Part shown: positions 1-64,000 of the stretch, piece by piece | Numbering within the stretch: the stretch's first letter is position 1 | How the letters are laid out: every line of letters begins with the position of its first letter | Source of the DNA: Salinimonas chungwhensis DSM 16280 | GTDB taxonomy: Bacteria; Pseudomonadota; Gammaproteobacteria; Enterobacterales; Alteromonadaceae | DNA: 64,000 bases | Assembly (NCBI RefSeq): GCF_000378185.1 | Contig: NZ_KB899381.1 | Span: 62,001 to 126,000 of the forward strand | Direction of reading: 5' to 3' | Program-made: the position numbers and the translations under genes | Notes under the pieces: generated by a model | The model's input: only the letters and a program-made list of their open reading frames with translations | Databases searched by the model: none | Told to the model about the DNA's origin: nothing

Positions 1-1811
1 TGCAGACTGCGAGGTGCATTAGCGTTGTTTGTACTCAATTGTACCACGCCTTTTTTCTGGATCTCTGCGAGCTTTACAGCGTTGGTATTATCATTTATAC
101 CCTGTGAATTGTAGCTTAGGGTAAAGCTATCTCCGGCGGTTGGCTTGCCTGAGAGCGAAAAATCATAGCCGGGGTAATCTGCACCAAAACCTGCCTGTTC
201 CAGCAGGTTATTGTAATTATCCCCCACTGTAGCAGATGTAATGGTGTTACCAGCGCTATCTATCACATTGAAATCTGTATCTGAGGTGAATACAACTGCT
301 ACCGGTGCTTCTGTTGCAGCACTGGGTGGTGTCGCTATGCCTCCGGCGCCATCAAATGCGGATATATCGTAGTCTGTGTTGGTCACCCTTATCGAGGCGA
401 CTCTGGCATCCCCAAGGTTAGCCGTTGCCGGCTCTGCCCGTAACGGTGAGGCAAACGCTAATGTTTCAGCCCGCTGCGTGGTAAGAGTGAGTTCTGAAGC
501 CGTTGCTTTTGCAGGTTGCAATAAGAATGCATCGTCAACTGCATAGGCACCGGGTGAATCAAAATTGATTTCCACACCGCCGGGAATTTCAGTAAATCCG
601 GTTGGTGCAACGGCCTGACCTGTATGAATAATAGCATCGCCATTAGAATCGAGCTTGGGTGAGCCGTCCGCGTTTAGCATATGAACATCGAAGGTCAACG
701 GCGCACCGACGCCATCGACTGACTGAACAACCACTTTAACGTCAGCGTCTGTCACTTCACTGCCCTTGCCCGGGGTGAATTGTCCGGCCATGGTCAGCGA
801 GTTGTCGGAGTTATCGAAGTTTAACCCGGTAAGTGACGGCAGACTAAAAATATCCCCGCCCAGCTGCATATCCATGTCCATGCCCAGACGGTTCTGGGTA
901 TTAACCGCATCGGCCATGGCAACGGCGATTTGGCCGATATCCCGCTGGGCCGGGCTCAATACCTCGTTTCGGAAACGAAACAGACCACCCAGACTGCCAC
1001 CGAGACGGTCCTCGGTAATCGGCACACCAACAGGATTTGCCTGGTTTTCTTTGTTTAATGCAAGCTGAAGATGCTTTTGCCCTGTATCGGCGCCGGTTTT
1101 TAGTTGTAATACACTGAAGCTGCCATTTTCCAGGACCAGTGACTCACCGGAGCTAAGGTTTACTGCTTTGGCACCATTTTTTGTTTCCCGCACCTCGATG
1201 GACATAATGTCGGCAAGCTTGTTAATTGCCTTATCCCGTTCATTGAGTAATGCATTGGGCTGATCATTACTCCCTCCCTTCGAACTAAGGATTTTGCGGT
1301 TTAAATCTCCGATATTTTGAATTAGCTCGTTGGCCTCGCTGATTTGCGCATCGAACTCCAGATTAAGCTCGTCTTCTTTAGCCAGCAAATAGTCAGAGGT
1401 GGTGCCCATCCGATGCAACAGACCTTGCGCTTCGCCTAATACAGCTCCACGGGAGGCAAGGTTAGTAGGGTCATCCGCCGCTGTCTGTAATGCCGAAAAA
1501 AACTTACTCAGACCAGTAGATAATGCGTTGGCCTCGCTGGCCAGAAGATTATCAATTGCACTGGTTTTTTGTGTGAATGCTTCCAGCTCACCCACTGCAG
1601 TAATATCGCGGCGTAGCTGGTTTTGGGCAAAGGTATTAATAACCCGTTCAGTGGCTCCCCGACCTACCCCCATTACATTGTCATTAGTAAAGATGGTTTG
1701 TTCGCGGACGTACCCGTCGGTATTGACGTTGGCAATATTATTGGAGGTAGTCTGCAGCAATTTGTTACTGGCATTTACCCCACTGCTGGCAATCGAAAAC
1801 AAGTCAATCAT
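1..1811 (-). CDS. flgK: Flagellar hook-associated protein 1 FlgK (partial, C-terminus beyond window)
   Basis: The frame is open from the ATG at 1811 down to the window edge, giving 603 codons with no stop, so only the C-terminus is missing. FlgK forms the junction between hook and filament outside the cell. The N-terminus (MIDLFSIASSGVNASNKLL) and the following SNNIANVNTDGYVRE stretch at about residues 24-38 are the signature of the flagellar rod/hook/HAP family, whose N-terminal helix pairs with the C-terminal helix. The window ends before that C-terminal helix. The start lies only 5 bp after the flgJ stop, so flgK should be the last gene of the flgFGHIJK transcript seen here, although a late promoter inside flgJ cannot be excluded. 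Confidence 0.95.
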   Translation of the reverse strand, partial: MIDLFSIASSGVNASNKLLQTTSNNIANVNTDGYVREQTIFTNDNVMGVGRGATERVINTFAQNQLRRDITAVGELEAFTQKTSAIDNLLASEANALSTGLSKFFSALQTAADDPTNLASRGAVLGEAQGLLHRMGTTSDYLLAKEDELNLEFDAQISEANELIQNIGDLNRKILSSKGGSNDQPNALLNERDKAINKLADIMSIEVRETKNGAKAVNLSSGESLVLENGSFSVLQLKTGADTGQKHLQLALNKENQANPVGVPITEDRLGGSLGGLFRFRNEVLSPAQRDIGQIAVAMADAVNTQNRLGMDMDMQLGGDIFSLPSLTGLNFDNSDNSLTMAGQFTPGKGSEVTDADVKVVVQSVDGVGAPLTFDVHMLNADGSPKLDSNGDAIIHTGQAVAPTGFTEIPGGVEINFDSPGAYAVDDAFLLQPAKATASELTLTTQRAETLAFASPLRAEPATANLGDARVASIRVTNTDYDISAFDGAGGIATPPSAATEAPVAVVFTSDTDFNVIDSAGNTITSATVGDNYNNLLEQAGFGADYPGYDFSLSGKPTAGDSFTLSYNSQGINDNTNAVKLAEIQKKGVVQLSTNNANAPRSL

Positions 1812-1816
1812 TGAAT

Positions 1817-2785
1817 TTATCCTTTACCAGCTTGAGGCTGAAAGCCATTGAGTGTCCGGCCACGGTACACTGACTTAAGTTTATCTGCATATGCCGGGTC
1901 GGTCGCATAGCCGGCTTGCTGTAATGCCTCGAAATAGGCATGACTGTTCTGGCTTTCTGATACCGCCTTTTCATAGCGCGGGCTGGACTGCAAGAAGCTC
2001 ACATAGTCTTGCATTGCATCACCAATAGAATCGTAAGCGCGAAATGCTGCTTTTTGTTTTTGCGGCATGCCGTTGGAAAACTCCAGCGTGTCAACCATCG
2101 CCTGCTTACCCTGCCAGTTTCTGTCGGCTTTGATACCAAATAAATTATACGAGGGCGTACCGTTGCTGTCATGAATGACATATTGGCCCCACCCAGTCTC
2201 GACCGCCGCCTGGGCGATGATAGCTTTGGGATCACCGCCAAGCTGATCAGCCGCTTTTTGCGCATGAGGATAAAGGGCCTGTATAAACGCCTGTTGATCT
2301 TCAGCAATCGGCGCTTTAAATGCAGAAGCCGCTTTGGTGGGCGCAGCAGATAACATGTTTTCCTGTGCTGACTGTACCTGCTCGATAGTGTTGCGGTTAA
2401 TCGACGACAGGTTTGCGTCTGCGCGAATGACACTGGCGGGGGTATAATCAGGGTTATTCTGACCCAGCTGTTTCACAATGATATCCGCCAGCCCCAGCCC
2501 GCCATTTGAACTCAGGTCTACGGCGAGTTGTTGGTCGTGCATGTCACGGTAAAATTTCACCTGCTGGGAATTGAACGGGCTGTCTTCATCCGCCATAGCT
2601 TCCTGCGCTTTACGCATGGACTTCATCATCATCTGAACAAAAATAGCTTCAAATTGTTTCGCCGTTTCTTCCAGTGCACTTTGGTCTTCACCGCTGGCGA
2701 TGGCTTCGCGCAGCGTATTCAGGCTGCCAACATCGTGCGCATTACGCGCCATTTCCATTTGATTGCGGGTATGCAGAGTATCCAT
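1817..2785 (-). CDS. flgJ: Peptidoglycan hydrolase FlgJ (rod-cap / muramidase fusion)
   Basis: This 322-residue protein has the two-domain layout of enterobacterial and Vibrio FlgJ. Residues about 35-105 form the rod-binding cap domain (KQFEAIFVQMMMKSMRKA). Residues about 165-315 form a glucosaminidase-type hydrolase with the catalytic-acid context QAAVETGWGQY (Glu196) and NLFGIKAD downstream. It caps rod assembly and opens the peptidoglycan layer in the periplasm. There is no signal peptide, as expected for a substrate exported by the flagellar type III system. The ATG shares one base with the flgI stop (TGATG), so the two are probably translationally coupled. Confidence 0.96.
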   Translation of the reverse strand: MDTLHTRNQMEMARNAHDVGSLNTLREAIASGEDQSALEETAKQFEAIFVQMMMKSMRKAQEAMADEDSPFNSQQVKFYRDMHDQQLAVDLSSNGGLGLADIIVKQLGQNNPDYTPASVIRADANLSSINRNTIEQVQSAQENMLSAAPTKAASAFKAPIAEDQQAFIQALYPHAQKAADQLGGDPKAIIAQAAVETGWGQYVIHDSNGTPSYNLFGIKADRNWQGKQAMVDTLEFSNGMPQKQKAAFRAYDSIGDAMQDYVSFLQSSPRYEKAVSESQNSHAYFEALQQAGYATDPAYADKLKSVYRGRTLNGFQPQAGKG

Positions 2786-3897
2786 CAGATCACCACCAGC
2801 TCGCCGCGCAATGCGCCGGCCTGACGTAATGCTTCAAGAATGGCCATGAGGTCGCCCGGTGCAGCACCCACTTCATTAACCGCTCTGACAAGTTGATCTA
2901 AGGTGACGCCGGGCTCAAATTTAAACATCCGGCTGTCGGATAAATCTACATCCACAATAGACTGCGCAGTAACGACTGTATTGCCGTCGGCCAGCGCATT
3001 GGGCTGGGTGACCTGCTGATTTTCCGCAATGGTAACCGTCAGCCCGCCGTGGGTAATAGCGGCAGGTAACAGCCGCACATTCTGGCCTATGACAATGGTG
3101 CCGGTACGGCTGTTGATAACCACCCGGGCTGGTGCTTCGGCCACTTCAAATTCAAAATTTTCCAGTACAGCTAAAAAACCTACGCGCTGACCCGGATCCC
3201 GTGGTGCGGTCACCCGCACAGATGCAGCATCCATCGGTGTGGCAATACTGTAGCCCTTATCCGGATCAGCGCCAAGGCGCTGATTGATGGTATCAGCCAG
3301 ACGTTTGGCCGTGGTGAAATCAGGATAATGAAGATTAAGCGTAAGCGAATCGCCTGATGCAAACCCGCTGGGTACGGCTTTTTCGACCATCGCGCCATTA
3401 GGAATTCTACCCACGGTAGGCGTGTTGATAACAATTTTGGAGCCATCATTGCCCTGAGCTCCAAAGCCGTTGACCACAAGGCTTCCCTGAGCAACCGCAT
3501 AAACGTTGCCATCCACCCCTTTTAAAAAGGTTTGCAGCAACGTGCCGCCCTGAAGACTCGCTGCTTCGCCCACTGAAGAGACCGTGACATCAATAGACTG
3601 CCCCGGCTTGGTAAACGCTGGTAGCTCAGCATGCACAGCAACTGCTGCAACATTTTTAATTTTAGGTTTAACGTTAGGGTCAAGGCTGATACCGAAGTTG
3701 GTCAGCATGGTACGAAAGCTTTGTTCGGTAAACGGGCTTTGCTCCCCAGTACCTGGCAAGCCTACCACCAGGCCATAACCAATGAGCTGATTAGACCGTA
3801 CGCCCTGAATGTTGGCAACATCTTTAATTCGTTGTGCTGATACCTGTGCAGCGGTAACCAGTGCAATAAGAGCAACCATAAGTTTTAAAACGTTCAT
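2785..3897 (-). CDS. flgI: Flagellar P-ring protein FlgI
   Basis: This 370-residue protein matches the usual FlgI length. Residues 1-21 (ending VSA before QR) are a Sec signal peptide, so it is secreted to the periplasm, where it polymerises into the P ring around the rod in the peptidoglycan. Family hallmarks follow at once: [20 protein letters not shown] and [10 protein letters not shown]. The C-terminus has the conserved [20 protein letters not shown] segment. FlgA, encoded at 11283, is its assembly chaperone. The flgH stop is 9 bp upstream and flgJ overlaps by one base. Confidence 0.97.
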
Positions 3898-3906
3898 GAC
3901 AACTCC

Positions 3907-4587
3907 TTAAAAGGGCCAGTAATCAGAGGCGAAAAACTGGGTGAGCCAGCCTTTTTCCTGAGCTCTGGCAAAACTGCCGGTACCACTGTACTGGATGCGC
4001 GCGTTAGCCACTTTGGTAGAGACAATTTGGTTCTCAGGGCTGATGTCGGCCGGACGAATTATCCCCGTCAGACGGATGTATTCATCGCCCTGATTCAGGG
4101 TCAGCCATTTTTCTCCGCGTATAACCAGATTCTGGTTTGGCAACACATCCACGACGGTGACTGAAATCGCACCGGATAAACTGTTGCGCTGGTTAGCCTG
4201 CGCGTCGCCGGCGAACTCGCTGGCGGCGTTGACACCCAGCTGAATGGTTTCTCCGCCGATATTTATCGGGTTGCCGCCCAGCCCAATAATAGGCTGAACA
4301 TCGACACCGGTTTCCTTAGATGTGGTGGTGCCGGCAGATTTGGTAGCGTTGGTATTTTCGCGCAAAGTAACCGTGATGATATCGCCCACCCGACGTGCAG
4401 TGACATCGGAATAAAGACTATTAGCCATGTAAGGCTTGAACAGTGAACCATCTTCAACAATATGCTCACGGGGGATGTTGGGCACTACCGGGGCAAATGA
4501 GGGATCATTTGCCTGAATCGGAGCCTTCGGTGTACTGTTGCATCCGGCCAGTACCAACACACTTAAAACGGCAACAAAAATACGCAT
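3907..4587 (-). CDS. flgH: Flagellar L-ring lipoprotein FlgH
   Basis: This 226-residue protein starts with a lipoprotein signal peptide whose lipobox LAGC places the acylated cysteine at residue 16. FlgH forms the L ring in the outer membrane around the flagellar rod. Family motifs seen are SLYSDVTARRVGDIITVTL near residues 58-76 and the C-terminal RIQYSGTGSFARAQ segment before the WPF end. It lies 11 bp after flgG and 9 bp before flgI in the flgFGHIJK unit. In Vibrio-type flagella the L ring is further bound by the H ring (FlgT, with FlgO and FlgP), and genes for two of these lie in this window. Confidence 0.96.
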   Translation of the reverse strand: MRIFVAVLSVLVLAGCNSTPKAPIQANDPSFAPVVPNIPREHIVEDGSLFKPYMANSLYSDVTARRVGDIITVTLRENTNATKSAGTTTSKETGVDVQPIIGLGGNPINIGGETIQLGVNAASEFAGDAQANQRNSLSGAISVTVVDVLPNQNLVIRGEKWLTLNQGDEYIRLTGIIRPADISPENQIVSTKVANARIQYSGTGSFARAQEKGWLTQFFASDYWPF

Positions 4588-4598
4588 AATACTACTCG

Positions 4599-5387
4599 TT
4601 ATAGCTGCTGAATAACCTGACCAAGCATTTGGTCCACTGACGAAATAACCTTAGAGTTCATTTCGTAAAGACGCTGGCTTTCAATCAGGTTGACCAGCTC
4701 TTCGGTGACATTCACGTTGGAAGTCTCCAGCGTGCCCTGAGAAATGGTCCCCAGGCCCTGTAAGCCTGGAACGCCCTGAATAGGCGCGCCACTGGAAGCT
4801 GTTTCCACAAAGAGATTCTGACCCGTAGGCTGCAATCCGGTGGGATTGATAAAGTCTGCCACATTAATTTGCCCAAGCACCTGTGGCTCAGCCTGACCGC
4901 GCACTGACGCGGATACTTCACCATCCTGAGAAATGGAAATCTGCTGGGCGTCTTCGGGAACTGCAATTTCCGGCTGAAGCAAAAATCCGGCACCTGCGGT
5001 GACAATTTGCCCCTGGTCATTTAAAGAAAACTGGCCGTTACGGGTATAGGCAATGGAACCATCAGGCTGCAGAATCTCAAAATAACCACGGCCCTGGATC
5101 GACATATCCAGCGAATTTTCTGTGCTTTGAATGTTGCCCTGCGTGTGTGCTTTTTGCGTAGCAACAACTTTTGAACCTGAACCAAGCATCAAACCTGAGG
5201 GACGCTCAGTATCCGCAGAGGAACGGCCACCAGGCTGATTGATGTTCTGGTACAGCAAGTCTTCGAAGACCGCGCGATCTTTTTTGAAACCGATGGTTGA
5301 CGCGTTGGCGAGGTTGTTAGAGACCACGGACACGTCGGTTTGTGCAGCGTCTAAACCGGTTTTACTAATCCACAATGCTGGATGCAT
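4599..5387 (-). CDS. flgG: Flagellar distal rod protein FlgG
   Basis: This 262-residue protein is within two residues of the usual FlgG length. It opens with MHPALWISKTGLDAAQTDV, carries the family motif VVSNNLANASTIGFKKDRA (about residues 21-39), and ends with the conserved C-terminal helix NVTEELVNLIESQRLYEMNS. FlgG makes the distal rod that crosses the P and L rings and is exported by the flagellar secretion system without a signal peptide. It lies 55 bp downstream of flgF and 11 bp upstream of flgH in the same operon. Confidence 0.97.
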   Translation of the reverse strand: MHPALWISKTGLDAAQTDVSVVSNNLANASTIGFKKDRAVFEDLLYQNINQPGGRSSADTERPSGLMLGSGSKVVATQKAHTQGNIQSTENSLDMSIQGRGYFEILQPDGSIAYTRNGQFSLNDQGQIVTAGAGFLLQPEIAVPEDAQQISISQDGEVSASVRGQAEPQVLGQINVADFINPTGLQPTGQNLFVETASSGAPIQGVPGLQGLGTISQGTLETSNVNVTEELVNLIESQRLYEMNSKVISSVDQMLGQVIQQL

Positions 5388-5442
5388 ACTTTACTCCTGA
5401 AGCACTTAAGGCGACACGGCCGCCGGGCTTGATATTATTCGT

Positions 5443-6186
5443 TTACAGTATTCTTAAAAGCATGTTGCCCTGGCTTGCCAGCTCGTCAGCTTTTTTCATC
5501 ATTTTTACCTGCATTTCGTAATGTCGCTGCAGGCTGATCATATCCACCATTTCATTGACGGCGTTAACATTAGAGCCCTCCACCATACCCGAGCGCACCT
5601 GAACCTGTGGATCGGCGTTTAAGATATTGCCGTCTTTGGTGCGGAACAGGCCGTCATCACCACGCTGAATGCTTTTCAAATCGGGATTGACCAGCTTGAG
5701 ACGTCCTACTTCCTGCGACACGGTTTCCGGAGCGCCTACCGGGCGGACCGAGATCGTGCCGTCAGAAGCAATATTCAGGTTATCCAGTGGTACCGGCAGA
5801 TAGATAGGGCCGTTATCGCCCATAGCAATATTGCCGTGCATATCCGTCAAAACTCCGTCAGGGCCAAGCTGAAAGCTTCCATCCCGGGACAATGCTTCGT
5901 TACCTGCAGGATCCTGCATGGCAAACCAGCCGTTTCCCTGAATCGCAACGTCAAGATCCCGTCCGGTCTGGACCATCGCCCCGCCCTCGTAATTGTTCGA
6001 GGGACTTTCGGTCATTGAGAAGACCCGGGTCGGCAAACCTTCGCCGTAGGCCGGCATTGCCCTTGCCTGTTCTAACTGTGCTTTGAACCCGCTGGTCTGG
6101 GCGTTCGCCAGATTATTGGCTTTAATACCGGTAGCCAGGAGGTCTTGTTTGGCGCCGCTTGCAGCAATATAAAGAAGTTTATCCAT
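5443..6186 (-). CDS. flgF: Flagellar proximal rod protein FlgF
   Basis: This 247-residue rod protein starts MDKLLYIAASGAKQDLLATG and has KANNLANAQTSGFKAQL near residues 23-39, then the C-terminal family helix NAVNEMVDMISLQRHYEMQV. FlgF is a proximal rod subunit between FlgC and FlgG. It is the first gene of a second early flagellar transcription unit: an RpoN promoter lies 43-57 bp upstream and the preceding flgE is closed by a hairpin terminator. No other function is plausible given its position between flgE and flgG. Confidence 0.96.
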   Translation of the reverse strand: MDKLLYIAASGAKQDLLATGIKANNLANAQTSGFKAQLEQARAMPAYGEGLPTRVFSMTESPSNNYEGGAMVQTGRDLDVAIQGNGWFAMQDPAGNEALSRDGSFQLGPDGVLTDMHGNIAMGDNGPIYLPVPLDNLNIASDGTISVRPVGAPETVSQEVGRLKLVNPDLKSIQRGDDGLFRTKDGNILNADPQVQVRSGMVEGSNVNAVNEMVDMISLQRHYEMQVKMMKKADELASQGNMLLRIL

Positions 6187-6228
6187 GACTGACTTTTGAC
6201 GTTTTTATGCTAAGTTACCCAGGACTTT

Positions 6229-6243
6229 GCAAAGGTAGTGCCA
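6229..6243 (-). promoter_or_regulatory. RpoN (sigma-54) promoter of flgFGHIJK
   Basis: Read on the minus strand the site is TGGCAC, five bases, TTGC. It carries the invariant GG (-24) and GC (-12) with exactly ten bases between them. It lies 43 bp upstream of the flgF start, just after the flgE terminator. In polar flagellates early and middle flagellar genes are transcribed by RpoN with an NtrC-type activator (FlrA/FlrC class). Confidence 0.88.
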
Positions 6244-6271
6244 AAAGCATTTAAATTGAAAGGCTATTAGT

Positions 6272-6296
6272 AAAAAGGCCGCGTGACGCGGCCTTT
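6272..6296 (-). terminator. Rho-independent terminator after flgE
   Basis: A perfect 7-bp GC stem (GGCCGCG / CGCGGCC, arms 6277-6283 and 6287-6293, loop of three), extended by A-T pairs, is followed on the minus strand by TTTTTA. It sits 22 bases after the flgE stop and before the flgF RpoN promoter, so it separates the flgBCDE and flgFGHIJK units. Confidence 0.85.
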
Positions 6297-6318
6297 GGCT
6301 GGTAATAAGTAAAGGGAA

Positions 6319-7704
6319 TTAACGAATATTCAAAATTGTCTGGTTAAGCTGATTATTGGCTTCCAGTGCTTTGGAGCTGGCCTGGAAGTTACGCTGGGCG
6401 ATAATCAAATCAATCAGCTCGGTAGTCAGATTAACGTTGGCTTGCTCCAGCGCTGACGAGTTTATCTCACCAAATGTGCCGGTGGTGGCTTCACCTGCCA
6501 GTGCTTCACCAGACTCCAGGCTTTCCTTCCATTGCGTACTGCTTTCCTGGGTCAGTCCCTGTTCATTGGCAAAGCGTGCTAAGGCCACCCGAACAATCGG
6601 TTCGGAAGTACCATTAGAAAATGTTGCCCGCACCAGACCATCCGCACCAATATCAATGCCAGTAAGACGTCCTACCGGTAATCCGTCCTGCTCCAGTGAC
6701 GTTACTTCGAAGCTGGAAGCAAACTGTGTCGGCTCATTAGGCGTAGCATTGTTTTCATCCAGGTTAAAATCTACTGTAATTTGTTGACTTGCGTCTGAAC
6801 CGTTGCTAAGAATCGTATCTCCTAAAGCCTCGGTCTGGATTTTAGAGTTTGGCTGGGGGTTACCGTCAGCAGACTCAATACCGATAAAATCCCCGCCGGC
6901 ACTGAATTTCATGCGTGCCGCAGTAGTATGATTACCCGTATCCGCACCGACAGTGTTGGCCGCGGTCGTTGGGTCGGCATCAGTGCCATCTGAGTTAACC
7001 ACATCTACCATCTGACCATCCACAGAGGTGGCTACATACCACTCATTATCAACACCAGGGGTATTGTCTTTGATGTAATAGTAAGTCATCACATGGCTGT
7101 CACCCAGCGAGTCATAGGTCGTGACTGAGGTGGCAGCGTTGTAAGTGAGCGGGTCATCCGGGTCAAATTTAGCCGGATCCTTGCCTTGTTCATTGGCTGG
7201 CAGATTCATTCGGATATCGACTTCTCTGGTGGCCTGAGGAGATCCCGAAGAGTCAGGAATACGCACAGGCTCAGTAGTGCTCAATGCTACAGAGGCGCTG
7301 GTGCCATCTTTGTTGACCGGAAAACCCAGCAGGTTGTCACCGTTGCTGTTCACTACAAAATTATCTTCATCCAGCTTGAACTGCCCTGAACGCGTGAATG
7401 AAAAGTCCCGTGAATTGATTTCAGGGACCGTTGCGAAAAAACCGTTACCGGTAATCGCAAGATCCAGCGCAGTATTGGTAAATTGCAGACTTCCCTGGGA
7501 AAATTGCTGTGCGACCTGTTGTGTCAGTACACCATCACCCACTTTGGTTTTACTACCTGCCAGCAGCGAGGAGGCGTAAACATCACCAAACTCTGCCCGA
7601 GACTCTTTAAAACCAACGGTGTTGACGTTGGCAATGTTATTTGAAGTGACATCCAAATCTTTTTGCGCAGCGGATACGCCACTTAGTGCAATGTTAAAAG
7701 ACAT
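6319..7704 (-). CDS. flgE: Flagellar hook protein FlgE
   Basis: This 461-residue protein polymerises into the flagellar hook, the universal joint outside the cell. The N-terminal MSFNIALSGVSAAQKDLDVT and TSNNIANVNTVGFKESRA (about residues 20-37) and the C-terminal NVNLTTELIDLIIAQRNFQA are the conserved paired helices of the family. The variable middle forms the exposed hook domains. It follows flgD, which encodes the hook cap, by 15 bp and is the last gene of the flgB unit, ending at a strong hairpin terminator. Confidence 0.97.
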   Translation of the reverse strand: MSFNIALSGVSAAQKDLDVTSNNIANVNTVGFKESRAEFGDVYASSLLAGSKTKVGDGVLTQQVAQQFSQGSLQFTNTALDLAITGNGFFATVPEINSRDFSFTRSGQFKLDEDNFVVNSNGDNLLGFPVNKDGTSASVALSTTEPVRIPDSSGSPQATREVDIRMNLPANEQGKDPAKFDPDDPLTYNAATSVTTYDSLGDSHVMTYYYIKDNTPGVDNEWYVATSVDGQMVDVVNSDGTDADPTTAANTVGADTGNHTTAARMKFSAGGDFIGIESADGNPQPNSKIQTEALGDTILSNGSDASQQITVDFNLDENNATPNEPTQFASSFEVTSLEQDGLPVGRLTGIDIGADGLVRATFSNGTSEPIVRVALARFANEQGLTQESSTQWKESLESGEALAGEATTGTFGEINSSALEQANVNLTTELIDLIIAQRNFQASSKALEANNQLNQTILNIR

Positions 7705-7719
7705 TTTTTACTTCTCCTG

Positions 7720-8406
7720 CTAACTACTGATTTGGATGACATCATCCAGATTGATACTGACATCGCCATCCAAATTCAAAATTACGCCCTGACCGCTACC
7801 GGCCATACTGACACTACCTACATGACGATTCATTGCCGTAGGAATTGCAACCCCTTCACCACGCGCCTGGCCTGATGCACTAACCACATATTGTCCTGGC
7901 GGCATAGCGTTGCCCTGCTGGTCGGTACCATCCCAGGCGAACTGAACATTGCCAGCACCCTGGGTACCCGCATCAATGGATTTGACGATTTCACCATTAG
8001 CATTTTTTATGGTGATTTTCATGTCCTGAACCGTCTCATCGTTGACTACCACGCCGGAGAACCCTGAGCCAGCCTGCCCCATATAGCCGATATTACTTTC
8101 TACCAAGACATTCTGGCCAATAAGACTGGAAGCCTGCAACGCCTGATTAGAGGTCATCGAAGCCGCAAAATCTTTAAACTTACTGTTTAAGTCAGTGATG
8201 CCCTCAGCCATTGAAAACGACGTCATCTGAGAAACCATCTGATCGTTGTCGACCGGCTTACTGGGATCCTGATGAGCAAGCTGCTCCGTCAGCAACGAGA
8301 AAAAATCTTCCTGCGATAATTTCTGTTCACTGCCATCAGCGACTGGCTTCTTTTCTTCCTGCCAGTACAGATCATTGATCAGGCCTTTGTTATCTACTGT
8401 ATTCAC
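7720..8406 (-). CDS. flgD: Flagellar hook-cap / hook assembly protein FlgD
   Basis: The 228-residue product has the conserved N-terminal FlgD segment SQEDFFSLLTEQLAHQDPS followed by DNDQMVSQMTSFSMAEGI, and a C-terminal immunoglobulin/tudor-like hybrid domain (GNVQFAWDGTDQQGNAMPPG, about residues 147-166). FlgD caps the growing hook and guides FlgE polymerisation. It lies 22 bp after flgC and 15 bp before flgE in the flgBCDE operon. Confidence 0.96.
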   Translation of the reverse strand: MNTVDNKGLINDLYWQEEKKPVADGSEQKLSQEDFFSLLTEQLAHQDPSKPVDNDQMVSQMTSFSMAEGITDLNSKFKDFAASMTSNQALQASSLIGQNVLVESNIGYMGQAGSGFSGVVVNDETVQDMKITIKNANGEIVKSIDAGTQGAGNVQFAWDGTDQQGNAMPPGQYVVSASGQARGEGVAIPTAMNRHVGSVSMAGSGQGVILNLDGDVSINLDDVIQISS

Positions 8407-8428
8407 GCGTGCTTTCCTTTACCTGAAC

Positions 8429-8851
8429 CTATTGCCCCTGGCCAAGCTGCAATACACGACGGAATAACCGTTTGGTGGTATCCGCGACCTGTACATTTGT
8501 CTCGTAACCTTTAGAAGCAGAGAGCATATTCGCCATCTCTTCCACCACATTCACGTTGGGCTTGTAGATGTAGCCTTTTTCATCAGCCATCGGGTTGTTG
8601 GGTGCATACTCAACATTCAAAGGCGCATCACTTTCAACGATCCCCTTCACCTGTACACCCATTCCCTTGGTCTGATTATCTGTCGCGCGCTGCAATTCTG
8701 CTGCAAATACAGGATGACGCGCTTTATAGGTTTCACCGTAACTGCTGCTAACGGTATTGGCGTTAGCAATGTTACTGGCAGTAGTGTTCAACCTTACATT
8801 CTCCGCTTCCATTCCGGTGCTGGAGATATTCATTACATTAAATAGACTCAT
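8429..8851 (-). CDS. flgC: Flagellar proximal rod protein FlgC
   Basis: This 140-residue protein shows the FlgC N-terminus MSLFNVMNISSTGMEAENV with SNIANANTVSSSYGETYKA and the C-terminal VNVVEEMANMLSASKGYETN helix. It forms part of the proximal rod. Its ATG overlaps the flgB stop by one base (TAATG), which implies translational coupling. Length is typical of the family (about 134-140). Confidence 0.97.
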   Translation of the reverse strand: MSLFNVMNISSTGMEAENVRLNTTASNIANANTVSSSYGETYKARHPVFAAELQRATDNQTKGMGVQVKGIVESDAPLNVEYAPNNPMADEKGYIYKPNVNVVEEMANMLSASKGYETNVQVADTTKRLFRRVLQLGQGQ

Positions 8852-9252
8852 TACTGGCCTCCGCTAAGCGCTTTTTTCATGCCTTTTAATTTACCGTCCA
8901 GAAACTGTAAGGAGGCCTGGTAGCGCATGCCGTTTTCCAAAAACGCATTTCTTTCTGTCTGCACCTCTACCGTATTACCATCACCGGTATCTGGCTGATT
9001 GGGTATTCGGTATTGCATATCAAACTGACTGGCTGTCATTTTTCCGGCGAAATGTTTATCGCTGGTTCGGGTCATTGTGCCTTGCTGATGCTCCCGGGCT
9101 GACGACATAGCTTTGTTAAAGTCGATATCTTTCGCTTTGTAGCCTGGCGTATTTGCGTTAGCTAGATTACCGGCAATCACTTCCATACGGTCTTCGCGTA
9201 TATTGACTGCTCGCTGGTGGAAACCGACAAGTTTATCCAGATTTATTGCCAT
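8851..9252 (-). CDS. flgB: Flagellar proximal rod protein FlgB
   Basis: With the ATG at 9252 this gives 133 residues. The frame extends to a GTG at 9261, but that codon overlaps the GAGGAG ribosome-binding site (9266-9261), which is correctly spaced 8 bases from the ATG, so the ATG start is preferred. Family motifs are FHQRAVNIREDRMEVIAGNL and NLANANTPGYKAKDIDF near residues 28-44, and the C-terminal rod helix. FlgB forms the rod base next to the MS ring and FliE. It is the first gene of the flgBCDE unit, directly downstream of an RpoN promoter. Confidence 0.96.
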   Translation of the reverse strand: MAINLDKLVGFHQRAVNIREDRMEVIAGNLANANTPGYKAKDIDFNKAMSSAREHQQGTMTRTSDKHFAGKMTASQFDMQYRIPNQPDTGDGNTVEVQTERNAFLENGMRYQASLQFLDGKLKGMKKALSGGQ

Positions 9253-9285
9253 AAATGACACTCCTCATTTGCACAGGAGTGCTTT

Positions 9286-9300
9286 GCAAGTGAAGTGCCA
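9286..9300 (-). promoter_or_regulatory. RpoN (sigma-54) promoter of flgBCDE
   Basis: On the minus strand the sequence is TGGCAC, five bases, TTGC, a full consensus -24/-12 match. The -12 GC is 34 bp from the flgB ATG, so the leader is short and contains the GAGGAG ribosome-binding site. Confidence 0.9.
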
Positions 9301-9319
9301 AATATTTTTTGACACTTCA
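9291..9319 (-). terminator. Inverted repeat after cheR, overlapping the flgB promoter
   Basis: TGAAGTG (9291-9297) and CACTTCA (9313-9319) are complementary and the pairing extends inward through CAAA/TTTG with one G-T type position, giving an approximately 12-bp stem with an A/T loop. It begins 15 bases after the cheR stop, so it may end cheV-cheR transcripts. One arm contains the -24 element of the flgB promoter. There is no U tract after it, so termination efficiency is uncertain. Confidence 0.5.
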
Positions 9320-9334
9320 TTTTATCGGGATAGT

Positions 9335-10168
9335 TTAGTCTTTGCGCTGGTAGTAGAGGCCTGGCTGGCAGCGATGCATAGTGAAATGTTCACCGGCATT
9401 ACCAATAGATTCAGAAGCGCCGAGGAAAAGCATGCCGCCTGGCTGCAATTGAGCGGCAATTTGTTGCAGTATTTGTTGTTTAACAAGGGGGGCGAAATAA
9501 ATCAGCACATTACGACAAAATACAATATCAAAGCGCCCCAGGCCGGCATATGAGTGCAGCAGGTTAATTGAGCGGAATGAAACCATGGCCCGAATATCCT
9601 GATTAATTTGCATCATACCACTGGCGTGATTACTAAAAAAACGTTGCCGGCGTTCGGGTGATAAACCCCGTGCAAGCGATAATTCATCGTAAATCCCCTC
9701 CTGGCATTTTGCCAGCATGGAGGAGGACAAATCAGTAGCCACGATTTCAGCGCCATGAGGTAACGCGCCAGGATGCTGACGCTTGTACTCCATCAGAGTC
9801 ATCGCGATGGAGTACGGTTCCTGGCCTGAAGAGCAGGCCGCACTCCAGATTCGGATGCGGCGTTTGGCTGATTTAAGTTGCGGCAATAAATGCGTTTTTA
9901 AAAGCTCAAAAGGGTACGTATCCCGAAACCAGAGAGTTTCGTTAGTGGTCATCGCATCAATAACATCTTGCAACAGCCCACGATCACGATGAGCCAGCAC
10001 TGCACGGATAAGATCGTCGATTTGATCATAAGGATGTTGATAAAGTAGCGGCGAGAGGCGGCTTCGCACCAGATACTGCTTATTCGTTCCTAACACGATG
10101 CCGCACTGTTTTTCGAGAAACGCGCTAAACTGCTCGTAGCACTGCAGCGATACCTCTTTATTTTTCAA
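9335..10168 (-). CDS. cheR: Chemotaxis protein methyltransferase CheR
   Basis: This 277-residue enzyme transfers methyl groups from S-adenosylmethionine to glutamates of chemoreceptors, setting adaptation. The N-terminal helical domain (about 1-85) includes MTTNETLWFRD. The SAM-binding motif IRIWSAACSSGQEPYSIAM lies at residues 105-123, and DIVFCRNVLIYF follows in the C-terminal Rossmann domain. It is 15 bp downstream of cheV. Placement of cheV-cheR directly before flgB is the arrangement of Vibrio and relatives. Confidence 0.96.
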   Translation of the reverse strand: MKNKEVSLQCYEQFSAFLEKQCGIVLGTNKQYLVRSRLSPLLYQHPYDQIDDLIRAVLAHRDRGLLQDVIDAMTTNETLWFRDTYPFELLKTHLLPQLKSAKRRIRIWSAACSSGQEPYSIAMTLMEYKRQHPGALPHGAEIVATDLSSSMLAKCQEGIYDELSLARGLSPERRQRFFSNHASGMMQINQDIRAMVSFRSINLLHSYAGLGRFDIVFCRNVLIYFAPLVKQQILQQIAAQLQPGGMLFLGASESIGNAGEHFTMHRCQPGLYYQRKD

Positions 10169-10183
10169 GCGAACACCGCTCCA

Positions 10184-11113
10184 TTACTTATCCGTATTTA
10201 CCAGCCAGCGCTGGACAGCGGTTGCCAGCTCATCGGGGTGAAACTTTGCGATAAAGTCATCAGCGCCGACTTTTTTCACCATCGCCTCGTTAAATACACC
10301 ACTAAGCGACGTGTGCAGAACCACATGAAGATTCTGCAATTCTGGCGAATTTTTAATTTCGGCAGTCAGGGTATATCCATCCATTTCGGGCATCTCAATA
10401 TCGGAGACCAGCACGCCGACTTTATCGGTAACATCGCCGGTTTCTTCTGCCAGCACTTTTAAACGTCGCAATGCTTCCATGCCGTTTTTTGCCAGTTCTA
10501 TCTCCAGACCAAGTGTCGTCAGTGCTTTCTTAACCTGACTCCTGGCGACCGAAGAATCGTCAGCAATAAAAATGATTTTACCTTCGCTGCCCTCGGTGGT
10601 CAGCGTAGCGGCGACTTCGTCGCTGACATCTGTACCTAAAGGAGAGATTTCATTGAGAATTTTTTCTACATCTAAAATTTCAATGAGCTCATTTTCTATT
10701 TCAGTTACCGCGGTAAGATAACTGGCGCGTCCGGTGCCTTTGGGCGGCGGCATTATAGCATCCCAGTTGGTATTGATGATCCGCTCAACAGCACCTACGA
10801 GGAACCCCTGAACAGAACGATTATATTCAGCAATGACTATAAACGCATTATCAAGGTTTTCTATGCGTTTGCCTCCCGTGGCCATACTTAAGTCGATAAC
10901 AGAGATAGTTTGCCCCCGAATATGGGCGACGCCGCGAACCAGAGAATTGAGTTTAGGAATGGAGGTAAGCGGCGGGCACTGCAATACCTCGCGCACTTTA
11001 AAAACATTAATACCAAACCGCTGGCGGCCATTTAAACGAAACAGCAGCAACTCCAGGCGGTTTTGACCTACCAACTGAGTGCGCTGATTAACGGAGTCGA
11101 GAATACCTGACAT
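10184..11113 (-). CDS. cheV: Chemotaxis coupling protein CheV (CheW-receiver fusion)
   Basis: The 309-residue protein joins a CheW-like scaffold domain (about residues 18-160, with GVAHIRGQTISVIDLSMATG) to a response-regulator receiver domain (about 178-305). In the receiver the acidic pair Asp185-Asp186, phospho-acceptor Asp238 in VLVSDIEMPEMDG, Thr268 and Lys290 are all present, so it should be phosphorylatable by CheA. CheV couples receptors to CheA and helps adaptation. It heads a minus-strand unit with cheR. No clear RpoN or FliA promoter was seen upstream on this strand. Confidence 0.95.
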   Translation of the reverse strand: MSGILDSVNQRTQLVGQNRLELLLFRLNGRQRFGINVFKVREVLQCPPLTSIPKLNSLVRGVAHIRGQTISVIDLSMATGGKRIENLDNAFIVIAEYNRSVQGFLVGAVERIINTNWDAIMPPPKGTGRASYLTAVTEIENELIEILDVEKILNEISPLGTDVSDEVAATLTTEGSEGKIIFIADDSSVARSQVKKALTTLGLEIELAKNGMEALRRLKVLAEETGDVTDKVGVLVSDIEMPEMDGYTLTAEIKNSPELQNLHVVLHTSLSGVFNEAMVKKVGADDFIAKFHPDELATAVQRWLVNTDK

Positions 11114-11134
11114 ACATCACCTCTAAAATAAATC

Positions 11135-11149
11135 GGGCACGAACATTGC
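11135..11149 (+). promoter_or_regulatory. Possible RpoN promoter upstream of flgA
   Basis: GGGCAC, five bases, TTGC has the invariant GG and GC at the correct ten-base spacing and points toward flgA, 133 bp downstream. The first base differs from consensus and the leader would be about 120 nt, so this is a candidate only. Confidence 0.4.
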
Positions 11150-11282
11150 GTTTAAGATTGCCACACCCTGCTGCACATTAAAATCGCCAAAAAAGTGACG
11201 ATGTACAGGTTTGTACCAACGATTGAAGCTTTCATAATAGACAAATTAAGCCGGAACGAATACAAAAAGTGAACATACCGTT

Positions 11283-11990
11283 ATGATTATCAAAAAAGCC
11301 AGTAAAATTTTGTTGTTAGCTACCGGACTGTTTATAAGCATGGCGGCATCATCCCAGACAAAAGATAGCAGTAATCATGCCCAAATCCAGCAAGGTGTGA
11401 AAACTTATCTCGAAGGGCAATTGGAAGATAAAACCAACGGCCAGAATATTCATGTTGAAGTTAATGATATTGATAATCGCATTAAGGTACCAGATTGCCC
11501 TCAGGGATTTGAATATTTCGCCGATAATCAGGCATTGTCCCAGTCCTATGTTTCCGTGCGGGTGAGTTGTAATAACAATCAATGGTATTTGTTTGCCAAT
11601 GCGCAAATTCAGAAAACACAGCCGGTCGTGGTGACAGCAGGTATGCTCAGTCCGGGCACCGTGCTCAGCCCGGCTAATCTGACAGTGATGCAGGTAGAGA
11701 CAAACCGTTTACGTCACACCGCGTACCACGAGGTAAATAAACTCATTGGCGCCCGTATCAAGCGTCGCGTGCGGCAGGGTCAACCTGTGCAATCAAATAT
11801 GTTATGCTTTGTATGTGAAGGCGATAGGATTACAATAAGTGCTGAAGTGGGTGGCATGCAGGTAAAGACGTCGGGCATTGCCCAGCAAGATGGCGTTATC
11901 GGCGATACAATTACCGTGGTGAATGCCAGTTCCAATAAAACTGTGGTCGCTGAAGTTGCCAGCACTGAAAAAGTTGTGGTTCGTTTGTAA
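11283..11990 (+). CDS. flgA: Flagellar P-ring assembly chaperone FlgA
   Basis: This 235-residue periplasmic protein starts with a Sec signal peptide (about residues 1-23). The C-terminal half is an SAF domain (about residues 115-235) with VVVTAGMLSPGTVLSPANL and GARIKRRVRQGQPVQSNML, which in FlgA helps FlgI polymerise. It reads divergently from cheV and precedes flgM by 97 bp. The flgM gene has its own late promoter, so flgA and flgMN are at least partly separate units. Confidence 0.93.
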   Translation: MIIKKASKILLLATGLFISMAASSQTKDSSNHAQIQQGVKTYLEGQLEDKTNGQNIHVEVNDIDNRIKVPDCPQGFEYFADNQALSQSYVSVRVSCNNNQWYLFANAQIQKTQPVVVTAGMLSPGTVLSPANLTVMQVETNRLRHTAYHEVNKLIGARIKRRVRQGQPVQSNMLCFVCEGDRITISAEVGGMQVKTSGIAQQDGVIGDTITVVNASSNKTVVAEVASTEKVVVRL

Positions 11991-12025
11991 TAAACAACCG
12001 TATGAAAATATATCATAAATAGAAT

Positions 12026-12052
12026 TAAAGAACCTGTTGGTACTGCCGATAA
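12026..12052 (+). promoter_or_regulatory. FliA (sigma-28) promoter of flgMN
   Basis: TAAAGAAC (12026-12033), an 11-base spacer and GCCGATAA (12045-12052) match the flagellar sigma-28 consensus: the -10 is perfect and the -35 keeps TAAAG. The -10 ends 35 bp upstream of the flgM ATG. Transcription of the anti-sigma factor by its own target gives feedback on late flagellar genes. Confidence 0.9.
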
Positions 12053-12087
12053 CACCAATATGGTGTTTGTAGGTAGTGGAAAAAATT

Positions 12088-12423
12088 ATGGCTATTAACA
12101 ATGTAAACAACAACGGCGTTCCTAAAGCGCCGTTAGATAATACTAAGATGTCTCAGCAGTTGCAGAACCAGACAGCTGCCCAGCAGGAAGCGGCTAAATC
12201 ACAGGCTGGAGACAAGCCGGCACGGCAGGATTCTGTGTCGTTGACACAGTCTGCTCAACAATTAGCTCAAGTGCAGAAAAAAAGTGCTGAGGCCCCTGTA
12301 GATCAGGACAAAGTGGACAAATTGAAAAGAGCCATTGAAACGGGCGACTATCGCGTAGACCCGGAATCACTGGCACGAAAAATCTCTCGCCTTGAAGCGC
12401 AGGTTTTCGGGATAAAATCATAA
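12088..12423 (+). CDS. flgM: Negative regulator of flagellin synthesis FlgM (anti-sigma-28)
   Basis: The ATG at 12088 gives 111 residues and is preferred over the in-frame GTG at 12076, because the purine-rich AGTGGA at 12075-12080 then sits at ribosome-binding distance. The N-terminus is low-complexity and probably unstructured. The C-terminus (VDKLKRAIETGDYRVDPESL, about residues 76-95) is the FliA-binding region. FlgM holds FliA inactive until the hook is complete and FlgM is exported. flgN follows after 10 bp. Confidence 0.94.
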   Translation: MAINNVNNNGVPKAPLDNTKMSQQLQNQTAAQQEAAKSQAGDKPARQDSVSLTQSAQQLAQVQKKSAEAPVDQDKVDKLKRAIETGDYRVDPESLARKISRLEAQVFGIKS

Positions 12424-12433
12424 GGTAGAAACT

Positions 12434-12862
12434 ATGCAGTCATTACCATCGATGTTGGATTCACAAATTGCCCACCTGGAAAATTTGGCCATCCTTCTGG
12501 ATAAAGAACTGCATTTAATCAGCTCCAGAAATGCCGAAGAATTAATGGCTTTGCTGACCGAAAAAGAGCGAGCCTTAGATAGCATTCAGTCAATTGACAG
12601 CGAGATTAAGCACCACTACCACGCTCAGCTGTCAGCAGAAGAGCGCCCCGACGATGTTCAGGAGCGTTTGGACAAAGCGCAAAAATCTCTGGAGCAGTGT
12701 CAGTATCTGACCCAAATCAACCAGAAAGCGGTTGAGCAGGGTCAGTTGCGATTAACCCACCTGCGAAACCTGATGCTTGAAGTTCGCGCTAAAGAATCGT
12801 TGACTTACGACAAGAAAGGCAAGCCCTCAGGTGGCAAGTTAGGCTCAGGAATTAGCGCCTGA
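12434..12862 (+). CDS. flgN: Flagellar export chaperone FlgN
   Basis: This 142-residue, mainly helical protein fits the FlgN family, the cytoplasmic chaperone that delivers FlgK and FlgL to the flagellar export apparatus. The N-terminal LENLAILLDKELHLISSRNA and EKERALDSIQSIDSEI segments resemble the family's coiled-coil region. It lies 10 bp after flgM with a purine-rich AAGGTAGAAA before its ATG, so the two are co-transcribed. Assignment rests on weak family similarity plus a decisive position. Confidence 0.88.
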   Translation: MQSLPSMLDSQIAHLENLAILLDKELHLISSRNAEELMALLTEKERALDSIQSIDSEIKHHYHAQLSAEERPDDVQERLDKAQKSLEQCQYLTQINQKAVEQGQLRLTHLRNLMLEVRAKESLTYDKKGKPSGGKLGSGISA

Positions 12863-12886
12863 GCACTATCAGCAATGTCGGTGATT

Positions 12887-13354
12887 TTAGTAGTACGTAA
12901 CATTTTTGATGCGTTGCGGCTTCGCAGTCGATAAGTAAAGATCGTAAACCCTTTGCATATCCAGCGCCAGCTCAGTCACATAAGTATCTTCTCCCACCGG
13001 ATAGGCTTTTACCACTTTAGCGCCACGAATAACCCCTTCCACCGAGCTTTTTAACTGACTATTTGTCACAACCATATTTGCCAGCGTCTGTTCACCGTCA
13101 ATTTGCTGACCATACACCTGCTCGGTGAGCTCCCTGTACGCATCAAGCTTAGAGGCACGCATAGCCATCATAGTTCGCTGCGCATCTGTCTGACCCTGCT
13201 GGGATGTCACCGGCGCATACCCAACGGCAGTGAGCACCGGATAGTTCTCAGGTTCAATAACCTCCCACTCTACATGCTTGTTGAACATAGAGGTACAGCC
13301 TGTCAGGCTGAAGGACAGCGCCACCGCTGCGCAACTTATTAATGACTTCTTCAT
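12887..13354 (-). CDS. flgP: Flagellar outer-membrane lipoprotein FlgP-like (LPP20 family)
   Basis: The start is set at the ATG at 13354 because the lipoprotein signal peptide MKKSLISCAAVALSFSLTGC follows immediately, putting the acylated cysteine at residue 20. The in-frame start 42 bases upstream has no such logic. The 155-residue product has the LPP20-type region with AQRTMMAMRASKLDAYRELT followed by QVYGQQIDGEQTL, which resembles the repeat also found in FlgT. In Vibrio FlgP is an outer membrane protein needed for the H-ring/basal disk and motility. It lies between flgN and flgT as in Vibrio, but flgO is absent. Confidence 0.78.
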   Translation of the reverse strand: MKKSLISCAAVALSFSLTGCTSMFNKHVEWEVIEPENYPVLTAVGYAPVTSQQGQTDAQRTMMAMRASKLDAYRELTEQVYGQQIDGEQTLANMVVTNSQLKSSVEGVIRGAKVVKAYPVGEDTYVTELALDMQRVYDLYLSTAKPQRIKNVTYY

Positions 13355-13558
13355 ATATAACCTGTGGTAAATTAAGTGACGACAAAAATCCGACAACCTA
13401 ATGAGAAAAGGTTTATTTTACCAGCAGGTAATAGCAAGTATCGTTCCTGATATGCATAGTAGAAGGCCGGCTACGTTAGTTTCTAAACTGGAATAGAAAA
13501 TGCTAATGCCTGTATACCTCACCCAATTTAGCTAATAGCGACGGTTTTCAGACACTCT

Positions 13559-14761
13559 ATGGAAAAGCTTTTTCAAATAACTGGCCCTTCATTTTTCGTA
13601 AAACGTTCATTTCTTCAGCACTGGCTATTAGGTGTGGTAATGGCCGCGCTGTTCTTACCGTGGCAGGTTTCTGCCGCCTGGTTTGAAGCACAGGGGCAGG
13701 CACTAGTCGTAAATGGTGATAAGGAACAGGCCCGACAAAAGGCAATCCGCGAAGCGTTGCGACAAGCGATGTTATTCTCTGGCGCCTCGGTACAAAGTGT
13801 TCAGACTCTGGCCAACGGACTTTTAAAAAATGAACAGCTGACTGTCACTGCAAATGCAGAAGTTAAGAACGTTGAGCTGATTGATGAAGTCTGGCGGGAC
13901 GATTATGTAACTGTAGGCGTACGGGCAGATATTTTTCCTAAACCCTCCGCCTGTGAGGCCGCCGGTTTTTTAAAAACCATTGCTACCACTGAATTTATTA
14001 TTGCTTCTCCAGCACAGGCGCAAGATGGGCAGATTCACGAACTTACTGCTGTAATTCCAAGAAAATTGCAGGCTGCGCTGGCCTCTCATACTGATGCTGC
14101 TGCTATTTCACAGATTGCAGACTATCCTATCGACTGGCGTCGACAGGACTTGCGCCGTCAGGCACCTGCCCTGGCCAGACAAAGTCGCACTCAGTATGTC
14201 ATCGCAGGCACCATTACCGACTTGAGTCTGGTTCGCGAGCCAGCCCCTATATTTTCTTTCTGGAAAGGGGAACAGACGCAGCGCCATTTTGCCCTGAATA
14301 TCGCGTTAATTGATGGCGTCCATGGCGGAACCTTAATGCAGCAAACCTATCAGACACAGGCGCCCTGGTCATTCGATCGTTTTGCAGATATCGACGCCAC
14401 CGGCGCGCATTTCTGGCAATCCTCCTACGGTGAAACTGTCCTTCAGACGCTGCAGAACATCACACAGGATATGGCGGCGAAACTGGCTTGCCAGCCTGCT
14501 ACTGGCCGGGTCTTGGAGGTTGCGGGAAATACGCTTGAAGTGTCCATTGGTCGTTCCCATGGTCTTCAGGTGGGCGACGAGTTATTTTTGTATCAGACTA
14601 AACAGGTACACAGCCCTTCCGGTGATACCTTCCTTCAGTACAATGTCTACCCCACCCGAGTGACGGTCAAAGCAGCTTATGCTGAATCAGCCACCGTAGA
14701 GGCCAAAGATGATGGTATTTTGATGAATATTCAGCCGAATGATTTTGTTGCAAAGCGTTAA
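13559..14761 (+). CDS. flgT: Flagellar H-ring protein FlgT
   Basis: The 400-residue product has a long signal peptide (about residues 1-39, ending VSA) and then AWFEAQGQALVVNGDKEQAR with QKAIREALRQAMLFSGASV, the FlgT N-terminal domain. The C-terminal third (from about 310) has a carboxy domain with GRVLEVAGNTLEVSIGRSHG and VGDELFLY. FlgT forms the H ring around the LP ring and recruits MotX/MotY in sodium-driven polar flagella. No Shine-Dalgarno sequence was obvious before the ATG. It is divergent from the flgP-like gene. Confidence 0.85.
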   Translation: MEKLFQITGPSFFVKRSFLQHWLLGVVMAALFLPWQVSAAWFEAQGQALVVNGDKEQARQKAIREALRQAMLFSGASVQSVQTLANGLLKNEQLTVTANAEVKNVELIDEVWRDDYVTVGVRADIFPKPSACEAAGFLKTIATTEFIIASPAQAQDGQIHELTAVIPRKLQAALASHTDAAAISQIADYPIDWRRQDLRRQAPALARQSRTQYVIAGTITDLSLVREPAPIFSFWKGEQTQRHFALNIALIDGVHGGTLMQQTYQTQAPWSFDRFADIDATGAHFWQSSYGETVLQTLQNITQDMAAKLACQPATGRVLEVAGNTLEVSIGRSHGLQVGDELFLYQTKQVHSPSGDTFLQYNVYPTRVTVKAAYAESATVEAKDDGILMNIQPNDFVAKR

Positions 14762-14786
14762 GGGTTCAGTTTACTAACTGAAACGT

Positions 14787-14792
14787 TATAAT
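14787..14792 (+). promoter_or_regulatory. -10 element of the tRNA-Arg promoter
   Basis: A perfect TATAAT ends 8 bp before the mature tRNA 5' end. The matching -35 (TTCAGT at 14765-14770, 16-base spacer) is weak. It lies just after the flgT stop. Confidence 0.6.
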
Positions 14793-14800
14793 GCCTGCTC

Positions 14801-14875
14801 GTCCCCATAGTTTAATGGATAAAACAAGGCCCTCCTAAGGCTTAGATGTTGGTTCGATTCCAGCTGGGGACGCCA
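14801..14875 (+). tRNA. argW: tRNA-Arg, anticodon CCU
   Basis: The 75-base sequence folds into a full cloverleaf. The acceptor stem pairs GTCCCCA with TGGGGAC. The anticodon stem AGGCC/GGCTT encloses the loop CTCCTAA with anticodon CCT (reads AGG), and the T loop is TTCGATT. The terminal CCA is encoded (14873-14875). The E. coli equivalent argW is a known phage integration site, but no integrase or repeated 3' end is seen here. Confidence 0.95.
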
Positions 14876-15215
14876 TTTCTGCATTCTTTACCCACCGCAG
14901 CTTTGCGTAGAAAAATCGCTTAACCTGGCTCACCAGTCGACTCCCACGTTAAGCGAATGGATTCCTGTCTTCCCAGTACCGCGTTGGACTTACTGCTGGC
15001 CTGCAGATTGTTATTATATTTTATTTCATATATATTACTTCGCGTTGTTAGCCAGCAATAATATTCTAATAAAGGATGGCTTTTCACAGGATGTGACAAC
15101 TTGCTCTTGCACAGTAAATTCACGCTTATGTTGTCCTTTTTAGCTTTGCATGGCGTGCACATTACCCGCTTAACCCAGTAGGTTTAGCGCTAATCCACTG
15201 TAGTAAGAGATTACA
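14876..15215. other. Gene-free interval between tRNA-Arg and the lipoprotein gene
   Basis: No credible coding frame, RNA fold or repeat was found in these 340 bases. A minus-strand open frame of 80 codons (14920-15162) has no ribosome-binding site and an improbable composition. The centre (about 15008-15080) is AT-rich and may contain the promoter of the gene at 15216. Confidence 0.5.
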
Positions 15216-16457
15216 ATGAATAAAAAAACATTCCTCTGCCTATCGATTGCAACAACCTTGCTCACTGGCTGTGGTTCAACACCACCCACCCCAGAAGAAA
15301 CAGCAATGATGAACAAAATGCAACAAGCACTTTTAGGCAAAGTGCAGGAACTTGGTGGCGCCCAGGCACTGCTTGGCCGAAATATGCCTCAGCAACAGCA
15401 AGCGCCCCAGCCCGCCCCTGAACCGGTTATATCTGAAGTTGAACTACTGGCCAAAAAACATGAGATTGATGCCACGGGAGGCCCCGCAGTTTTCTTCCGT
15501 AAGAAAGATGGTATTTCTATCAACGGTGAAATTTTCAATGACTACGAAGGTAGCGTTGCTAATTTTGGCGGTAATAAGCTTACCGGTGAATTTACCTACT
15601 CGATCAAAAACTTCGATGGTTCCTTCGGCCTGAAATATCATAAAGCCAATTCAGAGAAAGCACCAATGAAGATAGCCACCGTCTATAAACGGGGGGCGTC
15701 GTTTAAGGTTCGCACTGTAACCGGTCGTACGTTCACAGGTAGTACGGTCATTCCAACATCGGATGGCTTTATTGTTGGTCGCGCTGGTTCTGCATTTCGC
15801 TATGTGATTGGAAAAGAACGTGCTCCAGATATTAATTTACTGGACGGCTACCATATTGCGCAGTATCAAAATGGCGATGCCGCCTCTACAGGTTACATTT
15901 TGCTGGAAAAAGACGCGCGCCAGGAAAATGATAAAGTGGGCGGCCTGATGGATTCCTTTTCCGATCTGGGCAATACCCTTGGGCTGAATCAGGTTGATCA
16001 CTATGTTCTGGTTAATTTGGATAAAGCCAGACCTGTGCCCCTGGACGTTAATGTCAAAGGCAAGAATATCGCCGAGTACTCAGGGTGTGAGCGACAGAAT
16101 GACTATGTGAATAAGTGTTCTGACGTCGATTTTGAAGAGTCTTTATATACTAAACTGGGCTTGCCAAATTACAGCCACTATTATTGGTCGATCAGCTGGA
16201 TAAATACACCGGATGGCCCGCTTGCTTTTTATCGTACCTCGACCAAAGTGAAGGTAGTAGATATCAACAACGAACGTGTACATACTCTGTTCTCAAGAAT
16301 GTTGGGGGTAAACCAGTTTGTGCTTACAGAACATCCGAATGGAAAGGTTTCTATTAAGGCACAACTTGGGTTCAGTCATGAGGAAATTCCTGATGTTGCT
16401 GACTTTATTAAAAACAACAAGACCGATATAGAGCCCATCCAAAAACTGGGCGCTTAA
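15216..16457 (+). CDS. Unrecognised outer-membrane-type lipoprotein
   Basis: I do not recognise this 413-residue protein. It begins with a clear lipoprotein signal peptide (MNKKTFLCLSIATTLLTGC, Cys19). A Pro/Gln-rich linker at about residues 48-72 leads to a large mixed domain rich in Gly, Asp and aromatic residues, with internal VYKRGASFKVRTVTGRTFTG. There are only two Cys after the signal (CERQNDYVNKC), which could form a disulphide. No Lol-avoidance Asp follows the lipid Cys (next residue Gly), so the outer membrane is likely. A start-proximal AAGAGA supports the ATG, and a hairpin terminator follows. It stands alone between tRNA-Arg and an Smr-domain gene. Confidence 0.85.
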   Translation: MNKKTFLCLSIATTLLTGCGSTPPTPEETAMMNKMQQALLGKVQELGGAQALLGRNMPQQQQAPQPAPEPVISEVELLAKKHEIDATGGPAVFFRKKDGISINGEIFNDYEGSVANFGGNKLTGEFTYSIKNFDGSFGLKYHKANSEKAPMKIATVYKRGASFKVRTVTGRTFTGSTVIPTSDGFIVGRAGSAFRYVIGKERAPDINLLDGYHIAQYQNGDAASTGYILLEKDARQENDKVGGLMDSFSDLGNTLGLNQVDHYVLVNLDKARPVPLDVNVKGKNIAEYSGCERQNDYVNKCSDVDFEESLYTKLGLPNYSHYYWSISWINTPDGPLAFYRTSTKVKVVDINNERVHTLFSRMLGVNQFVLTEHPNGKVSIKAQLGFSHEEIPDVADFIKNNKTDIEPIQKLGA

Positions 16458-16465
16458 TGGCAGAT

Positions 16466-16490
16466 AGCGTCTCGTTTAACGAGGCGCTTT
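16466..16490 (+). terminator. Terminator hairpin after the lipoprotein gene
   Basis: AGCGTCTCG (16466-16474) pairs with CGAGGCGCT (16480-16488), nine pairs with one G-T wobble and a five-base loop. It is followed by TTT and a T-rich stretch, 8 bases after the stop. Confidence 0.7.
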
Positions 16491-16693
16491 ACTGTTTCCT
16501 TTATTGCAATTTTCTTCTTCCACCCCATATCTACATTAGCTGACGGTACCGGGTCCAGAAGCCTGGCCGTATTTTACACAAGTACAAAGCTTCAAGATAT
16601 TACACCCTTTGGCTGATACCATAAAAACCTAATGAACTGCCTCAAAACCTGACACGTAATTGGTTAAAGTCAGTCGTTAGGCAAGAGGTTAGT

Positions 16694-17275
16694 ATGCAAA
16701 ACCACGACGATGAAATCGATTCGTTTTTTAAAGAGATGGAAGGCGTCAGACCTATCAGCGCGGATGATAGGGTTCAATTGAATTCGCCCGAACAGCAAAT
16801 CAGAGAAAAACGTGCCCGGGCCCGTCAGGTCACCACCCAGTCTGCCTCCTATAATCCGCTGAGCATGGAAGGGGTTAAGCCCGTCGCACCTGACGACTTT
16901 ATCAGCTATCAGCAGCCAGGTATCCAGGATGGTGTATTTAAAAATCTCCGGCTGGGGAAATATGCGATTGAATATCGTCTTAACCTGAAAGGACTAACAT
17001 TAAAAGAGTGTCGGAAGATTTTTTACAGTACTGTTGTGAGATGCCACAACAATGGCACTCGTGCAATGTTGATTCAGCATGGTAAGGGAGAAAACAGCAC
17101 ACCCTTCCCCGCGCTAAAAAAAAGCTATGTCAAACACTGGCTGGATGAGTTAGATGAGGTGATTGCTTATCACACCGCTGTGCGTCAACACGGCGGACTG
17201 GCAGCAACCTATGTGCTGCTCAAAAAACATCCGGAACAAAAGATTATCAACAGAGAGAAAAACAAAAAAGGATAG
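16694..17275 (+). CDS. Smr-domain protein (SmrA-like predicted nuclease)
   Basis: The 193-residue protein matches the layout of SmrA-type proteins. The N-terminus is polar (DEIDSFFKEMEGVRPIS), a middle linker follows, and the Smr domain covers about residues 92-178 with NLKGLTLKECR, the core motif HGKG (residues 129-132) and the closing QHGGLAATYVLLKK. Smr domains bind or cleave DNA or RNA. The usual DLHG or DLRG at the domain start is NLKG here, so the motif acid is replaced. GAGGTTAGT lies before the ATG. It converges on a small minus-strand gene across a shared hairpin. Confidence 0.85.
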   Translation: MQNHDDEIDSFFKEMEGVRPISADDRVQLNSPEQQIREKRARARQVTTQSASYNPLSMEGVKPVAPDDFISYQQPGIQDGVFKNLRLGKYAIEYRLNLKGLTLKECRKIFYSTVVRCHNNGTRAMLIQHGKGENSTPFPALKKSYVKHWLDELDEVIAYHTAVRQHGGLAATYVLLKKHPEQKIINREKNKKG

Positions 17276-17280
17276 TTTCA

Positions 17281-17306
17281 TCGTACGCCGGTGGCCCGGC
17301 GTACGA
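17281..17306. terminator. Perfect 11-bp inverted repeat between convergent genes
   Basis: TCGTACGCCGG (17281-17291) and CCGGCGTACGA (17296-17306) form an uninterrupted stem with a four-base loop. It lies 5 bases after the Smr gene stop and 8 bases after the small minus-strand gene. T runs are not adjacent, so it may be a bidirectional terminator or mRNA 3' end stabiliser. Confidence 0.55.
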
Positions 17307-17314
17307 CAGAAATG

Positions 17315-17455
17315 TTACTGGCCCGTCTTAACTTCGCAGGCACTGATAGCGCTATTACTGGCGTTTGCAGAGGAACTGAAAACTGCTGTAACAATCATGA
17401 AAATCACTGCAACAGCTACCCCTGTCAGGCCAAATCCTCGTGATGAACGATTCAT
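17315..17455 (-). CDS. Small 46-residue membrane or exported peptide
   Basis: A short reading frame encodes a 46-residue peptide. It has a basic N-terminus (MNRSSRGFG), a hydrophobic stretch (about residues 10-26) and SSSANA, which looks like a signal-peptidase site, followed by a 14-residue polar tail with one Cys. It could be a single-pass membrane protein or a tiny exported peptide. AAGAGA lies 8 bases before the ATG. A hairpin terminates it downstream and a 5-bp palindrome lies upstream. No family is recognised and coding status rests on this layout alone. Confidence 0.5.
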   Translation of the reverse strand: MNRSSRGFGLTGVAVAVIFMIVTAVFSSSANASNSAISACEVKTGQ

Positions 17456-17560
17456 AGTCGTCTCTTGTTATAACTGCGATCATCGTGAAACGATCGAATT
17501 AATGTAGATCCCTGTAGCTTTTCCGCCCCCCTGGCTGCTAATCACTTTAATAGACTGACT

Positions 17561-17599
17561 AAAAAATGACAAGGCGTCGATTCAAAATATTGACGCCTT
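17561..17599 (-). terminator. Rho-independent terminator after purL
   Basis: On the minus strand AAGGCGTC and GACGCCTT form an 8-bp stem (arms 17592-17599 and 17571-17578) with a 13-base AT-rich loop, followed by GTCA and TTTTTT. It begins about 20 bases after the purL stop. Confidence 0.85.
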
Positions 17600-17617
17600 A
17601 CCACTAATTTTTGACGA

Positions 17618-20600
17618 TTAACCGACAAAAACTCTCGCATTTCGGAAAATTCGCATCCAGGCACCATCTTCCTGCCAATCTTCTGGATACCAGGAGTTAG
17701 CCACTGTACGGAAAACACGTTCCGGATGCGGCATCATAATGGTACTTCTGCCATCAGCAGAAGTCAGGCCGGTTATTCCCTGTGGCGAGCCATTCGGGTT
17801 TGCCGGATACTGCTCTGTCATCTGGCCGTAGTTATCTACAAAACGCAATGCGACCTGATTAGCCTGCTGGAGCTGACCAATCGCGCTTTGCGTAGCAAAT
17901 TCAGCACGTCCCTCGCCATGGGAACAGGCAATAGGCATCATTGAACCGGCCATACCCTGTAACAACACAGAGGGTGATTCCATTACTTCCACCATTGCAA
18001 CCCGAGCTTCAAACCGCTCAGACTGGTTGCTGACAAAGTGGGGCCAATGCTCGGTGCCAGGGATCAGAGACTTCAGATTGGATAACATCTGACAACCATT
18101 GCACACCCCGAGACTGAATGTTTCCGGGCGGGCAAAAAATTGGCTAAATTCGGTTTTCGCCCGTTCGTTAAACAATACCGACTTGGCCCAGCCTTCGCCG
18201 GCACCTAATACATCGCCATAGGAAAAACCACCACATACAGCAAGACCGCTAAATCCGCTTAGACTGACGCGGCCCGCCAGAATATCACTCATGTGAACAT
18301 CTATCGCCGCAAAGCCTGCACGGGTAAATGCTGCAGCCATCTCACTGTGTGAGTTGACGCCTTGTTCACGAAGAATGGCAACCTTGGGGCGAGCACCGGA
18401 AGCAATCAATGGTGCAGCAACGTCTTCGGTAGTTGCGTAAGTCAGATTGGCATGTAAACCCGGATCAGTAGTATCTTTTTTGGTTTCAAATTCCTGTTCA
18501 GCACAAGCAGGATTATCGCGCAATCGCTGCATGTGACGAGTTGTCTGCGCCCACTGTGTGCGTAAACTGACGCGGCTGTCATCAAATACTACACTATTGT
18601 TACGCCTGAAAGTCACGCGATCCCGGGTATTTAATGTGCCAATATCGTGACTGATATCAGTCAGCTTAAAATCAGTCAGAATGCCGCGGATTGTCTCCAG
18701 GTCACTCTCTTTAACCTGAATCACAGCGCCAAGCTCTTCACTAAATAATGCGGCCAGCGCATCTTCGCCTAACCCGTCCATCTCGATATCAACACCGGTT
18801 TTGCCGGCAAAGGCCATTTCTGCAACGGTGGTAAATAGCCCGCCATCGGCGCGATCGTGATAAGCCAGCAACAGATCCTGTTCAATCAGTGTCTGCACTG
18901 CGTTAAAGAATTGTTTAAGCTGTTGCGGGTCATCCACGTCAGCAGGGACATCACCTAACTGGCCATAAACCTGAGCCAGCGAAGACGCGCCCAGGCGATT
19001 CTGACCATTGCCCAGATCCAGCACCATGAGACGAGTAGCCCCTTTGTCGGTACGAAGCTGAGGTGTCAGCGTTTTACGGATATCTTTTACCGCGCCGAAC
19101 GCTGAAATGACCAGCGATAATGGCGCAGTCACTGATTTGTCAGCGCCAGTTTCATCTTTCCATGCAGTCTTCATGGACATCGAGTCTTTACCTACCGGGA
19201 TAGTTAACCCCAGCGCGGGACACAGCTCTTCGCCAACGGCTTTAACTGCTTCGTAGAGGCCGGCGTCTTCGCCCGGATGACCCGCTGCGGCCATCCAGTT
19301 TGCCGACAGCTTAATGCGCTGCAGATCGCCGATATTAGCAGCAGCGATATTTGTCAGCGCCTCGCCCACTGCAAGACGCGCCGATGCTCCGTGAGACAAT
19401 AAGGCGGTGGGGGTTCGCTCTCCCATTGCCATCGCTTCACCATGATAAGTATCAAAGGCAGTGGCTGTTACTGCAACATCAGCAACCGGAACCTGCCAGG
19501 GTCCCACCATCTGGTCGCGATGAACCAGACCGGTAACCGAACGATCGCCGATCGTGATGAGGAACGTCTTTTCTGCTACTGCAGGCAACTGAAGTATTCT
19601 TGAGGCCGCCTCTGCCACACTGATATCAGCGGTGGTCAGTGATGTTCCGGTGACCTGACAGGTGGTAACATCGCGATGCATTTTAGGTGGTTTGCCCAGT
19701 AGTACATCCAGCGGCATATCGATGGGCTTATTATTAAAGCGTTCATCGTTTAGTGTTAAATGTTGTTCAGCTGTGGCTTCCCCGACTACCGCATAAGGTG
19801 CCCTTTCCCGTTTACAGATCGCATCGAAACGCTCAAGATCCGCCGGAGCAACTGACAATACATAACGCTCCTGCGACTCATTGCACCAAATTTCCAGCGG
19901 CGACATGCCGGGTTCGTCGGTTAACACCTTACGCAATTCAAAATTACCACCGCGGCCGGCATCGTTCACCAGTTCTGGCAGTGCATTTGACAGGCCACCT
20001 GCTCCCACATCATGTATAAACTGAATAGGATTATTGTCACCAAGTTGCCAGCAGGCATCGATAACTTCCTGACACCGACGTTCCATTTCCGGGTTGTCAC
20101 GCTGTACAGAGGCAAAATCCAGATCCTCATTTGACTGCCCTGACGTCATGGATGAGGCAGCGCCCCCACCCAGACCAATATTCATGGCCGGTCCGCCCAG
20201 CACAATGAGTTTAGCGCCGACGGTGATTTCACCTTTTTCAATATGGTCATGACGGATATTACCCAAACCGCCAGCGAGCATAATGGGCTTATGATAGCCG
20301 CGCACTTCGGTGCCATTAAAGCTGTTAACCTGTTGCTCGTAGGTTCTGAAATAACCTAACAAGTTTGGTCGCCCAAACTCATTATTGAAGGCGGCGCCAC
20401 CCAGCGGCGCATCCAGCATAATATCCAGTGCACTGACAATTCTCTGGGGCTTGCCGTAGTCATTCTCCCAGGGCTGAAGTGCCTCCGGAATGCGTAAGTT
20501 GGAGACGCTGAAGCCCACCAGACCTGCCTTGGGTTTGGAGCCTCGGCCGGTAGCTCCCTCATCACGGATTTCACCGCCAGAACCTGTTGCGGCGCCGGGA

Positions 20601-21514
20601 AACGGCGAAATGGCCGTTGGATGATTGTGGGTCTCCACCTTCATAAGTATATCTATCATCTCATGAGAAAACTCATATTGATGAGACTGCGGGTGCGGGA
20701 AGAAACGACCCGCTGACCAGCCCTGCATAACCGCCGCGTTATCTTTATAAGCCGAATGAACATGGTCCGGACACAACTCATAGGTGTTCTTGATCATCTT
20801 GAACAGCGACTTTTCCTGTTCCTGACCATCGATGGTCCAGCTGGCATTAAATATCTTATGCCGACAGTGCTCAGAATTGGCCTGCGCAAACATATACAGT
20901 TCAACATCACTGGGATTTCGCCCCAGTTTACTGAAACTATCAGCCAGATACTCAATTTCATCCTGTGCCAGTGCCAGGCCAAGACGTTGGTTGGCCTCAT
21001 CAAGGGCCGACTTGCCTTTGCTTAACACATCAATAGACTCAAATGACTCGCCTTTAGTGTGACTAAACAATTCTCGTGCTGACTCTATGTCGTCATACAC
21101 GAACTCTGTCATTCGATCATGCAATAGCGCTGCAATATTATCTCGGGCAGATACGCTCAACTCCCCCTCATGCTCAACAAAGTAAGCACAGCCTCGCTCA
21201 ATACGCTCGATTTGCGCCAAACCGCAGTTGTGCGCTATATCAGTTGCTTTTGAGGACCAGGGAGAAATCGTGCCGGGACGGGGAGTGACAAAAAAAAGTG
21301 TACCGGTTGAGGAAGTGGAAGCGTTTTTTGGACCGTAAGTGAGAAGCTTGTCCAGAACCGCCTGTTCAGAATCACTCAGCGGGGTCCGGGTGCAAACCAG
21401 ATGAATAAACTGGGCATGAACCTGGTTAATCGTAATGCCGGATTGACCCAGCCGTTCAATAAGTTTAGCTTGTCTAAATTCAGACAGTGCGGGAGCGCCT
21501 CGAAGGACCAACAT
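17618..21514 (-). CDS. purL: Phosphoribosylformylglycinamidine synthase PurL (large, fused type)
   Basis: This 1298-residue enzyme makes FGAM from FGAR, glutamine and ATP in de novo purine synthesis. It is the large form typical of Proteobacteria: an N-terminal PurS-like domain, two AIR-synthase-type ATP-binding repeats (with [19 protein letters not shown] and [10 protein letters not shown]), and a C-terminal glutamine amidotransferase domain with nucleophile Cys1138 in GVCNGCQM and SHGEGRAEF downstream. Length equals that of E. coli PurL (1295). It diverges from mltF with 111 bp between, as in E. coli. Confidence 0.98.
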
Positions 21515-21625
21515 ATCGCTTTACCTGATAGTTTAATGATAGCGTGTACTGTGAACAGTGACTATCTTTTAGGTTGACGGGTTTCGGCGCGGATTATAGA
21601 TGAATTCTGCCCGATTGATAACCTC

Positions 21626-23095
21626 ATGGCCGAGAATCAGCAGGATTTTTTTAGACCGAAAAGTATGTACAAGCCCTTAAGCAAACGCCCTCGACTTTCG
21701 TTTATTGCCGCAACACTAGCTTGTGCACGGTTGATGATTATGCTGCTTACTGTACTGTTGTTAGTCAGTTGTCAGCCCGTATCGCCGCGCAGCGCATTAC
21801 AAAATGTGCTGGATGATGGAGTGCTGAAAATTGGAACAATATTTGGCAGAACGACATTTTACTACGGTAATGAATCTCCTCGCGGTTTTGAATATGAACT
21901 GGCCCAGGGTTTTGCCAATTATCTTGGCGTTGAAGTGCAAATTTATCCTTTTTACTCCTATCAGGCTTTGATGAAGGAGCTTAAGCAGGGGCGTATTGAT
22001 GTTGCCGCTGCCGGCGATGCGGTGCCGGATTCGGTCGAACAGCAGTATAAGCTGGGGCCGGTCTATCAGCAGGTTAGCCACAAACTGGTATTTTTACAGG
22101 GAAATCAGCGTCCCCGTAATATTGATGATCTCAAGGAGCCCCTGGTAGTCGTTAAAGGCAGTAGTAACGCCCATTTACTGCAGCAGCTAAACAGTTCTCA
22201 CCCTACTCTGGACTGGAAAACCACAGACAATAAGGATACCTGGGAGTTGCTGGATGACGTAGCAAATGGCCGGCTGCCGTATACGCTGGTGGATACCAAT
22301 ACACTGTCATTACAACGACGCCAATATCCTCAGTTAAGTATCGGTTTTACGCTTAAACGACTGGTTCCTATCGCATGGCTGATGAATCAGCAGCAGGATG
22401 ACTCACTCCGCGCTGCTGTTATTGAATATTTTGGTAGTATTCAGCAAACAGGCATTTTCAAAGCCCTCGAAGATAAGTATTTTGGTCATGTCAGGGATTT
22501 CAACTATGTGGATACCCGCGCTTTTATCGAGTCGGCAAAAGCCGTTTTGCCTGATTATGCACATTGGTTCCAACAATATGCTACTGATGTCGACTGGCGA
22601 CTTCTGGCCGCGATGAGTTATCAGGAGAGTCACTGGGACCCGCAGGCGACTTCCTATACTGGGGTGCGAGGGCTGATGATGCTAACCCAGGATACCGCCA
22701 GACAGCTGAATATCGATTCTCGGACTGATGCGCAAAGTAGCATCAAAGGGGGCGCCAGGTACGTCAGTAATCTTTTATCCCGCATCCCGGCACGCATAAA
22801 ATCACCGGACAGACTATGGATGGCTCTGGCCGCTTATAATATTGGTATGGGACACTTAGAGGATGCCAGAACGCTTACTCAGCGGCAGGGCGGAAACCCC
22901 GACTTATGGGTAGATGTTAAGCGTCGTTTGCCCCAGCTGGAACAAAAGCGTTATTACAAAACCACGCGCTATGGGTTTGCCCGCGGGCATGAGGCGCGTC
23001 AGTATGTAGAAAATATCCGCCGTTATTATGATACGCTTCTCTACCTTGATGAAAATACCGATTTTTTAAGCGCCCGCTCTGCACCGGCGACTTGA
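21626..23095 (+). CDS. mltF: Membrane-bound lytic murein transglycosylase F
   Basis: The 489-residue protein has two domains. An ABC-type solute-binding-like domain (about residues 60-295, with RGFEYELAQGFANYLGVEV) acts as a regulator, and a lytic transglycosylase (SLT) domain (about 310-465) carries catalytic Glu334 in MSYQESHWDP. The N-terminal hydrophobic segment ends LLVSC, so Cys49 would be the lipid site. This long N-terminus makes the exact start uncertain, and neither candidate ATG (21626 or 21665) has a Shine-Dalgarno sequence. It cleaves peptidoglycan glycan strands at the outer membrane. The neighbouring purL and tadA match the E. coli order. Confidence 0.93.
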   Translation: MAENQQDFFRPKSMYKPLSKRPRLSFIAATLACARLMIMLLTVLLLVSCQPVSPRSALQNVLDDGVLKIGTIFGRTTFYYGNESPRGFEYELAQGFANYLGVEVQIYPFYSYQALMKELKQGRIDVAAAGDAVPDSVEQQYKLGPVYQQVSHKLVFLQGNQRPRNIDDLKEPLVVVKGSSNAHLLQQLNSSHPTLDWKTTDNKDTWELLDDVANGRLPYTLVDTNTLSLQRRQYPQLSIGFTLKRLVPIAWLMNQQQDDSLRAAVIEYFGSIQQTGIFKALEDKYFGHVRDFNYVDTRAFIESAKAVLPDYAHWFQQYATDVDWRLLAAMSYQESHWDPQATSYTGVRGLMMLTQDTARQLNIDSRTDAQSSIKGGARYVSNLLSRIPARIKSPDRLWMALAAYNIGMGHLEDARTLTQRQGGNPDLWVDVKRRLPQLEQKRYYKTTRYGFARGHEARQYVENIRRYYDTLLYLDENTDFLSARSAPAT

Positions 23096-23199
23096 AAAAC
23101 GGTCATATAAGCTTTATCTCAATATGCCAGAGTATAAATCCAGGCCATCATATTGTGATCCACGACTCTGCCTCAAGACAATATAAATCAGGAGAGTGA

Positions 23200-23364
23200 A
23201 TGAAAAGAAACCGGACTATGAAAACCAGACGTACCCTTAAAAACAACAATCGCCGTCGCCTGATGTTCAAGCGCTCTCATCAAAAGATGCTTCAGCGTCG
23301 TCGACTATTTGTCACCAGCGATTTAATGGCTACTTTACAGCCTGTGTCGGGTCGCCAATCTTAG
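23200..23364 (+). CDS. Small very basic protein (54 residues), unrecognised
   Basis: A 54-codon frame has an excellent ribosome-binding site (AGGAGAG ending 4 bases before the ATG). Sixteen of its first 35 residues are Lys or Arg (for example MKRNRTMKTRRTLK and NNNRRRLMFKR), so binding to nucleic acid or ribosomes is the natural guess. The tail from residue 36 is neutral. Its last 35 bases overlap the 3' end of the convergent tadA. No family is recognised. Below-threshold length explains why it would be missed. Confidence 0.65.
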   Translation: MKRNRTMKTRRTLKNNNRRRLMFKRSHQKMLQRRRLFVTSDLMATLQPVSGRQS

Positions 23365-23875
23365 CGGCTGCTTTAGCTGCTTTAATCTGGCTTCGACGCC
23401 ACGCGAAAAAAGCAGAAATGGTTTCTGCGCACTCTGCCTTCAAAATACCGCCGTTAATGACACACTTGTGATTAAGCTTTTCGCTTTGCAGTAACTGCAT
23501 GACTGATCCGGCTGCGCCGGTTTTATAGTCGCTGGCACCAAATACCACACGCGCCAGGCGAGCATGAATAATGGCCCCTGCACACATCGGACAGGGTTCC
23601 AGTGTGACGTACAGCGACGCGTCTACTAATCGGTAATTTTGAATATTGCTGGCCGCCATTCTAATGGCATTCATTTCAGCATGGGCACTGGGATCGTGGT
23701 CCTGAATGGGAGAATTGAAGCCTTCGCCGAGAATACGCCCCTCTTTTACAATCACCGCTCCCACCGGCACCTCGTTAATCGCCTGCGCTTTCTCTGCCAA
23801 TTTCAGCGCATAGCGCATCCATTTTTCATCTTCACTGACGCATGTTTCATCAGCTGGTGAATTTGACGAATTCAT
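23330..23875 (-). CDS. tadA: tRNA-specific adenosine deaminase TadA
   Basis: The 181-residue enzyme deaminates adenosine 34 of tRNA-Arg(ACG) to inosine. Zinc ligands and the catalytic acid are visible: HAE at residues 65-67 (His65, Glu67) and PCPMCAG with Cys95 and Cys98. EVPVGAVIV near residue 35 is typical of the family. The C-terminus ends in an Ala/Lys-rich tail. It is convergent with the small basic gene, which it overlaps by 35 bases. The mltF-tadA neighbourhood is conserved in gammaproteobacteria. Confidence 0.96.
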   Translation of the reverse strand: MNSSNSPADETCVSEDEKWMRYALKLAEKAQAINEVPVGAVIVKEGRILGEGFNSPIQDHDPSAHAEMNAIRMAASNIQNYRLVDASLYVTLEPCPMCAGAIIHARLARVVFGASDYKTGAAGSVMQLLQSEKLNHKCVINGGILKAECAETISAFFAWRRSQIKAAKAAAKIGDPTQAVK

Positions 23876-24075
23876 AGTTTATTTACTCATTTCTAAATTA
23901 CAGAAAAATTTAACACACTGAAAATTATGTTTTTTTAAATTTAGGCCAGATATTTGCCTTAGATAGTATGTTAATCAAAATCTGACATCAATTAGCCAAA
24001 TTACGAGCGAAAAAGCAGCATTTTTGATTAGAACTGTATACACTAAATGGATTGCCAGAGGGCAGGAGACATACT

Positions 24076-24312
24076 ATGAACTTAACCGCCATTATCATCG
24101 TTGCCATTATTGCGACCACCATTATAAAACTCACCGGAGCCGGCGAGAAGTATTCCGGTAAAAAAGCTGACCTTAAAAAAGATCTTGAGGCTCATAAAGC
24201 AGAAATTGCTGCGTTAAAAGAGCGCGTTCAGACCCTCGAGGCCATTGTGACTGATGACGGTTATGATCTTAAGAAAAAATTCAAAGATTTAGACGACGAC
24301 AGAGTTGCCTGA
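24076..24312 (+). CDS. PspB-like small membrane protein with coiled coil
   Basis: The start is placed at the ATG at 24076, 6 bases after AGGAGA, which gives 78 residues. A start 24 bases upstream is in frame but lacks a ribosome-binding site. An N-terminal membrane helix (LTAIIIVAIIATTIIKL) is followed by a Lys/Glu-rich coiled coil whose KERVQTLEAIVTDDGYDLK resembles the C-terminal part of phage shock protein B. No pspA, pspC or pspF is nearby, so a role in envelope stress is only a possibility. Only 3 bp separate it from the convergent antiporter gene. Confidence 0.75.
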   Translation: MNLTAIIIVAIIATTIIKLTGAGEKYSGKKADLKKDLEAHKAEIAALKERVQTLEAIVTDDGYDLKKKFKDLDDDRVA

Positions 24313-24315
24313 TCC

Positions 24316-26289
24316 TCAGGTACCTTCCAGCAAGTATCGCTCTGCACGTTCCACTCGCCGGGGCTTGCCTGCAATAATCAAAACATCCCCCGCCTGCAGG
24401 CGGGTAGTGGCGTCAGGGTCGCTCACTTCGCGTCCATCCCGACGAAGCCCCCGGATGGATACGCGCTTTTGTAAAACGGTTAATTGAGAAATAGACTTGC
24501 CGAGACAGGCCGCATGTCCCGGCAAAGAAATAGCGTGGATAAATTCAAGTTTGTCTTCGGTACCATAGGAAATTTCGGTGGTTTCACCCGGGTAAAAGCC
24601 GTGCAAATGATCATACCTTCCTTTGCGCTCCTGAGTTACCCGTTTAAGGATTCGCGACATAGGTACGCCAGAATAGTGCAGTACCTGCGAAATAAGCATC
24701 AGACTGCCTTCCTGCAACTCAGGCACTACCTGAGAGGCACCTGCTGCGTAAAGTCCCTCTAACTCATAGTCACGCTTAGTACGTACCATAACCTGCAGCT
24801 CCGGCTGAAGCTGCCTGGCAGCATTAATGACACCAGCGGCAACATCTGGCCGGTCAAAACTAATCAACAGAAGTTTCGCGGTGGCCACCCCCGCCGACTG
24901 TAGAATATCTTTATGTGAGGCATCGCCAAATATTACCGGCTCGCCTGCACTTCTGCTCTCATGCACACGAATAGGGTCTACATCCACCACGACAAATTCC
25001 AGGCCCTCCATTTTAAGCATTCGTGCCACGGACTGCCCTACTCTGCCAAACCCGGCGATGACCACATGTCCGGCCTGGGGCTGGGAGGCCACACAGGGGG
25101 TATCTGCTACCTGATTTAGCTGACGGGCAGGCGCGATTTTAGAGGCAAAATACCAGCTTCTGGAGACCAGAAACGGTGTGACAGCCATACTGATGATACC
25201 CATACTCACCAGAACTGACGACTGTTCCTGTGTAATCACATTATGGCGCGCCGCCAGTGCTGCAATAACAAAACTAAACTCACCAATCTGACACAACTTG
25301 ATACCAGCTGACCAGGCCTGTTGAGATTCACACCGTGCCAGCCAGGCTGCGGCCCGCACCATTATCACCTTAATAATCATGATGCCCGTGACGCCGCCAA
25401 TCACCAGTGATAAATGATCCAGCATCACAGAAAGGTCCAGTTGCATGCCCACGGTAATAAAAAATAATCCCATCAGGATATCTCTGAATGGCCGAATGTC
25501 AGCCTCCAGCTGATATTTATACTGACTTTCACCCAGCATCATACCGGCCAGAAAAGCCCCTAATGCCATCGAAAGGCCAAATACGTAGGTCAACCCGGCG
25601 GCTAAAAGGACCACTAAAATGGTGGTCAGTACAAATAACTCATCGGTGCGGGTTCTGGCTACCTCACGAAATAGCCAGGGAAGTAACCACTTACCTATGG
25701 ATAGCAGTAAGGCAACTACCACCACGCCTTTGACAAGGGCCAGCCCCAAAGCAACACTGAGGTTGGCATCCGAGTCGCTTCCCATAAGCGGCACCGCAAT
25801 AAGCAACGGCACCACGGCGATGTCCTGAAATAACAGAATGCTAATAGCGAGCTGGCTACGTTGTTGATTGATTATGCCTAATTCAGTAATTTGTTTAATT
25901 ACAATTGCCGTGGAACTTAACGCCAGCATGCCACCAATTATGATGGCTGCGGGCAGCTCAGCAGAATAGATGAAGGCTATAGCAGAAAAGCAGGCTGAGG
26001 TAAGCAGAACCTGACCCAGGCCAACCCCAAAGACAAGATTCCGCATGGCGAGAAGTCGGGGCAAAGAGAACTCTAGCCCAAGGGAAAAAAGTAAAAAAAC
26101 AATGCCTATTTCTGCCAGCAGATGCATATCATCAGCATTGGTAAATAATGCTGTTACAGAAGGCCCAACAATAATTCCAACCACCAGGTATGCCAGTATT
26201 GCCGGCAAGCGGATACGTCGGAAGGTAGCTACAAGGGCTACTGCAAGGGTCATCAAGATCACGATGTCGGCAAACCCATTTTCCAACAA
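24316..26289 (-). CDS. Kef-type monovalent cation:proton antiporter (CPA2) with RCK domain
   Basis: The 657-residue inner membrane protein has about 12 hydrophobic segments in residues 1-385, including the CPA2 core LLFQDIAVVPLL (Asp156). An RCK/TrkA-N domain follows with GFGRVGQS at residues 413-420 and FVVVDVDPIRV, then a TrkA-C domain (about 570-655, LQAGDVLIIAG). Such proteins exchange K+ or Na+ for H+ under nucleotide or glutathione control. Whether it is KefB/KefC-like or a YbaL-like relative cannot be decided here. No KefF/KefG ancillary gene is adjacent. Confidence 0.9.
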   Translation of the reverse strand: MLENGFADIVILMTLAVALVATFRRIRLPAILAYLVVGIIVGPSVTALFTNADDMHLLAEIGIVFLLFSLGLEFSLPRLLAMRNLVFGVGLGQVLLTSACFSAIAFIYSAELPAAIIIGGMLALSSTAIVIKQITELGIINQQRSQLAISILLFQDIAVVPLLIAVPLMGSDSDANLSVALGLALVKGVVVVALLLSIGKWLLPWLFREVARTRTDELFVLTTILVVLLAAGLTYVFGLSMALGAFLAGMMLGESQYKYQLEADIRPFRDILMGLFFITVGMQLDLSVMLDHLSLVIGGVTGIMIIKVIMVRAAAWLARCESQQAWSAGIKLCQIGEFSFVIAALAARHNVITQEQSSVLVSMGIISMAVTPFLVSRSWYFASKIAPARQLNQVADTPCVASQPQAGHVVIAGFGRVGQSVARMLKMEGLEFVVVDVDPIRVHESRSAGEPVIFGDASHKDILQSAGVATAKLLLISFDRPDVAAGVINAARQLQPELQVMVRTKRDYELEGLYAAGASQVVPELQEGSLMLISQVLHYSGVPMSRILKRVTQERKGRYDHLHGFYPGETTEISYGTEDKLEFIHAISLPGHAACLGKSISQLTVLQKRVSIRGLRRDGREVSDPDATTRLQAGDVLIIAGKPRRVERAERYLLEGT

Positions 26290-26430
26290 AATTCCTCCTC
26301 CCTGTCACTAACTACGGGCATGCATATTGCTTACCCAAATTATGATCTAGTACTAAATACGTAAACGACAACATTTTGACGATACGTTTTTAATAACGCC
26401 GTGAAGTGGCAAAGGTTTTAAGGCAACCCC

Positions 26431-27333
26431 ATGGACTTTCTCGATACCGGTTACGACAGCCCGACAGAAACAAATTACTTGCTAACCGCACCCACAGTGT
26501 CAATGACCAGTGGTCAGTTACAGACGTTTGTACACAAAATACTTTCGACGCTTGATCCCGGCAGCCTTTGTTCTGTGTATTTTCATCAGCTTTGTCTGCA
26601 TTTACCAGCGCGCGGCTTGTGTCTCAAAACTATCGACCCAACCTTAGTTATTGGCGCCGACCATCCGAATATTCATAGGCCGACCAAAATTGACTTAAAC
26701 ATTGGCAAAAGTTCTGCTGAGCATGCCGATGACATATGCTCTTACTACTTTACACGAACTTTAACCCGAGGCGAACGCAATCTGCTTGGGCAATTACATT
26801 TCATTTTTGCACAGCAACTCAAACAAGCACTGACGTTTAAGCAACTAAAGCAAATGGCCACCAAAGATTCCCTCACTGGCCTGGGCAATCGCAATGGCTT
26901 TAATGAAAGTAGCCTGCGTTTGATCAGTCGAGCGGCGCGGTATGGCGAATCTTTTGCACTGTTGGTCATTGATTTGGATAATTTTAAGCAGGTCAATGAT
27001 ACCTATGGTCATAACGAAGGAGATTCTGTACTGGAGCGCGTCGCTTCCATTATCCGAAGCACTCTGCGCTGTGAAGATGAAGCTTTTCGCTTCGGTGGGG
27101 ATGAGTTCTGCTGTTTGCTGGATTGTGCAAATGAACAGTGCATTAACGGTATAGCCAGACGTATCCATGATCAAATTAACAAAGACGAACTGCTTGTTAA
27201 ACGTCATGTTTCCTGCAGTATCGGGGGCGCAGCCTATCAATCAGGCGATGATATTAACAGTTTATTTGATCGTGCAGACGGTGCGCTTTATGCGGTCAAA
27301 GCAAATGGCAAAAATGCGTTTGCTGCAGCATAA
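26431..27333 (+). CDS. GGDEF-domain diguanylate cyclase
   Basis: The 300-residue protein ends in a full GGDEF domain (about residues 138-298) with DSLTGLGNRNGF, the active site GGDEF at 222-226 and an inhibitory RxxD (RCED, 213-216) exactly five residues before it. It should make c-di-GMP and be product-inhibited. The N-terminal 130 residues contain no membrane helix and no input domain I recognise, so the signal is unknown. An AAGG element precedes the ATG. It is convergent with tilS across a shared hairpin. Confidence 0.92.
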   Translation: MDFLDTGYDSPTETNYLLTAPTVSMTSGQLQTFVHKILSTLDPGSLCSVYFHQLCLHLPARGLCLKTIDPTLVIGADHPNIHRPTKIDLNIGKSSAEHADDICSYYFTRTLTRGERNLLGQLHFIFAQQLKQALTFKQLKQMATKDSLTGLGNRNGFNESSLRLISRAARYGESFALLVIDLDNFKQVNDTYGHNEGDSVLERVASIIRSTLRCEDEAFRFGGDEFCCLLDCANEQCINGIARRIHDQINKDELLVKRHVSCSIGGAAYQSGDDINSLFDRADGALYAVKANGKNAFAAA

Positions 27334-27344
27334 TTGCGTAACGC

Positions 27345-27368
27345 AAAGCGGCATAACTTTGCCGCTTT
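27345..27368. terminator. Shared hairpin between the GGDEF gene and tilS
   Basis: AAAGCGGCA (27345-27353) and TGCCGCTTT (27360-27368) form a 9-bp stem with a six-base loop. It begins 12 bases after the GGDEF stop and 1 base after the tilS stop. A T-rich stretch follows on the plus strand. Confidence 0.7.
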
Positions 27369-27369
27369 G

Positions 27370-28659
27370 TTACTTTTCTATAATAACCTGAAACCCAGCA
27401 GGCGCATCAGTAAAGTAAATCACATCACGGGGGCGCACGATAGCCACTGGTTTGCCGTCAATAAAAACCACTGGAAGGTGCGATCTCTGCCACGCGGGTA
27501 TTCCCCATTGTTTCATCCACGCTTTAAGGGGCTTGGAGACACCATTTATATTTTCCCGGCATCGTACAGACGGCATATTCGCCTGAACCCGGGCATCCTG
27601 GTTTAGCTGGAATGGCGGTGTGGCAGACCAATCAAAGTCGCAGCGCTCCAGGGCTTTTACCTGAATCACTTCCCTGGGGGGAGAGGAAAGTACTCTGGCC
27701 AGCCAAAATCTGCCTTGAGCGCGTCGTACCTGCCATCCCTGTAGTAATAATATCGGTTGCGCATCATCACGAGCTTCGGTTAGTGCCAATAGTTGCTCTG
27801 TCTGTTTATAACTGGGGAGTGCCAATCCGGCACTTTCAAGCCAGCGCCGGACAATCTGCTGTTGCCAGGCGTGACTGAAAGATTGCAAACCGACTATATC
27901 AAGCGCGCCTTCATCCACCATTCCGGCGAGCTTCTCATCCACAGCTTCTTCTAATAAGGCCTGTTGCTGTGCACAAAGTCGTGCGCTGCGTGATACTGTC
28001 TTGGCCAGCACTGGCCAGCGGGCAGTGAGGGCGGGAATAATACTGTTGCGCAAAAAGTTGCGGTCAAACTGATTATCCTGATTTGACTCATCTTCAATCC
28101 ATTTCAGCCTCTGATAATGTGCCTCAGACTCAATATCCTGGCGAGAAACCGATAATAACGGCCGACAAATCAATATATCCTCTCGCCAGGTTAATGCTGG
28201 CATACCGGCCAGCCCTTTCGGGCCGGCGCCGCGTTTTGCCTGTAATAAAAAGGTCTCGAGCTGATCGTCCTGATGTTGTCCTAATAGTAAGATGCCCTGA
28301 TGATGATGACAGTATTCTATGAGTTTTTGGTATCTGAGCTCTCTGGCCTGGGCTTCAAGACTGGTGCGGGGACTATTGTCGATGGACACGGGGATAGCCG
28401 TAAATGGTATGTCCAGCGAGCGGCATACCTCGTGACAGTGGTTCTGCCACTTATCGGCATTTACACTTAGCCCATGATTGATATAAACCGCGTGCACAGG
28501 CAGCGTCGGCTTGTCGGCCAGCAGTGCGTGAAGTAATACCGTTGAGTCGACACCGCCGCTAAAACCGACCACAAAACAAGAAGCCCGGCGTTCCGGGCTT
28601 TGTAGTAACAAGTCAGACAGTGATGCCTGAATCTGATGATATAGCGATGGAATGGACAC
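27370..28659 (-). CDS. tilS: tRNA(Ile)-lysidine synthetase TilS
   Basis: The 429-residue enzyme modifies C34 of tRNA-Ile(CAU) to lysidine, changing its decoding from AUG to AUA. The PP-loop ATPase motif SGGVDS is at residues 34-39, then the N-terminal catalytic domain (LGQHQDDQLETFLL), a TilS substrate-binding middle domain, and a C-terminal domain containing GVSKPLKAWMKQWGIPAWQR. It is the last gene of the superoperon, 20 bp after accA. Length matches E. coli TilS (432). Confidence 0.96.
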   Translation of the reverse strand: MSIPSLYHQIQASLSDLLLQSPERRASCFVVGFSGGVDSTVLLHALLADKPTLPVHAVYINHGLSVNADKWQNHCHEVCRSLDIPFTAIPVSIDNSPRTSLEAQARELRYQKLIEYCHHHQGILLLGQHQDDQLETFLLQAKRGAGPKGLAGMPALTWREDILICRPLLSVSRQDIESEAHYQRLKWIEDESNQDNQFDRNFLRNSIIPALTARWPVLAKTVSRSARLCAQQQALLEEAVDEKLAGMVDEGALDIVGLQSFSHAWQQQIVRRWLESAGLALPSYKQTEQLLALTEARDDAQPILLLQGWQVRRAQGRFWLARVLSSPPREVIQVKALERCDFDWSATPPFQLNQDARVQANMPSVRCRENINGVSKPLKAWMKQWGIPAWQRSHLPVVFIDGKPVAIVRPRDVIYFTDAPAGFQVIIEK

Positions 28660-28679
28660 AGGTGGTCAGAACCACTTAA

Positions 28680-29636
28680 TCAGCAATATCCGAAAGACAT
28701 AAGTCGATCATAGCGTTCGCTCATTAATGCCTCAGTATCCAGCGACTGCAGCTGACTTAGTTGTTGTTTCAACGTTGCCTTAAGATTTGCGCCCATTGCA
28801 TCAAAGTCACGATGCGCGCCACCTAAGGGTTCGTCGATAATGCTGTTGATAAGACCAAGATCTTTAATTTGCTTAGCACTCACTCCCATGGCTTCGGCCG
28901 CCTGCGGCGCTTTTTCAGCACTTTTCCAGAGAATTGACGCACATCCTTCCGGGGAGATCACCGAATACGTAGCGTATTGCAGCATATTGACTCTGTCGCC
29001 CACGCCGATAGCCAACGCCCCGCCAGAGCCCCCTTCGCCAATTACTGTGCAAATAATAGGTACCCGAAGCTCTGCCATTTCCATCAGATTACGGGCAATG
29101 GCTTCACTTTGACCACGTTCCTCTGCACCCACACCAGGATAGGCCCCGGGCGTATCAATTAACGTGATAACCGGCAGGTTAAATCGCTCAGCCATTTTCA
29201 TCAGGCGTAACGCCTTACGATAGCCTTCGGGTTTAGGCATACCAAAATTACGTTTAACTTTCTCGTGGGTATCCCGACCTTTTTGATGTCCAATCAGCAT
29301 GACAGGCTGATCATCGAGCATCGCCAGACCACCGATTATCGCTTTATCATCAGCAAAAGCCCGATCACCAGCGAGTTCGTCAAAGTCCGTAAACACCCGT
29401 CCGACATAATCCTTCGTGTAAGGACGCATAGGATGTCGTGATAACTGAGAAACCTGCCAGGCTCCCAGATCTGAGAAAATTTTCTTCGTCAGTTCGGCAC
29501 TTTTGGCGCGCAGACGAGTTATTTCTTCTTCAATACTGACGTCGAATTCACCGCCCTGATTGACCAACCGCAGCTCTTCAATTTTTGCTTCTAGTTCGGC
29601 TATGGGTTGTTCGAATTCCAAAAACTGTATATTCAT
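28680..29636 (-). CDS. accA: Acetyl-CoA carboxylase carboxyltransferase subunit alpha
   Basis: Starting at the ATG at 29636, preceded by AGGA at ribosome-binding distance, the product has 318 residues, one less than E. coli AccA. The reading frame extends 24 bases further upstream but those codons are not supported. Family motifs are [19 protein letters not shown] at the N-terminus, [17 protein letters not shown] and [20 protein letters not shown]-type sequence ([20 protein letters not shown] in this protein). With AccD it transfers carboxyl from biotin to acetyl-CoA, the first step of fatty acid synthesis. It follows dnaE by 38 bp. Confidence 0.97.
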
Positions 29637-29674
29637 TCTGTGTCCTATTGTTACTGCCACTCACCCCGGTCAGA

Positions 29675-32600
29675 CTAATGATAGCTGAGGGTAACCGCCT
29701 GCTCTCCCAGACATTGCTTCAAATCGTGCAACAACTGGTCCTCGGGAGTGATATACCACTGGGCGCCACATGTCAGCACTGCTTCGGCATCCGGATGCAA
29801 TACATGTAACTCAACCGGGCAACTGCCACCATTGAATTGCTGTAAAATATCTTGCAAGGCTGTCAGCTTATCTTCCTGCCATTGCTGTGCATCAATTTGC
29901 AGTGAAAGTGCCCGCGCGTTTCGTTCCCGCGCCTGCACAATATCCATAGCGTCCCGGGCCGTGATTGTATTGCCCCCGGAGAAATCATCAAAGCTGACCT
30001 GTCCTTTTATCAGCAAAATTCTGTCTGTTTCCAGAATACTTTCAAACTGCTCGTACATATCCGGAAAAAAACGGACGTCCATTCTGGCACTTTTATCGTC
30101 CAGTGTCACAATCGCCCAGCGCCGTCCGCGTTTATTTGTTAACACCCTAACACTCAGCACAAGGCCCACCGCTGACGCCAGGTGTTCTTTACCCGTGGGT
30201 TTAAGATCCACCAGTCTGCCGTCTGTATAGTGTCGAATCTCCCGGGCGTACTGATTGATGGGATGCCCGGTAAGATACAACCCGAGGGTGTCTTTTTCAC
30301 CTTCAAGCCAGACTTTTTCAGGCCATTGCGGCACATCGGCAAATGCCTGTTCAACCTCTTCTGGTTCTGTAGTAAGCAGGCCGAACATATCTGACTGGCC
30401 AAAAGATTCTGCTTTTGCATGCTGACCGGCCGCGGCGATAGCTTCAGGCAAACTTGCCATCAAAGCGGCACGGTGCGGTCCCAGATTATCTAAAGCACCA
30501 GCCTGAACCAGCTTTTCCAGTACACGTTTGTTTACGCGTTTGATATCCACTTTAGCACAAAAATCAAACAGATCGGAAAATTTGCCATGCTGTTCCCGCG
30601 CCTCGATAATCGCTTCAATGGGACCTTCTCCCACCCCTTTGATGGCGCCGATCCCATAAACAATGCGCCCTTTTTCATCGACGGTAAACTTGTACCGGCC
30701 AGCATTAAGATCTGGAGGCAAAATTTCCAGTCCCATGCGCTGACACTCATCCACCAACGTTACAATCTTGTCGGTATTGTCCATATCTGCCGACATAACC
30801 GCTGCCATAAACTCAGCTGGATAATGTGCCTTTAGCCACAATGTCTGATAAGACACCAGTGCATAAGCAGCAGAGTGCGATTTGTTAAACCCGTAGCCGG
30901 CGAATTTTTCAACCAGGTCGAATATCTTCATTGCCAGATCAGGATCAATATTATTGCGTTTTGACCCTTCGGCAAACACCGCACGCTGCTTGGCCATTTC
31001 TTCCGGTTTTTTCTTACCCATCGCACGGCGCAACAGGTCAGCTTCACCTAACGAATAGCCAGCCATTTCCTGGGCAATCTGCATAACCTGTTCCTGGTAC
31101 AGGATAATACCGTAAGTTGGCTCAAGAATGGGTTTGAGACAGTCGTGTTGATAATCAGCATCCGGAAACGAAATTTCTTCGCGTCCATGCTTTCGATCAA
31201 TAAAGTTATCAACCATGCCAGATTGCAGCGGCCCGGGCCGGAACAGGGCTACCAGAGCGATGATATCTTCAAAGCAATCCGGTTTGAGCCGTTTAATAAG
31301 CTCTTTCATGCCTCGGGATTCAAGCTGGAACACCGCAGTACTTTCTGCCTTTTGCAACATACGAAAGCTACGAGCGTCTTCTAAAGGAATCGCGGTGATG
31401 TCGATTTTCTCACCCTTTCCTTCTTCAATCATGTCGATAGCCCACTGGATAATGGTCAGTGTGCGCAGGCCCAGAAAGTCAAACTTTACCAGCCCAGCGG
31501 TTTCCACATCGTTTTTATCAAACTGGGTAACCGGATTCTTGCCCTCATCATCGCAGTAAAGCGGGGCAAAATCAGTAATTGTGGTCGGGGCGATGACAAC
31601 GCCACCAGCATGTTTGCCGGCATTGCGGGTCACCCCTTCTAAGATCCTCGCCATATCGATAAGATCTTTTACTTCCTCATCGTCATCATACAGCTCAGGT
31701 AAGCGTGGCTCAGCTTCAAATGCTTTGCCCAGGGTCATGCCTGGATCAGAAGGTATCAGTTTGGAAATACGGTCGACAAAGCCGTATGGATGGCCCAACA
31801 CCCTTCCCACATCCCGCACCACTGCTTTAGCTGCCATAGTACCGAAAGTAATAATCTGTGAAACTGCCTGGCGGCCATATAATTCGGCGACATGTTCGAT
31901 AACTTCATCGCGCCGATCCATGCAAAAATCAACATCAAAATCGGGCATGGAGACCCGCTCCGGGTTCAAAAACCGTTCGAAGAGCAAATCAAATTCTAGT
32001 GGGTCCAGATCGGTAATTTTAAGGGCATAAGCAACCAGCGACCCCGCGCCTGAGCCGCGACCAGGTCCTACCGGTATATTGTTGTCCTTACTCCACTGGA
32101 TAAATTCCATTACGATGAGAAAGTACCCGGGGAATCCCATCTGATTGATAACGCCTAACTCAATGTCCAGTCGCTCATCGTAGGCTGGCCGCTGCTGCGC
32201 TCTTTGTACTTCATCGGGAAACAAAAAAGCCAGACGCTCTTCTAACCCCTCACGGGAGACCTTTACCAGAAAGTCTTCAGTGGTCATGCCGCCGGTGGGA
32301 AATTGCGGCAGGAAGTATTCATTCAGCCGAACCGTAACATTGCACCGCTTAGCAATTTCTACAGTATTTTCAATCGCTTCAGGGATATCACTGAATAACT
32401 CGACCATTTCTTCTGCAGAGCGAAGATACTGCTGTTCACTGTACTTTTTAGGCCGGCGTACATCCTCAAGGGTATATCCATCGTGGATCGCAACGCGAAT
32501 TTCATGGGCATCAAAGCCTTCTGAACTGACAAAACAGACTTCGTTGGTCGCCACTACCGGTAAACCGACGTGGTCGGCCAAATCAACGGCGCGATGCAAA

Positions 32601-33139
32601 TAGTCCTCTTCGCCCGGCCGGCCGGTGCGAAGTAACTCCAGGTAAAACCGATCCGGAAAGTGAGTTTGATAAAAGTCCAGTGAAGCATCCAGCAGGGCCT
32701 GATTGTTTTTTGTCAGGGCGACACCTACATCACCGGCCTGGGCCCCGGAAAGTACGATAACACCCTCAGCATGCTCTGCCAGCCAGCTTTGATCAATCAC
32801 CGCCCGGTGAGCAATATGACCTCGCAAATAAGCTTTTGAAATCAGGATGGTTATATTTTTATAACCCTCGTTATTCATTGCCAGCAACGTCAGCCTGAAA
32901 GGTGTATCACCAAATGCTTCATTAGTGACCCAAAAATCAGTGCCTATTACGGGCTTTATCCCGCGGGCGTGACACTCTGAATAGAATTTCACCAGACCAC
33001 ACATATTCATCTGATCAGTCAGTGCCACAGCCGGCATATTCATATCCGACACTTTTTCCAATAACGGTTTAACCTTATTCAGGCCATCCATCATTGAATA
33101 ATCGCTATGTACACGAAGGTGAATAAAGGGCGATGTCAT
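29675..33139 (-). CDS. dnaE: DNA polymerase III alpha subunit
   Basis: The 1154-residue replicative polymerase has an N-terminal PHP domain ([17 protein letters not shown]), the palm with catalytic Asp400 and Asp402 in [24 protein letters not shown] holding the third catalytic Asp, a helix-hairpin-helix region, and a C-terminal OB fold (about 985-1075). Length is close to E. coli DnaE (1160). It lies 20 bp downstream of rnhB and 38 bp upstream of accA, the conserved order. Confidence 0.98.
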
Positions 33140-33159
33140 AAAACCTACTTATAAACTGA

Positions 33160-33729
33160 TTAGGACTTTAACGCGGCCTGTACCGGCCGAAAGCTTTTGC
33201 GATGGCACGCCAGAGGCCCGTATTCGGCCAATGCTGCAAAATGTGCCTTGGTAGGATACCCCTTGTGCGCGGCGAAACCGTACTGCGGGTACGCCCGGTC
33301 AAGGGCTACCATGTCATCATCCCGTTCAACCTTGGCAAGAATTGAAGCTGCGGATATTTGCGCATACATAGTGTCACCTTTGACCACGGCCTCGGACGGA
33401 TAGTGCCATGCTGGTAAGCGATTGCCATCTACATAAACAAAATCAGGTTCAATATGCAGCCCTTCTACAGCCCGGTGCATTGCTAGCATTGTCGCCTGAA
33501 GAATATTAATCGCATCAATTTCTTCAGACGAGGCTCGGCCAATGGACCAGGCCAGTGACCGCGCTTTAATTAGCGCGGCAAAATGTTCGCGTTTTTTTGC
33601 ACTGAGTTTTTTTGAATCTGTAAGACCTTCAATCGGCTGGTCAGGATCTAAAATCACAGCGGCAGTAACAACATCTCCCACCAAAGGTCCGCGTCCGACT
33701 TCATCGACTCCGGCAATATATTCAGGCAT
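33160..33729 (-). CDS. rnhB: Ribonuclease HII
   Basis: The ATG at 33729 gives 189 residues. A TTG one codon earlier is also in frame. The active-site motif DEVGRG starts at Asp9-Glu10, with further family motifs [14 protein letters not shown] and the acidic VYVDGNRLP. The enzyme removes RNA from RNA-DNA hybrids and misincorporated ribonucleotides. Its first eight bases overlap the lpxB 3' end, which suggests translational coupling. Confidence 0.96.
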
Positions 33730-34879
33730 CAATAAGGTCCAGTATGGCAGATGCAGATTGTTTATCCGCGTCTTGCTTTAATGTTTCATGTAATTCACAG
33801 AATGTTTTTATCAGTGCCCGGTTATCGTTTTTTAAAAGCGCCAGTAGGTGCTCACTCAGGGTATGAGGATTTACATCTTCCTGTAGCAATTCCGGCACGA
33901 TTTGACGACCGGCTAATAAGTTAGGTAATGCGAAAAACGGGGCTTTATACAGATACTGCATAATCTTGTGAGTCAGTGGAGAAAGCTTATATGCGGTAAC
34001 CATGGGGCTCTTACATAGCATTGCTTCGAGGGTCGCAGTACCAGAGGCAAGCAGCACTGCATCACTGGCTATCATCGCATCCCGCGCATTTGCGTGGGTT
34101 AGTGTGATCTGAGCACGCTCAAGCCCAGCCGGCAAATGCTCATCAAGATAATCGCTGATATCTTTGTATCGATGCTTGTTGGCCGCGGGAATGACAAACC
34201 TGCAATCAGGGATCTGAGTGGAAACCATCACCATAGTTTCCACAAAAATGGGTAACAGTGTTTTTATTTCACCGTTACGGCTGCCTGGTAATACCGCCAG
34301 AACCGTGCCTTCCTGCGCTAAGCCAAGACTGGTTCTTGCCAGACTTCGGTCTGGTGAAAGTGCAATCGCATCAGCCAGAGTATGGCCTACAAAACGATAA
34401 GGCACGTTATATTTGGCATAAACCTGCGCTTCAAACGGGAACAAACCAAGTACGCAATCTGCAGCTTTTGCAATCTTATGTATCCGGCTTTCGCGCCATG
34501 CCCAAATTGTCGGACTGACATAGTGAACTGTTTTAATCCCTGCGCGTTTAAGCTCAGTTTCTACCCGCAAATTGAAATCAGGGGCATCGACACCGATAAA
34601 GATATCCGGTGGGTTTTGTTTAAAATGCGCCACCAGTGATTTTTTGATTTTCAGGATAGCAGGCAAGTGCCCCAGCACTTCCACCAGTCCCATGACCGAT
34701 AAGGTTTCCATGTCAAACAGTGAGTGACAACCAGCGGCAAGCATATTGTCACCGCCGATACCCTCAATAATTGCATCAGGATGACGACGCTTAAGCTCCG
34801 CTATCATGCCGGCCGCTAATACATCGCCTGAGGGCTCCCCTGCCACTACACCAATTCTAAGCGGTCGGTCATCACTCAT
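33722..34879 (-). CDS. lpxB: Lipid-A-disaccharide synthase
   Basis: This 385-residue family 19 glycosyltransferase condenses UDP-2,3-diacylglucosamine with lipid X at the inner membrane. Recognisable motifs are [17 protein letters not shown] at the N-terminus, [19 protein letters not shown] and the C-terminal [10 protein letters not shown] and [11 protein letters not shown]. The ATG follows the lpxA stop directly (TAG then ATG), and rnhB overlaps its end by eight bases. Confidence 0.97.
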
Positions 34880-35650
34880 CTAGCGGATAATTCCACGTTC
34901 AGCATGCTCTAAAAATTCAACCAGAGTAGCAACTTCCGGCGTTTCTTTAGCACTGTCACTAAGCTTTTCAATGGCTTCTTCTATGGTGTTATTAGCACGA
35001 TAAATAGTACGATATGCGCGCTTTATAGCCATAATGGCATCTGAGCTAAAACCGCGGCGGCGCAACCCTTCAGAATTGATACCCGCCGGGACATTTTTCT
35101 GCCCATTGACCATCACGTAGGGCGGTACATCGCGAAGCACAATGGCCCCGGCACCAACAAAAGCATGGTCTCCCACTTTGCCGAACTGATGGATAGCAGC
35201 GCCACCACCAAAGATAACAAAATCACCAAGATGGACATGGCCCGCTAACGAAACATTATTTGCCAGAATGACATTGTCGCCTAACACACAATCATGGGCG
35301 ACGTGGGCATTTACCATAAGCAGATTGTAAGAGCCCAGGATCGTAATACCGTCATCCTGTACCGTTCCACGATGTACGGTGCTACCTTCACGAAATACAT
35401 TATGGTCACCAATGACAAGCTCTGTGGGTTCTCCGGCATATTTTTTGTCCTGACAGTCCTCGCCGATGGAACAAAACTGGAAAAAGCGATTGGCCTTACC
35501 AATTTTACTCGGTCCTTTTATTACCACATGGCTTTCCAGGATACAGTCATCACCCAGCTCTACGTTGTCTCCAACGTAGCAGAACGGGCCGATTTTGACA
35601 TTGTTGCCAATTTTAGCGGTGTCTGAAATGACGGCAGTAGAATGAATCAC
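34880..35650 (-). CDS. lpxA: UDP-N-acetylglucosamine O-acyltransferase LpxA
   Basis: The first committed step of lipid A synthesis is the acylation of UDP-GlcNAc. The start is set at a GTG at 35650, one base after the fabZ stop (TAAcGTG), because this gives the family N-terminus [20 protein letters not shown] and 256 residues (E. coli 262). The reading frame runs 57 bases further into fabZ, which is not credible. Left-handed beta-helix hexapeptide repeats fill residues 1-185 and the C-terminus is helical. Catalytic His lies in the [10 protein letters not shown] segment. Confidence 0.95.
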
Positions 35651-35651
35651 G

Positions 35652-36101
35652 TTATACGATCTCTCTGATTGCACACATAAATTCGGCGACACAAGCGTTC
35701 TCACCATCCACGCTCGCGGTACCCTTAAATTTCCAAATTCCTCTGCGCTCTTTAATTAGACTTACATCAAAATCCAAGCGATCCCCTGGTACCACCGGCC
35801 GTTTGAATCGCGCACAGTCGATGCCAGCGTAAAGATAAAGTTTGTCCGACTTACCCATGGTTTTAAAACCGAGTACACCTGCCGCCTGCGCCATCGCTTC
35901 CAGAATCATCACGCCAGGAAATATTGGCCGATCCGGAAAATGCCCGGTAAAGCAGGGTTCATTCATGGTGATATTTTTATAAGCTTTGATGGATTCACCA
36001 ATTTTATAATCAGTAACTCTGTCTACCAATAAAAATGGGTATCGATGGGGAAGTAATTCAAGAATTTCCTGAATATCAATTGTATTAAGTGAGTTGGCCA
36101 A
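35652..36101 (-). CDS. fabZ: 3-hydroxyacyl-ACP dehydratase FabZ
   Basis: This 149-residue hot-dog-fold enzyme dehydrates 3-hydroxyacyl-ACP in fatty acid elongation, at the branch with lipid A synthesis. Catalytic His54 in [15 protein letters not shown] and Glu68 in MILEAMAQ are present, as is [14 protein letters not shown]. lpxA starts one base after its stop. Unusually, the gene upstream is skp rather than lpxD, and a TATAAT lies about 138 bp before its ATG, so fabZ-lpxA-lpxB may have their own promoter. Confidence 0.97.
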
Positions 36102-36238
36102 AAGTCTCTCCTATGCCATTGACCGCTGCTATCTTTTGTCGGCGCAGGCGGTATGCTGTCGTCGCCTACCTTTCGGATAATAGTCGCTTATGCCCTGTTA
36201 AATCTCAAGTACACGATTCATCAAGATAGATAAGCGTT

Positions 36239-36244
36239 ATTATA
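36239..36244 (-). promoter_or_regulatory. Likely -10 element of a fabZ-lpxA-lpxB promoter
   Basis: On the minus strand a perfect TATAAT is preceded by GG after a GC-rich stretch. No good -35 sits 16-18 bases upstream. The site is 138 bp before the fabZ ATG. Confidence 0.45.
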
Positions 36245-36352
36245 CCGGCTCGCAGCGACACTATTTTCATTGATATTGAATGGGTGTAGCAATCGCCGGA
36301 AGGTTGACTGACTGGAATTTGAAATCGGCGGCAACCATACGCTTTTTAACGC

Positions 36353-36399
36353 AAAAAACAAGTCAGACCAACACCTGATGCGGGTCGGTCGGACCTGTT
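36353..36399 (-). terminator. Probable terminator after skp
   Basis: On the minus strand AACAGGTCCGACC (36399-36387) pairs with GGTCTGACTTGTT (36369-36357) with one mismatch and one G-T pair, around a 17-base loop, and is followed by a T run. It begins 44 bases after the skp stop and would separate bamA-skp from fabZ. Confidence 0.65.
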
Positions 36400-36442
36400 T
36401 TTTGAAAAATCAACTGTGTCAGCCTCAATGGAGGTAAGTCAC

Positions 36443-36958
36443 TTAGTTGGTTTTTTTAACCTGATTAAGTACCTGCTCAGAAATGTCATACTGTTCTTTA
36501 GTGAACGATACCGCATTTGAGGTGAGTACCAGATCAAAGTTGCCTTTATCCGCAACGCCGTCGATGGCTTGTTTGATCAGGCCCAACAGTTTATTACGCT
36601 CTTCATTCTGACGACGCTGAATATTCTGCTGCAGTGGCTGGCCTTTCTCTGCAAGTTGCTGACGAACACTCTGAATTTTCTGTTGCAGTTCTTTTTTCTC
36701 CTGGTCACTCATGGTGGCCGCATCACGCTGTAAGCGTTCTGCATAGAACTGACCATCTTGCTGAAGTTGATTAACTTCGTCGATCTGGTCTTTAAATTCC
36801 ATCTGAATGTTATTTGCGATTTCAGCAGCCTGAGGCATTGCCTGAAACACGCTTTGTACATCTACAACGCCGATTTTCTGTTCAGCCATGGCCGAACCGC
36901 TAACCAACGCACTGCCTAATATCGCGGTTGCTACAAAATGTTTTGCCAACTGTTTCAA
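36443..36958 (-). CDS. skp: Periplasmic chaperone Skp (OmpH)
   Basis: The 171-residue protein has a Sec signal peptide (residues 1-25, ending AMA) and a long charged helical region (about 45-125: FKDQIDEVNQLQQDG and SDQEKKELQQKIQSVRQQL) that forms the tentacles of the jellyfish-like trimer. It carries unfolded outer membrane proteins across the periplasm to BamA, encoded just upstream. An AGGAG element precedes the ATG. A hairpin lies downstream in place of the usual lpxD. Confidence 0.95.
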   Translation of the reverse strand: MKQLAKHFVATAILGSALVSGSAMAEQKIGVVDVQSVFQAMPQAAEIANNIQMEFKDQIDEVNQLQQDGQFYAERLQRDAATMSDQEKKELQQKIQSVRQQLAEKGQPLQQNIQRRQNEERNKLLGLIKQAIDGVADKGNFDLVLTSNAVSFTKEQYDISEQVLNQVKKTN

Positions 36959-37008
36959 AAGGAGCTCCTTTTTAATTATTTATGAGACGCTGTTATCATT
37001 TTTTTAAA

Positions 37009-39489
37009 TTAGAATGTTTGCCCGATATTGAAGGTGAAGAATCTTGCGTCATCGCCTTCACGTTCTTGGATGGCTTTAGAAAAACTAAATACCATTGGGC
37101 CCATCGGAGAAATCCATTGTACAGACAAACCAGCCGAACTGCGATACTGCTTCCAGTCAGAATAGTCTATTAACCGGCCTGATCGTTGTAAATTCGCCTG
37201 GGTTAAACCTTCGTACCTTGAATAATCAAACTCCGTGTCCCAGACATTACCTACGTCGAAAAATATACTGGTTCTGACTGAGTTATCCATTTCCTCATCG
37301 ACAAAAGGTGTAGGCACGATAAGCTCCAATCCACCCAGCGCCATGGCGTTCCCGCCAAGCGAGCGTGGTGAAATAGCGATTTGTGCATCCGAAGGGTCGC
37401 CCGGATATGTTTCACCATCCGGACCAATCAACCGTCCATTAGTAAATAGCTGGATACCACGAGGACCTACCGTATTATTTTCAAAACCGCGCAAGGTGTC
37501 TGCACCACCTGCGGTAAAGTTTTCCGTGAAAGGCAATATCTGTTCATCACCATCTACGTCACCGTAACCATTACCATAGCCAAGGCGCAGACGCGCAAGC
37601 ACTGACCACTTTTGATTTCTGGATAGTGGGAAATAAAACTTAGTATCAAATACCGTTTTAAAATAATTAACGTCCGAGTTAGGCGTCGTAACACTAAACG
37701 TAGCCCGCTGAGAGGAGCCTGCGGTTGGAAATAGTCCTCTATTGAGTGTATTTCGGCTCCAGCTCACACTCGCCAGATAGCTGTCATATTTTATAGGCGC
37801 TTCAGGGTCGCCGCCGCGGAATTGATCATAAAACTGTTCGGTCTGCTCATAATAGCCAGTGTTATACAGTTCGACATTTGAATATGTCATACCAAAGTTG
37901 ATGCGATTGATTTCATCAATGGGGTAACCGACGTTGGCACCCACCGATATCCGCTTTGAATTATACTGAATAACGTTAAAATCAGAGCCATCAAACTCGC
38001 TGTATCCGATGGAGCCACCCAAACTGATGCCATCTATAGTAAAAAACGGATCATTGTAGGTGATCTGGGCCGACTTCTGATAAGACACCGTGCTCAGATT
38101 TAAGCCAACCCGCTTACCAGTTCCCAAAAAGTTATCCTGCTGAATACCCGCCTGCAAACTCAGTTTTGTTCTGTCGCCATAACCAATACCAGCGTTGAAC
38201 GAACCAGAAGGCTGCTCTTGTACGTTGAAATCAACGTCAACCTTGTCTTCCTGACCCGGAATCCGAGTGGTTTCAAATTCGACCTCTTTCATATAGGTCA
38301 GTCGTGACAACTGATTTTTTGACGATTCAAGCAGATTGTTTGATAACCAGGCACCTTCCATCTGGTTAACATTCTGACGAAGTACATCATCCGCTGTGAC
38401 TGTATTGCCATTGAAATTAATCCGCCTTACGTAAATACGTTTGCCCGGATCGACAGACAGTGTTAAGTGTACCGTCTTATCTTCATCGTTAATTTCAGGA
38501 ACCGTGGTTACTTCCGGATAAGCATAACCAAAACGCCCAAGGTATTTCGCGATAAACTCTTCGGTATAAGTCACCTCAGCCTGGTTATAAAGCTCACCTT
38601 CGGTCAATGGTAATACTTTCCCAATATATTCCTCATTACCCAGCAAATCACCAACCAGTTCGACCCCGGAAATCGTATACTGCTCGCCTTCTGAAACATT
38701 CAAAGCGATATAGATCCCCTCTTTTTCAGGGGTCATGGAAACCTGGGTAGAGTCGATGTTAAATCGTAGATAACCGCGATCAAGATAATGATTTTTTACC
38801 GTTTCCATATCACCCTGCAACGTTTGCTGCTGATAACGTGTCTCGGATAAAAAATCCCACCAGGGTGTATCGAACTGAAGCTCCAAATCTTCCATGAGTT
38901 CAGAGTCAGTAAACTCCTGATTACCCACGATATTGATTTGACGGATTTCTGCCGCGTCGCCTTCCTCAAAAAGTAATTTTAAGTCAACCCGGTTCCGCGG
39001 TAGCGGTGTTACAATCGCCGACACATCCGCGTTATATTTGCCAATACTGTAAAAGAAATCCTTTAAGCCGTTTTCAATAGACGTAAGCACCGTACGATCC
39101 AGCGGCTCACCGATTCGAATACCGTTGCCATCCAGACTTTCCTGCAACTGCTCATCTTTAATGTCGTCGTTGCCTTCAAAAATGATGTTACTGATGGTAG
39201 GACGTTCGGCAACTTTCACCACCAGTGTATTCCCGTCGCGAAGCACTTCAACACTTTCAAAGTGCGTCGAGGAATAAAGTGAACGAATAGCCTGGGAAAC
39301 CCGAAATGAATTCAGCCTGTCGCCAACTTCAACCGGTAAATAGGTTAGTGCTGCACCCAGTGCAACACGTTGTAAACCTTCTACACGAATATCTTCGACG
39401 ACGAATTGGGTCTGTTCTGATGTTGCCGCGTTGGCTAAGCTAGCACTGGAAACAATGACTCCGGCTGCTACTAACTGTCTTAACTTCAT
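37009..39489 (-). CDS. bamA: Outer membrane protein assembly factor BamA
   Basis: The 826-residue core of the BAM complex inserts beta-barrel proteins into the outer membrane. It has a signal peptide (residues 1-21, ending ANA), five POTRA repeats (about 25-425, first one FVVEDIRVEGLQRVALGAAL) and a C-terminal 16-stranded barrel that ends in Phe. The barrel loop-6 motif is LRGFENNTVGPRG, with Leu in place of the usual Val of VRGF. It follows rseP by 60 bp and precedes skp by 50 bp, the conserved order. Confidence 0.97.
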   Translation of the reverse strand: MKLRQLVAAGVIVSSASLANAATSEQTQFVVEDIRVEGLQRVALGAALTYLPVEVGDRLNSFRVSQAIRSLYSSTHFESVEVLRDGNTLVVKVAERPTISNIIFEGNDDIKDEQLQESLDGNGIRIGEPLDRTVLTSIENGLKDFFYSIGKYNADVSAIVTPLPRNRVDLKLLFEEGDAAEIRQINIVGNQEFTDSELMEDLELQFDTPWWDFLSETRYQQQTLQGDMETVKNHYLDRGYLRFNIDSTQVSMTPEKEGIYIALNVSEGEQYTISGVELVGDLLGNEEYIGKVLPLTEGELYNQAEVTYTEEFIAKYLGRFGYAYPEVTTVPEINDEDKTVHLTLSVDPGKRIYVRRINFNGNTVTADDVLRQNVNQMEGAWLSNNLLESSKNQLSRLTYMKEVEFETTRIPGQEDKVDVDFNVQEQPSGSFNAGIGYGDRTKLSLQAGIQQDNFLGTGKRVGLNLSTVSYQKSAQITYNDPFFTIDGISLGGSIGYSEFDGSDFNVIQYNSKRISVGANVGYPIDEINRINFGMTYSNVELYNTGYYEQTEQFYDQFRGGDPEAPIKYDSYLASVSWSRNTLNRGLFPTAGSSQRATFSVTTPNSDVNYFKTVFDTKFYFPLSRNQKWSVLARLRLGYGNGYGDVDGDEQILPFTENFTAGGADTLRGFENNTVGPRGIQLFTNGRLIGPDGETYPGDPSDAQIAISPRSLGGNAMALGGLELIVPTPFVDEEMDNSVRTSIFFDVGNVWDTEFDYSRYEGLTQANLQRSGRLIDYSDWKQYRSSAGLSVQWISPMGPMVFSFSKAIQEREGDDARFFTFNIGQTF

Positions 39490-39549
39490 CTATTCTTCTT
39501 ATCCTGCGCCGCGTTGCTTTGATGTATGTCGTTTAGCGCTGCACCCTCT

Positions 39550-40902
39550 TCAGGCGATGCGGCTAATATCGTTAAAGATGGCGATACCCATTATCATTAT
39601 CAGTATCAGCCCTCCGATCCTGAATCCCCATTCTTGTGCTGCTTCGGAGACAGGTTTTCCGGTCACTCCCTCAATGGCAAAGTACATTAAATGTCCGCCA
39701 TCAAGCATGGGAAGAGGGAGCAAATTGATGATGCCTAAATTGACACTGATCAATGCCAGAAAGCTCAGAAAATATACCAGACCATACCCTGCACTGACTC
39801 CAGCGCCCTGAGCAATAGAGATAGGCCCACTCAAATTGTTAAGCGCCACATCGCCGGTTAACAATTTACCGACCATTGATACGCTTAGTGTTATTAAGCG
39901 CCATGTTTTGTCCCCTGCCCTGACCAGTGCTTCCCCCGGCCCGTACTGATGAACAAAAACATAACCTTCCGGCCAATCTTCAAATTCAGGGCTGACGCCC
40001 AGATAACCTGTTTGGCCTTGTTCTGTATCACGTCGGGCGATCGTGGCATTAATCGTACGCGCTTGTCCATCCCGATCCACCGTTAACATTACATTTTCAC
40101 CCGGCATTTCACCGATTCGGGCAACCACCGATGCCCAACTCTCGATGGGCTCTCCATTCAGGCTGATTAACGTGTCACCTACCTGCAGACCTGCTCGCTT
40201 GGCCGGACTTTCGTCGGCCACAACAGCTAACCGAAGTGTGGCATCAGGCCGAAACGGAGTAATCCCCAGGCTGCCTAATGCAGACTCTTTTTCAGGATCA
40301 AAGTTCCAGTCAGATATATTTAAGGTTCGCGTTATCGTGCCCTGATCAGCATTTTGTAGTGTTACTGGAACCGAGGTTTTACCAATATACGAAACCAGTT
40401 CAAAATTAACCGATTCCCAATCGGCTGTGTCCCGGCTTCCAACTGCAATAATCTGGGCCTGTGTTGGCAAGTTTGCCTCGGCCGCGATAGATGCAGGCGC
40501 AACCTCCCCGACGACGGGTTTGACGGTTTGCAGGCCAATCAGATACATCACAAAAAGAGCAAAGATGGCAAATATAAAGTTAACACCCGGCCCGGCAGCG
40601 ATAATCGCCATGCGCTGAGCGACAGATTTATTGTTAAATGCTTTATCTTTTAGGGTCGGAGAAACGGTATCTACCCGTTCATCCAGCATCCGCACGTAGC
40701 CGCCCAGCGGAATGGCTGCAATTACAAACTCAGTCCCTTTCTTATCTTTTCGGCGCCACAATGGCTTGCCAAAACCAATCGAGAAACGCTCCACCTGCAC
40801 GCCGCATAAACGAGCAACATAAAAATGCCCCCACTCATGGACGGCAACCAGGATACCCAGCGCAATAATAAACGCTCCAAGGCTCCACAAAAATGAAAAC
40901 AC
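39550..40902 (-). CDS. rseP: Site-2 protease RseP
   Basis: This 450-residue inner membrane zinc metalloprotease cleaves anti-sigma factor RseA and leftover signal peptides. The zinc site HEWGH is at residues 22-26 in the first membrane helix, and the second site is in NLLPLPMLDGGHL. Two PDZ domains (about 115-195 and 210-285) lie between. The ATG shares one base with the dxr stop, and bamA follows, so envelope assembly and its stress sensor are co-transcribed. Confidence 0.96.
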   Translation of the reverse strand: MFSFLWSLGAFIIALGILVAVHEWGHFYVARLCGVQVERFSIGFGKPLWRRKDKKGTEFVIAAIPLGGYVRMLDERVDTVSPTLKDKAFNNKSVAQRMAIIAAGPGVNFIFAIFALFVMYLIGLQTVKPVVGEVAPASIAAEANLPTQAQIIAVGSRDTADWESVNFELVSYIGKTSVPVTLQNADQGTITRTLNISDWNFDPEKESALGSLGITPFRPDATLRLAVVADESPAKRAGLQVGDTLISLNGEPIESWASVVARIGEMPGENVMLTVDRDGQARTINATIARRDTEQGQTGYLGVSPEFEDWPEGYVFVHQYGPGEALVRAGDKTWRLITLSVSMVGKLLTGDVALNNLSGPISIAQGAGVSAGYGLVYFLSFLALISVNLGIINLLPLPMLDGGHLMYFAIEGVTGKPVSEAAQEWGFRIGGLILIMIMGIAIFNDISRIA

Positions 40903-42083
40903 TAGCGTAAACCTCTGATTAATGCTGAAGCTTTATCCCGGGCAAGGGTGTCCTGCTCGAGAATTTGTTGGAGTGTAGAGACCGTGATTGGTTCCAATTG
41001 ATTCAACGTTTCGCTGTTGACTCTGGCAATATCGGTAAATGCAATTTCTTTGTTCAGAAATGCGGCCACTGCCACTTCATTCGCTGCGTTTAAGCGCGTG
41101 GTTGCAGCCTGTCCATCCCGACAGGCGTCGATGGCTAATTGCAAATTAGGGTAGCGATCATGACAGGGCTGGTCGAAGGTCAGTGAGCCTACTGTCATAA
41201 AGTCGAGGGCTTCAACGCCGGCATCTACTCGTTCAGGATAGGCTAAACCATAAGCGATTGGCGTACGCATGTCGGGATTCCCCATCTGCGCAATCACTGA
41301 GCCATCGACATACTGCACCATCGAGTGGATCGTGCTCTGAGGATGAATAACCACCTTGACCTGATCAGCGGAAGTACCAAACAGCCAGCAGGCTTCAATA
41401 AACTCAAGCCCTTTGTTCATCATCGTTGCAGAATCAACCGTAATTTTCCTGCCCATGCTCCAGTTAGGATGACAACAAGCCTCTTCAACTGAAATGTCGG
41501 CAAAACTTTCAAGAGGGCGCTCCCTGAACGGGCCACCGGAGCCGGTAAGCAAAATACTGCTGATGCCGGATTGTTCCAGACTTCCATATTTAAAATCCGC
41601 CGGCAGACATTGAAAAATAGCGTTATGTTCACTGTCTATAGGGAGGATCGTTGCGTTGCACTGGCGTGCCGCATCCATAAATAATGCCCCTGACATTACC
41701 AGAGCTTCTTTATTAGCTAGCATTACCCGCTTGCCGGCTTTCACGGCAGCCAGCGTGGGGAGTAAACCAGCCGCACCAACAATTGCCGCCATAACAGCGT
41801 CCACTTCCGGCGCACTGGCTACATGGTCCAGCGCCTGCGCACCGCAAAGAATCTGCGCGGGCACATTCATCGCACTGGCCAGTTCCTGAGCACGGACATA
41901 GTGATTTTCATCAGCCACCACTACATAGCGGGCGGAGCATGCTTTGGCCTGACTCATCAGTCGCTCAAGCTGCGTATTACCTGTTACTGCAAAAACACGA
42001 TATTTATCCGGATGCCGGGCGATCACATCAAGTGTGCTGCAACCTATGGAACCTGTTGCACCCAGTATAGTAATTGTCTGCAT
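40902..42083 (-). CDS. dxr: 1-deoxy-D-xylulose 5-phosphate reductoisomerase
   Basis: The 393-residue enzyme converts DXP to MEP in the non-mevalonate isoprenoid pathway. The NADPH-binding motif GATGSIG is at residues 8-14, with MLANKEALVMSGALFM and LPIDSEHNAIFQCL (catalytic acid and metal site) further on, and HPNWSMGRKITVDSATMMNK in the flexible loop region. The ATG shares one base with the cdsA stop (TAATG) and rseP follows with one base shared. Confidence 0.97.
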   Translation of the reverse strand: MQTITILGATGSIGCSTLDVIARHPDKYRVFAVTGNTQLERLMSQAKACSARYVVVADENHYVRAQELASAMNVPAQILCGAQALDHVASAPEVDAVMAAIVGAAGLLPTLAAVKAGKRVMLANKEALVMSGALFMDAARQCNATILPIDSEHNAIFQCLPADFKYGSLEQSGISSILLTGSGGPFRERPLESFADISVEEACCHPNWSMGRKITVDSATMMNKGLEFIEACWLFGTSADQVKVVIHPQSTIHSMVQYVDGSVIAQMGNPDMRTPIAYGLAYPERVDAGVEALDFMTVGSLTFDQPCHDRYPNLQLAIDACRDGQAATTRLNAANEVAVAAFLNKEIAFTDIARVNSETLNQLEPITVSTLQQILEQDTLARDKASALIRGLR

Positions 42084-42946
42084 TACGCCATCCAGGTTAC
42101 ATAACAGAATGCAAATACCGGGAAGGCCGCGGTGAGGCTATCAATGCGATCAAGTACGCCGCCATGGCCTGGCAGCAGCTTGCCGCTGTCTTTGATACCT
42201 GCACAGCGTTTAAGCATGCTTTCATTGAGATCGCCCAACGCGGATACACTAACCGTAATACAGCCAATAAGCACATGTAACCAGATCCGGGATGGCTCGA
42301 CCTGATAATGCAAGGCAGCAAACGCAATGATTGCAAGAGAGGCTGTAACCCCACCTAATAACCCTTCGAGTGTCTTGCCCGGCGACACATTTGGCCGCAG
42401 TTTGTGGCGCCCGAACTTAACACCGACGAAAAAAGCCCCGATATCCGCCGCCCAGACAATACCCAAGACATAAAAAATCAGAGAGGAGCCATAAAATTCA
42501 TCTACATCATGCAAACTGGTACGTAAGCTAACCACCGCCACCCACGTAGGGATAAGCGTTAATGCACCAAACATGACCCGAATGCCGCGACTATTTCGCC
42601 AGACGGAAGAATATTTTGGGTATGCAATAATCATAACCAGCGAAATGATCCACCACACGGCCGCGATCCCCAGGATTACATGGTAAACACCGTGTAATTG
42701 CCCCTGGTACCAAATCTCCTGTTCATCAACTATCAGGGACAAGAGCATGCAAACAATAAATGCAGATATCATCAATGCGACTTTCTTAGGTCGCGGATTG
42801 ATACCTGACATGGCGGCCCATTCGTAAGCGCCCAAACCAATCACCGCAGCGATGGCTATTTGAAACCCCCAGATTGGCAGATAAACAATGGCGTAAAGCG
42901 CCAGAGGCGCAAGAATGAGTGCAGTTATTATTCGTTGTTTTAGCAT
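42083..42946 (-). CDS. cdsA: Phosphatidate cytidylyltransferase
   Basis: The 287-residue inner membrane enzyme makes CDP-diacylglycerol for phospholipid synthesis. It has multiple hydrophobic segments and the C-terminal CDP-alcohol signature of the family (SALGDLNESMLKRCAGIKDS and LPGHGGVLDRIDS). The N-terminal LKQRIITALILAPLALYAIV is the first membrane helix. It lies 52 bp after uppS and overlaps dxr by one base. Confidence 0.96.
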   Translation of the reverse strand: MLKQRIITALILAPLALYAIVYLPIWGFQIAIAAVIGLGAYEWAAMSGINPRPKKVALMISAFIVCMLLSLIVDEQEIWYQGQLHGVYHVILGIAAVWWIISLVMIIAYPKYSSVWRNSRGIRVMFGALTLIPTWVAVVSLRTSLHDVDEFYGSSLIFYVLGIVWAADIGAFFVGVKFGRHKLRPNVSPGKTLEGLLGGVTASLAIIAFAALHYQVEPSRIWLHVLIGCITVSVSALGDLNESMLKRCAGIKDSGKLLPGHGGVLDRIDSLTAAFPVFAFCYVTWMA

Positions 42947-42998
42947 GAGTGGCTATTAAGCTCCTTGATATCAGCCCACCAGCAGGCCATTGTGATGA

Positions 42999-43775
42999 TT
43001 AGCTTTGTGGTGTGCTGACCTGTTCGCCGGTAAGACCGAACCGTCGCTGACGGGCCTTAAAATCATCTACCGCCGTCTGAAATACTGCCTCGTTAAAATC
43101 AGGCCAGAGAACATCAGTAAAATATAATTCTGCGTAAGCACACTGCCATAATAAAAAATTACTAATGCGACTTTCTCCGCCCGTCCGGATTAACAAATCC
43201 AGTTCAGGTAGATCAGCCATACAGATGTACTCACCAAATTTTGTTTCGTCTATAGCGTCCAGTGCCTGTCTGCCTGACATTACATCCTGAGCCATTTTTC
43301 GGGCTGCATGCGTAATATCCCAGCGACCGCCATAATTTGCCGCAATATTTAACACCAGCGCGCTATTACCTTCCGTCATCACTTCGGCTTTTTGAATCTT
43401 CGCTCTAAGCTTATCATCAAACGCTGAGGTATCACCGATGACCTTTAGACGAACGTCATTTTTATGTAGCCGTTTCACTTCATTGTTCAACACAAAGTTG
43501 AACAGTTCCATTAATACGCTGACTTCTTCTTCAGGTCGTTTCCAGTTTTCGCTGCTAAAGGCAAAAAGGGTCAACGACTCAATTCCCGATTCACGGGCAA
43601 AGCGTACCACTGAACGAACAGATTCGACACCGGCCTTATGACCAAACGTACGAATCTTACCTTTTTTCTGTGCCCAGCGGCCGTTACCATCCATGATGAT
43701 AGCGACATGACGCGGCCCGGCTACTTCAGGCAGGACCGCCTCAGTCTGGGCGGTTTTTGACCGCTTTGATAACAT
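42999..43775 (-). CDS. uppS: Undecaprenyl diphosphate synthase
   Basis: The 258-residue cis-prenyltransferase makes the C55 lipid carrier for cell wall and O-antigen. The catalytic motif IIMDGNGRWAQ holds Asp29, followed by GHKAGVESVRSVVRF and FAFSSENWKRP. The C-terminal DLLIRTGGESRISNFLLWQ carries the substrate-binding Arg and Glu. It lies 8 bp after frr. Confidence 0.97.
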   Translation of the reverse strand: MLSKRSKTAQTEAVLPEVAGPRHVAIIMDGNGRWAQKKGKIRTFGHKAGVESVRSVVRFARESGIESLTLFAFSSENWKRPEEEVSVLMELFNFVLNNEVKRLHKNDVRLKVIGDTSAFDDKLRAKIQKAEVMTEGNSALVLNIAANYGGRWDITHAARKMAQDVMSGRQALDAIDETKFGEYICMADLPELDLLIRTGGESRISNFLLWQCAYAELYFTDVLWPDFNEAVFQTAVDDFKARQRRFGLTGEQVSTPQS

Positions 43776-43783
43776 GAGAACGC

Positions 43784-44341
43784 TTAGACTTCCATTAACT
43801 CTTTTTCTTTATCCGCCAGCATCTCATCAACTTTCTTGACATAGTCATTGGTCAGAGACTGAATGTTTTCTTCTGCGGCGCGGCTCTCATCTTCACTGAT
43901 TTCTTTTTCTTTCATCAATTCTTTGATGTCGCTGTTCGCGTCACGGCGAATATTGCGAATGGCTACCCGGCCTTGCTCAGCTTCGCTGCGGACAACTTTG
44001 ATAAGATCTTTACGGCGCTCTTCAGTAAGTGCGGGCATTGGGATACGAATCGTAGTACCTGCACTCATGGGATTTAAGCCCAGATCAGACTGCATAATAG
44101 CTTTTTCAACTGCTTGTGTTGCGCTTTTATCAAACACCGTCAGCGCGAGTGTCCGGCTGTCTTCTGCAACCACATTGGCAATCTGCTTTAACGGCGTATC
44201 AGTACCGTAATAAGGCACCATGATTCCATCAAGTAACGCTGGATGCGCGCGGCCGGTGCGGATTTTACTTAACTGGCTTTTTAGCGCACTGATGCTTTTT
44301 ACCATACGCTCACGCGCATCTTTTTCAATTTCATCAATCAC
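43784..44341 (-). CDS. frr: Ribosome recycling factor
   Basis: The 185-residue protein splits ribosomes after termination together with EF-G. The N-terminal [39 protein letters not shown] and the C-terminal helical [20 protein letters not shown] match the family, with exactly the usual length of 185. It is 21 bp downstream of pyrH and 8 bp before uppS. Confidence 0.98.
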
Positions 44342-44362
44342 GATTATTTCCTATTATTTACT

Positions 44363-45100
44363 TTATAGTTTATCGGCGTGGTCAATTAACGTGCCCTCCG
44401 AGGACCCCATTACCACGGCTTTGAGACAACCAGGTTTGTTCATGTTAAATACACGGATTGGCAGACCGTGATCACGGGCCAGCGTAAACGCTGACAAATC
44501 CATGACTTTAAGTTCTTTTTCAAGCACTTCCTGATAGGTGAGTTTTGGATATAACTGCGCATCAGGATTTTTCACCGGATCATCGTCAAAAACGCCATCA
44601 ACTTTGGTGGCTTTTAACACCGCATCAGCCTCAATTTCAATGCCTCGTAAACAGGCCGCTGAATCAGTAGTGAAAAACGGGTTACCGGTACCGGCTGAGA
44701 AAATAACCACACGTCCCGATTTCAGTAAGCTGATAGCTTCTGCCCAATTATATGCATCGCACACACCGTTTAGCGGAATCGCTGACATCAGCCGGGCATT
44801 TACAAACGCCCGGTGAAGCGCATCACGCATTGCCAGACCATTCATTACGGTAGCCAGCATGCCCATGTGATCACCCACTACGCGGTTCATTCCGGCTTTA
44901 GCCAGGCCTTCGCCACGAAACAGGTTGCCACCACCGATTACCAGGCCAACCTGAACGCCCAGCTCAACAAGCTCTTTGATTTCCTGGGCCATTCTGTCCA
45001 GCACTTTCGGATCGATACCGAAGCCTTCTGACCCCATCAGGGCTTCTCCGCTGAGTTTTAACAAAATGCGACGATAGGCTGATTTTGGTGTGATACTCAT
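44363..45100 (-). CDS. pyrH: UMP kinase
   Basis: The 245-residue enzyme phosphorylates UMP to UDP. The phosphate-binding N-terminal [32 protein letters not shown] and the uridine-site [18 protein letters not shown] are present. The tsf terminator lies upstream, so pyrH probably has its own promoter, though none was convincing in the 155 bp between. Length is near the E. coli value (241). Confidence 0.97.
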
Positions 45101-45256
45101 TGTGTGATATGTCCTCGTGAACTCGGCTTGTCAGATTTCTCGTGCCGTTGATGTGTATACAACCAACCTGCAAGAAATGGGACAAAACGACTAAAACGCT
45201 ACTTATGATGTCCAAATAAGGCGGGTAACGCCTGGTAATTTGTATTATTCACTTAT

Positions 45257-45280
45257 AAAAAAGCACCTCCGAAGAGGTGC
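45257..45280 (-). terminator. Rho-independent terminator after tsf
   Basis: On the minus strand GCACCTC, TTCG tetraloop, GAGGTGC and TTTTTT make a textbook terminator (arms 45274-45280 and 45263-45269). It ends rpsB-tsf transcripts before pyrH. Confidence 0.93.
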
Positions 45281-45327
45281 CAGTAGTGTATCTGACTATT
45301 GCGCCAGGCAAAAGTAGATGGCCCTAA

Positions 45328-46200
45328 TTATTTCTTAGCGGCTTCCATTTGCGCGGCAACTTCAGCAGCAAAATCTTCAGATTTCTTCTCGATACCTTCA
45401 CCTACTTCAAAGCGAATGAAGTTGATAGCATCGGCATTGTTGCTTTTCAGCAACTCGCCAACAGTTACAGAAGGATCTTTAACAAACGGCTGACCTGTCA
45501 GGCTGATTTCACCAGTGAATTTCTTCATACGACCAGCAACCATTTTTTCAGCAATATCAGCGGGCTTGCCAGACTGCATCGCGATTTCAATCTGAATAGC
45601 TTTTTCTTTTTCAACTACTTCAGCTGGTACGTCTTCTGGCTTGGTGTACTGCGGGCTTGCTGCAGCAACATGCATCGCCACATCTTTCGCCAGCTCTTCA
45701 TCACCGCCTTCCAGCAGGCTGATAACGCCGATACGGCCGCCATGTACATAACCACCCAGCGTATCACCTTCAACAGTAATTACGCGGCGAGGTGAGATGT
45801 TTTCACCGATTTTTGAAACCAGGGCTTCACGTACTGAACTGATTTTTTCGCCATTAACTTCTGCGTCGTTCAAAGCCTCAATATCGCTAATCGCTTTTTC
45901 ATGAGCAACGTTCAGAATTTCATTACCGAATTTCAGGAAACCTTCATCACGGGCGACAAAATCAGTTTCGCAGTTCAGCTCAAGCATGGTTGCACGATTA
46001 CCGTCAACCTTTGTCAAAATCACGCCTTCAGCGGCGATACGACCTGCTTTTTTCGCAGCTTTAGCCTGACCAGACTTACGCATGTTTTCGATTGCCAGCT
46101 CGATATCACCGTCGGTTTCAACCAGCGCTTTTTTACAATCCATCATGCCCGCGCCTGTGCGTTCACGTAGTTCTTTAACTAGTGCTGCAGTCACTGCCAT
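45328..46200 (-). CDS. tsf: Elongation factor Ts
   Basis: The 290-residue guanine-nucleotide exchange factor recycles EF-Tu. It has the N-terminal UBA-like domain ([20 protein letters not shown]), the core motif CETDFVARD (TDF inserts into EF-Tu) and a C-terminal coiled coil. It lies 123 bp after rpsB. The spacer has a hairpin that could set the S2 to EF-Ts ratio. Confidence 0.98.
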
Positions 46201-46237
46201 TTTTCAATTCCTCAGCATTAATATTTTAAATAGATAT

Positions 46238-46255
46238 AAGGGGCATCTGCCCCTT
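46238..46255 (-). promoter_or_regulatory. Intercistronic hairpin between rpsB and tsf
   Basis: AAGGGGC and GCCCCTT (46238-46244 and 46249-46255) form a 7-bp stem with a four-base loop. There is no T run after it, so it is a likely attenuator or mRNA processing and stability element rather than a full terminator. It lies 37 bp before the tsf start. Confidence 0.5.
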
Positions 46256-46323
46256 AACAGTATTTGTTCGAAACAAGGACCGCATCGTGAGTATTCATAA
46301 CACGGTCAAAAGTACTGCTGCGA

Positions 46324-47055
46324 TTACTCGGCCGCTTCTACGAAGTCGTCCTGCTCAGCCTGTACTTCCAGGTTGCTATTGCGACCTGCGTTTACAGCGT
46401 CAGACGCTGCTTCCAGATAAAGGTGAATCGCACGGATGGCATCATCATTACCAGGGATTACATAATCAACGCCGTCAGGATTAGAGTTAGTATCTACTAC
46501 ACCAACTACAGGGATACCCAGGTTACGTGCTTCAGTAACTGCGATATGCTCGTGGTCAGCATCAATAACAAAGATCGCATCTGGAAGACCGCCCATGTTT
46601 TTGATTCCGCCCAGGCTATTTTCAAGCTTGGCCATTTCACGCTCAAGCATCAGCGCTTCTTTTTTGGTCAGCTTTTCAAACGTCCCGTCCTGACTTTTTT
46701 GCTCAAGGTCTTTAAGACGCTTGATTGACTGACGAACTGTTTTCCAGTTAGTCAGCATACCGCCCAACCAACGCTTATTCACATAAAACTGGTCGCATTT
46801 AACAGCAGCTTCTTTTACAGCATCACCTGCGGCACGTTTAGTACCAACAAAAAGGATTTTTCCTTTTTTACCCGCAACACCTGACAAGTAGTTCATCGCT
46901 TCATTGAAAAGCGGAACGGTTTTCTCAAGATTGATGATATGTACTTTATTACGAGCACCAAAGATGTAAGGCTTCATCTTTGGGTTCCAGTAACGGGTTT
47001 GGTGACCGAAGTGAACACCTGCTTTAAGCATGTCACGCATTGAAACATTAGCCAT
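46324..47055 (-). CDS. rpsB: 30S ribosomal protein S2
   Basis: The 243-residue protein binds 16S rRNA with S1 in the 30S head. The N-terminal [20 protein letters not shown] and [14 protein letters not shown] and the [19 protein letters not shown] segment are diagnostic. A GAGG element precedes its ATG. Upstream is a long leader with stem-loops and a strong promoter, as in E. coli, where S2 represses its own operon. Confidence 0.98.
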
Positions 47056-47105
47056 GATTTTTTCCTCTATATTGGGGTTAGGCCTCCATATACCCCTTGT
47101 ATCGA

Positions 47106-47119
47106 TCCAGCGAGCTGGA
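47106..47119 (-). promoter_or_regulatory. Stem-loop in the rpsB leader (possible S2 autoregulation element)
   Basis: TCCAG and CTGGA pair around a four-base loop, and flanking GGGGTG/TACAAGGGGTAT sequences allow a larger fold. E. coli and other gammaproteobacterial rpsB leaders carry conserved stem-loops through which S2 represses translation. Assignment is by position. Confidence 0.4.
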
Positions 47120-47225
47120 CACCCCGATAATCAAGTGTCGGTATATGTGTGTTATTGATAAAATTCGTACCTGGATTTGCCGCCAAATCTTAATTTTTAG
47201 ACGAACTCAAAAAACAGGCGGGCGC

Positions 47226-47254
47226 TTTATACCATGATGCCCCTGCCAACTCAA
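47226..47254 (-). promoter_or_regulatory. Sigma-70 promoter of rpsB-tsf
   Basis: On the minus strand TTGAGT (-35, 47254-47249), a 17-base spacer ending TGG and TATAAA (-10, 47231-47226) form a strong promoter about 170 bp upstream of the rpsB ATG. Confidence 0.85.
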
Positions 47255-47348
47255 GAATTTCGTTCGATATGCTTCCCTGATAATGGTCTGCAAACTATAC
47301 ACCACGGGTCTAACCCGTTAGTATAGGCATACGACTATGCTTGATAAG

Positions 47349-47377
47349 TTGACACTTCGTACTTATCTAGCTTTTAT
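47349..47377 (+). promoter_or_regulatory. Sigma-70 promoter of map
   Basis: A perfect TTGACA (47349-47354), a 17-base spacer and TTTTAT (47372-47377) precede map by 27 bp. Confidence 0.6.
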
Positions 47378-47403
47378 CTTTAACCGATTAATTGAGGAAT
47401 CCG

Positions 47404-48198
47404 GTGGCTGCAACAATTAAAACCGCGGAAGAAATCGAAAAAATGCGCGTAGCCGGTAAACTGGCTTCTGATGTTCTGACTATGATTACTCCTTATGTAA
47501 AAAAAGGGGTAACAACAGATGAATTAAATACTATTTGCCATGACTACATTGTTAACGAGCAGGGCGCTACACCTGCTCCGCTTAACTATGGTGAACCGCC
47601 TTTCCCGAAATCAATATGCACGTCGGTAAATCATTGCATCTGTCACGGCATTCCATCAGATAAAAAGCTGAAAGACGGCGATATTCTTAATATTGATGTA
47701 ACGGTCATTAAAGATGGCTACCATGGTGACACATCGAAGATGTTCATTGTTGGCAAACCGTCTATCTTGGCAGAACGTCTTGTGCGTGTAACGCAGGAAT
47801 GCTTATACAACGCCATCAAGGAAGTTAAGCCTGGTATGCGTTTAGGCGATATCGGCCACCTTTGCCAAACCCATGCTGAATCGCATAATTATTCGATTGT
47901 ACGTGAGTTTTGTGGTCACGGCATTGGCGCCAGCTTTCACGAGGAGCCGCAGATTGTCCATTACGGTACACCAGGAACAGGTGAGGAGTTAGTTCCCGGA
48001 ATGTGCTTCACTATTGAGCCCATGGTTAATGCTGGTAAACGTTATTCAAAAATACTGCCTGACCAGTGGACGGTAGTGACTAAAGATCGCAGTTTAAGTG
48101 CGCAATGGGAACATACCCTACTGGTGACCGAAACAGGTGTTGAAGTGCTCACACTGCGCGAAGAAGAAGATTTGCCACGCGTGATCAATCACGGGTAA
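47404..48198 (+). CDS. map: Methionine aminopeptidase type I
   Basis: The 264-residue enzyme removes the initiator methionine from new proteins. The GTG at 47404 is chosen because GAGGAA lies 5 bases before it and the length then equals E. coli Map. The TTG at 47392 is inside the ribosome-binding region. All five metal ligands are visible: Asp98, Asp109, His172, Glu205 and Glu236. The gene diverges from rpsB and precedes glnD, the conserved arrangement. Confidence 0.97.
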   Translation: MAATIKTAEEIEKMRVAGKLASDVLTMITPYVKKGVTTDELNTICHDYIVNEQGATPAPLNYGEPPFPKSICTSVNHCICHGIPSDKKLKDGDILNIDVTVIKDGYHGDTSKMFIVGKPSILAERLVRVTQECLYNAIKEVKPGMRLGDIGHLCQTHAESHNYSIVREFCGHGIGASFHEEPQIVHYGTPGTGEELVPGMCFTIEPMVNAGKRYSKILPDQWTVVTKDRSLSAQWEHTLLVTETGVEVLTLREEEDLPRVINHG

Positions 48199-48342
48199 AA
48201 GGCTGGCAGCACTGACGCCGACTTTTATTCGTTTTTTATATAAGTATGCATTTTTCATCCTTAACTATGCGCGCTCAAGCTACTGCGAGTCACTGAATTT
48301 CATGCTAAGGTGCGTCCGGTTTAACATGAATAAGGAAACAGC

Positions 48343-50991
48343 TTGAGCCTGCAGAAACTCATCGAGCAAGTAGATAACATCGGCTCAGTCGATGATCTTG
48401 TTGCAATTAAACAATGTGTCAAGAATTCCTACGAATGGCTGGATGAAGTCTTTGATCACAGCGCTGTCAATCAATTGGTTACCGGCCGCGCCCAGTTTGT
48501 TGACGCGCTATTGTTACATCTGTGGGACCTGCTGGGTCTAAACGAAGTCGACGATATTACGCTGTGTGCCGTTGGCGGTTATGGACGTGGTCACCTGCAA
48601 CCCTATTCCGATATTGATTTACTTATTCTTAGTCGCAAGCCCCTTAGCCAGCCCACTCAGGAAAAGGTCAGCCAGTTCATTACTTTGCTATGGGATATCA
48701 AGCTTGATGTCGGGCAGGCAGTGCGCACCATCAAAGAAACAGTAAGCCTGGCAAAAGATGATATTTCAATTGCTACTAATCTTGTTGAAAGCCGACTATT
48801 GGTGGGCAACGAGTACGTTTTTGAAAGTTTGCTGGAAGCGCTTAATGGTCGTAATTACTGGTCAAGCAAGGACTTCTTTACGGCGAAGTATAAAGAACAA
48901 AAAGCCAGGCACGCTAAGTTTCACGGTACCTCGTACAACCTTGAGCCCAATATTAAAGAAAATCCTGGCTGTCTGCGGGACATACAGTCTATTGGCTGGG
49001 TAGCCAAAAAGCATTTCAAAGAATATGACGGCTGGAATCTTGTCGGTCATGGCTATTTTACCGAAGATGAACACAGCGAACTGATACGATGTCGGATGCA
49101 TCTGTGGCGCATGCGCTGCGCGCTTCATCTGGTAGCAGGTCGTAGTGAAAATCGTTTATTGTTTGATTATCAGCCAGATGTGGCCAAGCGTCTCGACTAT
49201 GGTCAGGATGGCAAACACTCGGTTGAACGAATGATGCGCGACTTTTTTCGCACTGTACGCCGGGTCAGCGAGTTGAACAAAATGTTGTTGCAGCGATTTC
49301 GTTACGACATGCTCAACCAAAGTGTGAAAGAACAACGCATTATTAATGCTGATTACTGGCTGTTAGATAAAATGATTGCCCCGCGCAGGGAAGATGTCAT
49401 TAACAGCCCGGAAGCCATGTTGGATTTTTTACGCGTTGTGGCAGACACACCCGAGGTAGAAGGCCTCGACACTGCTGCTATCCGACAATTGCGCAATACA
49501 CGCAGAGCATTTGAGCATCAGTATTTTGTCGATCGTCCGGCTTGTCGCGAACGGCTTATGTCCCTATTCAGACACCCGCGTTTTTTTGATTTTGCCTGGA
49601 ATATTATGCATGAGTACGGCATTTTGCAGGCTTACCTTCCCGAGTGGGATCATATTGTGGGTATGATGCAGTTTGATCTTTTTCATGCCTACACCGTGGA
49701 TGAACATACCCATCGGTTGGTGAAATTTATCAACCTATACTTCAGTCGTGACAATCAGGCGTTTCCCCGTTGTAGCAGAATTGTCAGAAACCTGGATAAG
49801 CCGGAACTGCTGTATATCGCGGCTATTTTTCATGATATCGCAAAGGGACGTGATGGCGACCACTCCCAACTCGGCGCTCTGGATGTTGAAAAATTTTGTA
49901 AAGATCACGAGATTGAAGACAAGGACAGCAAACTGATTGCCTGGCTGGTCGAGAATCATTTACTAATGTCTATGGTGGCGCAACGTCGGGATATCTATGA
50001 CCCGGACGTAATCAACGAGTTTGCTACAACAATACGTAGCCAGAATCACCTGAACCTGCTCTATGCATTGACGCTGGCAGATATCCGGGCGACTAACGAC
50101 AATCTGTGGAACGACTGGAAAGCCTCGTTACTGCGTGAATTGTATCTGATGACCCAAAAAGCGCTGGATAACGGGCTGCAATGTCAGGCGACACTTGATG
50201 AACGTGTCGAGATGCATAAACAACTGGCTAAACGCCTGCTTGCTGAAAGTGGTGCTGATCAGCAGCAGGTTGATGTTTTCTGGACGCGCATGGACGATGA
50301 CTACTTTGTTCGTTTCAAGCCGGCACAGATTGCCTGGCACACGCTGGAAATAATCAATGCTGAAACCAGCCTTTTTGTGGATGACCCAGATACACTGCTG
50401 ATACGGGCTAATGACAGAATCGCTAAAGGCGGCACTGAAATCCTCACCTACGGTAAGGACCGTCAGGCTCTGTTTGCGCAGGTAGCTTCTGTTTTAGACA
50501 GTCGTAATTGCTCTATTCACGATGCGCATATTACTGTCACCCGTGACGGATTTTGTTTTGATAGTATGCTCGTGCTGGAAAATGATGGCAGCCGTTTATC
50601 ATCCGATGCACGTACCCGTGACTTAGAGCAAGCCATAATCGCGCAGCTAAACCGGCCCGGTTTTGCCCATAGCAATACCCGCAAACTTCCGCGCCAGATG
50701 CGACAGCTCGATGTGCCTACCAAAGTACGGTTTTTCTCTTTAGAGGACAGTACTCTGGTTGAACTGGAAGCACTGGATGCACCGGGTATTCTGGCGAAGG
50801 TCGGACATGCGTTTGTAGACTGCAATGTGACCCTCAAGCTGGCCAAAATTGCCACCATCGGTGAGCGAGCGGAAGATATTTTTATCGTCAGTAACGAACA
50901 TGGAAAAGCGCTGACACAGGAACAACAAGTGGCGCTGAAACAGCGAATTTTATTTAAACTTGATCAACTTGAAGATATCAACATACCATGA
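48343..50991 (+). CDS. glnD: Bifunctional uridylyltransferase/uridylyl-removing enzyme GlnD
   Basis: The 882-residue nitrogen sensor uridylylates and de-uridylylates the PII proteins in response to glutamine. The nucleotidyltransferase motif GGYGRG starts at residue 78 with Asp90 and Asp92 in YSDIDLL. The HD domain has [14 protein letters not shown] with His497-Asp498, and two C-terminal ACT domains (about 700-775 and 805-880) bind glutamine. The start is a TTG preceded by AAGGAA at 48332. Its stop overlaps the dapD start (ATGA). Confidence 0.96.
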
Positions 50992-51812
50992 GTGAATTAA
51001 AATCTATTATAGAACAGGCATTCGATAATCGTGATGCCCTCTCCCCTTCTGATGCTCCTGACGAGGTAAGGCACGCAGTCACCAAAGCCATCGATTTGCT
51101 AAATAGTGGCGAAGCTCGGGTGGCGGAAAAAATTGATGGTGAATGGACGGTCCACCAATGGCTTAAAAAGGCTGTACTACTGTATTTTCGCTTACATAAC
51201 AACGATGTTATTGATGGCGCCGAAAGTCGCTTTTTTGACAAAGTGCCGCTTAAATATCGTCATTATACCGCTGAGCAGTTTGCCAGTGAGGGTGTTCGCA
51301 TCGTTCCACCGGCAGCTGTTAGAACAGGCTCATTTGTTGGTAAGAATGTCGTTGTGATGCCTTCTTACGTCAACATTGGTGCTTACGTGGGTGAAGGCAG
51401 CATGGTTGATACCTGGGCAACAGTAGGTTCTTGTGCCCAGATTGGCAAAAATGTGCATTTATCCGGTGGTGTGGGTATCGGTGGCGTACTGGAACCGCTC
51501 CAGGCGAATCCGACCATTATTGAAGATAACTGTTTTATTGGCGCACGATCAGAAATTGTTGAAGGTGTTATTGTCGAGGAAGGCGCGGTTATTTCAATGG
51601 GCGTGTATATCGGACAAAGCACTCGGATCTTCGATCGGGAGACCGGTGAGATTCATTATGGCCGTGTGCCGGCAGGCTCGGTTGTCGTGCCTGGTAACTT
51701 ACCCGGCAAGGATGGTAACTATAGTCTGTATGCAGCGATTATAGTGAAAAAGGTAGACGCTAAAACGCGCGCTAAGATTGGTATCAATGCGCTGTTGAGA
51801 AGCGCTGAGTAA
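50988..51812 (+). CDS. dapD: Tetrahydrodipicolinate N-succinyltransferase
   Basis: The 274-residue enzyme makes N-succinyl-2-amino-6-oxopimelate in lysine and diaminopimelate synthesis. The N-terminal helical domain is followed by left-handed beta-helix repeats ([20 protein letters not shown] and [19 protein letters not shown]). Length is the same as E. coli DapD. Its ATG overlaps the glnD stop by four bases, and a terminator follows directly. Confidence 0.98.
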
Positions 51813-51820
51813 AGCTGGAT

Positions 51821-51847
51821 AAAGCGGTCTTTTTGACCGCTTTTTTT
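51821..51847 (+). terminator. Rho-independent terminator after dapD
   Basis: AAAGCGGTC (51821-51829), TTTTT loop, GACCGCTTT (51835-51843) and further T residues form a strong terminator 8 bases after the stop. Confidence 0.92.
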
Positions 51848-51852
51848 ATCTT

Positions 51853-52308
51853 TTACGCCTCAGATGAAAATAACTTATCTTTTATTCCGTTTACCCAGTC
51901 AACTACATCCTGCTCAGGTTCCAGTGTTTCAATAGCATCGACTTCCAGCATATCGGCTACCGGGTTAGCCTGCAGCTCCGTCAACAACTCCTGGAAGTGC
52001 CGGCCACCGCCGCAAAAATTTTCATAGCTGCTATCGCCCAATGCTGCCACAGCAAACGGTTTGTTCGTCAATAAGGGAAACTCATCCTTAAGATCCATAT
52101 AAGTGAACTCAAGATTTGGGGGCACGTCACCCTGTCCGGTGGTAGAGGTCACCACCAAAATCGCGTCTGACTCTGTAAAGTCCGTGACCGCAGCATCCTG
52201 AAATAACTCACAGTCGTAACCCTGCGTCGATAAGTTTTCTTCCACCTGTTCTGCGACGTGCTGGGCATTGCCGTACACACTTCCACAGAATATTCCCAGT
52301 TTCGCCAT
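51853..52308 (-). CDS. yqcA: Flavodoxin-family protein YqcA
   Basis: The start at 52308 gives 151 residues and has AAGGAAA 8-14 bases upstream. The frame is open 108 bases further but into the truC 3' end. The FMN phosphate loop GSVYGNAQHVAE is near residues 10-21, with VVTSTTGQGDVP and AALGDSSYENFCGGG contacting the flavin. It is a short-chain flavodoxin (MioC/YqcA group). It follows truC by 13 bp, the same order as E. coli yqcC-truC-yqcA. Confidence 0.9.
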   Translation of the reverse strand: MAKLGIFCGSVYGNAQHVAEQVEENLSTQGYDCELFQDAAVTDFTESDAILVVTSTTGQGDVPPNLEFTYMDLKDEFPLLTNKPFAVAALGDSSYENFCGGGRHFQELLTELQANPVADMLEVDAIETLEPEQDVVDWVNGIKDKLFSSEA

Positions 52309-52321
52309 AGTTTGTTTCCTT

Positions 52322-53074
52322 TTATATCTCAAGATTGACCCGATAATCACGCCAGCCTGAGAGTAAATTGCGCATGTCTTCTCGGGGCGTGGTGCTAATT
52401 TCAATGACCTTGCCACTGACGGGATGTTTAATCACTAATCTGGTACAAGTTAAGGCCAAATTTTCAAAACCAAACCGTGATTTCAAAAATTTATTTTGTT
52501 TTCCGTCCCCATGTGTCGTATCTCCCAGAATCGGATGCCGCAAATGTACCAGGTGACGTCGAAGCTGATGTTTACGCCCGGTAACGGGATGTAGTTTCAC
52601 AGCTGTATAGCGAGAGGTCGCGTAGCGCCCCGATGCAATGGGCAGTTCATAATGTGCCAGCGAATGATACTCAGTTGTCGCTGGCTGAGGCGGGATTTCC
52701 CCCCGGTGTTTATCCGCTATTTTATCCGGTTTGAAACGCAGGGCATAATCGATCAACCCGCTGCCAATAATAAAGCCCCGCACGATGGCAAAATACGTTT
52801 TCTGGACTTTCCGAGCCATCATTTGCTGGCCCAGTTCGCTGGCTGTGCTGCCATCGTAGGCAAACAATAATATCCCGGAGGTTGGCCGGTCGAGCCTGTG
52901 TACCGGAAAAACATGTCGGCCTATCTGGTCTCGAAGCTGTTGTACAGCGAACTGTGTCTCGCGTTTATCGATAGGGCTGCGGTGAACCAGAAGTCCTGGC
53001 GGTTTATCGATGGCGATGAGGGAGTCGTCCTGGTAAATGACTGAAAGATGCTGATGCGGTAATAATTCATCCAT
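52322..53074 (-). CDS. truC: tRNA pseudouridine(65) synthase TruC
   Basis: The 250-residue RluA-family enzyme carries the catalytic motif HRLDRPTSG with Asp62, and LAIDKPPGLLVHRS-like sequence (IAIDKPPGLLVHRS) upstream. VTGRKHQLRRHLVHLRHPIL is the second conserved block. In E. coli TruC modifies U65 of tRNA-Ile1 and tRNA-Asp. Its first eight bases overlap the yqcC 3' end. Confidence 0.93.
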   Translation of the reverse strand: MDELLPHQHLSVIYQDDSLIAIDKPPGLLVHRSPIDKRETQFAVQQLRDQIGRHVFPVHRLDRPTSGILLFAYDGSTASELGQQMMARKVQKTYFAIVRGFIIGSGLIDYALRFKPDKIADKHRGEIPPQPATTEYHSLAHYELPIASGRYATSRYTAVKLHPVTGRKHQLRRHLVHLRHPILGDTTHGDGKQNKFLKSRFGFENLALTCTRLVIKHPVSGKVIEISTTPREDMRNLLSGWRDYRVNLEI

Positions 53075-53387
53075 GTTGTATTTCGCTCAAGTTGTCTAAC
53101 GTCAAAAGCAGATGAACCAGCTTGTTATGGTCGGCGCCTAACATTTGTTGCGCCATGGGCGCTACAGCCATATTAATCGGTACATTTTCGTAGTGTTCGC
53201 TGTAGTGGTACATCTGTGGCAAAAACGTAAACTGCAACCATTGTTCGAAGGTCATTGTATCGGCGGCAAATGGTATATCCGATGCCATCGCCTCACTGGG
53301 CGGGGCATCACTGGACCACATCTCATTTTGTTTTAAATATTGCTCAATCCTGACTAACTGTTGCTCAATAAAGCGTGGGTCTGACAC
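53067..53387 (-). CDS. yqcC: YqcC family protein (DUF446)
   Basis: A 106-residue, mainly helical cytoplasmic protein of unknown function, conserved in gammaproteobacteria as the gene before truC. The core MTFEQWLQFTFLPQMYHY (about residues 45-62) and PINMAVAPMAQQM match YqcC. Translation is probably coupled to truC through an 8-base overlap. Confidence 0.9.
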   Translation of the reverse strand: MSDPRFIEQQLVRIEQYLKQNEMWSSDAPPSEAMASDIPFAADTMTFEQWLQFTFLPQMYHYSEHYENVPINMAVAPMAQQMLGADHNKLVHLLLTLDNLSEIQHG

Positions 53388-53499
53388 CGTTGTTACTTCT
53401 CATAGTGAAACTGGTGCTTAGTATATCAATCACCTGACGGCTGGTCATTGAAGAAACGCGGCGGTACACTAACGCCTTTTATCTGAGTTCGGAGCATTA

Positions 53500-54546
53500 A
53501 TGGGCGCGCAGACAATAGAATCAATCAGTGAATTCCTGCTGCATGCAGGGACCAACTTTCAGATCGTGGACATGGGCCGTGACCTGACCACACTGGATGC
53601 CCAGGCTTTTTTAGATATTGAAAACGGCGTGGCTCCGGTACCGCGACCCCGTCAGCAACACGGATGGTTCGGTATCATCTTCTGGAATACACAGCAGAAA
53701 CAGACCGAATATATCTGGTTTGTAAAACTACCGGTGGACGAACAGGGTTTGTTAGTCACGGCCAGTCGTAATCATTTTTTACAGATTATTGTAGATGCCC
53801 TGGGCACCAGTCTGGCCCAAGACAGTGACGTGCAGCAAAAGCTGCCTGACAATCCGTATAACTTTGTGCCTAATCAACAACAGATGAGCTTGTTTAACGC
53901 CTACGCCCGGCACTTGCTTAACAAACCGCCCGCGCAGGGCACCAGCGACGTAATTCATTACCTACAGCATCCTGCGGTAATGGACTGGACCAGGTTACCG
54001 GTTCAGGCCATCGCTGATGTGGCATTACATATAAATGATCGCGAAAAATCTGAGGCCTTGCTGGCCTGCTTCGGCTTATATGCAGAAGACTTTCAGGTCG
54101 CGCTGTTAAATGCCTGTGAGCCTGTCGCACTTGATACTGCGCTAATTACATTACTCAGTGACTATTTAAAGAAGGAAGGCCCGTTGACGCGACGTGGCCA
54201 GGCCATTCTCAGAGCGCTTACCAGCCACCAGCAAAATAGTCATATTCAAACGCTTCTTGAACAGATACTGCACGATGATGTTGCACTTGATGTTGATTCA
54301 CTCAGTGTTATTGCAGCCCGCCATTACATGCAGCTGGATAGCGCTTTGCTAAATGCATTTTTTACCCGCGTGGCACATTGCGATGAGCAGCAGAATTTTG
54401 AAGGCGCACTATTTAAAGGGTTCTTTTCTGACCTTGTACAGGTACCTCGTTGCCGGGACAAGGTGCTGGCATTATTGCGCTCACCTGAGCGCAGTGAAGT
54501 GCTGGCTCGGGCAATAGGTCAGTTATTTTCGCAGGCAAAAGGATAA
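53500..54546 (+). CDS. DUF3549 family protein
   Basis: The 348-residue protein has the N-terminal ISEFLLHAGTNFQIVDMGR and EYIWFVKLPVDEQGLL segments of the DUF3549 family, known from Vibrio and Alteromonas relatives, with unknown function. The C-terminal half is helical (LLEQILHDDVALDVDSL), repeat-like in feel, with no membrane segment. It precedes a DUF3301 gene by 4 bp, and the pair appears to form an operon ending at the csrB-facing terminator. Confidence 0.88.
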   Translation: MGAQTIESISEFLLHAGTNFQIVDMGRDLTTLDAQAFLDIENGVAPVPRPRQQHGWFGIIFWNTQQKQTEYIWFVKLPVDEQGLLVTASRNHFLQIIVDALGTSLAQDSDVQQKLPDNPYNFVPNQQQMSLFNAYARHLLNKPPAQGTSDVIHYLQHPAVMDWTRLPVQAIADVALHINDREKSEALLACFGLYAEDFQVALLNACEPVALDTALITLLSDYLKKEGPLTRRGQAILRALTSHQQNSHIQTLLEQILHDDVALDVDSLSVIAARHYMQLDSALLNAFFTRVAHCDEQQNFEGALFKGFFSDLVQVPRCRDKVLALLRSPERSEVLARAIGQLFSQAKG

Positions 54547-54550
54547 CGGC

Positions 54551-54853
54551 ATGACGCTGGGTGAGCTGGTTTTATTTTTCTTGCTTATTTTAACGGGTAT
54601 TCAGTTCTGGCGAATTCGCAGCATCAGTGAACAGGCTTACGAACAGATAGGTCATTATTGTAAAACTCACCAGCTGCAGTTACTTTCTGTGGCCCGGCAA
54701 CGTACTCGCCTTTCGTTCAAATATGGCAAAATAGATTGGCTTTCTACCTTTGCTTTCGAATTCTCTGGTAATGGAGAAGATCGTTACACCGGTCATGTAG
54801 ATATGATCGGCAAGCGTATGATCCGAACAAATCTGCCACCTTACAAGATTTAA
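54551..54853 (+). CDS. DUF3301 family membrane protein
   Basis: This 100-residue protein has one N-terminal membrane helix (LGELVLFFLLILTGIQFW) and a cytoplasmic or periplasmic domain ending YTGHVDMIGKRMIRTNLPPY. The family is widespread in gammaproteobacteria and has no known function. It follows the DUF3549 gene by 4 bp and ends at a bidirectional terminator shared with the csrB RNA. Confidence 0.87.
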   Translation: MTLGELVLFFLLILTGIQFWRIRSISEQAYEQIGHYCKTHQLQLLSVARQRTRLSFKYGKIDWLSTFAFEFSGNGEDRYTGHVDMIGKRMIRTNLPPYKI

Positions 54854-54859
54854 ACAGAC

Positions 54860-54891
54860 AAAAAAAAAGCGGCATCCTATGCCGCTTTTTT
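54860..54891. terminator. Bidirectional terminator for csrB and the DUF3301 gene
   Basis: GCGGCAT (54869-54875) and ATGCCGC (54879-54885) form a 7-bp GC stem with a three-base loop, extended by A-T pairs. It is flanked by nine A residues (a U tract on the minus strand) and six T residues (on the plus strand), so it can end transcription both ways. Confidence 0.93.
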
Positions 54892-55315
54892 GTGAATAAT
54901 GAAGTTCCTTCTCAACATTCCGTTGCAAAATCGTCTACCCTGACGCTTTCCCTTTTCCTTGTTCCCTGTTATCCGGTCAATCCTGTACCGGCTGCCTGAT
55001 ACAGACAGGTCCCTTTCCCTTTATCCACTTTCAACTGCCGTTCCTTTTGCAGCATCCATCTTCCTGACGGCGTCCTAAGTACATCCTGTATCCCGTTCCC
55101 TGAGAAAGCATACATCCTGTACGCTACTATCCCTACATCTCCGCTTCCCATCCTTAGATTGTCCATTTCCCTGCATGCTGCATCCGGCAACATATTTAGT
55201 CCTTCAGAGCATCCATGCTCCAGTCCAATATTCCCTTAGTCTACAAATCCCTGTAGTAAGCTTCCTTAGCTTCCCTGGTTTTCGTGTCTTCCAGACTCAT
55301 CGTGTATCCTTGTGA
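54860..55315 (-). ncRNA. csrB: CsrB-family regulatory RNA (CsrA sponge)
   Basis: Read on the minus strand this stretch of about 455 bases contains 36 GGA trinucleotides (mostly AGGA, GGGA or ATGGA), far above chance, mirrored as TCC on the plus strand. Many sit in small hairpins: AAGCT/AGCTT around AAGGA (55258-55272), CTACA/TGTAG around GGGATT (55241-55256), GAGCAT/ATGCTC around GG (55207-55220), CCGGT/ACCGG (54973-54991), and the terminator loop. GGA in loops is the binding signal of the regulator CsrA, and CsrB-type RNAs sequester it. The RNA ends at a strong terminator and a GacA/UvrY-type box lies about 180 bases upstream of the inferred start. In E. coli csrB also lies between yqcC and syd. 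The 5' end is estimated from a weak -10, so it is uncertain by tens of bases. Confidence 0.93.
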
Positions 55316-55320
55316 CAGGA

Positions 55321-55329
55321 AATATAGTA
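55321..55329 (-). promoter_or_regulatory. Likely -10 region of the csrB promoter
   Basis: TACTATATT on the minus strand offers TATATT or TACTAT as the -10. No good -35 is present, which fits an activator-dependent promoter. It puts the RNA start near 55313-55318. Confidence 0.5.
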
Positions 55330-55485
55330 CTGCTCTGGTAATAGTTTGCTATACGTAATTACAAAAATGTTAGATTGATAAATCTTGTGATCCGTAACTA
55401 AATTTAAAAACCCTATACAAAACATAGTGTTTATACTTTGGTCTAATTTTTTTCTCACAAAAAATAACGATTAAACTTACAAAAA

Positions 55486-55503
55486 TGTGCGATATCTCTT
55501 ACA
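55486..55503. promoter_or_regulatory. GacA/UvrY-type activator box upstream of csrB
   Basis: TGTGCG, six bases, CTTACA matches the consensus TGTAAG-N6-CTTACA at 10 of 12 positions, with a perfect right half. Its centre is about 180 bases upstream of the inferred csrB start, the usual distance for this class of RNA. It lies between csrB and the GNAT gene. Confidence 0.65.
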
Positions 55504-55549
55504 AACTTAAGGGTTATATTCGACAACCCGGAAATGACATTGAGCGCTT

Positions 55550-56200
55550 TTATTCGTTCGCTGGTCTGTTTTTAAACAAAATGTTGCCTGTAATTTGAGC
55601 GACTTCCAGTTGCTTAACGTGCTGGTATGCATCGTCTTCAAAAAATCGTTGATAGTAAGATAATGTCGCGAACACCCCCACCCCTTCACTGTCGGAATGA
55701 TTTATAACGATGTTGTCGATAGCGCCAAGCAGAATATGACCCAGACCTCGGTGCTGGTGATCTGGATGGACACCAATAAGGACAATCATGTGGAAATGGC
55801 TGGCAGGAATTGCAGCAAGTATATTTTCCTCTTTTTCCACGAGCTGACGCGTGCTGAAGAGGCCGGCTGTCAGCATCATCTTCACCCGCCAATGCCACAT
55901 TTTGCCTGGCGCAAAGCCCGAGCCGGGCTCTGCTAAGCAAGTAACAGCAAGCATCCGGTTTTCTTCAAACAACCCTATGAGTGTTTGCCCGCTATCCCAA
56001 AAGGCATAAAGTTCTTCACGAATAGCGCTGCGCAGACGGCTGTCGTAACCCTCTTTTTCAGCCTGGAAGATGTATTGCAATGTAGCATCGTCGAAATAGG
56101 CGTTATACAAAATCGAAGCGGCGACGTTCAAGTCGTCTGCATCTAGGTGCATGGCCTTGATAGCTGAAAGATCCGGCGCGGGGGTGGAAAGCTGACTCAT
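55550..56200 (-). CDS. GNAT-family N-acetyltransferase
   Basis: The 216-residue protein has the acetyl-CoA-binding motif A in VHPDHQHRGLGHILL (about residues 143-157) and an N-terminal Asp/Ala-rich start. The substrate cannot be inferred from sequence. It is transcribed away from the DUF3192 gene pair and ends 46 bp before the upstream box of csrB. It is not part of the classical yqcC-csrB-syd block of E. coli. Confidence 0.88.
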   Translation of the reverse strand: MSQLSTPAPDLSAIKAMHLDADDLNVAASILYNAYFDDATLQYIFQAEKEGYDSRLRSAIREELYAFWDSGQTLIGLFEENRMLAVTCLAEPGSGFAPGKMWHWRVKMMLTAGLFSTRQLVEKEENILAAIPASHFHMIVLIGVHPDHQHRGLGHILLGAIDNIVINHSDSEGVGVFATLSYYQRFFEDDAYQHVKQLEVAQITGNILFKNRPANE

Positions 56201-56265
56201 TTAACATTCCTGAATAGTCTGAAGGATTACATACACTGTGTACAAATACTAATCAGAAAACAAGA

Positions 56266-56296
56266 AAAAAGAAAACCGGTCGCACGGGACCGGTTT
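56266..56296 (-). terminator. Rho-independent terminator after the DUF3192 gene
   Basis: On the minus strand AAACCGGTC, a six-base loop, GACCGGTTT and TCTTTTTTC form a strong terminator (arms 56288-56296 and 56273-56281), starting 7 bases after the stop. Confidence 0.92.
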
Positions 56297-56303
56297 GTTC
56301 GCA

Positions 56304-56669
56304 TTATAAATGCTGAGACGCGCTGCTGCCCCAGCCTATCAACTCACCGTTTTTAAATACCAGCGGGGTGCACTCATCTTTAGTGGTAATGCCGTCATCC
56401 ATGGTGCGTTGGGTGCGATAATACAGAATTCGGTAAGTGCCGTCCTCACGCTGTTCCAGCTCACTAAAGTCTGCTACGCCCATCTTGCCGACCACACGTT
56501 CATACGCCGAGCCGATGTTAAGATTCGAGATATGCTTTCGGTTATTGTATTCCCTGTCTTCCCAATCCGCACCGCTACCATGTTTGTCGCCATCAACAGA
56601 GATAACACAACCTGATAAGAAGACGGGTGCGCTAAGCGCAATAAGTAATGCTATGTGTTTCATGTTCAT
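56304..56669 (-). CDS. DUF3192 family lipoprotein
   Basis: The 121-residue protein has a lipoprotein signal peptide with the lipobox LSGC (Cys21) and then a conserved block, NLNIGSAYERVVGKMG through YYRTQRTMDDGITTKDECTP and LVFKNGELIGWG. The last block is shared with the DUF3192 gene at 61731, so the two are paralogues. The fold resembles small SmpA/BamE-like lipoproteins, but the role is unknown. Confidence 0.88.
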   Translation of the reverse strand: MNMKHIALLIALSAPVFLSGCVISVDGDKHGSGADWEDREYNNRKHISNLNIGSAYERVVGKMGVADFSELEQREDGTYRILYYRTQRTMDDGITTKDECTPLVFKNGELIGWGSSASQHL

Positions 56670-56894
56670 CCTTTTATATTTTTATTAAACTAGTTTGACG
56701 TTATAACTTTGTGAGTTAGCTATCAATTTACTTGCCAGAATTAACTTATTGATTTAACTTAATTATTTTAATCTTTGAATTAGTAAAAATTTTATAATTT
56801 AAGCAAACTCACTAAATTTTCGTCAGTATAACAACTGTTTTTACGTTTCTAAGACGCGTAATATACACCGCAAAATACTAAGAGTAAGACTTCC

Positions 56895-57191
56895 ATGGCA
56901 GAATCATCGGATCTATCCCTACAGGCGTTGTGTCAGCAAATTAAAGATGAGGGAAACCAGCCTTCTGTGGCTATGCTGAGGGCCAAGGCGCCTTTCAAGA
57001 TAAGTGTCACAGAGGCGATAGCGGCGATTAAGTCATTTAATGCAGCAGGTATGTCGCGACATGCGCCTAAACCGGCTGCGTCAGTTGGTGATCTGGAAAA
57101 GCGCATCAGCGAGCTTGAAAACGCAGTGGCTCTGTTAGAAAAACGCCTCAGCGCTTTGGATAACAATCAAGCGGGTGACGGCGCTAATTGA
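56895..57191 (+). CDS. Small coiled-coil protein, unrecognised
   Basis: The 98-residue cytoplasmic protein has an N-terminal region (DLSLQALCQQIKDEGNQPSV) with a helix-turn-helix-like feel and a C-terminal coiled coil (VGDLEKRISELENAVALLEK). The arrangement recalls DNA-binding KfrA-like N-termini but no family can be named. Its last 25 bases overlap the 3' end of the convergent syd. Confidence 0.75.
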   Translation: MAESSDLSLQALCQQIKDEGNQPSVAMLRAKAPFKISVTEAIAAIKSFNAAGMSRHAPKPAASVGDLEKRISELENAVALLEKRLSALDNNQAGDGAN

Positions 57192-57730
57192 TTCAGGAAC
57201 GTACTCAGATCGGGAGCCAGGACTTCATAGTGTTTTTTGCCAACCCGTTCAAGTATCACTTCTCCCGAATTGTTGATAATACTAAGAATCAGATTATCGT
57301 CATCAGTGAGGCCAAAAAACAGCGTTTCGGGCTGACGTAAACGTCGCTTCATCAAAACATGACCGATTAGGTTTTCCTGCAGACGCTCGAAGTCACTGTC
57401 ACTGACGACCTGAAGTAGTTCACACTCACCCTGTGGTGCGCGGGCCATCAGATTAAATGAATAGTACCGTGTAAAGAACACGCAATATTGCTGGTCTAGA
57501 GTTAGTTCCAGTGCGTCTTCCAGTTTGGCAAAACTATTGGCAGAGGACTGGCGTACCGGTTGCCAGCTTACATGGGCACCTTCATGAACCTCGTCATGCT
57601 GGTCGAGCTGATAACACGGCGTCGGCCAATCGGGTTCATACTCGACACGCAAGGGTTGCTGTGCATTTTGTGCATCAGCTTTGTACTGGCCAATTAACTG
57701 GTCAATCGCCTGTTCAATGGAATCACTCAT
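57167..57730 (-). CDS. syd: SecY-interacting protein Syd
   Basis: The 187-residue cytoplasmic protein has the Syd N-terminus IEQAIDQLIGQYKADAQN, CYQLDQHDEVHEGAHVSWQP and the FFTRYYSFNLMARAPQGECE core. Syd binds SecY and can sense disturbed translocon assembly. It diverges from queF by 96 bp, and the E. coli order syd-queF-ppnN is kept. Confidence 0.95.
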   Translation of the reverse strand: MSDSIEQAIDQLIGQYKADAQNAQQPLRVEYEPDWPTPCYQLDQHDEVHEGAHVSWQPVRQSSANSFAKLEDALELTLDQQYCVFFTRYYSFNLMARAPQGECELLQVVSDSDFERLQENLIGHVLMKRRLRQPETLFFGLTDDDNLILSIINNSGEVILERVGKKHYEVLAPDLSTFLNQLAPSPA

Positions 57731-57826
57731 AAGGTATTAAAAATATCCTATACTGACTAAATTATAGATGGGGATTGCGGTATTATTCCGGCAACGCCTC
57801 GCTAGTTTACGTAATAAGTAATAGTA

Positions 57827-58666
57827 ATGACAAACAAAACAGATTTTGCGCTACCTAAGGGCCTTACACTGGGTGAAGAAGTTACCTACGAGGCCCATTA
57901 CAATCCTTTACTCTTGCAGGGTGTACCACGCGCCTTAAGCCGCGATGCCCAGGGCATCGACACAGCAAATTTGCCATTTTCAGGTGTTGATACCTGGACT
58001 GGTTATGAATTATCGTGGCTGAATGCAAAAGGCAAGCCCCAGGTAGGCATTTTGGAGTGTCAGGTACCGGTAACCTCGCCATTTTTAGTAGAGTCAAAAT
58101 CGTTTAAGCTGTACCTGAATAGCTTTAATCAGACTCGCTTTGCGTCATTGGCAGAAGTCGAGTCAACACTGGGCCGGGATTTGAGCCAGTGCGCTGATCA
58201 TGAGGTTGAGGTAAAAGTCTTTCTGCCGAGTCAGTTTGATGCTTTTGATGTCGTGCCACTCAAGGGCACCAATATTGACCATCTGGATATCGAAGTAGAC
58301 TCCTACACGCCGGACGCCAGCCTTCTAAAAACATTGTCTCATAAGGTAAGCGAAACACTAACCAGTGATCTACTCAAATCCAACTGTTTGATAACCAGCC
58401 AGCCCGACTGGGCCAGTATTTTAATTAAATACGAAGGTCGTGCGCTGGATCAAAGCGCACTGCTCAGGTATCTGATTGGATATCGTCAGCACAATGAATT
58501 TCACGAACAGTGCGTAGAGCGGATATTTTGTGATTTACAACAATTGCCGGGGATGAACAAGCTTACTGTACTGGCACGTTATACCCGCCGCGGTGGGCTG
58601 GATATTAATCCGTTCAGATCGAATTTTGAAACACCCTATACAAATCGTCGCACGGCAAGACAATAA
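57827..58666 (+). CDS. queF: NADPH-dependent 7-cyano-7-deazaguanine reductase QueF
   Basis: The 279-residue enzyme reduces preQ0 to preQ1 in queuosine synthesis. It is the long, two-domain form. Catalytic Cys187 and Asp194 are in SNCLITSQPDWASILI, and the NADPH motif ESKSFKLYLNSF is at residues 89-100. Length is close to E. coli QueF (282). It diverges from syd. Confidence 0.97.
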   Translation: MTNKTDFALPKGLTLGEEVTYEAHYNPLLLQGVPRALSRDAQGIDTANLPFSGVDTWTGYELSWLNAKGKPQVGILECQVPVTSPFLVESKSFKLYLNSFNQTRFASLAEVESTLGRDLSQCADHEVEVKVFLPSQFDAFDVVPLKGTNIDHLDIEVDSYTPDASLLKTLSHKVSETLTSDLLKSNCLITSQPDWASILIKYEGRALDQSALLRYLIGYRQHNEFHEQCVERIFCDLQQLPGMNKLTVLARYTRRGGLDINPFRSNFETPYTNRRTARQ

Positions 58667-58736
58667 TAGCAGGCATTGCCGGCTAGCTATGTCACATTAT
58701 TAATGCCTACGCTGTCATCATAAATTAGCAGGACAA

Positions 58737-60284
58737 ATGACGAATAAACAGTTGCAGATGGTAAAGCAGCAGCACAGCGTGCTGACGCAGTTTATTATCC
58801 GGTTATCTCTGTTCTATCAGGGATATTCTAAAGACATTGATGACGAACTCAAAACGCTTAGAAGCCATTTGGGTGGTGCGGCAAATTTCTCGCTTGCTCA
58901 TGTCAGTATTAATAAGTTAAATCGTATGTTGCAGGACGACGTAACGAATCTGGAGCATTTCAAAGCCGACTGTTTAAATGATGTCGAGCAAGCAGCCAAA
59001 ACGCTGATGGCGGCTATCAATAAAAACGATGATGCATTTGCCGAGTTAGTCAGCAGTGTGGGACAGACTCGTCAACCTATGGGATCACTTTACGAGCTGG
59101 TTCGATTATGTCTTCGGGTGACCGATATTTTTTCACATGTCGCGCTGACATCCGCCTTGAAGAAAAACAAAACGTTACGTTCTGTTCCGCAACCCCACCC
59201 TGCCACTGCCAGACAGACCCATAAGCCCGACCGAATACTTCTTTACCTACAAGAAGAGCTGGCTCAGTTATTAAATAGCTACCTGGCTAAACAACCCGAT
59301 AATCCCCAAATCTCAGAACTGAAAGAGAAAGTCAGGGAGGGGCTCACTACTGAAGAGCTACTCAATATATGTCTGGCAATTTTGCGCCTGGTGGTCAAGG
59401 ACTCTATGCAGGAAGCTACCTTTTCGGGCAAAGTCATGCAAAGCCTGCATCGTTCTTTGGGAAATTTGCATCAAAATATGAATGAGAGTCTTGACCTGAC
59501 CCAAAAGACCTTTGATACGCAGCGTCGCAGTGCGATTCAGATGCACGATCAAATTCAACGAATTGAGAAAAATGTGGCTCGTTCTGAGTCTGGCGACACC
59601 ATTACGCATCAGGCGCAGGCGCAACTCAGACGGGTGGGCAATGAGCTTCAGCAGCGTGCACAGGACGACCACCAGGCTCAGGAAATACTCCTTCGTCAAT
59701 TAGAGCAAATGAAAGAGCAGATTTCACAGCTGGAATCTAAAACCCGTTATTATCGCAACAAACTAGCCCGACAAGTGGCGACAAGTCAGACCGACCCGTT
59801 AACACGTTTACCTAACCGCCAGGCCTATAACGATCACCTGACAGATGTTTTAAAAAGCCCGGCTAACAAGGAGCAATCACTTTGTCTGGCTGTAATTGAT
59901 ATTGACCACTTTAAATCCATAAATGATCGTTTTGGTCACGCTGCCGGAGATAAAACCTTACAGGTCATCGGCAATCACTTGCGTCAGGCACTGGATGCTG
60001 ACGACTTTCTGGCTCGCTGGGGCGGTGAAGAATTTGTCCTCGTTATGCCGCGTTCAGGCCATGGTTCGCTTAAACAAAAGTTAGATAGGTTACGAACCGG
60101 ACTGACGAAAATTCCGTTTAAGTTCAAACAGGAACGCCTGACCATTACCGCGTCATTTGGCGGAACATGTTTCAGTGCAGGTGAAAACCCTGACGACGTT
60201 TTCGAACGCGCCGATAGTTTGCTGTATCAGGCAAAACGCTCAGGCCGTAATTGTGTAGTCATCGATCAGGACGATGTTGAATGA
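58737..60284 (+). CDS. GGDEF-domain diguanylate cyclase with coiled-coil N-terminus
   Basis: The 515-residue protein ends in a GGDEF domain (about residues 350-513) with [15 protein letters not shown] and the active site GGEEF at 429-433, preceded by [11 protein letters not shown], so the inhibitory RxxD is missing and product inhibition is not expected at that site. Residues 1-340 are helical, with coiled coil ([16 protein letters not shown]) and no membrane helix. It lies 70 bp after queF and its TGA overlaps the ppnN ATG by four bases. Confidence 0.92.
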
Positions 60285-61642
60285 AAAAAGTGCAGTTAAA
60301 CCCGCTTGGCTGGATGAGCCAGCTTTCCCAACTCGAAGTTTCTCAGCTTCAGGATACCACTAACAGCGAACTTTACGATGTGTTCAGAAATTGTTGTCTG
60401 GCCGTGCTCAACAGCGGTGTTGATGAAGATAACTATGAGGTGCTTTTTGCGCCCTATGATAACTTCGATGTGAAACTGGTTCGCAGGGAAAGAGGGGTAA
60501 AAATCGAGCTTATCGATCCACCAGAAGTCGCCTTTGTTGATGGCAAACTGGTTAGAGGCGTACATGAGCACCTGTTCGCAGTAATGCGGGATATGTTGTT
60601 CATGGGAAATAAATATGCCCGAATCGACAACGAACCTGCGTCTGATAACCTCAGCACCACGGATATGGTCTTTGATATGTTACGACATGCTCAGGCGCTG
60701 GAAGGTAACGATGATTTAAATACAATTGTTTGCTGGGGCGGACATTCTATCAAGGAGCATGAATACAAATATACTAAAGAAGTCGGCTACCAGCTGGGCT
60801 TACGCGAGATGAACATATGTACCGGCTGCGGCCCTGGTGCAATGAAAGGCCCGATGAAAGGCGCCGCTATTGGTCACGCCAAACAACGGTTTAAAAAAGG
60901 GCGTTATATTGGCATTTCAGAGCCCAGCATAATCGCAGCCGAGCCGCCCAACGCCATTGTCAACGAACTGATTATCATGCCAGACATTGAAAAACGACTG
61001 GAGGCATTTGTTCGCTTCGCCCATGGTATTGTTATTTTCCCCGGCGGGGTGGGCACTGCTGAAGAGCTGCTTTACCTGTTAGGCATTCTGACCAACGAAA
61101 AAAATGCGCAGCAAGGGCTGCCGGTTATTCTTACCGGGCCGGCGGGGTCGCAGGCTTATTTTGATGCTATCGATGAATTTGTTGGTGCTACCTTAGGGCC
61201 AACAGCACAAAGTCAGTACCAGATTATTATTGATGACCCGGTACACGTGGCTCGTGTACTTAGTGAAAGCAAAGCAAATACTGAGGCGCATCGCCGTGCT
61301 GTAGGCGATGCGTTTAGTTTCAACTGGTCTTTGAAAATTGATGAGCCTTTTCAAACCCCGTTTACGCCTACCCATGAGAGTATGTCTGCTTTAGCCTTGC
61401 ACCAGAATCAAAGTGTTGCTGAACTTGCGGTAGTGCTCAGACAAGCATTCTCCGGGATTGTCGCGGGAAATGTTAAAGCTGAAGGAGTGAAGCAAATCAA
61501 AGAAAAGGGACCGTTTCAGCTTAACGGCGATGCCGGACTTATGCGACGTATCGATACACTGTTGCAGTCATTTGTCGAACAGCAGCGAATGAAACTTCCC
61601 GGATCTGAATATGTCCCTTGTTATACCATTACGCAAATATAA
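60281..61642 (+). CDS. ppnN: Pyrimidine/purine nucleotide 5'-monophosphate nucleosidase PpnN
   Basis: The 453-residue enzyme (E. coli YgdH) cleaves nucleoside monophosphates to base and ribose 5-phosphate and is stimulated by (p)ppGpp. The LOG-type motif PGGVGTAEE is at residues 254-262, with [18 protein letters not shown] before it. The N-terminal [19 protein letters not shown] is typical of the long form. Its ATG overlaps the upstream GGDEF gene stop, suggesting coupled translation. Confidence 0.95.
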
Positions 61643-61730
61643 ACTGACGCATTCGGTTACGATTTAGCATTCCTTATACATTAACTTTTAAGGTAAACTG
61701 ACCGGCGTATTTATCAACAAGTGAAAAAGG

Positions 61731-62105
61731 ATGAATAGTAAGGTAATTCGGCTGATTTTTTTCGGAGCCGCAGCATACGTTGTTTTCGTATTTATGGTCA
61801 TCACCCTTTATCCGGACAAACCGGAGAATATGGACTGGAAGGACCGGGAAGAATATAACAAAGTACAAATTACCAAACTCTCACTGGGTGCCACCCGTGA
61901 GGAAGTCCTTGCGTTGTTGGGCTCGCCTGATATCACGGAAGCAAAAATGGACAGCGAAACCTCCATCCAGGTCATGTTTTACCGAACACAACATGTGCGG
62001 GCAGATGGTTTGACCACACAGGATGAATGTACACCGCTATTATTCGAAGATGATCTGCTGGTCGCCTGGGGTGATGGTGCGTACCAGAGTTATTTGAAAA
62101 GTTAA
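61731..62105 (+). CDS. DUF3192 family protein (second copy)
   Basis: The 124-residue protein has an N-terminal membrane helix (VIRLIFFGAAAYVVFVFMVI) with no lipobox Cys, unlike its paralogue at 56304. The core DWKDREEYNKVQ, TKLSLGATREEVLALLG and DGLTTQDECTPLLFEDDLLV matches DUF3192. A GAAAAAGG purine stretch precedes the ATG. It lies between ppnN and an HDOD-like gene, 8 bp before the latter. Confidence 0.88.
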   Translation: MNSKVIRLIFFGAAAYVVFVFMVITLYPDKPENMDWKDREEYNKVQITKLSLGATREEVLALLGSPDITEAKMDSETSIQVMFYRTQHVRADGLTTQDECTPLLFEDDLLVAWGDGAYQSYLKS

Positions 62106-62113
62106 GGAAGGCT

Positions 62114-63766
62114 TTGGCCAGCGTCGAATATCATCAGCTAATTCAGCAAAGCCAGATTGCCAGCAAAGCAATCATTCGTCAGGCGAAAAACTTCGATGGC
62201 GTTAACGCTGCGCTGGGGATTGCCAAGCGCTTAATTCATTTTACCCGGCATCACCCTCAGGCGGCACTGGTTGCGGTAAATACGCTGCGCCAGGAGTCAG
62301 GTCTGTCCGCTCCCCTGCCCTTGCGAATGGCGCTGATTATGACGGTACTCGGCCAGCGCAGTAAACTCAATGACCACTATCTACAGCATCTGAGTGCGGC
62401 AGCTTACATGCTATTTTGTACGGGTAGCTACCACAAAGATACCCAGACGCTTCATTTTGACAAGAGTTTGGTGCAGGGCCTCAAAAAACAACTGAAAAAG
62501 CGTCACCTTAGCATCTGGCAGAAAATATTTGCTGCTTATCCTTTACTTAGTCGCCCTCACTTCATCAAATATCTGAAAAGCCCAGCGCTTAAGGAATCGC
62601 AGTGGTGGGCGTTAGTAAGCGCTCACATTAGCATTCATTTCAAAGACAGTTTCTTTCCGGTTTTACGCCAGATTGCGCTGCATTCTCCGTTGCTTCGTGA
62701 GCCGGCATTTACAGCCTGGGTGGATTACCCGGGAAACATATGGCCCGGAGCGCAGGTGGCCACTAGTCCGCACTCCCTTATCCTATTGGCGAAAGACGAA
62801 TCTCACTGCGCACTGGTCAAACAAAAGCAGGGGGAACGAAAATTTATAGTAAGAGACATCGTTGACCAACCCGCCTTGCGTTATGTTGGGTTCGACCAGT
62901 GGTGGGAATTAATACAACGGTTTGAAACACAGGTTGACGCTTTTATTGCTTATCAGCCCGGTGGCAGAGCCTATCCACTGAGCCATCCACCCTCATCATT
63001 GCTCAATATTGTTGATTTACTTCATGAAGCTGAAATAGAGATAGACACCCTGGTTTCAAAGCTTGAAGCCGAACCGGCGTTTGCCAATGCCCTGAAATCG
63101 GCAGCGAGCACAGATAATCGAATGCAGTTACCAGTTAACGACGTTAAACAGGCTGTTTTAACCTTTGGCTTAGAGCGGGTTGGCGACATGCTCATCCGTG
63201 AGGCTTTAGTTCAGCGGCTTACTCAAAATCACTTTCCATTAAGTCGAACTTGTCAGAATATTCTTGCAGTAAGCGCTAACCTGTCGTCATTGATAGCAGC
63301 AGAGTGTGATAGTTCACTGACACCTCAGTCTGCCAGCTTGATAAGTAGCTTTATGGTTGCACCACTATTTAGCCTGCCTGCACTAAAAGTGCTACCTGAA
63401 TTTATTCACAACGACAATCACCTTCACAGTATCAACAAGCTTGTCGCACTGAAAACGGCCAATCCTTTTGTCGACTTTGCTGCGGAGCTGGCCTCCAACT
63501 GGCATCTTCCCGCTCAGCACCGTGCGATATTGCTGCAATTAGACCGCTATCCGGCCGATACGCGAGCCTCTCAGCAAAAAGATGTTGCCGTTGTCATGCT
63601 AAGTCTGATCTGGACCCGCCAGTGGCTTTTCTGTCCAGATAATAATGATGCCGCCACGCTTGAGGCATTAAGACAGTGTCTGCATATTTTGTCCCTGTCA
63701 GATAAAACCGCGAGTGTTTATCGGGAGAAACTCAGTCATTTACTGTACTCTGCACTACCGGTGTAA
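62114..63766 (+). CDS. HDOD-like domain protein, largely unrecognised
   Basis: The 550-residue soluble protein starts at a TTG (62114) 5 bases after AAGGA and has a helical N-terminal half that I do not recognise. Residues about 305-430 resemble a degenerate HDOD regulatory domain (LPVNDVKQAVLTFGLERVGD and SLISSFMVAPLFSLPALKVL), a non-catalytic relative of the HD phosphohydrolases. HDOD proteins often act in signalling and motility. It lies 8 bp after a DUF3192 gene, and its function is unknown. Confidence 0.7.
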   Translation: MASVEYHQLIQQSQIASKAIIRQAKNFDGVNAALGIAKRLIHFTRHHPQAALVAVNTLRQESGLSAPLPLRMALIMTVLGQRSKLNDHYLQHLSAAAYMLFCTGSYHKDTQTLHFDKSLVQGLKKQLKKRHLSIWQKIFAAYPLLSRPHFIKYLKSPALKESQWWALVSAHISIHFKDSFFPVLRQIALHSPLLREPAFTAWVDYPGNIWPGAQVATSPHSLILLAKDESHCALVKQKQGERKFIVRDIVDQPALRYVGFDQWWELIQRFETQVDAFIAYQPGGRAYPLSHPPSSLLNIVDLLHEAEIEIDTLVSKLEAEPAFANALKSAASTDNRMQLPVNDVKQAVLTFGLERVGDMLIREALVQRLTQNHFPLSRTCQNILAVSANLSSLIAAECDSSLTPQSASLISSFMVAPLFSLPALKVLPEFIHNDNHLHSINKLVALKTANPFVDFAAELASNWHLPAQHRAILLQLDRYPADTRASQQKDVAVVMLSLIWTRQWLFCPDNNDAATLEALRQCLHILSLSDKTASVYREKLSHLLYSALPV

Positions 63767-63910
63767 AGGCTAACAAGCAACACAGCGCATGAGATAAGGT
63801 CAATCTCTACTAGTGCCCGTGGCCTTGTTGCTATAAAATATGCGCGATTTTGTTCCTTTGGCGAAAACACGCCTGAAGAGCGCTTTCGCACCGCTTAGTG
63901 GTTCGCCATT

Positions 63911-63939
63911 TTGACAGCGTCATTAAACATGCTGTTAAT
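63911..63939 (+). promoter_or_regulatory. Sigma-70 promoter of the gene at the window end
   Basis: TTGACA (63911-63916), 17 bases and GTTAAT (63934-63939) lie 46 bp before an ATG at 63986. Confidence 0.55.
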
Positions 63940-63985
63940 TGAAACCTTATACAACAGAAACGAAAATTTACCAGAGGATCCCCCC

Positions 63986-64000
63986 ATGACTCAGCAACGT
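63986..64000 (+). CDS. Start of an unidentified gene (partial, runs off the window)
   Basis: An ATG preceded by AGAGGA (63973-63978) and a plausible promoter begins a frame of five codons (MTQQR) before the sequence ends. Product cannot be told. Confidence 0.5.

Follow-up and report, generated by a model that had tools for sequence, protein, structure and literature searches.

Does an interval that appears empty of genes in Salinimonas chungwhensis DSM 16280 encode a regulatory RNA and, if so, of what kind? The interval lies at positions 54860-55315 of the window, by which we mean the whole stretch of 64,000 nucleotides that was analysed (contig NZ_KB899381.1, positions 62,001 to 126,000). 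An earlier note, made from the sequence alone, had read it as a CsrB-family RNA and as the main sponge for CsrA in this organism. We find that the interval is a conserved CsrB-type small RNA, and we put the probability that this RNA works functionally like CsrB at about 0.95. The features on which this reading draws were computed directly: the density and retention of GGA motifs, the RNA structure, the position of an upstream box, synteny, presence throughout the genus, and the csrA and uvrY genes of the same genome. For comparison, we used a set of 60 genomes, comprising the organism's own genome, 35 of the same genus and 24 from other families of the order. From these, 30 loci beside the DUF3301 gene were taken; one (L036) was dropped at contig ends, which left 29, the window included. 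A second locus (L031, 835 nt) was excluded from alignments A1, A3 and A4, was kept in the counts of length, GGA, boxes and dyads, and was entered as a miss in the dyad count.

An RNA gene in the GGA-rich interval

We recounted the GGA trinucleotides and found 36 in the 456 nt of the minus strand and none on the plus strand, in agreement with the number given previously for about 455 bases. This count exceeds that of every shuffled sequence: dinucleotide shuffles of the interval gave a mean of 18.8 and a maximum of 28 (n=2,000), and mononucleotide shuffles a mean of 14.9 and a maximum of 27 (n=10,000). The second-densest stretch of 456 nt on either strand of the window contains 15. The strong terminator described at the end of the RNA was also recovered: a terminator search placed a Rho-independent terminator, with a 13-bp stem and a T run, at 54891-54863 on the minus strand. 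It coincides with helix 9 of the consensus structure described below, and 7 of its 13 pairs have changed on both sides. Based on the GGA count, the start motif, covariation and a covariance-model score of 82 bits, the gene is assigned to 54859-55316 of the minus strand, about 458 nt with 36 GGA; its ends are predicted, the start being the G at 55316 (GTCACA) and the 3' end falling within the T run of the terminator.

The earlier note had called the number of GGA motifs high compared with E. coli CsrB (about 20), and this holds. By the same counting, E. coli CsrB has 22 GGA in 369 nt, and 22 is also the number given in a review (PMC7652899). Within the genus, however, 36 is an ordinary value: when each RNA was taken to begin at its start motif and to end at the terminator-like hairpin of highest stability, the inferred RNAs of the 29 loci measured 439-835 nt (median 555) and carried 29-53 GGA (median 40). 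It is the density of the window RNA, 7.9 GGA per 100 nt, that is the highest of the 29. The longest of these RNAs, at 835 nt with 53 GGA, is that of L031 (1838-2672) in genome G009.

Rfam models and conserved structure

The earlier note had named the lack of an Rfam match as a result that would speak against its reading, and such a match was indeed lacking. Neither RF00018 nor any other Csr family reached its threshold anywhere in the window, and RF00018 had no match in the organism's genome, while the E. coli control was detected. In a relaxed local search of the window, RF00084 (CsrC) reached 32.4 bits against a threshold of 61; its only genome-wide match was one of 25 bits elsewhere, at model positions 211-242. 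The window RNA is thus outside the Rfam CsrB and CsrC families as these are now modelled. Because the Rfam models failed, we rebuilt the case from alignments of relatives, and since the tests that are independent of Rfam agree with one another, we take the failure as a blind spot of the models.

We assessed the structure of the RNA both in the single sequence and in an alignment. Of 100 dinucleotide shuffles of the window RNA, none folds as stably as the RNA itself (z -3.0). On average, the bases of its GGA motifs are unpaired in a fraction of 0.67, compared to 0.37 for all other bases, and in each of the 29 RNAs the unpaired fraction is higher for GGA bases than for the remaining bases; this excess is partly an effect of composition, since the other G and A residues (0.51) also exceed all other bases. 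In the minimum-energy fold, 16 of the 36 GGA are entirely unpaired and 5 lie entirely inside hairpin loops. The alignment A3, which covers the 3' half of 28 RNAs (L031 was left out for its length), yielded 48 consensus pairs with RNAalifold. Standard pairs occupy 96.7% of its cells, and 32 of the 48 pairs have changed on both sides. None of 500 shuffles reached any of five measures, and sliding the partners reduced pairing to 40-46%. In the row of the window RNA, GGA lies inside the loops of helices 2, 3, 5, 7 and 8 and is absent from those of helices 4 and 6. The claim that many of the GGA motifs sit in small hairpins is therefore upheld for the loops of conserved helices in the 3' half, but not by the single-sequence fold, with its 5 of 36 in hairpin loops. 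Both the covariation count and the covariance model that we built, R1 (127 positions), represent the 3' part of the RNA.

The GGA motifs are also retained between relatives. Between the window RNA and its two nearest relatives (L027 and L028), 25 and 22 of the 36 GGA are kept, and base identity is 83% and 81% inside GGA, compared to 58% and 61% outside. Among triplets that occur at least 9 times, GGA is the best-kept in both of these pairs; this lead is confined to the pairs that involve the window, as between L027 and L028 themselves GGA is kept in 29 of 34 cases and GAC does better, with 13 of 14. Together, these data demonstrate that the GGA motifs are more numerous than chance would provide and are preferentially retained.

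Chromosomal position

The genes around the RNA occur in a familiar order. On the minus strand lie a flavodoxin gene of the yqcA type, a truC-type pseudouridine synthase gene (52322-53074; PF00849) and yqcC (DUF446; 53067-53387; PF04287), the last a neighbour of csrB in E. coli. They are followed on the plus strand by a DUF3549 gene and by the DUF3301 gene (54551-54853; PF11743), which flanks the RNA convergently. Beyond the RNA, the minus strand carries a 216-aa frame (55550-56200), a DUF3192 gene and syd (57167-57730; PF07348), which in E. coli adjoins csrB on its other side; queF follows on the plus strand (57827-58666; PF14819 and PF14489). In E. coli K-12, yqcA, truC, yqcC, csrB and syd are likewise all on the minus strand and are followed by queF on the plus strand. 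Since the flanking genes, truC and queF among them, have the order and strands of E. coli, the RNA lies at the csrB site and on the expected strand, with extra genes in between. We conclude that the window RNA is the positional ortholog of E. coli csrB.

Upstream region

A degenerate 28-letter start motif, with at most 3 mismatches allowed, occurs once in 35 of the 36 genomes of the genus and in none of the 24 others; its reversed control matched nowhere in the 60 genomes. In the window, a probable -10 element, TACTAT, lies at 55324-55329 on the minus strand, within a block of conserved columns in the 29 aligned upstream regions. A plain sigma-70 scan reported no promoter on the strand of the RNA. 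From these features, the RNA is predicted to be non-coding, with a promoter of its own and an intrinsic terminator.

Further upstream, 187 nt before the start, is a UvrY/GacA-type box, TGTAAGAGATATCGCACA, at 55486-55503 on the minus strand, with 2 mismatches to the UvrY box consensus TGTAAGN6CTTACA, which was taken from PMC3171408. A predicted box with at most 2 mismatches is present in all 29 loci of the genus, 186-188 nt upstream in 27 of them and 175 nt upstream in 2. As a test by itself, a genome-wide scan for such boxes proved uninformative and was set aside: it gave 127 matches of at most 2 mismatches compared to 140 in the reversed control, and thus no enrichment. Because matches of equal quality are as common in the reversed control, the evidence for the box is its conserved position, which points to a putative UvrY/GacA binding site upstream of the RNA.

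Between the box and the promoter is a second conserved dyad, TAGACCAAAGTATA, at 55432-55445 on the minus strand. The dyad pattern TANACNAAAGTNTA (N counted as a match) is found at 12 or more of its 14 positions in 25 of the 29 loci, 58-59 nt past the start of the box. In some loci the two arms differ jointly, TATAC/GTATA in place of TAGAC/GTCTA, and such a joint change of both arms fits a dimeric regulator.

Occurrence and copy number

The model R1 matches all 36 genomes of the genus, the organism's own included, and 8 of the relatives that it matches were outside its training set. With stricter filters, it had no match in the 24 genomes from the order's other families. The match is single in 33 of the 36, and there are 2 or 3 matches in G002, G016 and G023. 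In the organism's own genome, blastn (10 of 13 candidates scored), the start motif and R1 (58 of 630 candidates scored) each point to one place. As this is the sole copy found in the genome, it is plausible that the RNA is the main CsrA sponge. Of the earlier proposal, then, the part that names a CsrB-type RNA is supported by synteny, the box, covariation, the retention of GGA and the R1 matches throughout the genus, and the word main is plausible.

The multiple matches in G002 include two tandem csrB-type copies beside the DUF3301 gene (L062, at 908 and 1567), each with a perfect box 186 nt upstream; a third R1 match lies on the same contig at a distance of about 100 kb. Vibrio is already known to have duplicated csrB genes (PMC6262261).

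Outside the genus, a cluster of at least 18 GGA per 300 nt was found within about 1.1 kb of the DUF3301 gene in 3 of the 14 genomes of other families whose DUF3301 region was examined (L064, L069 and L073), all of which have no R1 match. In two of the three, a box with one mismatch precedes the cluster's first GGA by 179 or 198 nt; in L064, the sequence leading up to the cluster is masked. These clusters suggest that the csrB site is common to more of the order than is the sequence.

Partner proteins

CsrA is encoded twice in the organism's genome (L102, 767-964, and L103, 1477-1656). The best match to UvrY has 56% identity and 255 bits, compared to 74 bits for the runner-up, and its gene lies directly before a uvrC-like frame (recognised by eye), as in E. 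coli. BarA-like kinases are several, the best with 34% identity over residues 204-909, and more than one is a candidate ortholog. CsrA and UvrY are both encoded in the same genome as the csrB-type RNA. One of the CsrA genes is downstream of an alaS-like frame, and the other, of 59 aa, adjoins a PAPS-reductase-like frame that resembles phosphorothioation genes (both recognised by eye). A second csrA copy is also present in the relative G004, on a separate contig.

With these partners, the locus would operate as follows. An RNA of about 458 nt that encodes no protein would be started from a promoter activated by UvrY/GacA and ended by the intrinsic terminator; its GGA motifs, a part of which are displayed in the loops of conserved small hairpins, would bind many CsrA dimers; and when the BarA/UvrY-type two-component system is active, the RNA would titrate CsrA off mRNAs. 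From the known Csr system we infer that the RNA is transcribed, that UvrY activates it and that it binds and titrates CsrA, and by this analogy the RNA very probably sequesters CsrA via its roughly 36 GGA sites.

Alternative explanations

Could the interval instead be a small protein gene, with codons that are rich in GGA by chance? A frame of 74 codons does stay open across 54969-55193 on the minus strand, and by tblastn a part of it resembles sequence in both nearest relatives, in L027 at 43% over 68 aa (E 6e-7) and in L028 at 39% over 51 aa (E 2e-4). However, the aligned stretches themselves contain stops, since the matching frame stays open for no more than 42 codons at a time in L027 and 31 in L028. 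Elsewhere among the 28 related loci the frame has short matches with E of at least 0.76 or none, and it is intact in none of the 28. A Pfam search with the frame gave no match, several gaps of the three-way alignment have lengths not divisible by three, and the changes across the RNA track base pairs. We therefore rejected a protein-coding reading of this frame, which is not conserved as a protein in relatives; the earlier note had called it an accident of the repeated motif, and our results bear this out. That this or another frame accounts for the interval is the least probable of the alternatives, with hardly any weight left to it.

The GGA-rich region also lies downstream of the frame at 55550-56200 on the same strand, and its start site is predicted, so it might be the 3' untranslated region of the gene for the 216-aa protein, or some other GGA-rich RNA that does something other than titrate CsrA. 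Against this stand the box, the -10 block and the start motif, which precede the GGA region with near-constant spacing in 29 of 29 loci, the extra copies in three relatives, including the tandem pair of G002, each copy of which has its own box, and the finding that GGA is the best-kept triplet between the window and its two nearest relatives. We consider such an origin very unlikely, although it is the least improbable of the three alternatives. Slightly less credible still is the idea that the locus is a csrB remnant, degenerate or silent, while another site in the genome supplies the active sponge. The best R1 score of the window RNA, 82 bits, is the lowest of the 36 genomes of the genus, in which scores reach 145, and three relatives have 2 or 3 matches. 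A low score, however, fits divergence within a small clade, as G026, G022 and G004 also score low; moreover, the window RNA retains the box, the start motif, the terminator and 36 GGA at the top density of the 29, and the searches by blastn, 5' pattern and R1 (with part of the candidates scored) revealed no second copy in the genome.

Relation to known CsrB-type RNAs

The window RNA resembles E. coli CsrB (b4408; RF00018) in its site and strand relative to truC, yqcC, syd and queF, in its start (GTCGACAGGGAG in the window RNA against GTCACAAGGATA in E. coli CsrB) and in its many GGA. Control by UvrY is described for E. coli CsrB (PMC7652899, PMC6262261). Unlike E. coli CsrB, the window RNA has 458 nt and 36 GGA rather than 369 nt and 22, it is missed by the Rfam model, and several genes, DUF3549 and DUF3301 among them, lie between yqcC and syd. 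Shewanella oneidensis has CsrB1 and CsrB2, of about 420 nt and predicted from CsrA-binding motifs, whose expression requires BarA/UvrY and for which the UvrY box TGTAAGN6CTTACA is given (PMC3171408); these two copies flank a transposase gene, and we liken them to the window RNA by their description. In Pseudoalteromonas fuliginea, the CsrB-type RNAs Pf1-Pf3 were recognised by their GGA motifs; a GacA-type box is reported for Pf1, which shows little similarity to E. coli CsrB (PMC9927453, PMC11882849). Pf1 is credited with 21 or 25 GGA (the papers differ), Pf2 with 21 and Pf3 with 9, compared to the one RNA found here, with 36.

A further parallel comes from Alteromonas macleodii Te101, in which three GGA-rich RNAs, Aln1a-c, are reported as the highest-expressed genes of the dataset and proposed as CsrA sponges (Hou et al., PMC5864184). 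They are placed in one intergenic region of 404 bp, with three starts, 127 locus-tag steps from csrA (PMC5864184). In G024, a genome of the same genus on a single contig, a rough count gave about 125 frames of at least 80 codons between the csrB locus and csrA, in the same order. In ten 20-kb stretches of G024, 200 kb in all, no site but the csrB locus is dense in GGA: it has 16-17 GGA per 200 nt, compared to at most 7 elsewhere. A gap of exactly 404 bp was not reproduced on either side of the genus loci when frames of at least 40 codons were considered; in four loci (L035, L042, L044 and L046), the gap on the side of the DUF3301 gene measures 385-396 bp. Aln1a-c are described as three separate RNAs with separate starts, whereas the window locus has one RNA and one conserved promoter. 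Because the csrB locus is the sole GGA-dense site in these stretches of G024 and lies at a roughly similar distance from csrA (125 versus 127), we think that Aln1a-c probably derive from this csrB-type gene, and the csrB-type RNA would then be their counterpart. Among the matches listed, by title and abstract, Hou et al. was the only work on this gene in a search for Alteromonas csrB or Aln1, and a search for Salinimonas together with CsrA found none.

The mechanism, that of an ordinary Csr system, and the closest relatives are known already; what is new is the enlargement throughout the genus, the failure of Rfam here, the chromosomal site held in common with csrB of E. coli and the likely identification of Aln1 with this gene. 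That the csrB of a marine copiotroph lineage occupies the E. coli csrB site argues for descent over repeated invention. Curated RNA models overlook this gene in S. chungwhensis, and probably across the genus, and the model R1 together with the promoter rule can now be used to detect it. If the link to Aln1 is true, some of the most abundant transcripts of Alteromonas come from one csrB-type gene.

E. coli splits the titration of CsrA between CsrB and CsrC. With somewhat less than even confidence, we suggest that the genus instead has an enlarged CsrB (439-835 nt, 29-53 GGA) as its mostly single titrator, that Aln1a-c may be segments of this RNA or products of internal starts, and that the second dyad may serve an extra regulator.

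Other features of the region

The 216-aa frame upstream of the RNA has no Pfam match, and its protein has 75% identity to one in Salinimonas profundi, the sole named relative found. Phage records gave no DNA match. A t44 RNA (RF00127) is present in the window at 47077-47169 on the minus strand, with a score of 74 bits.
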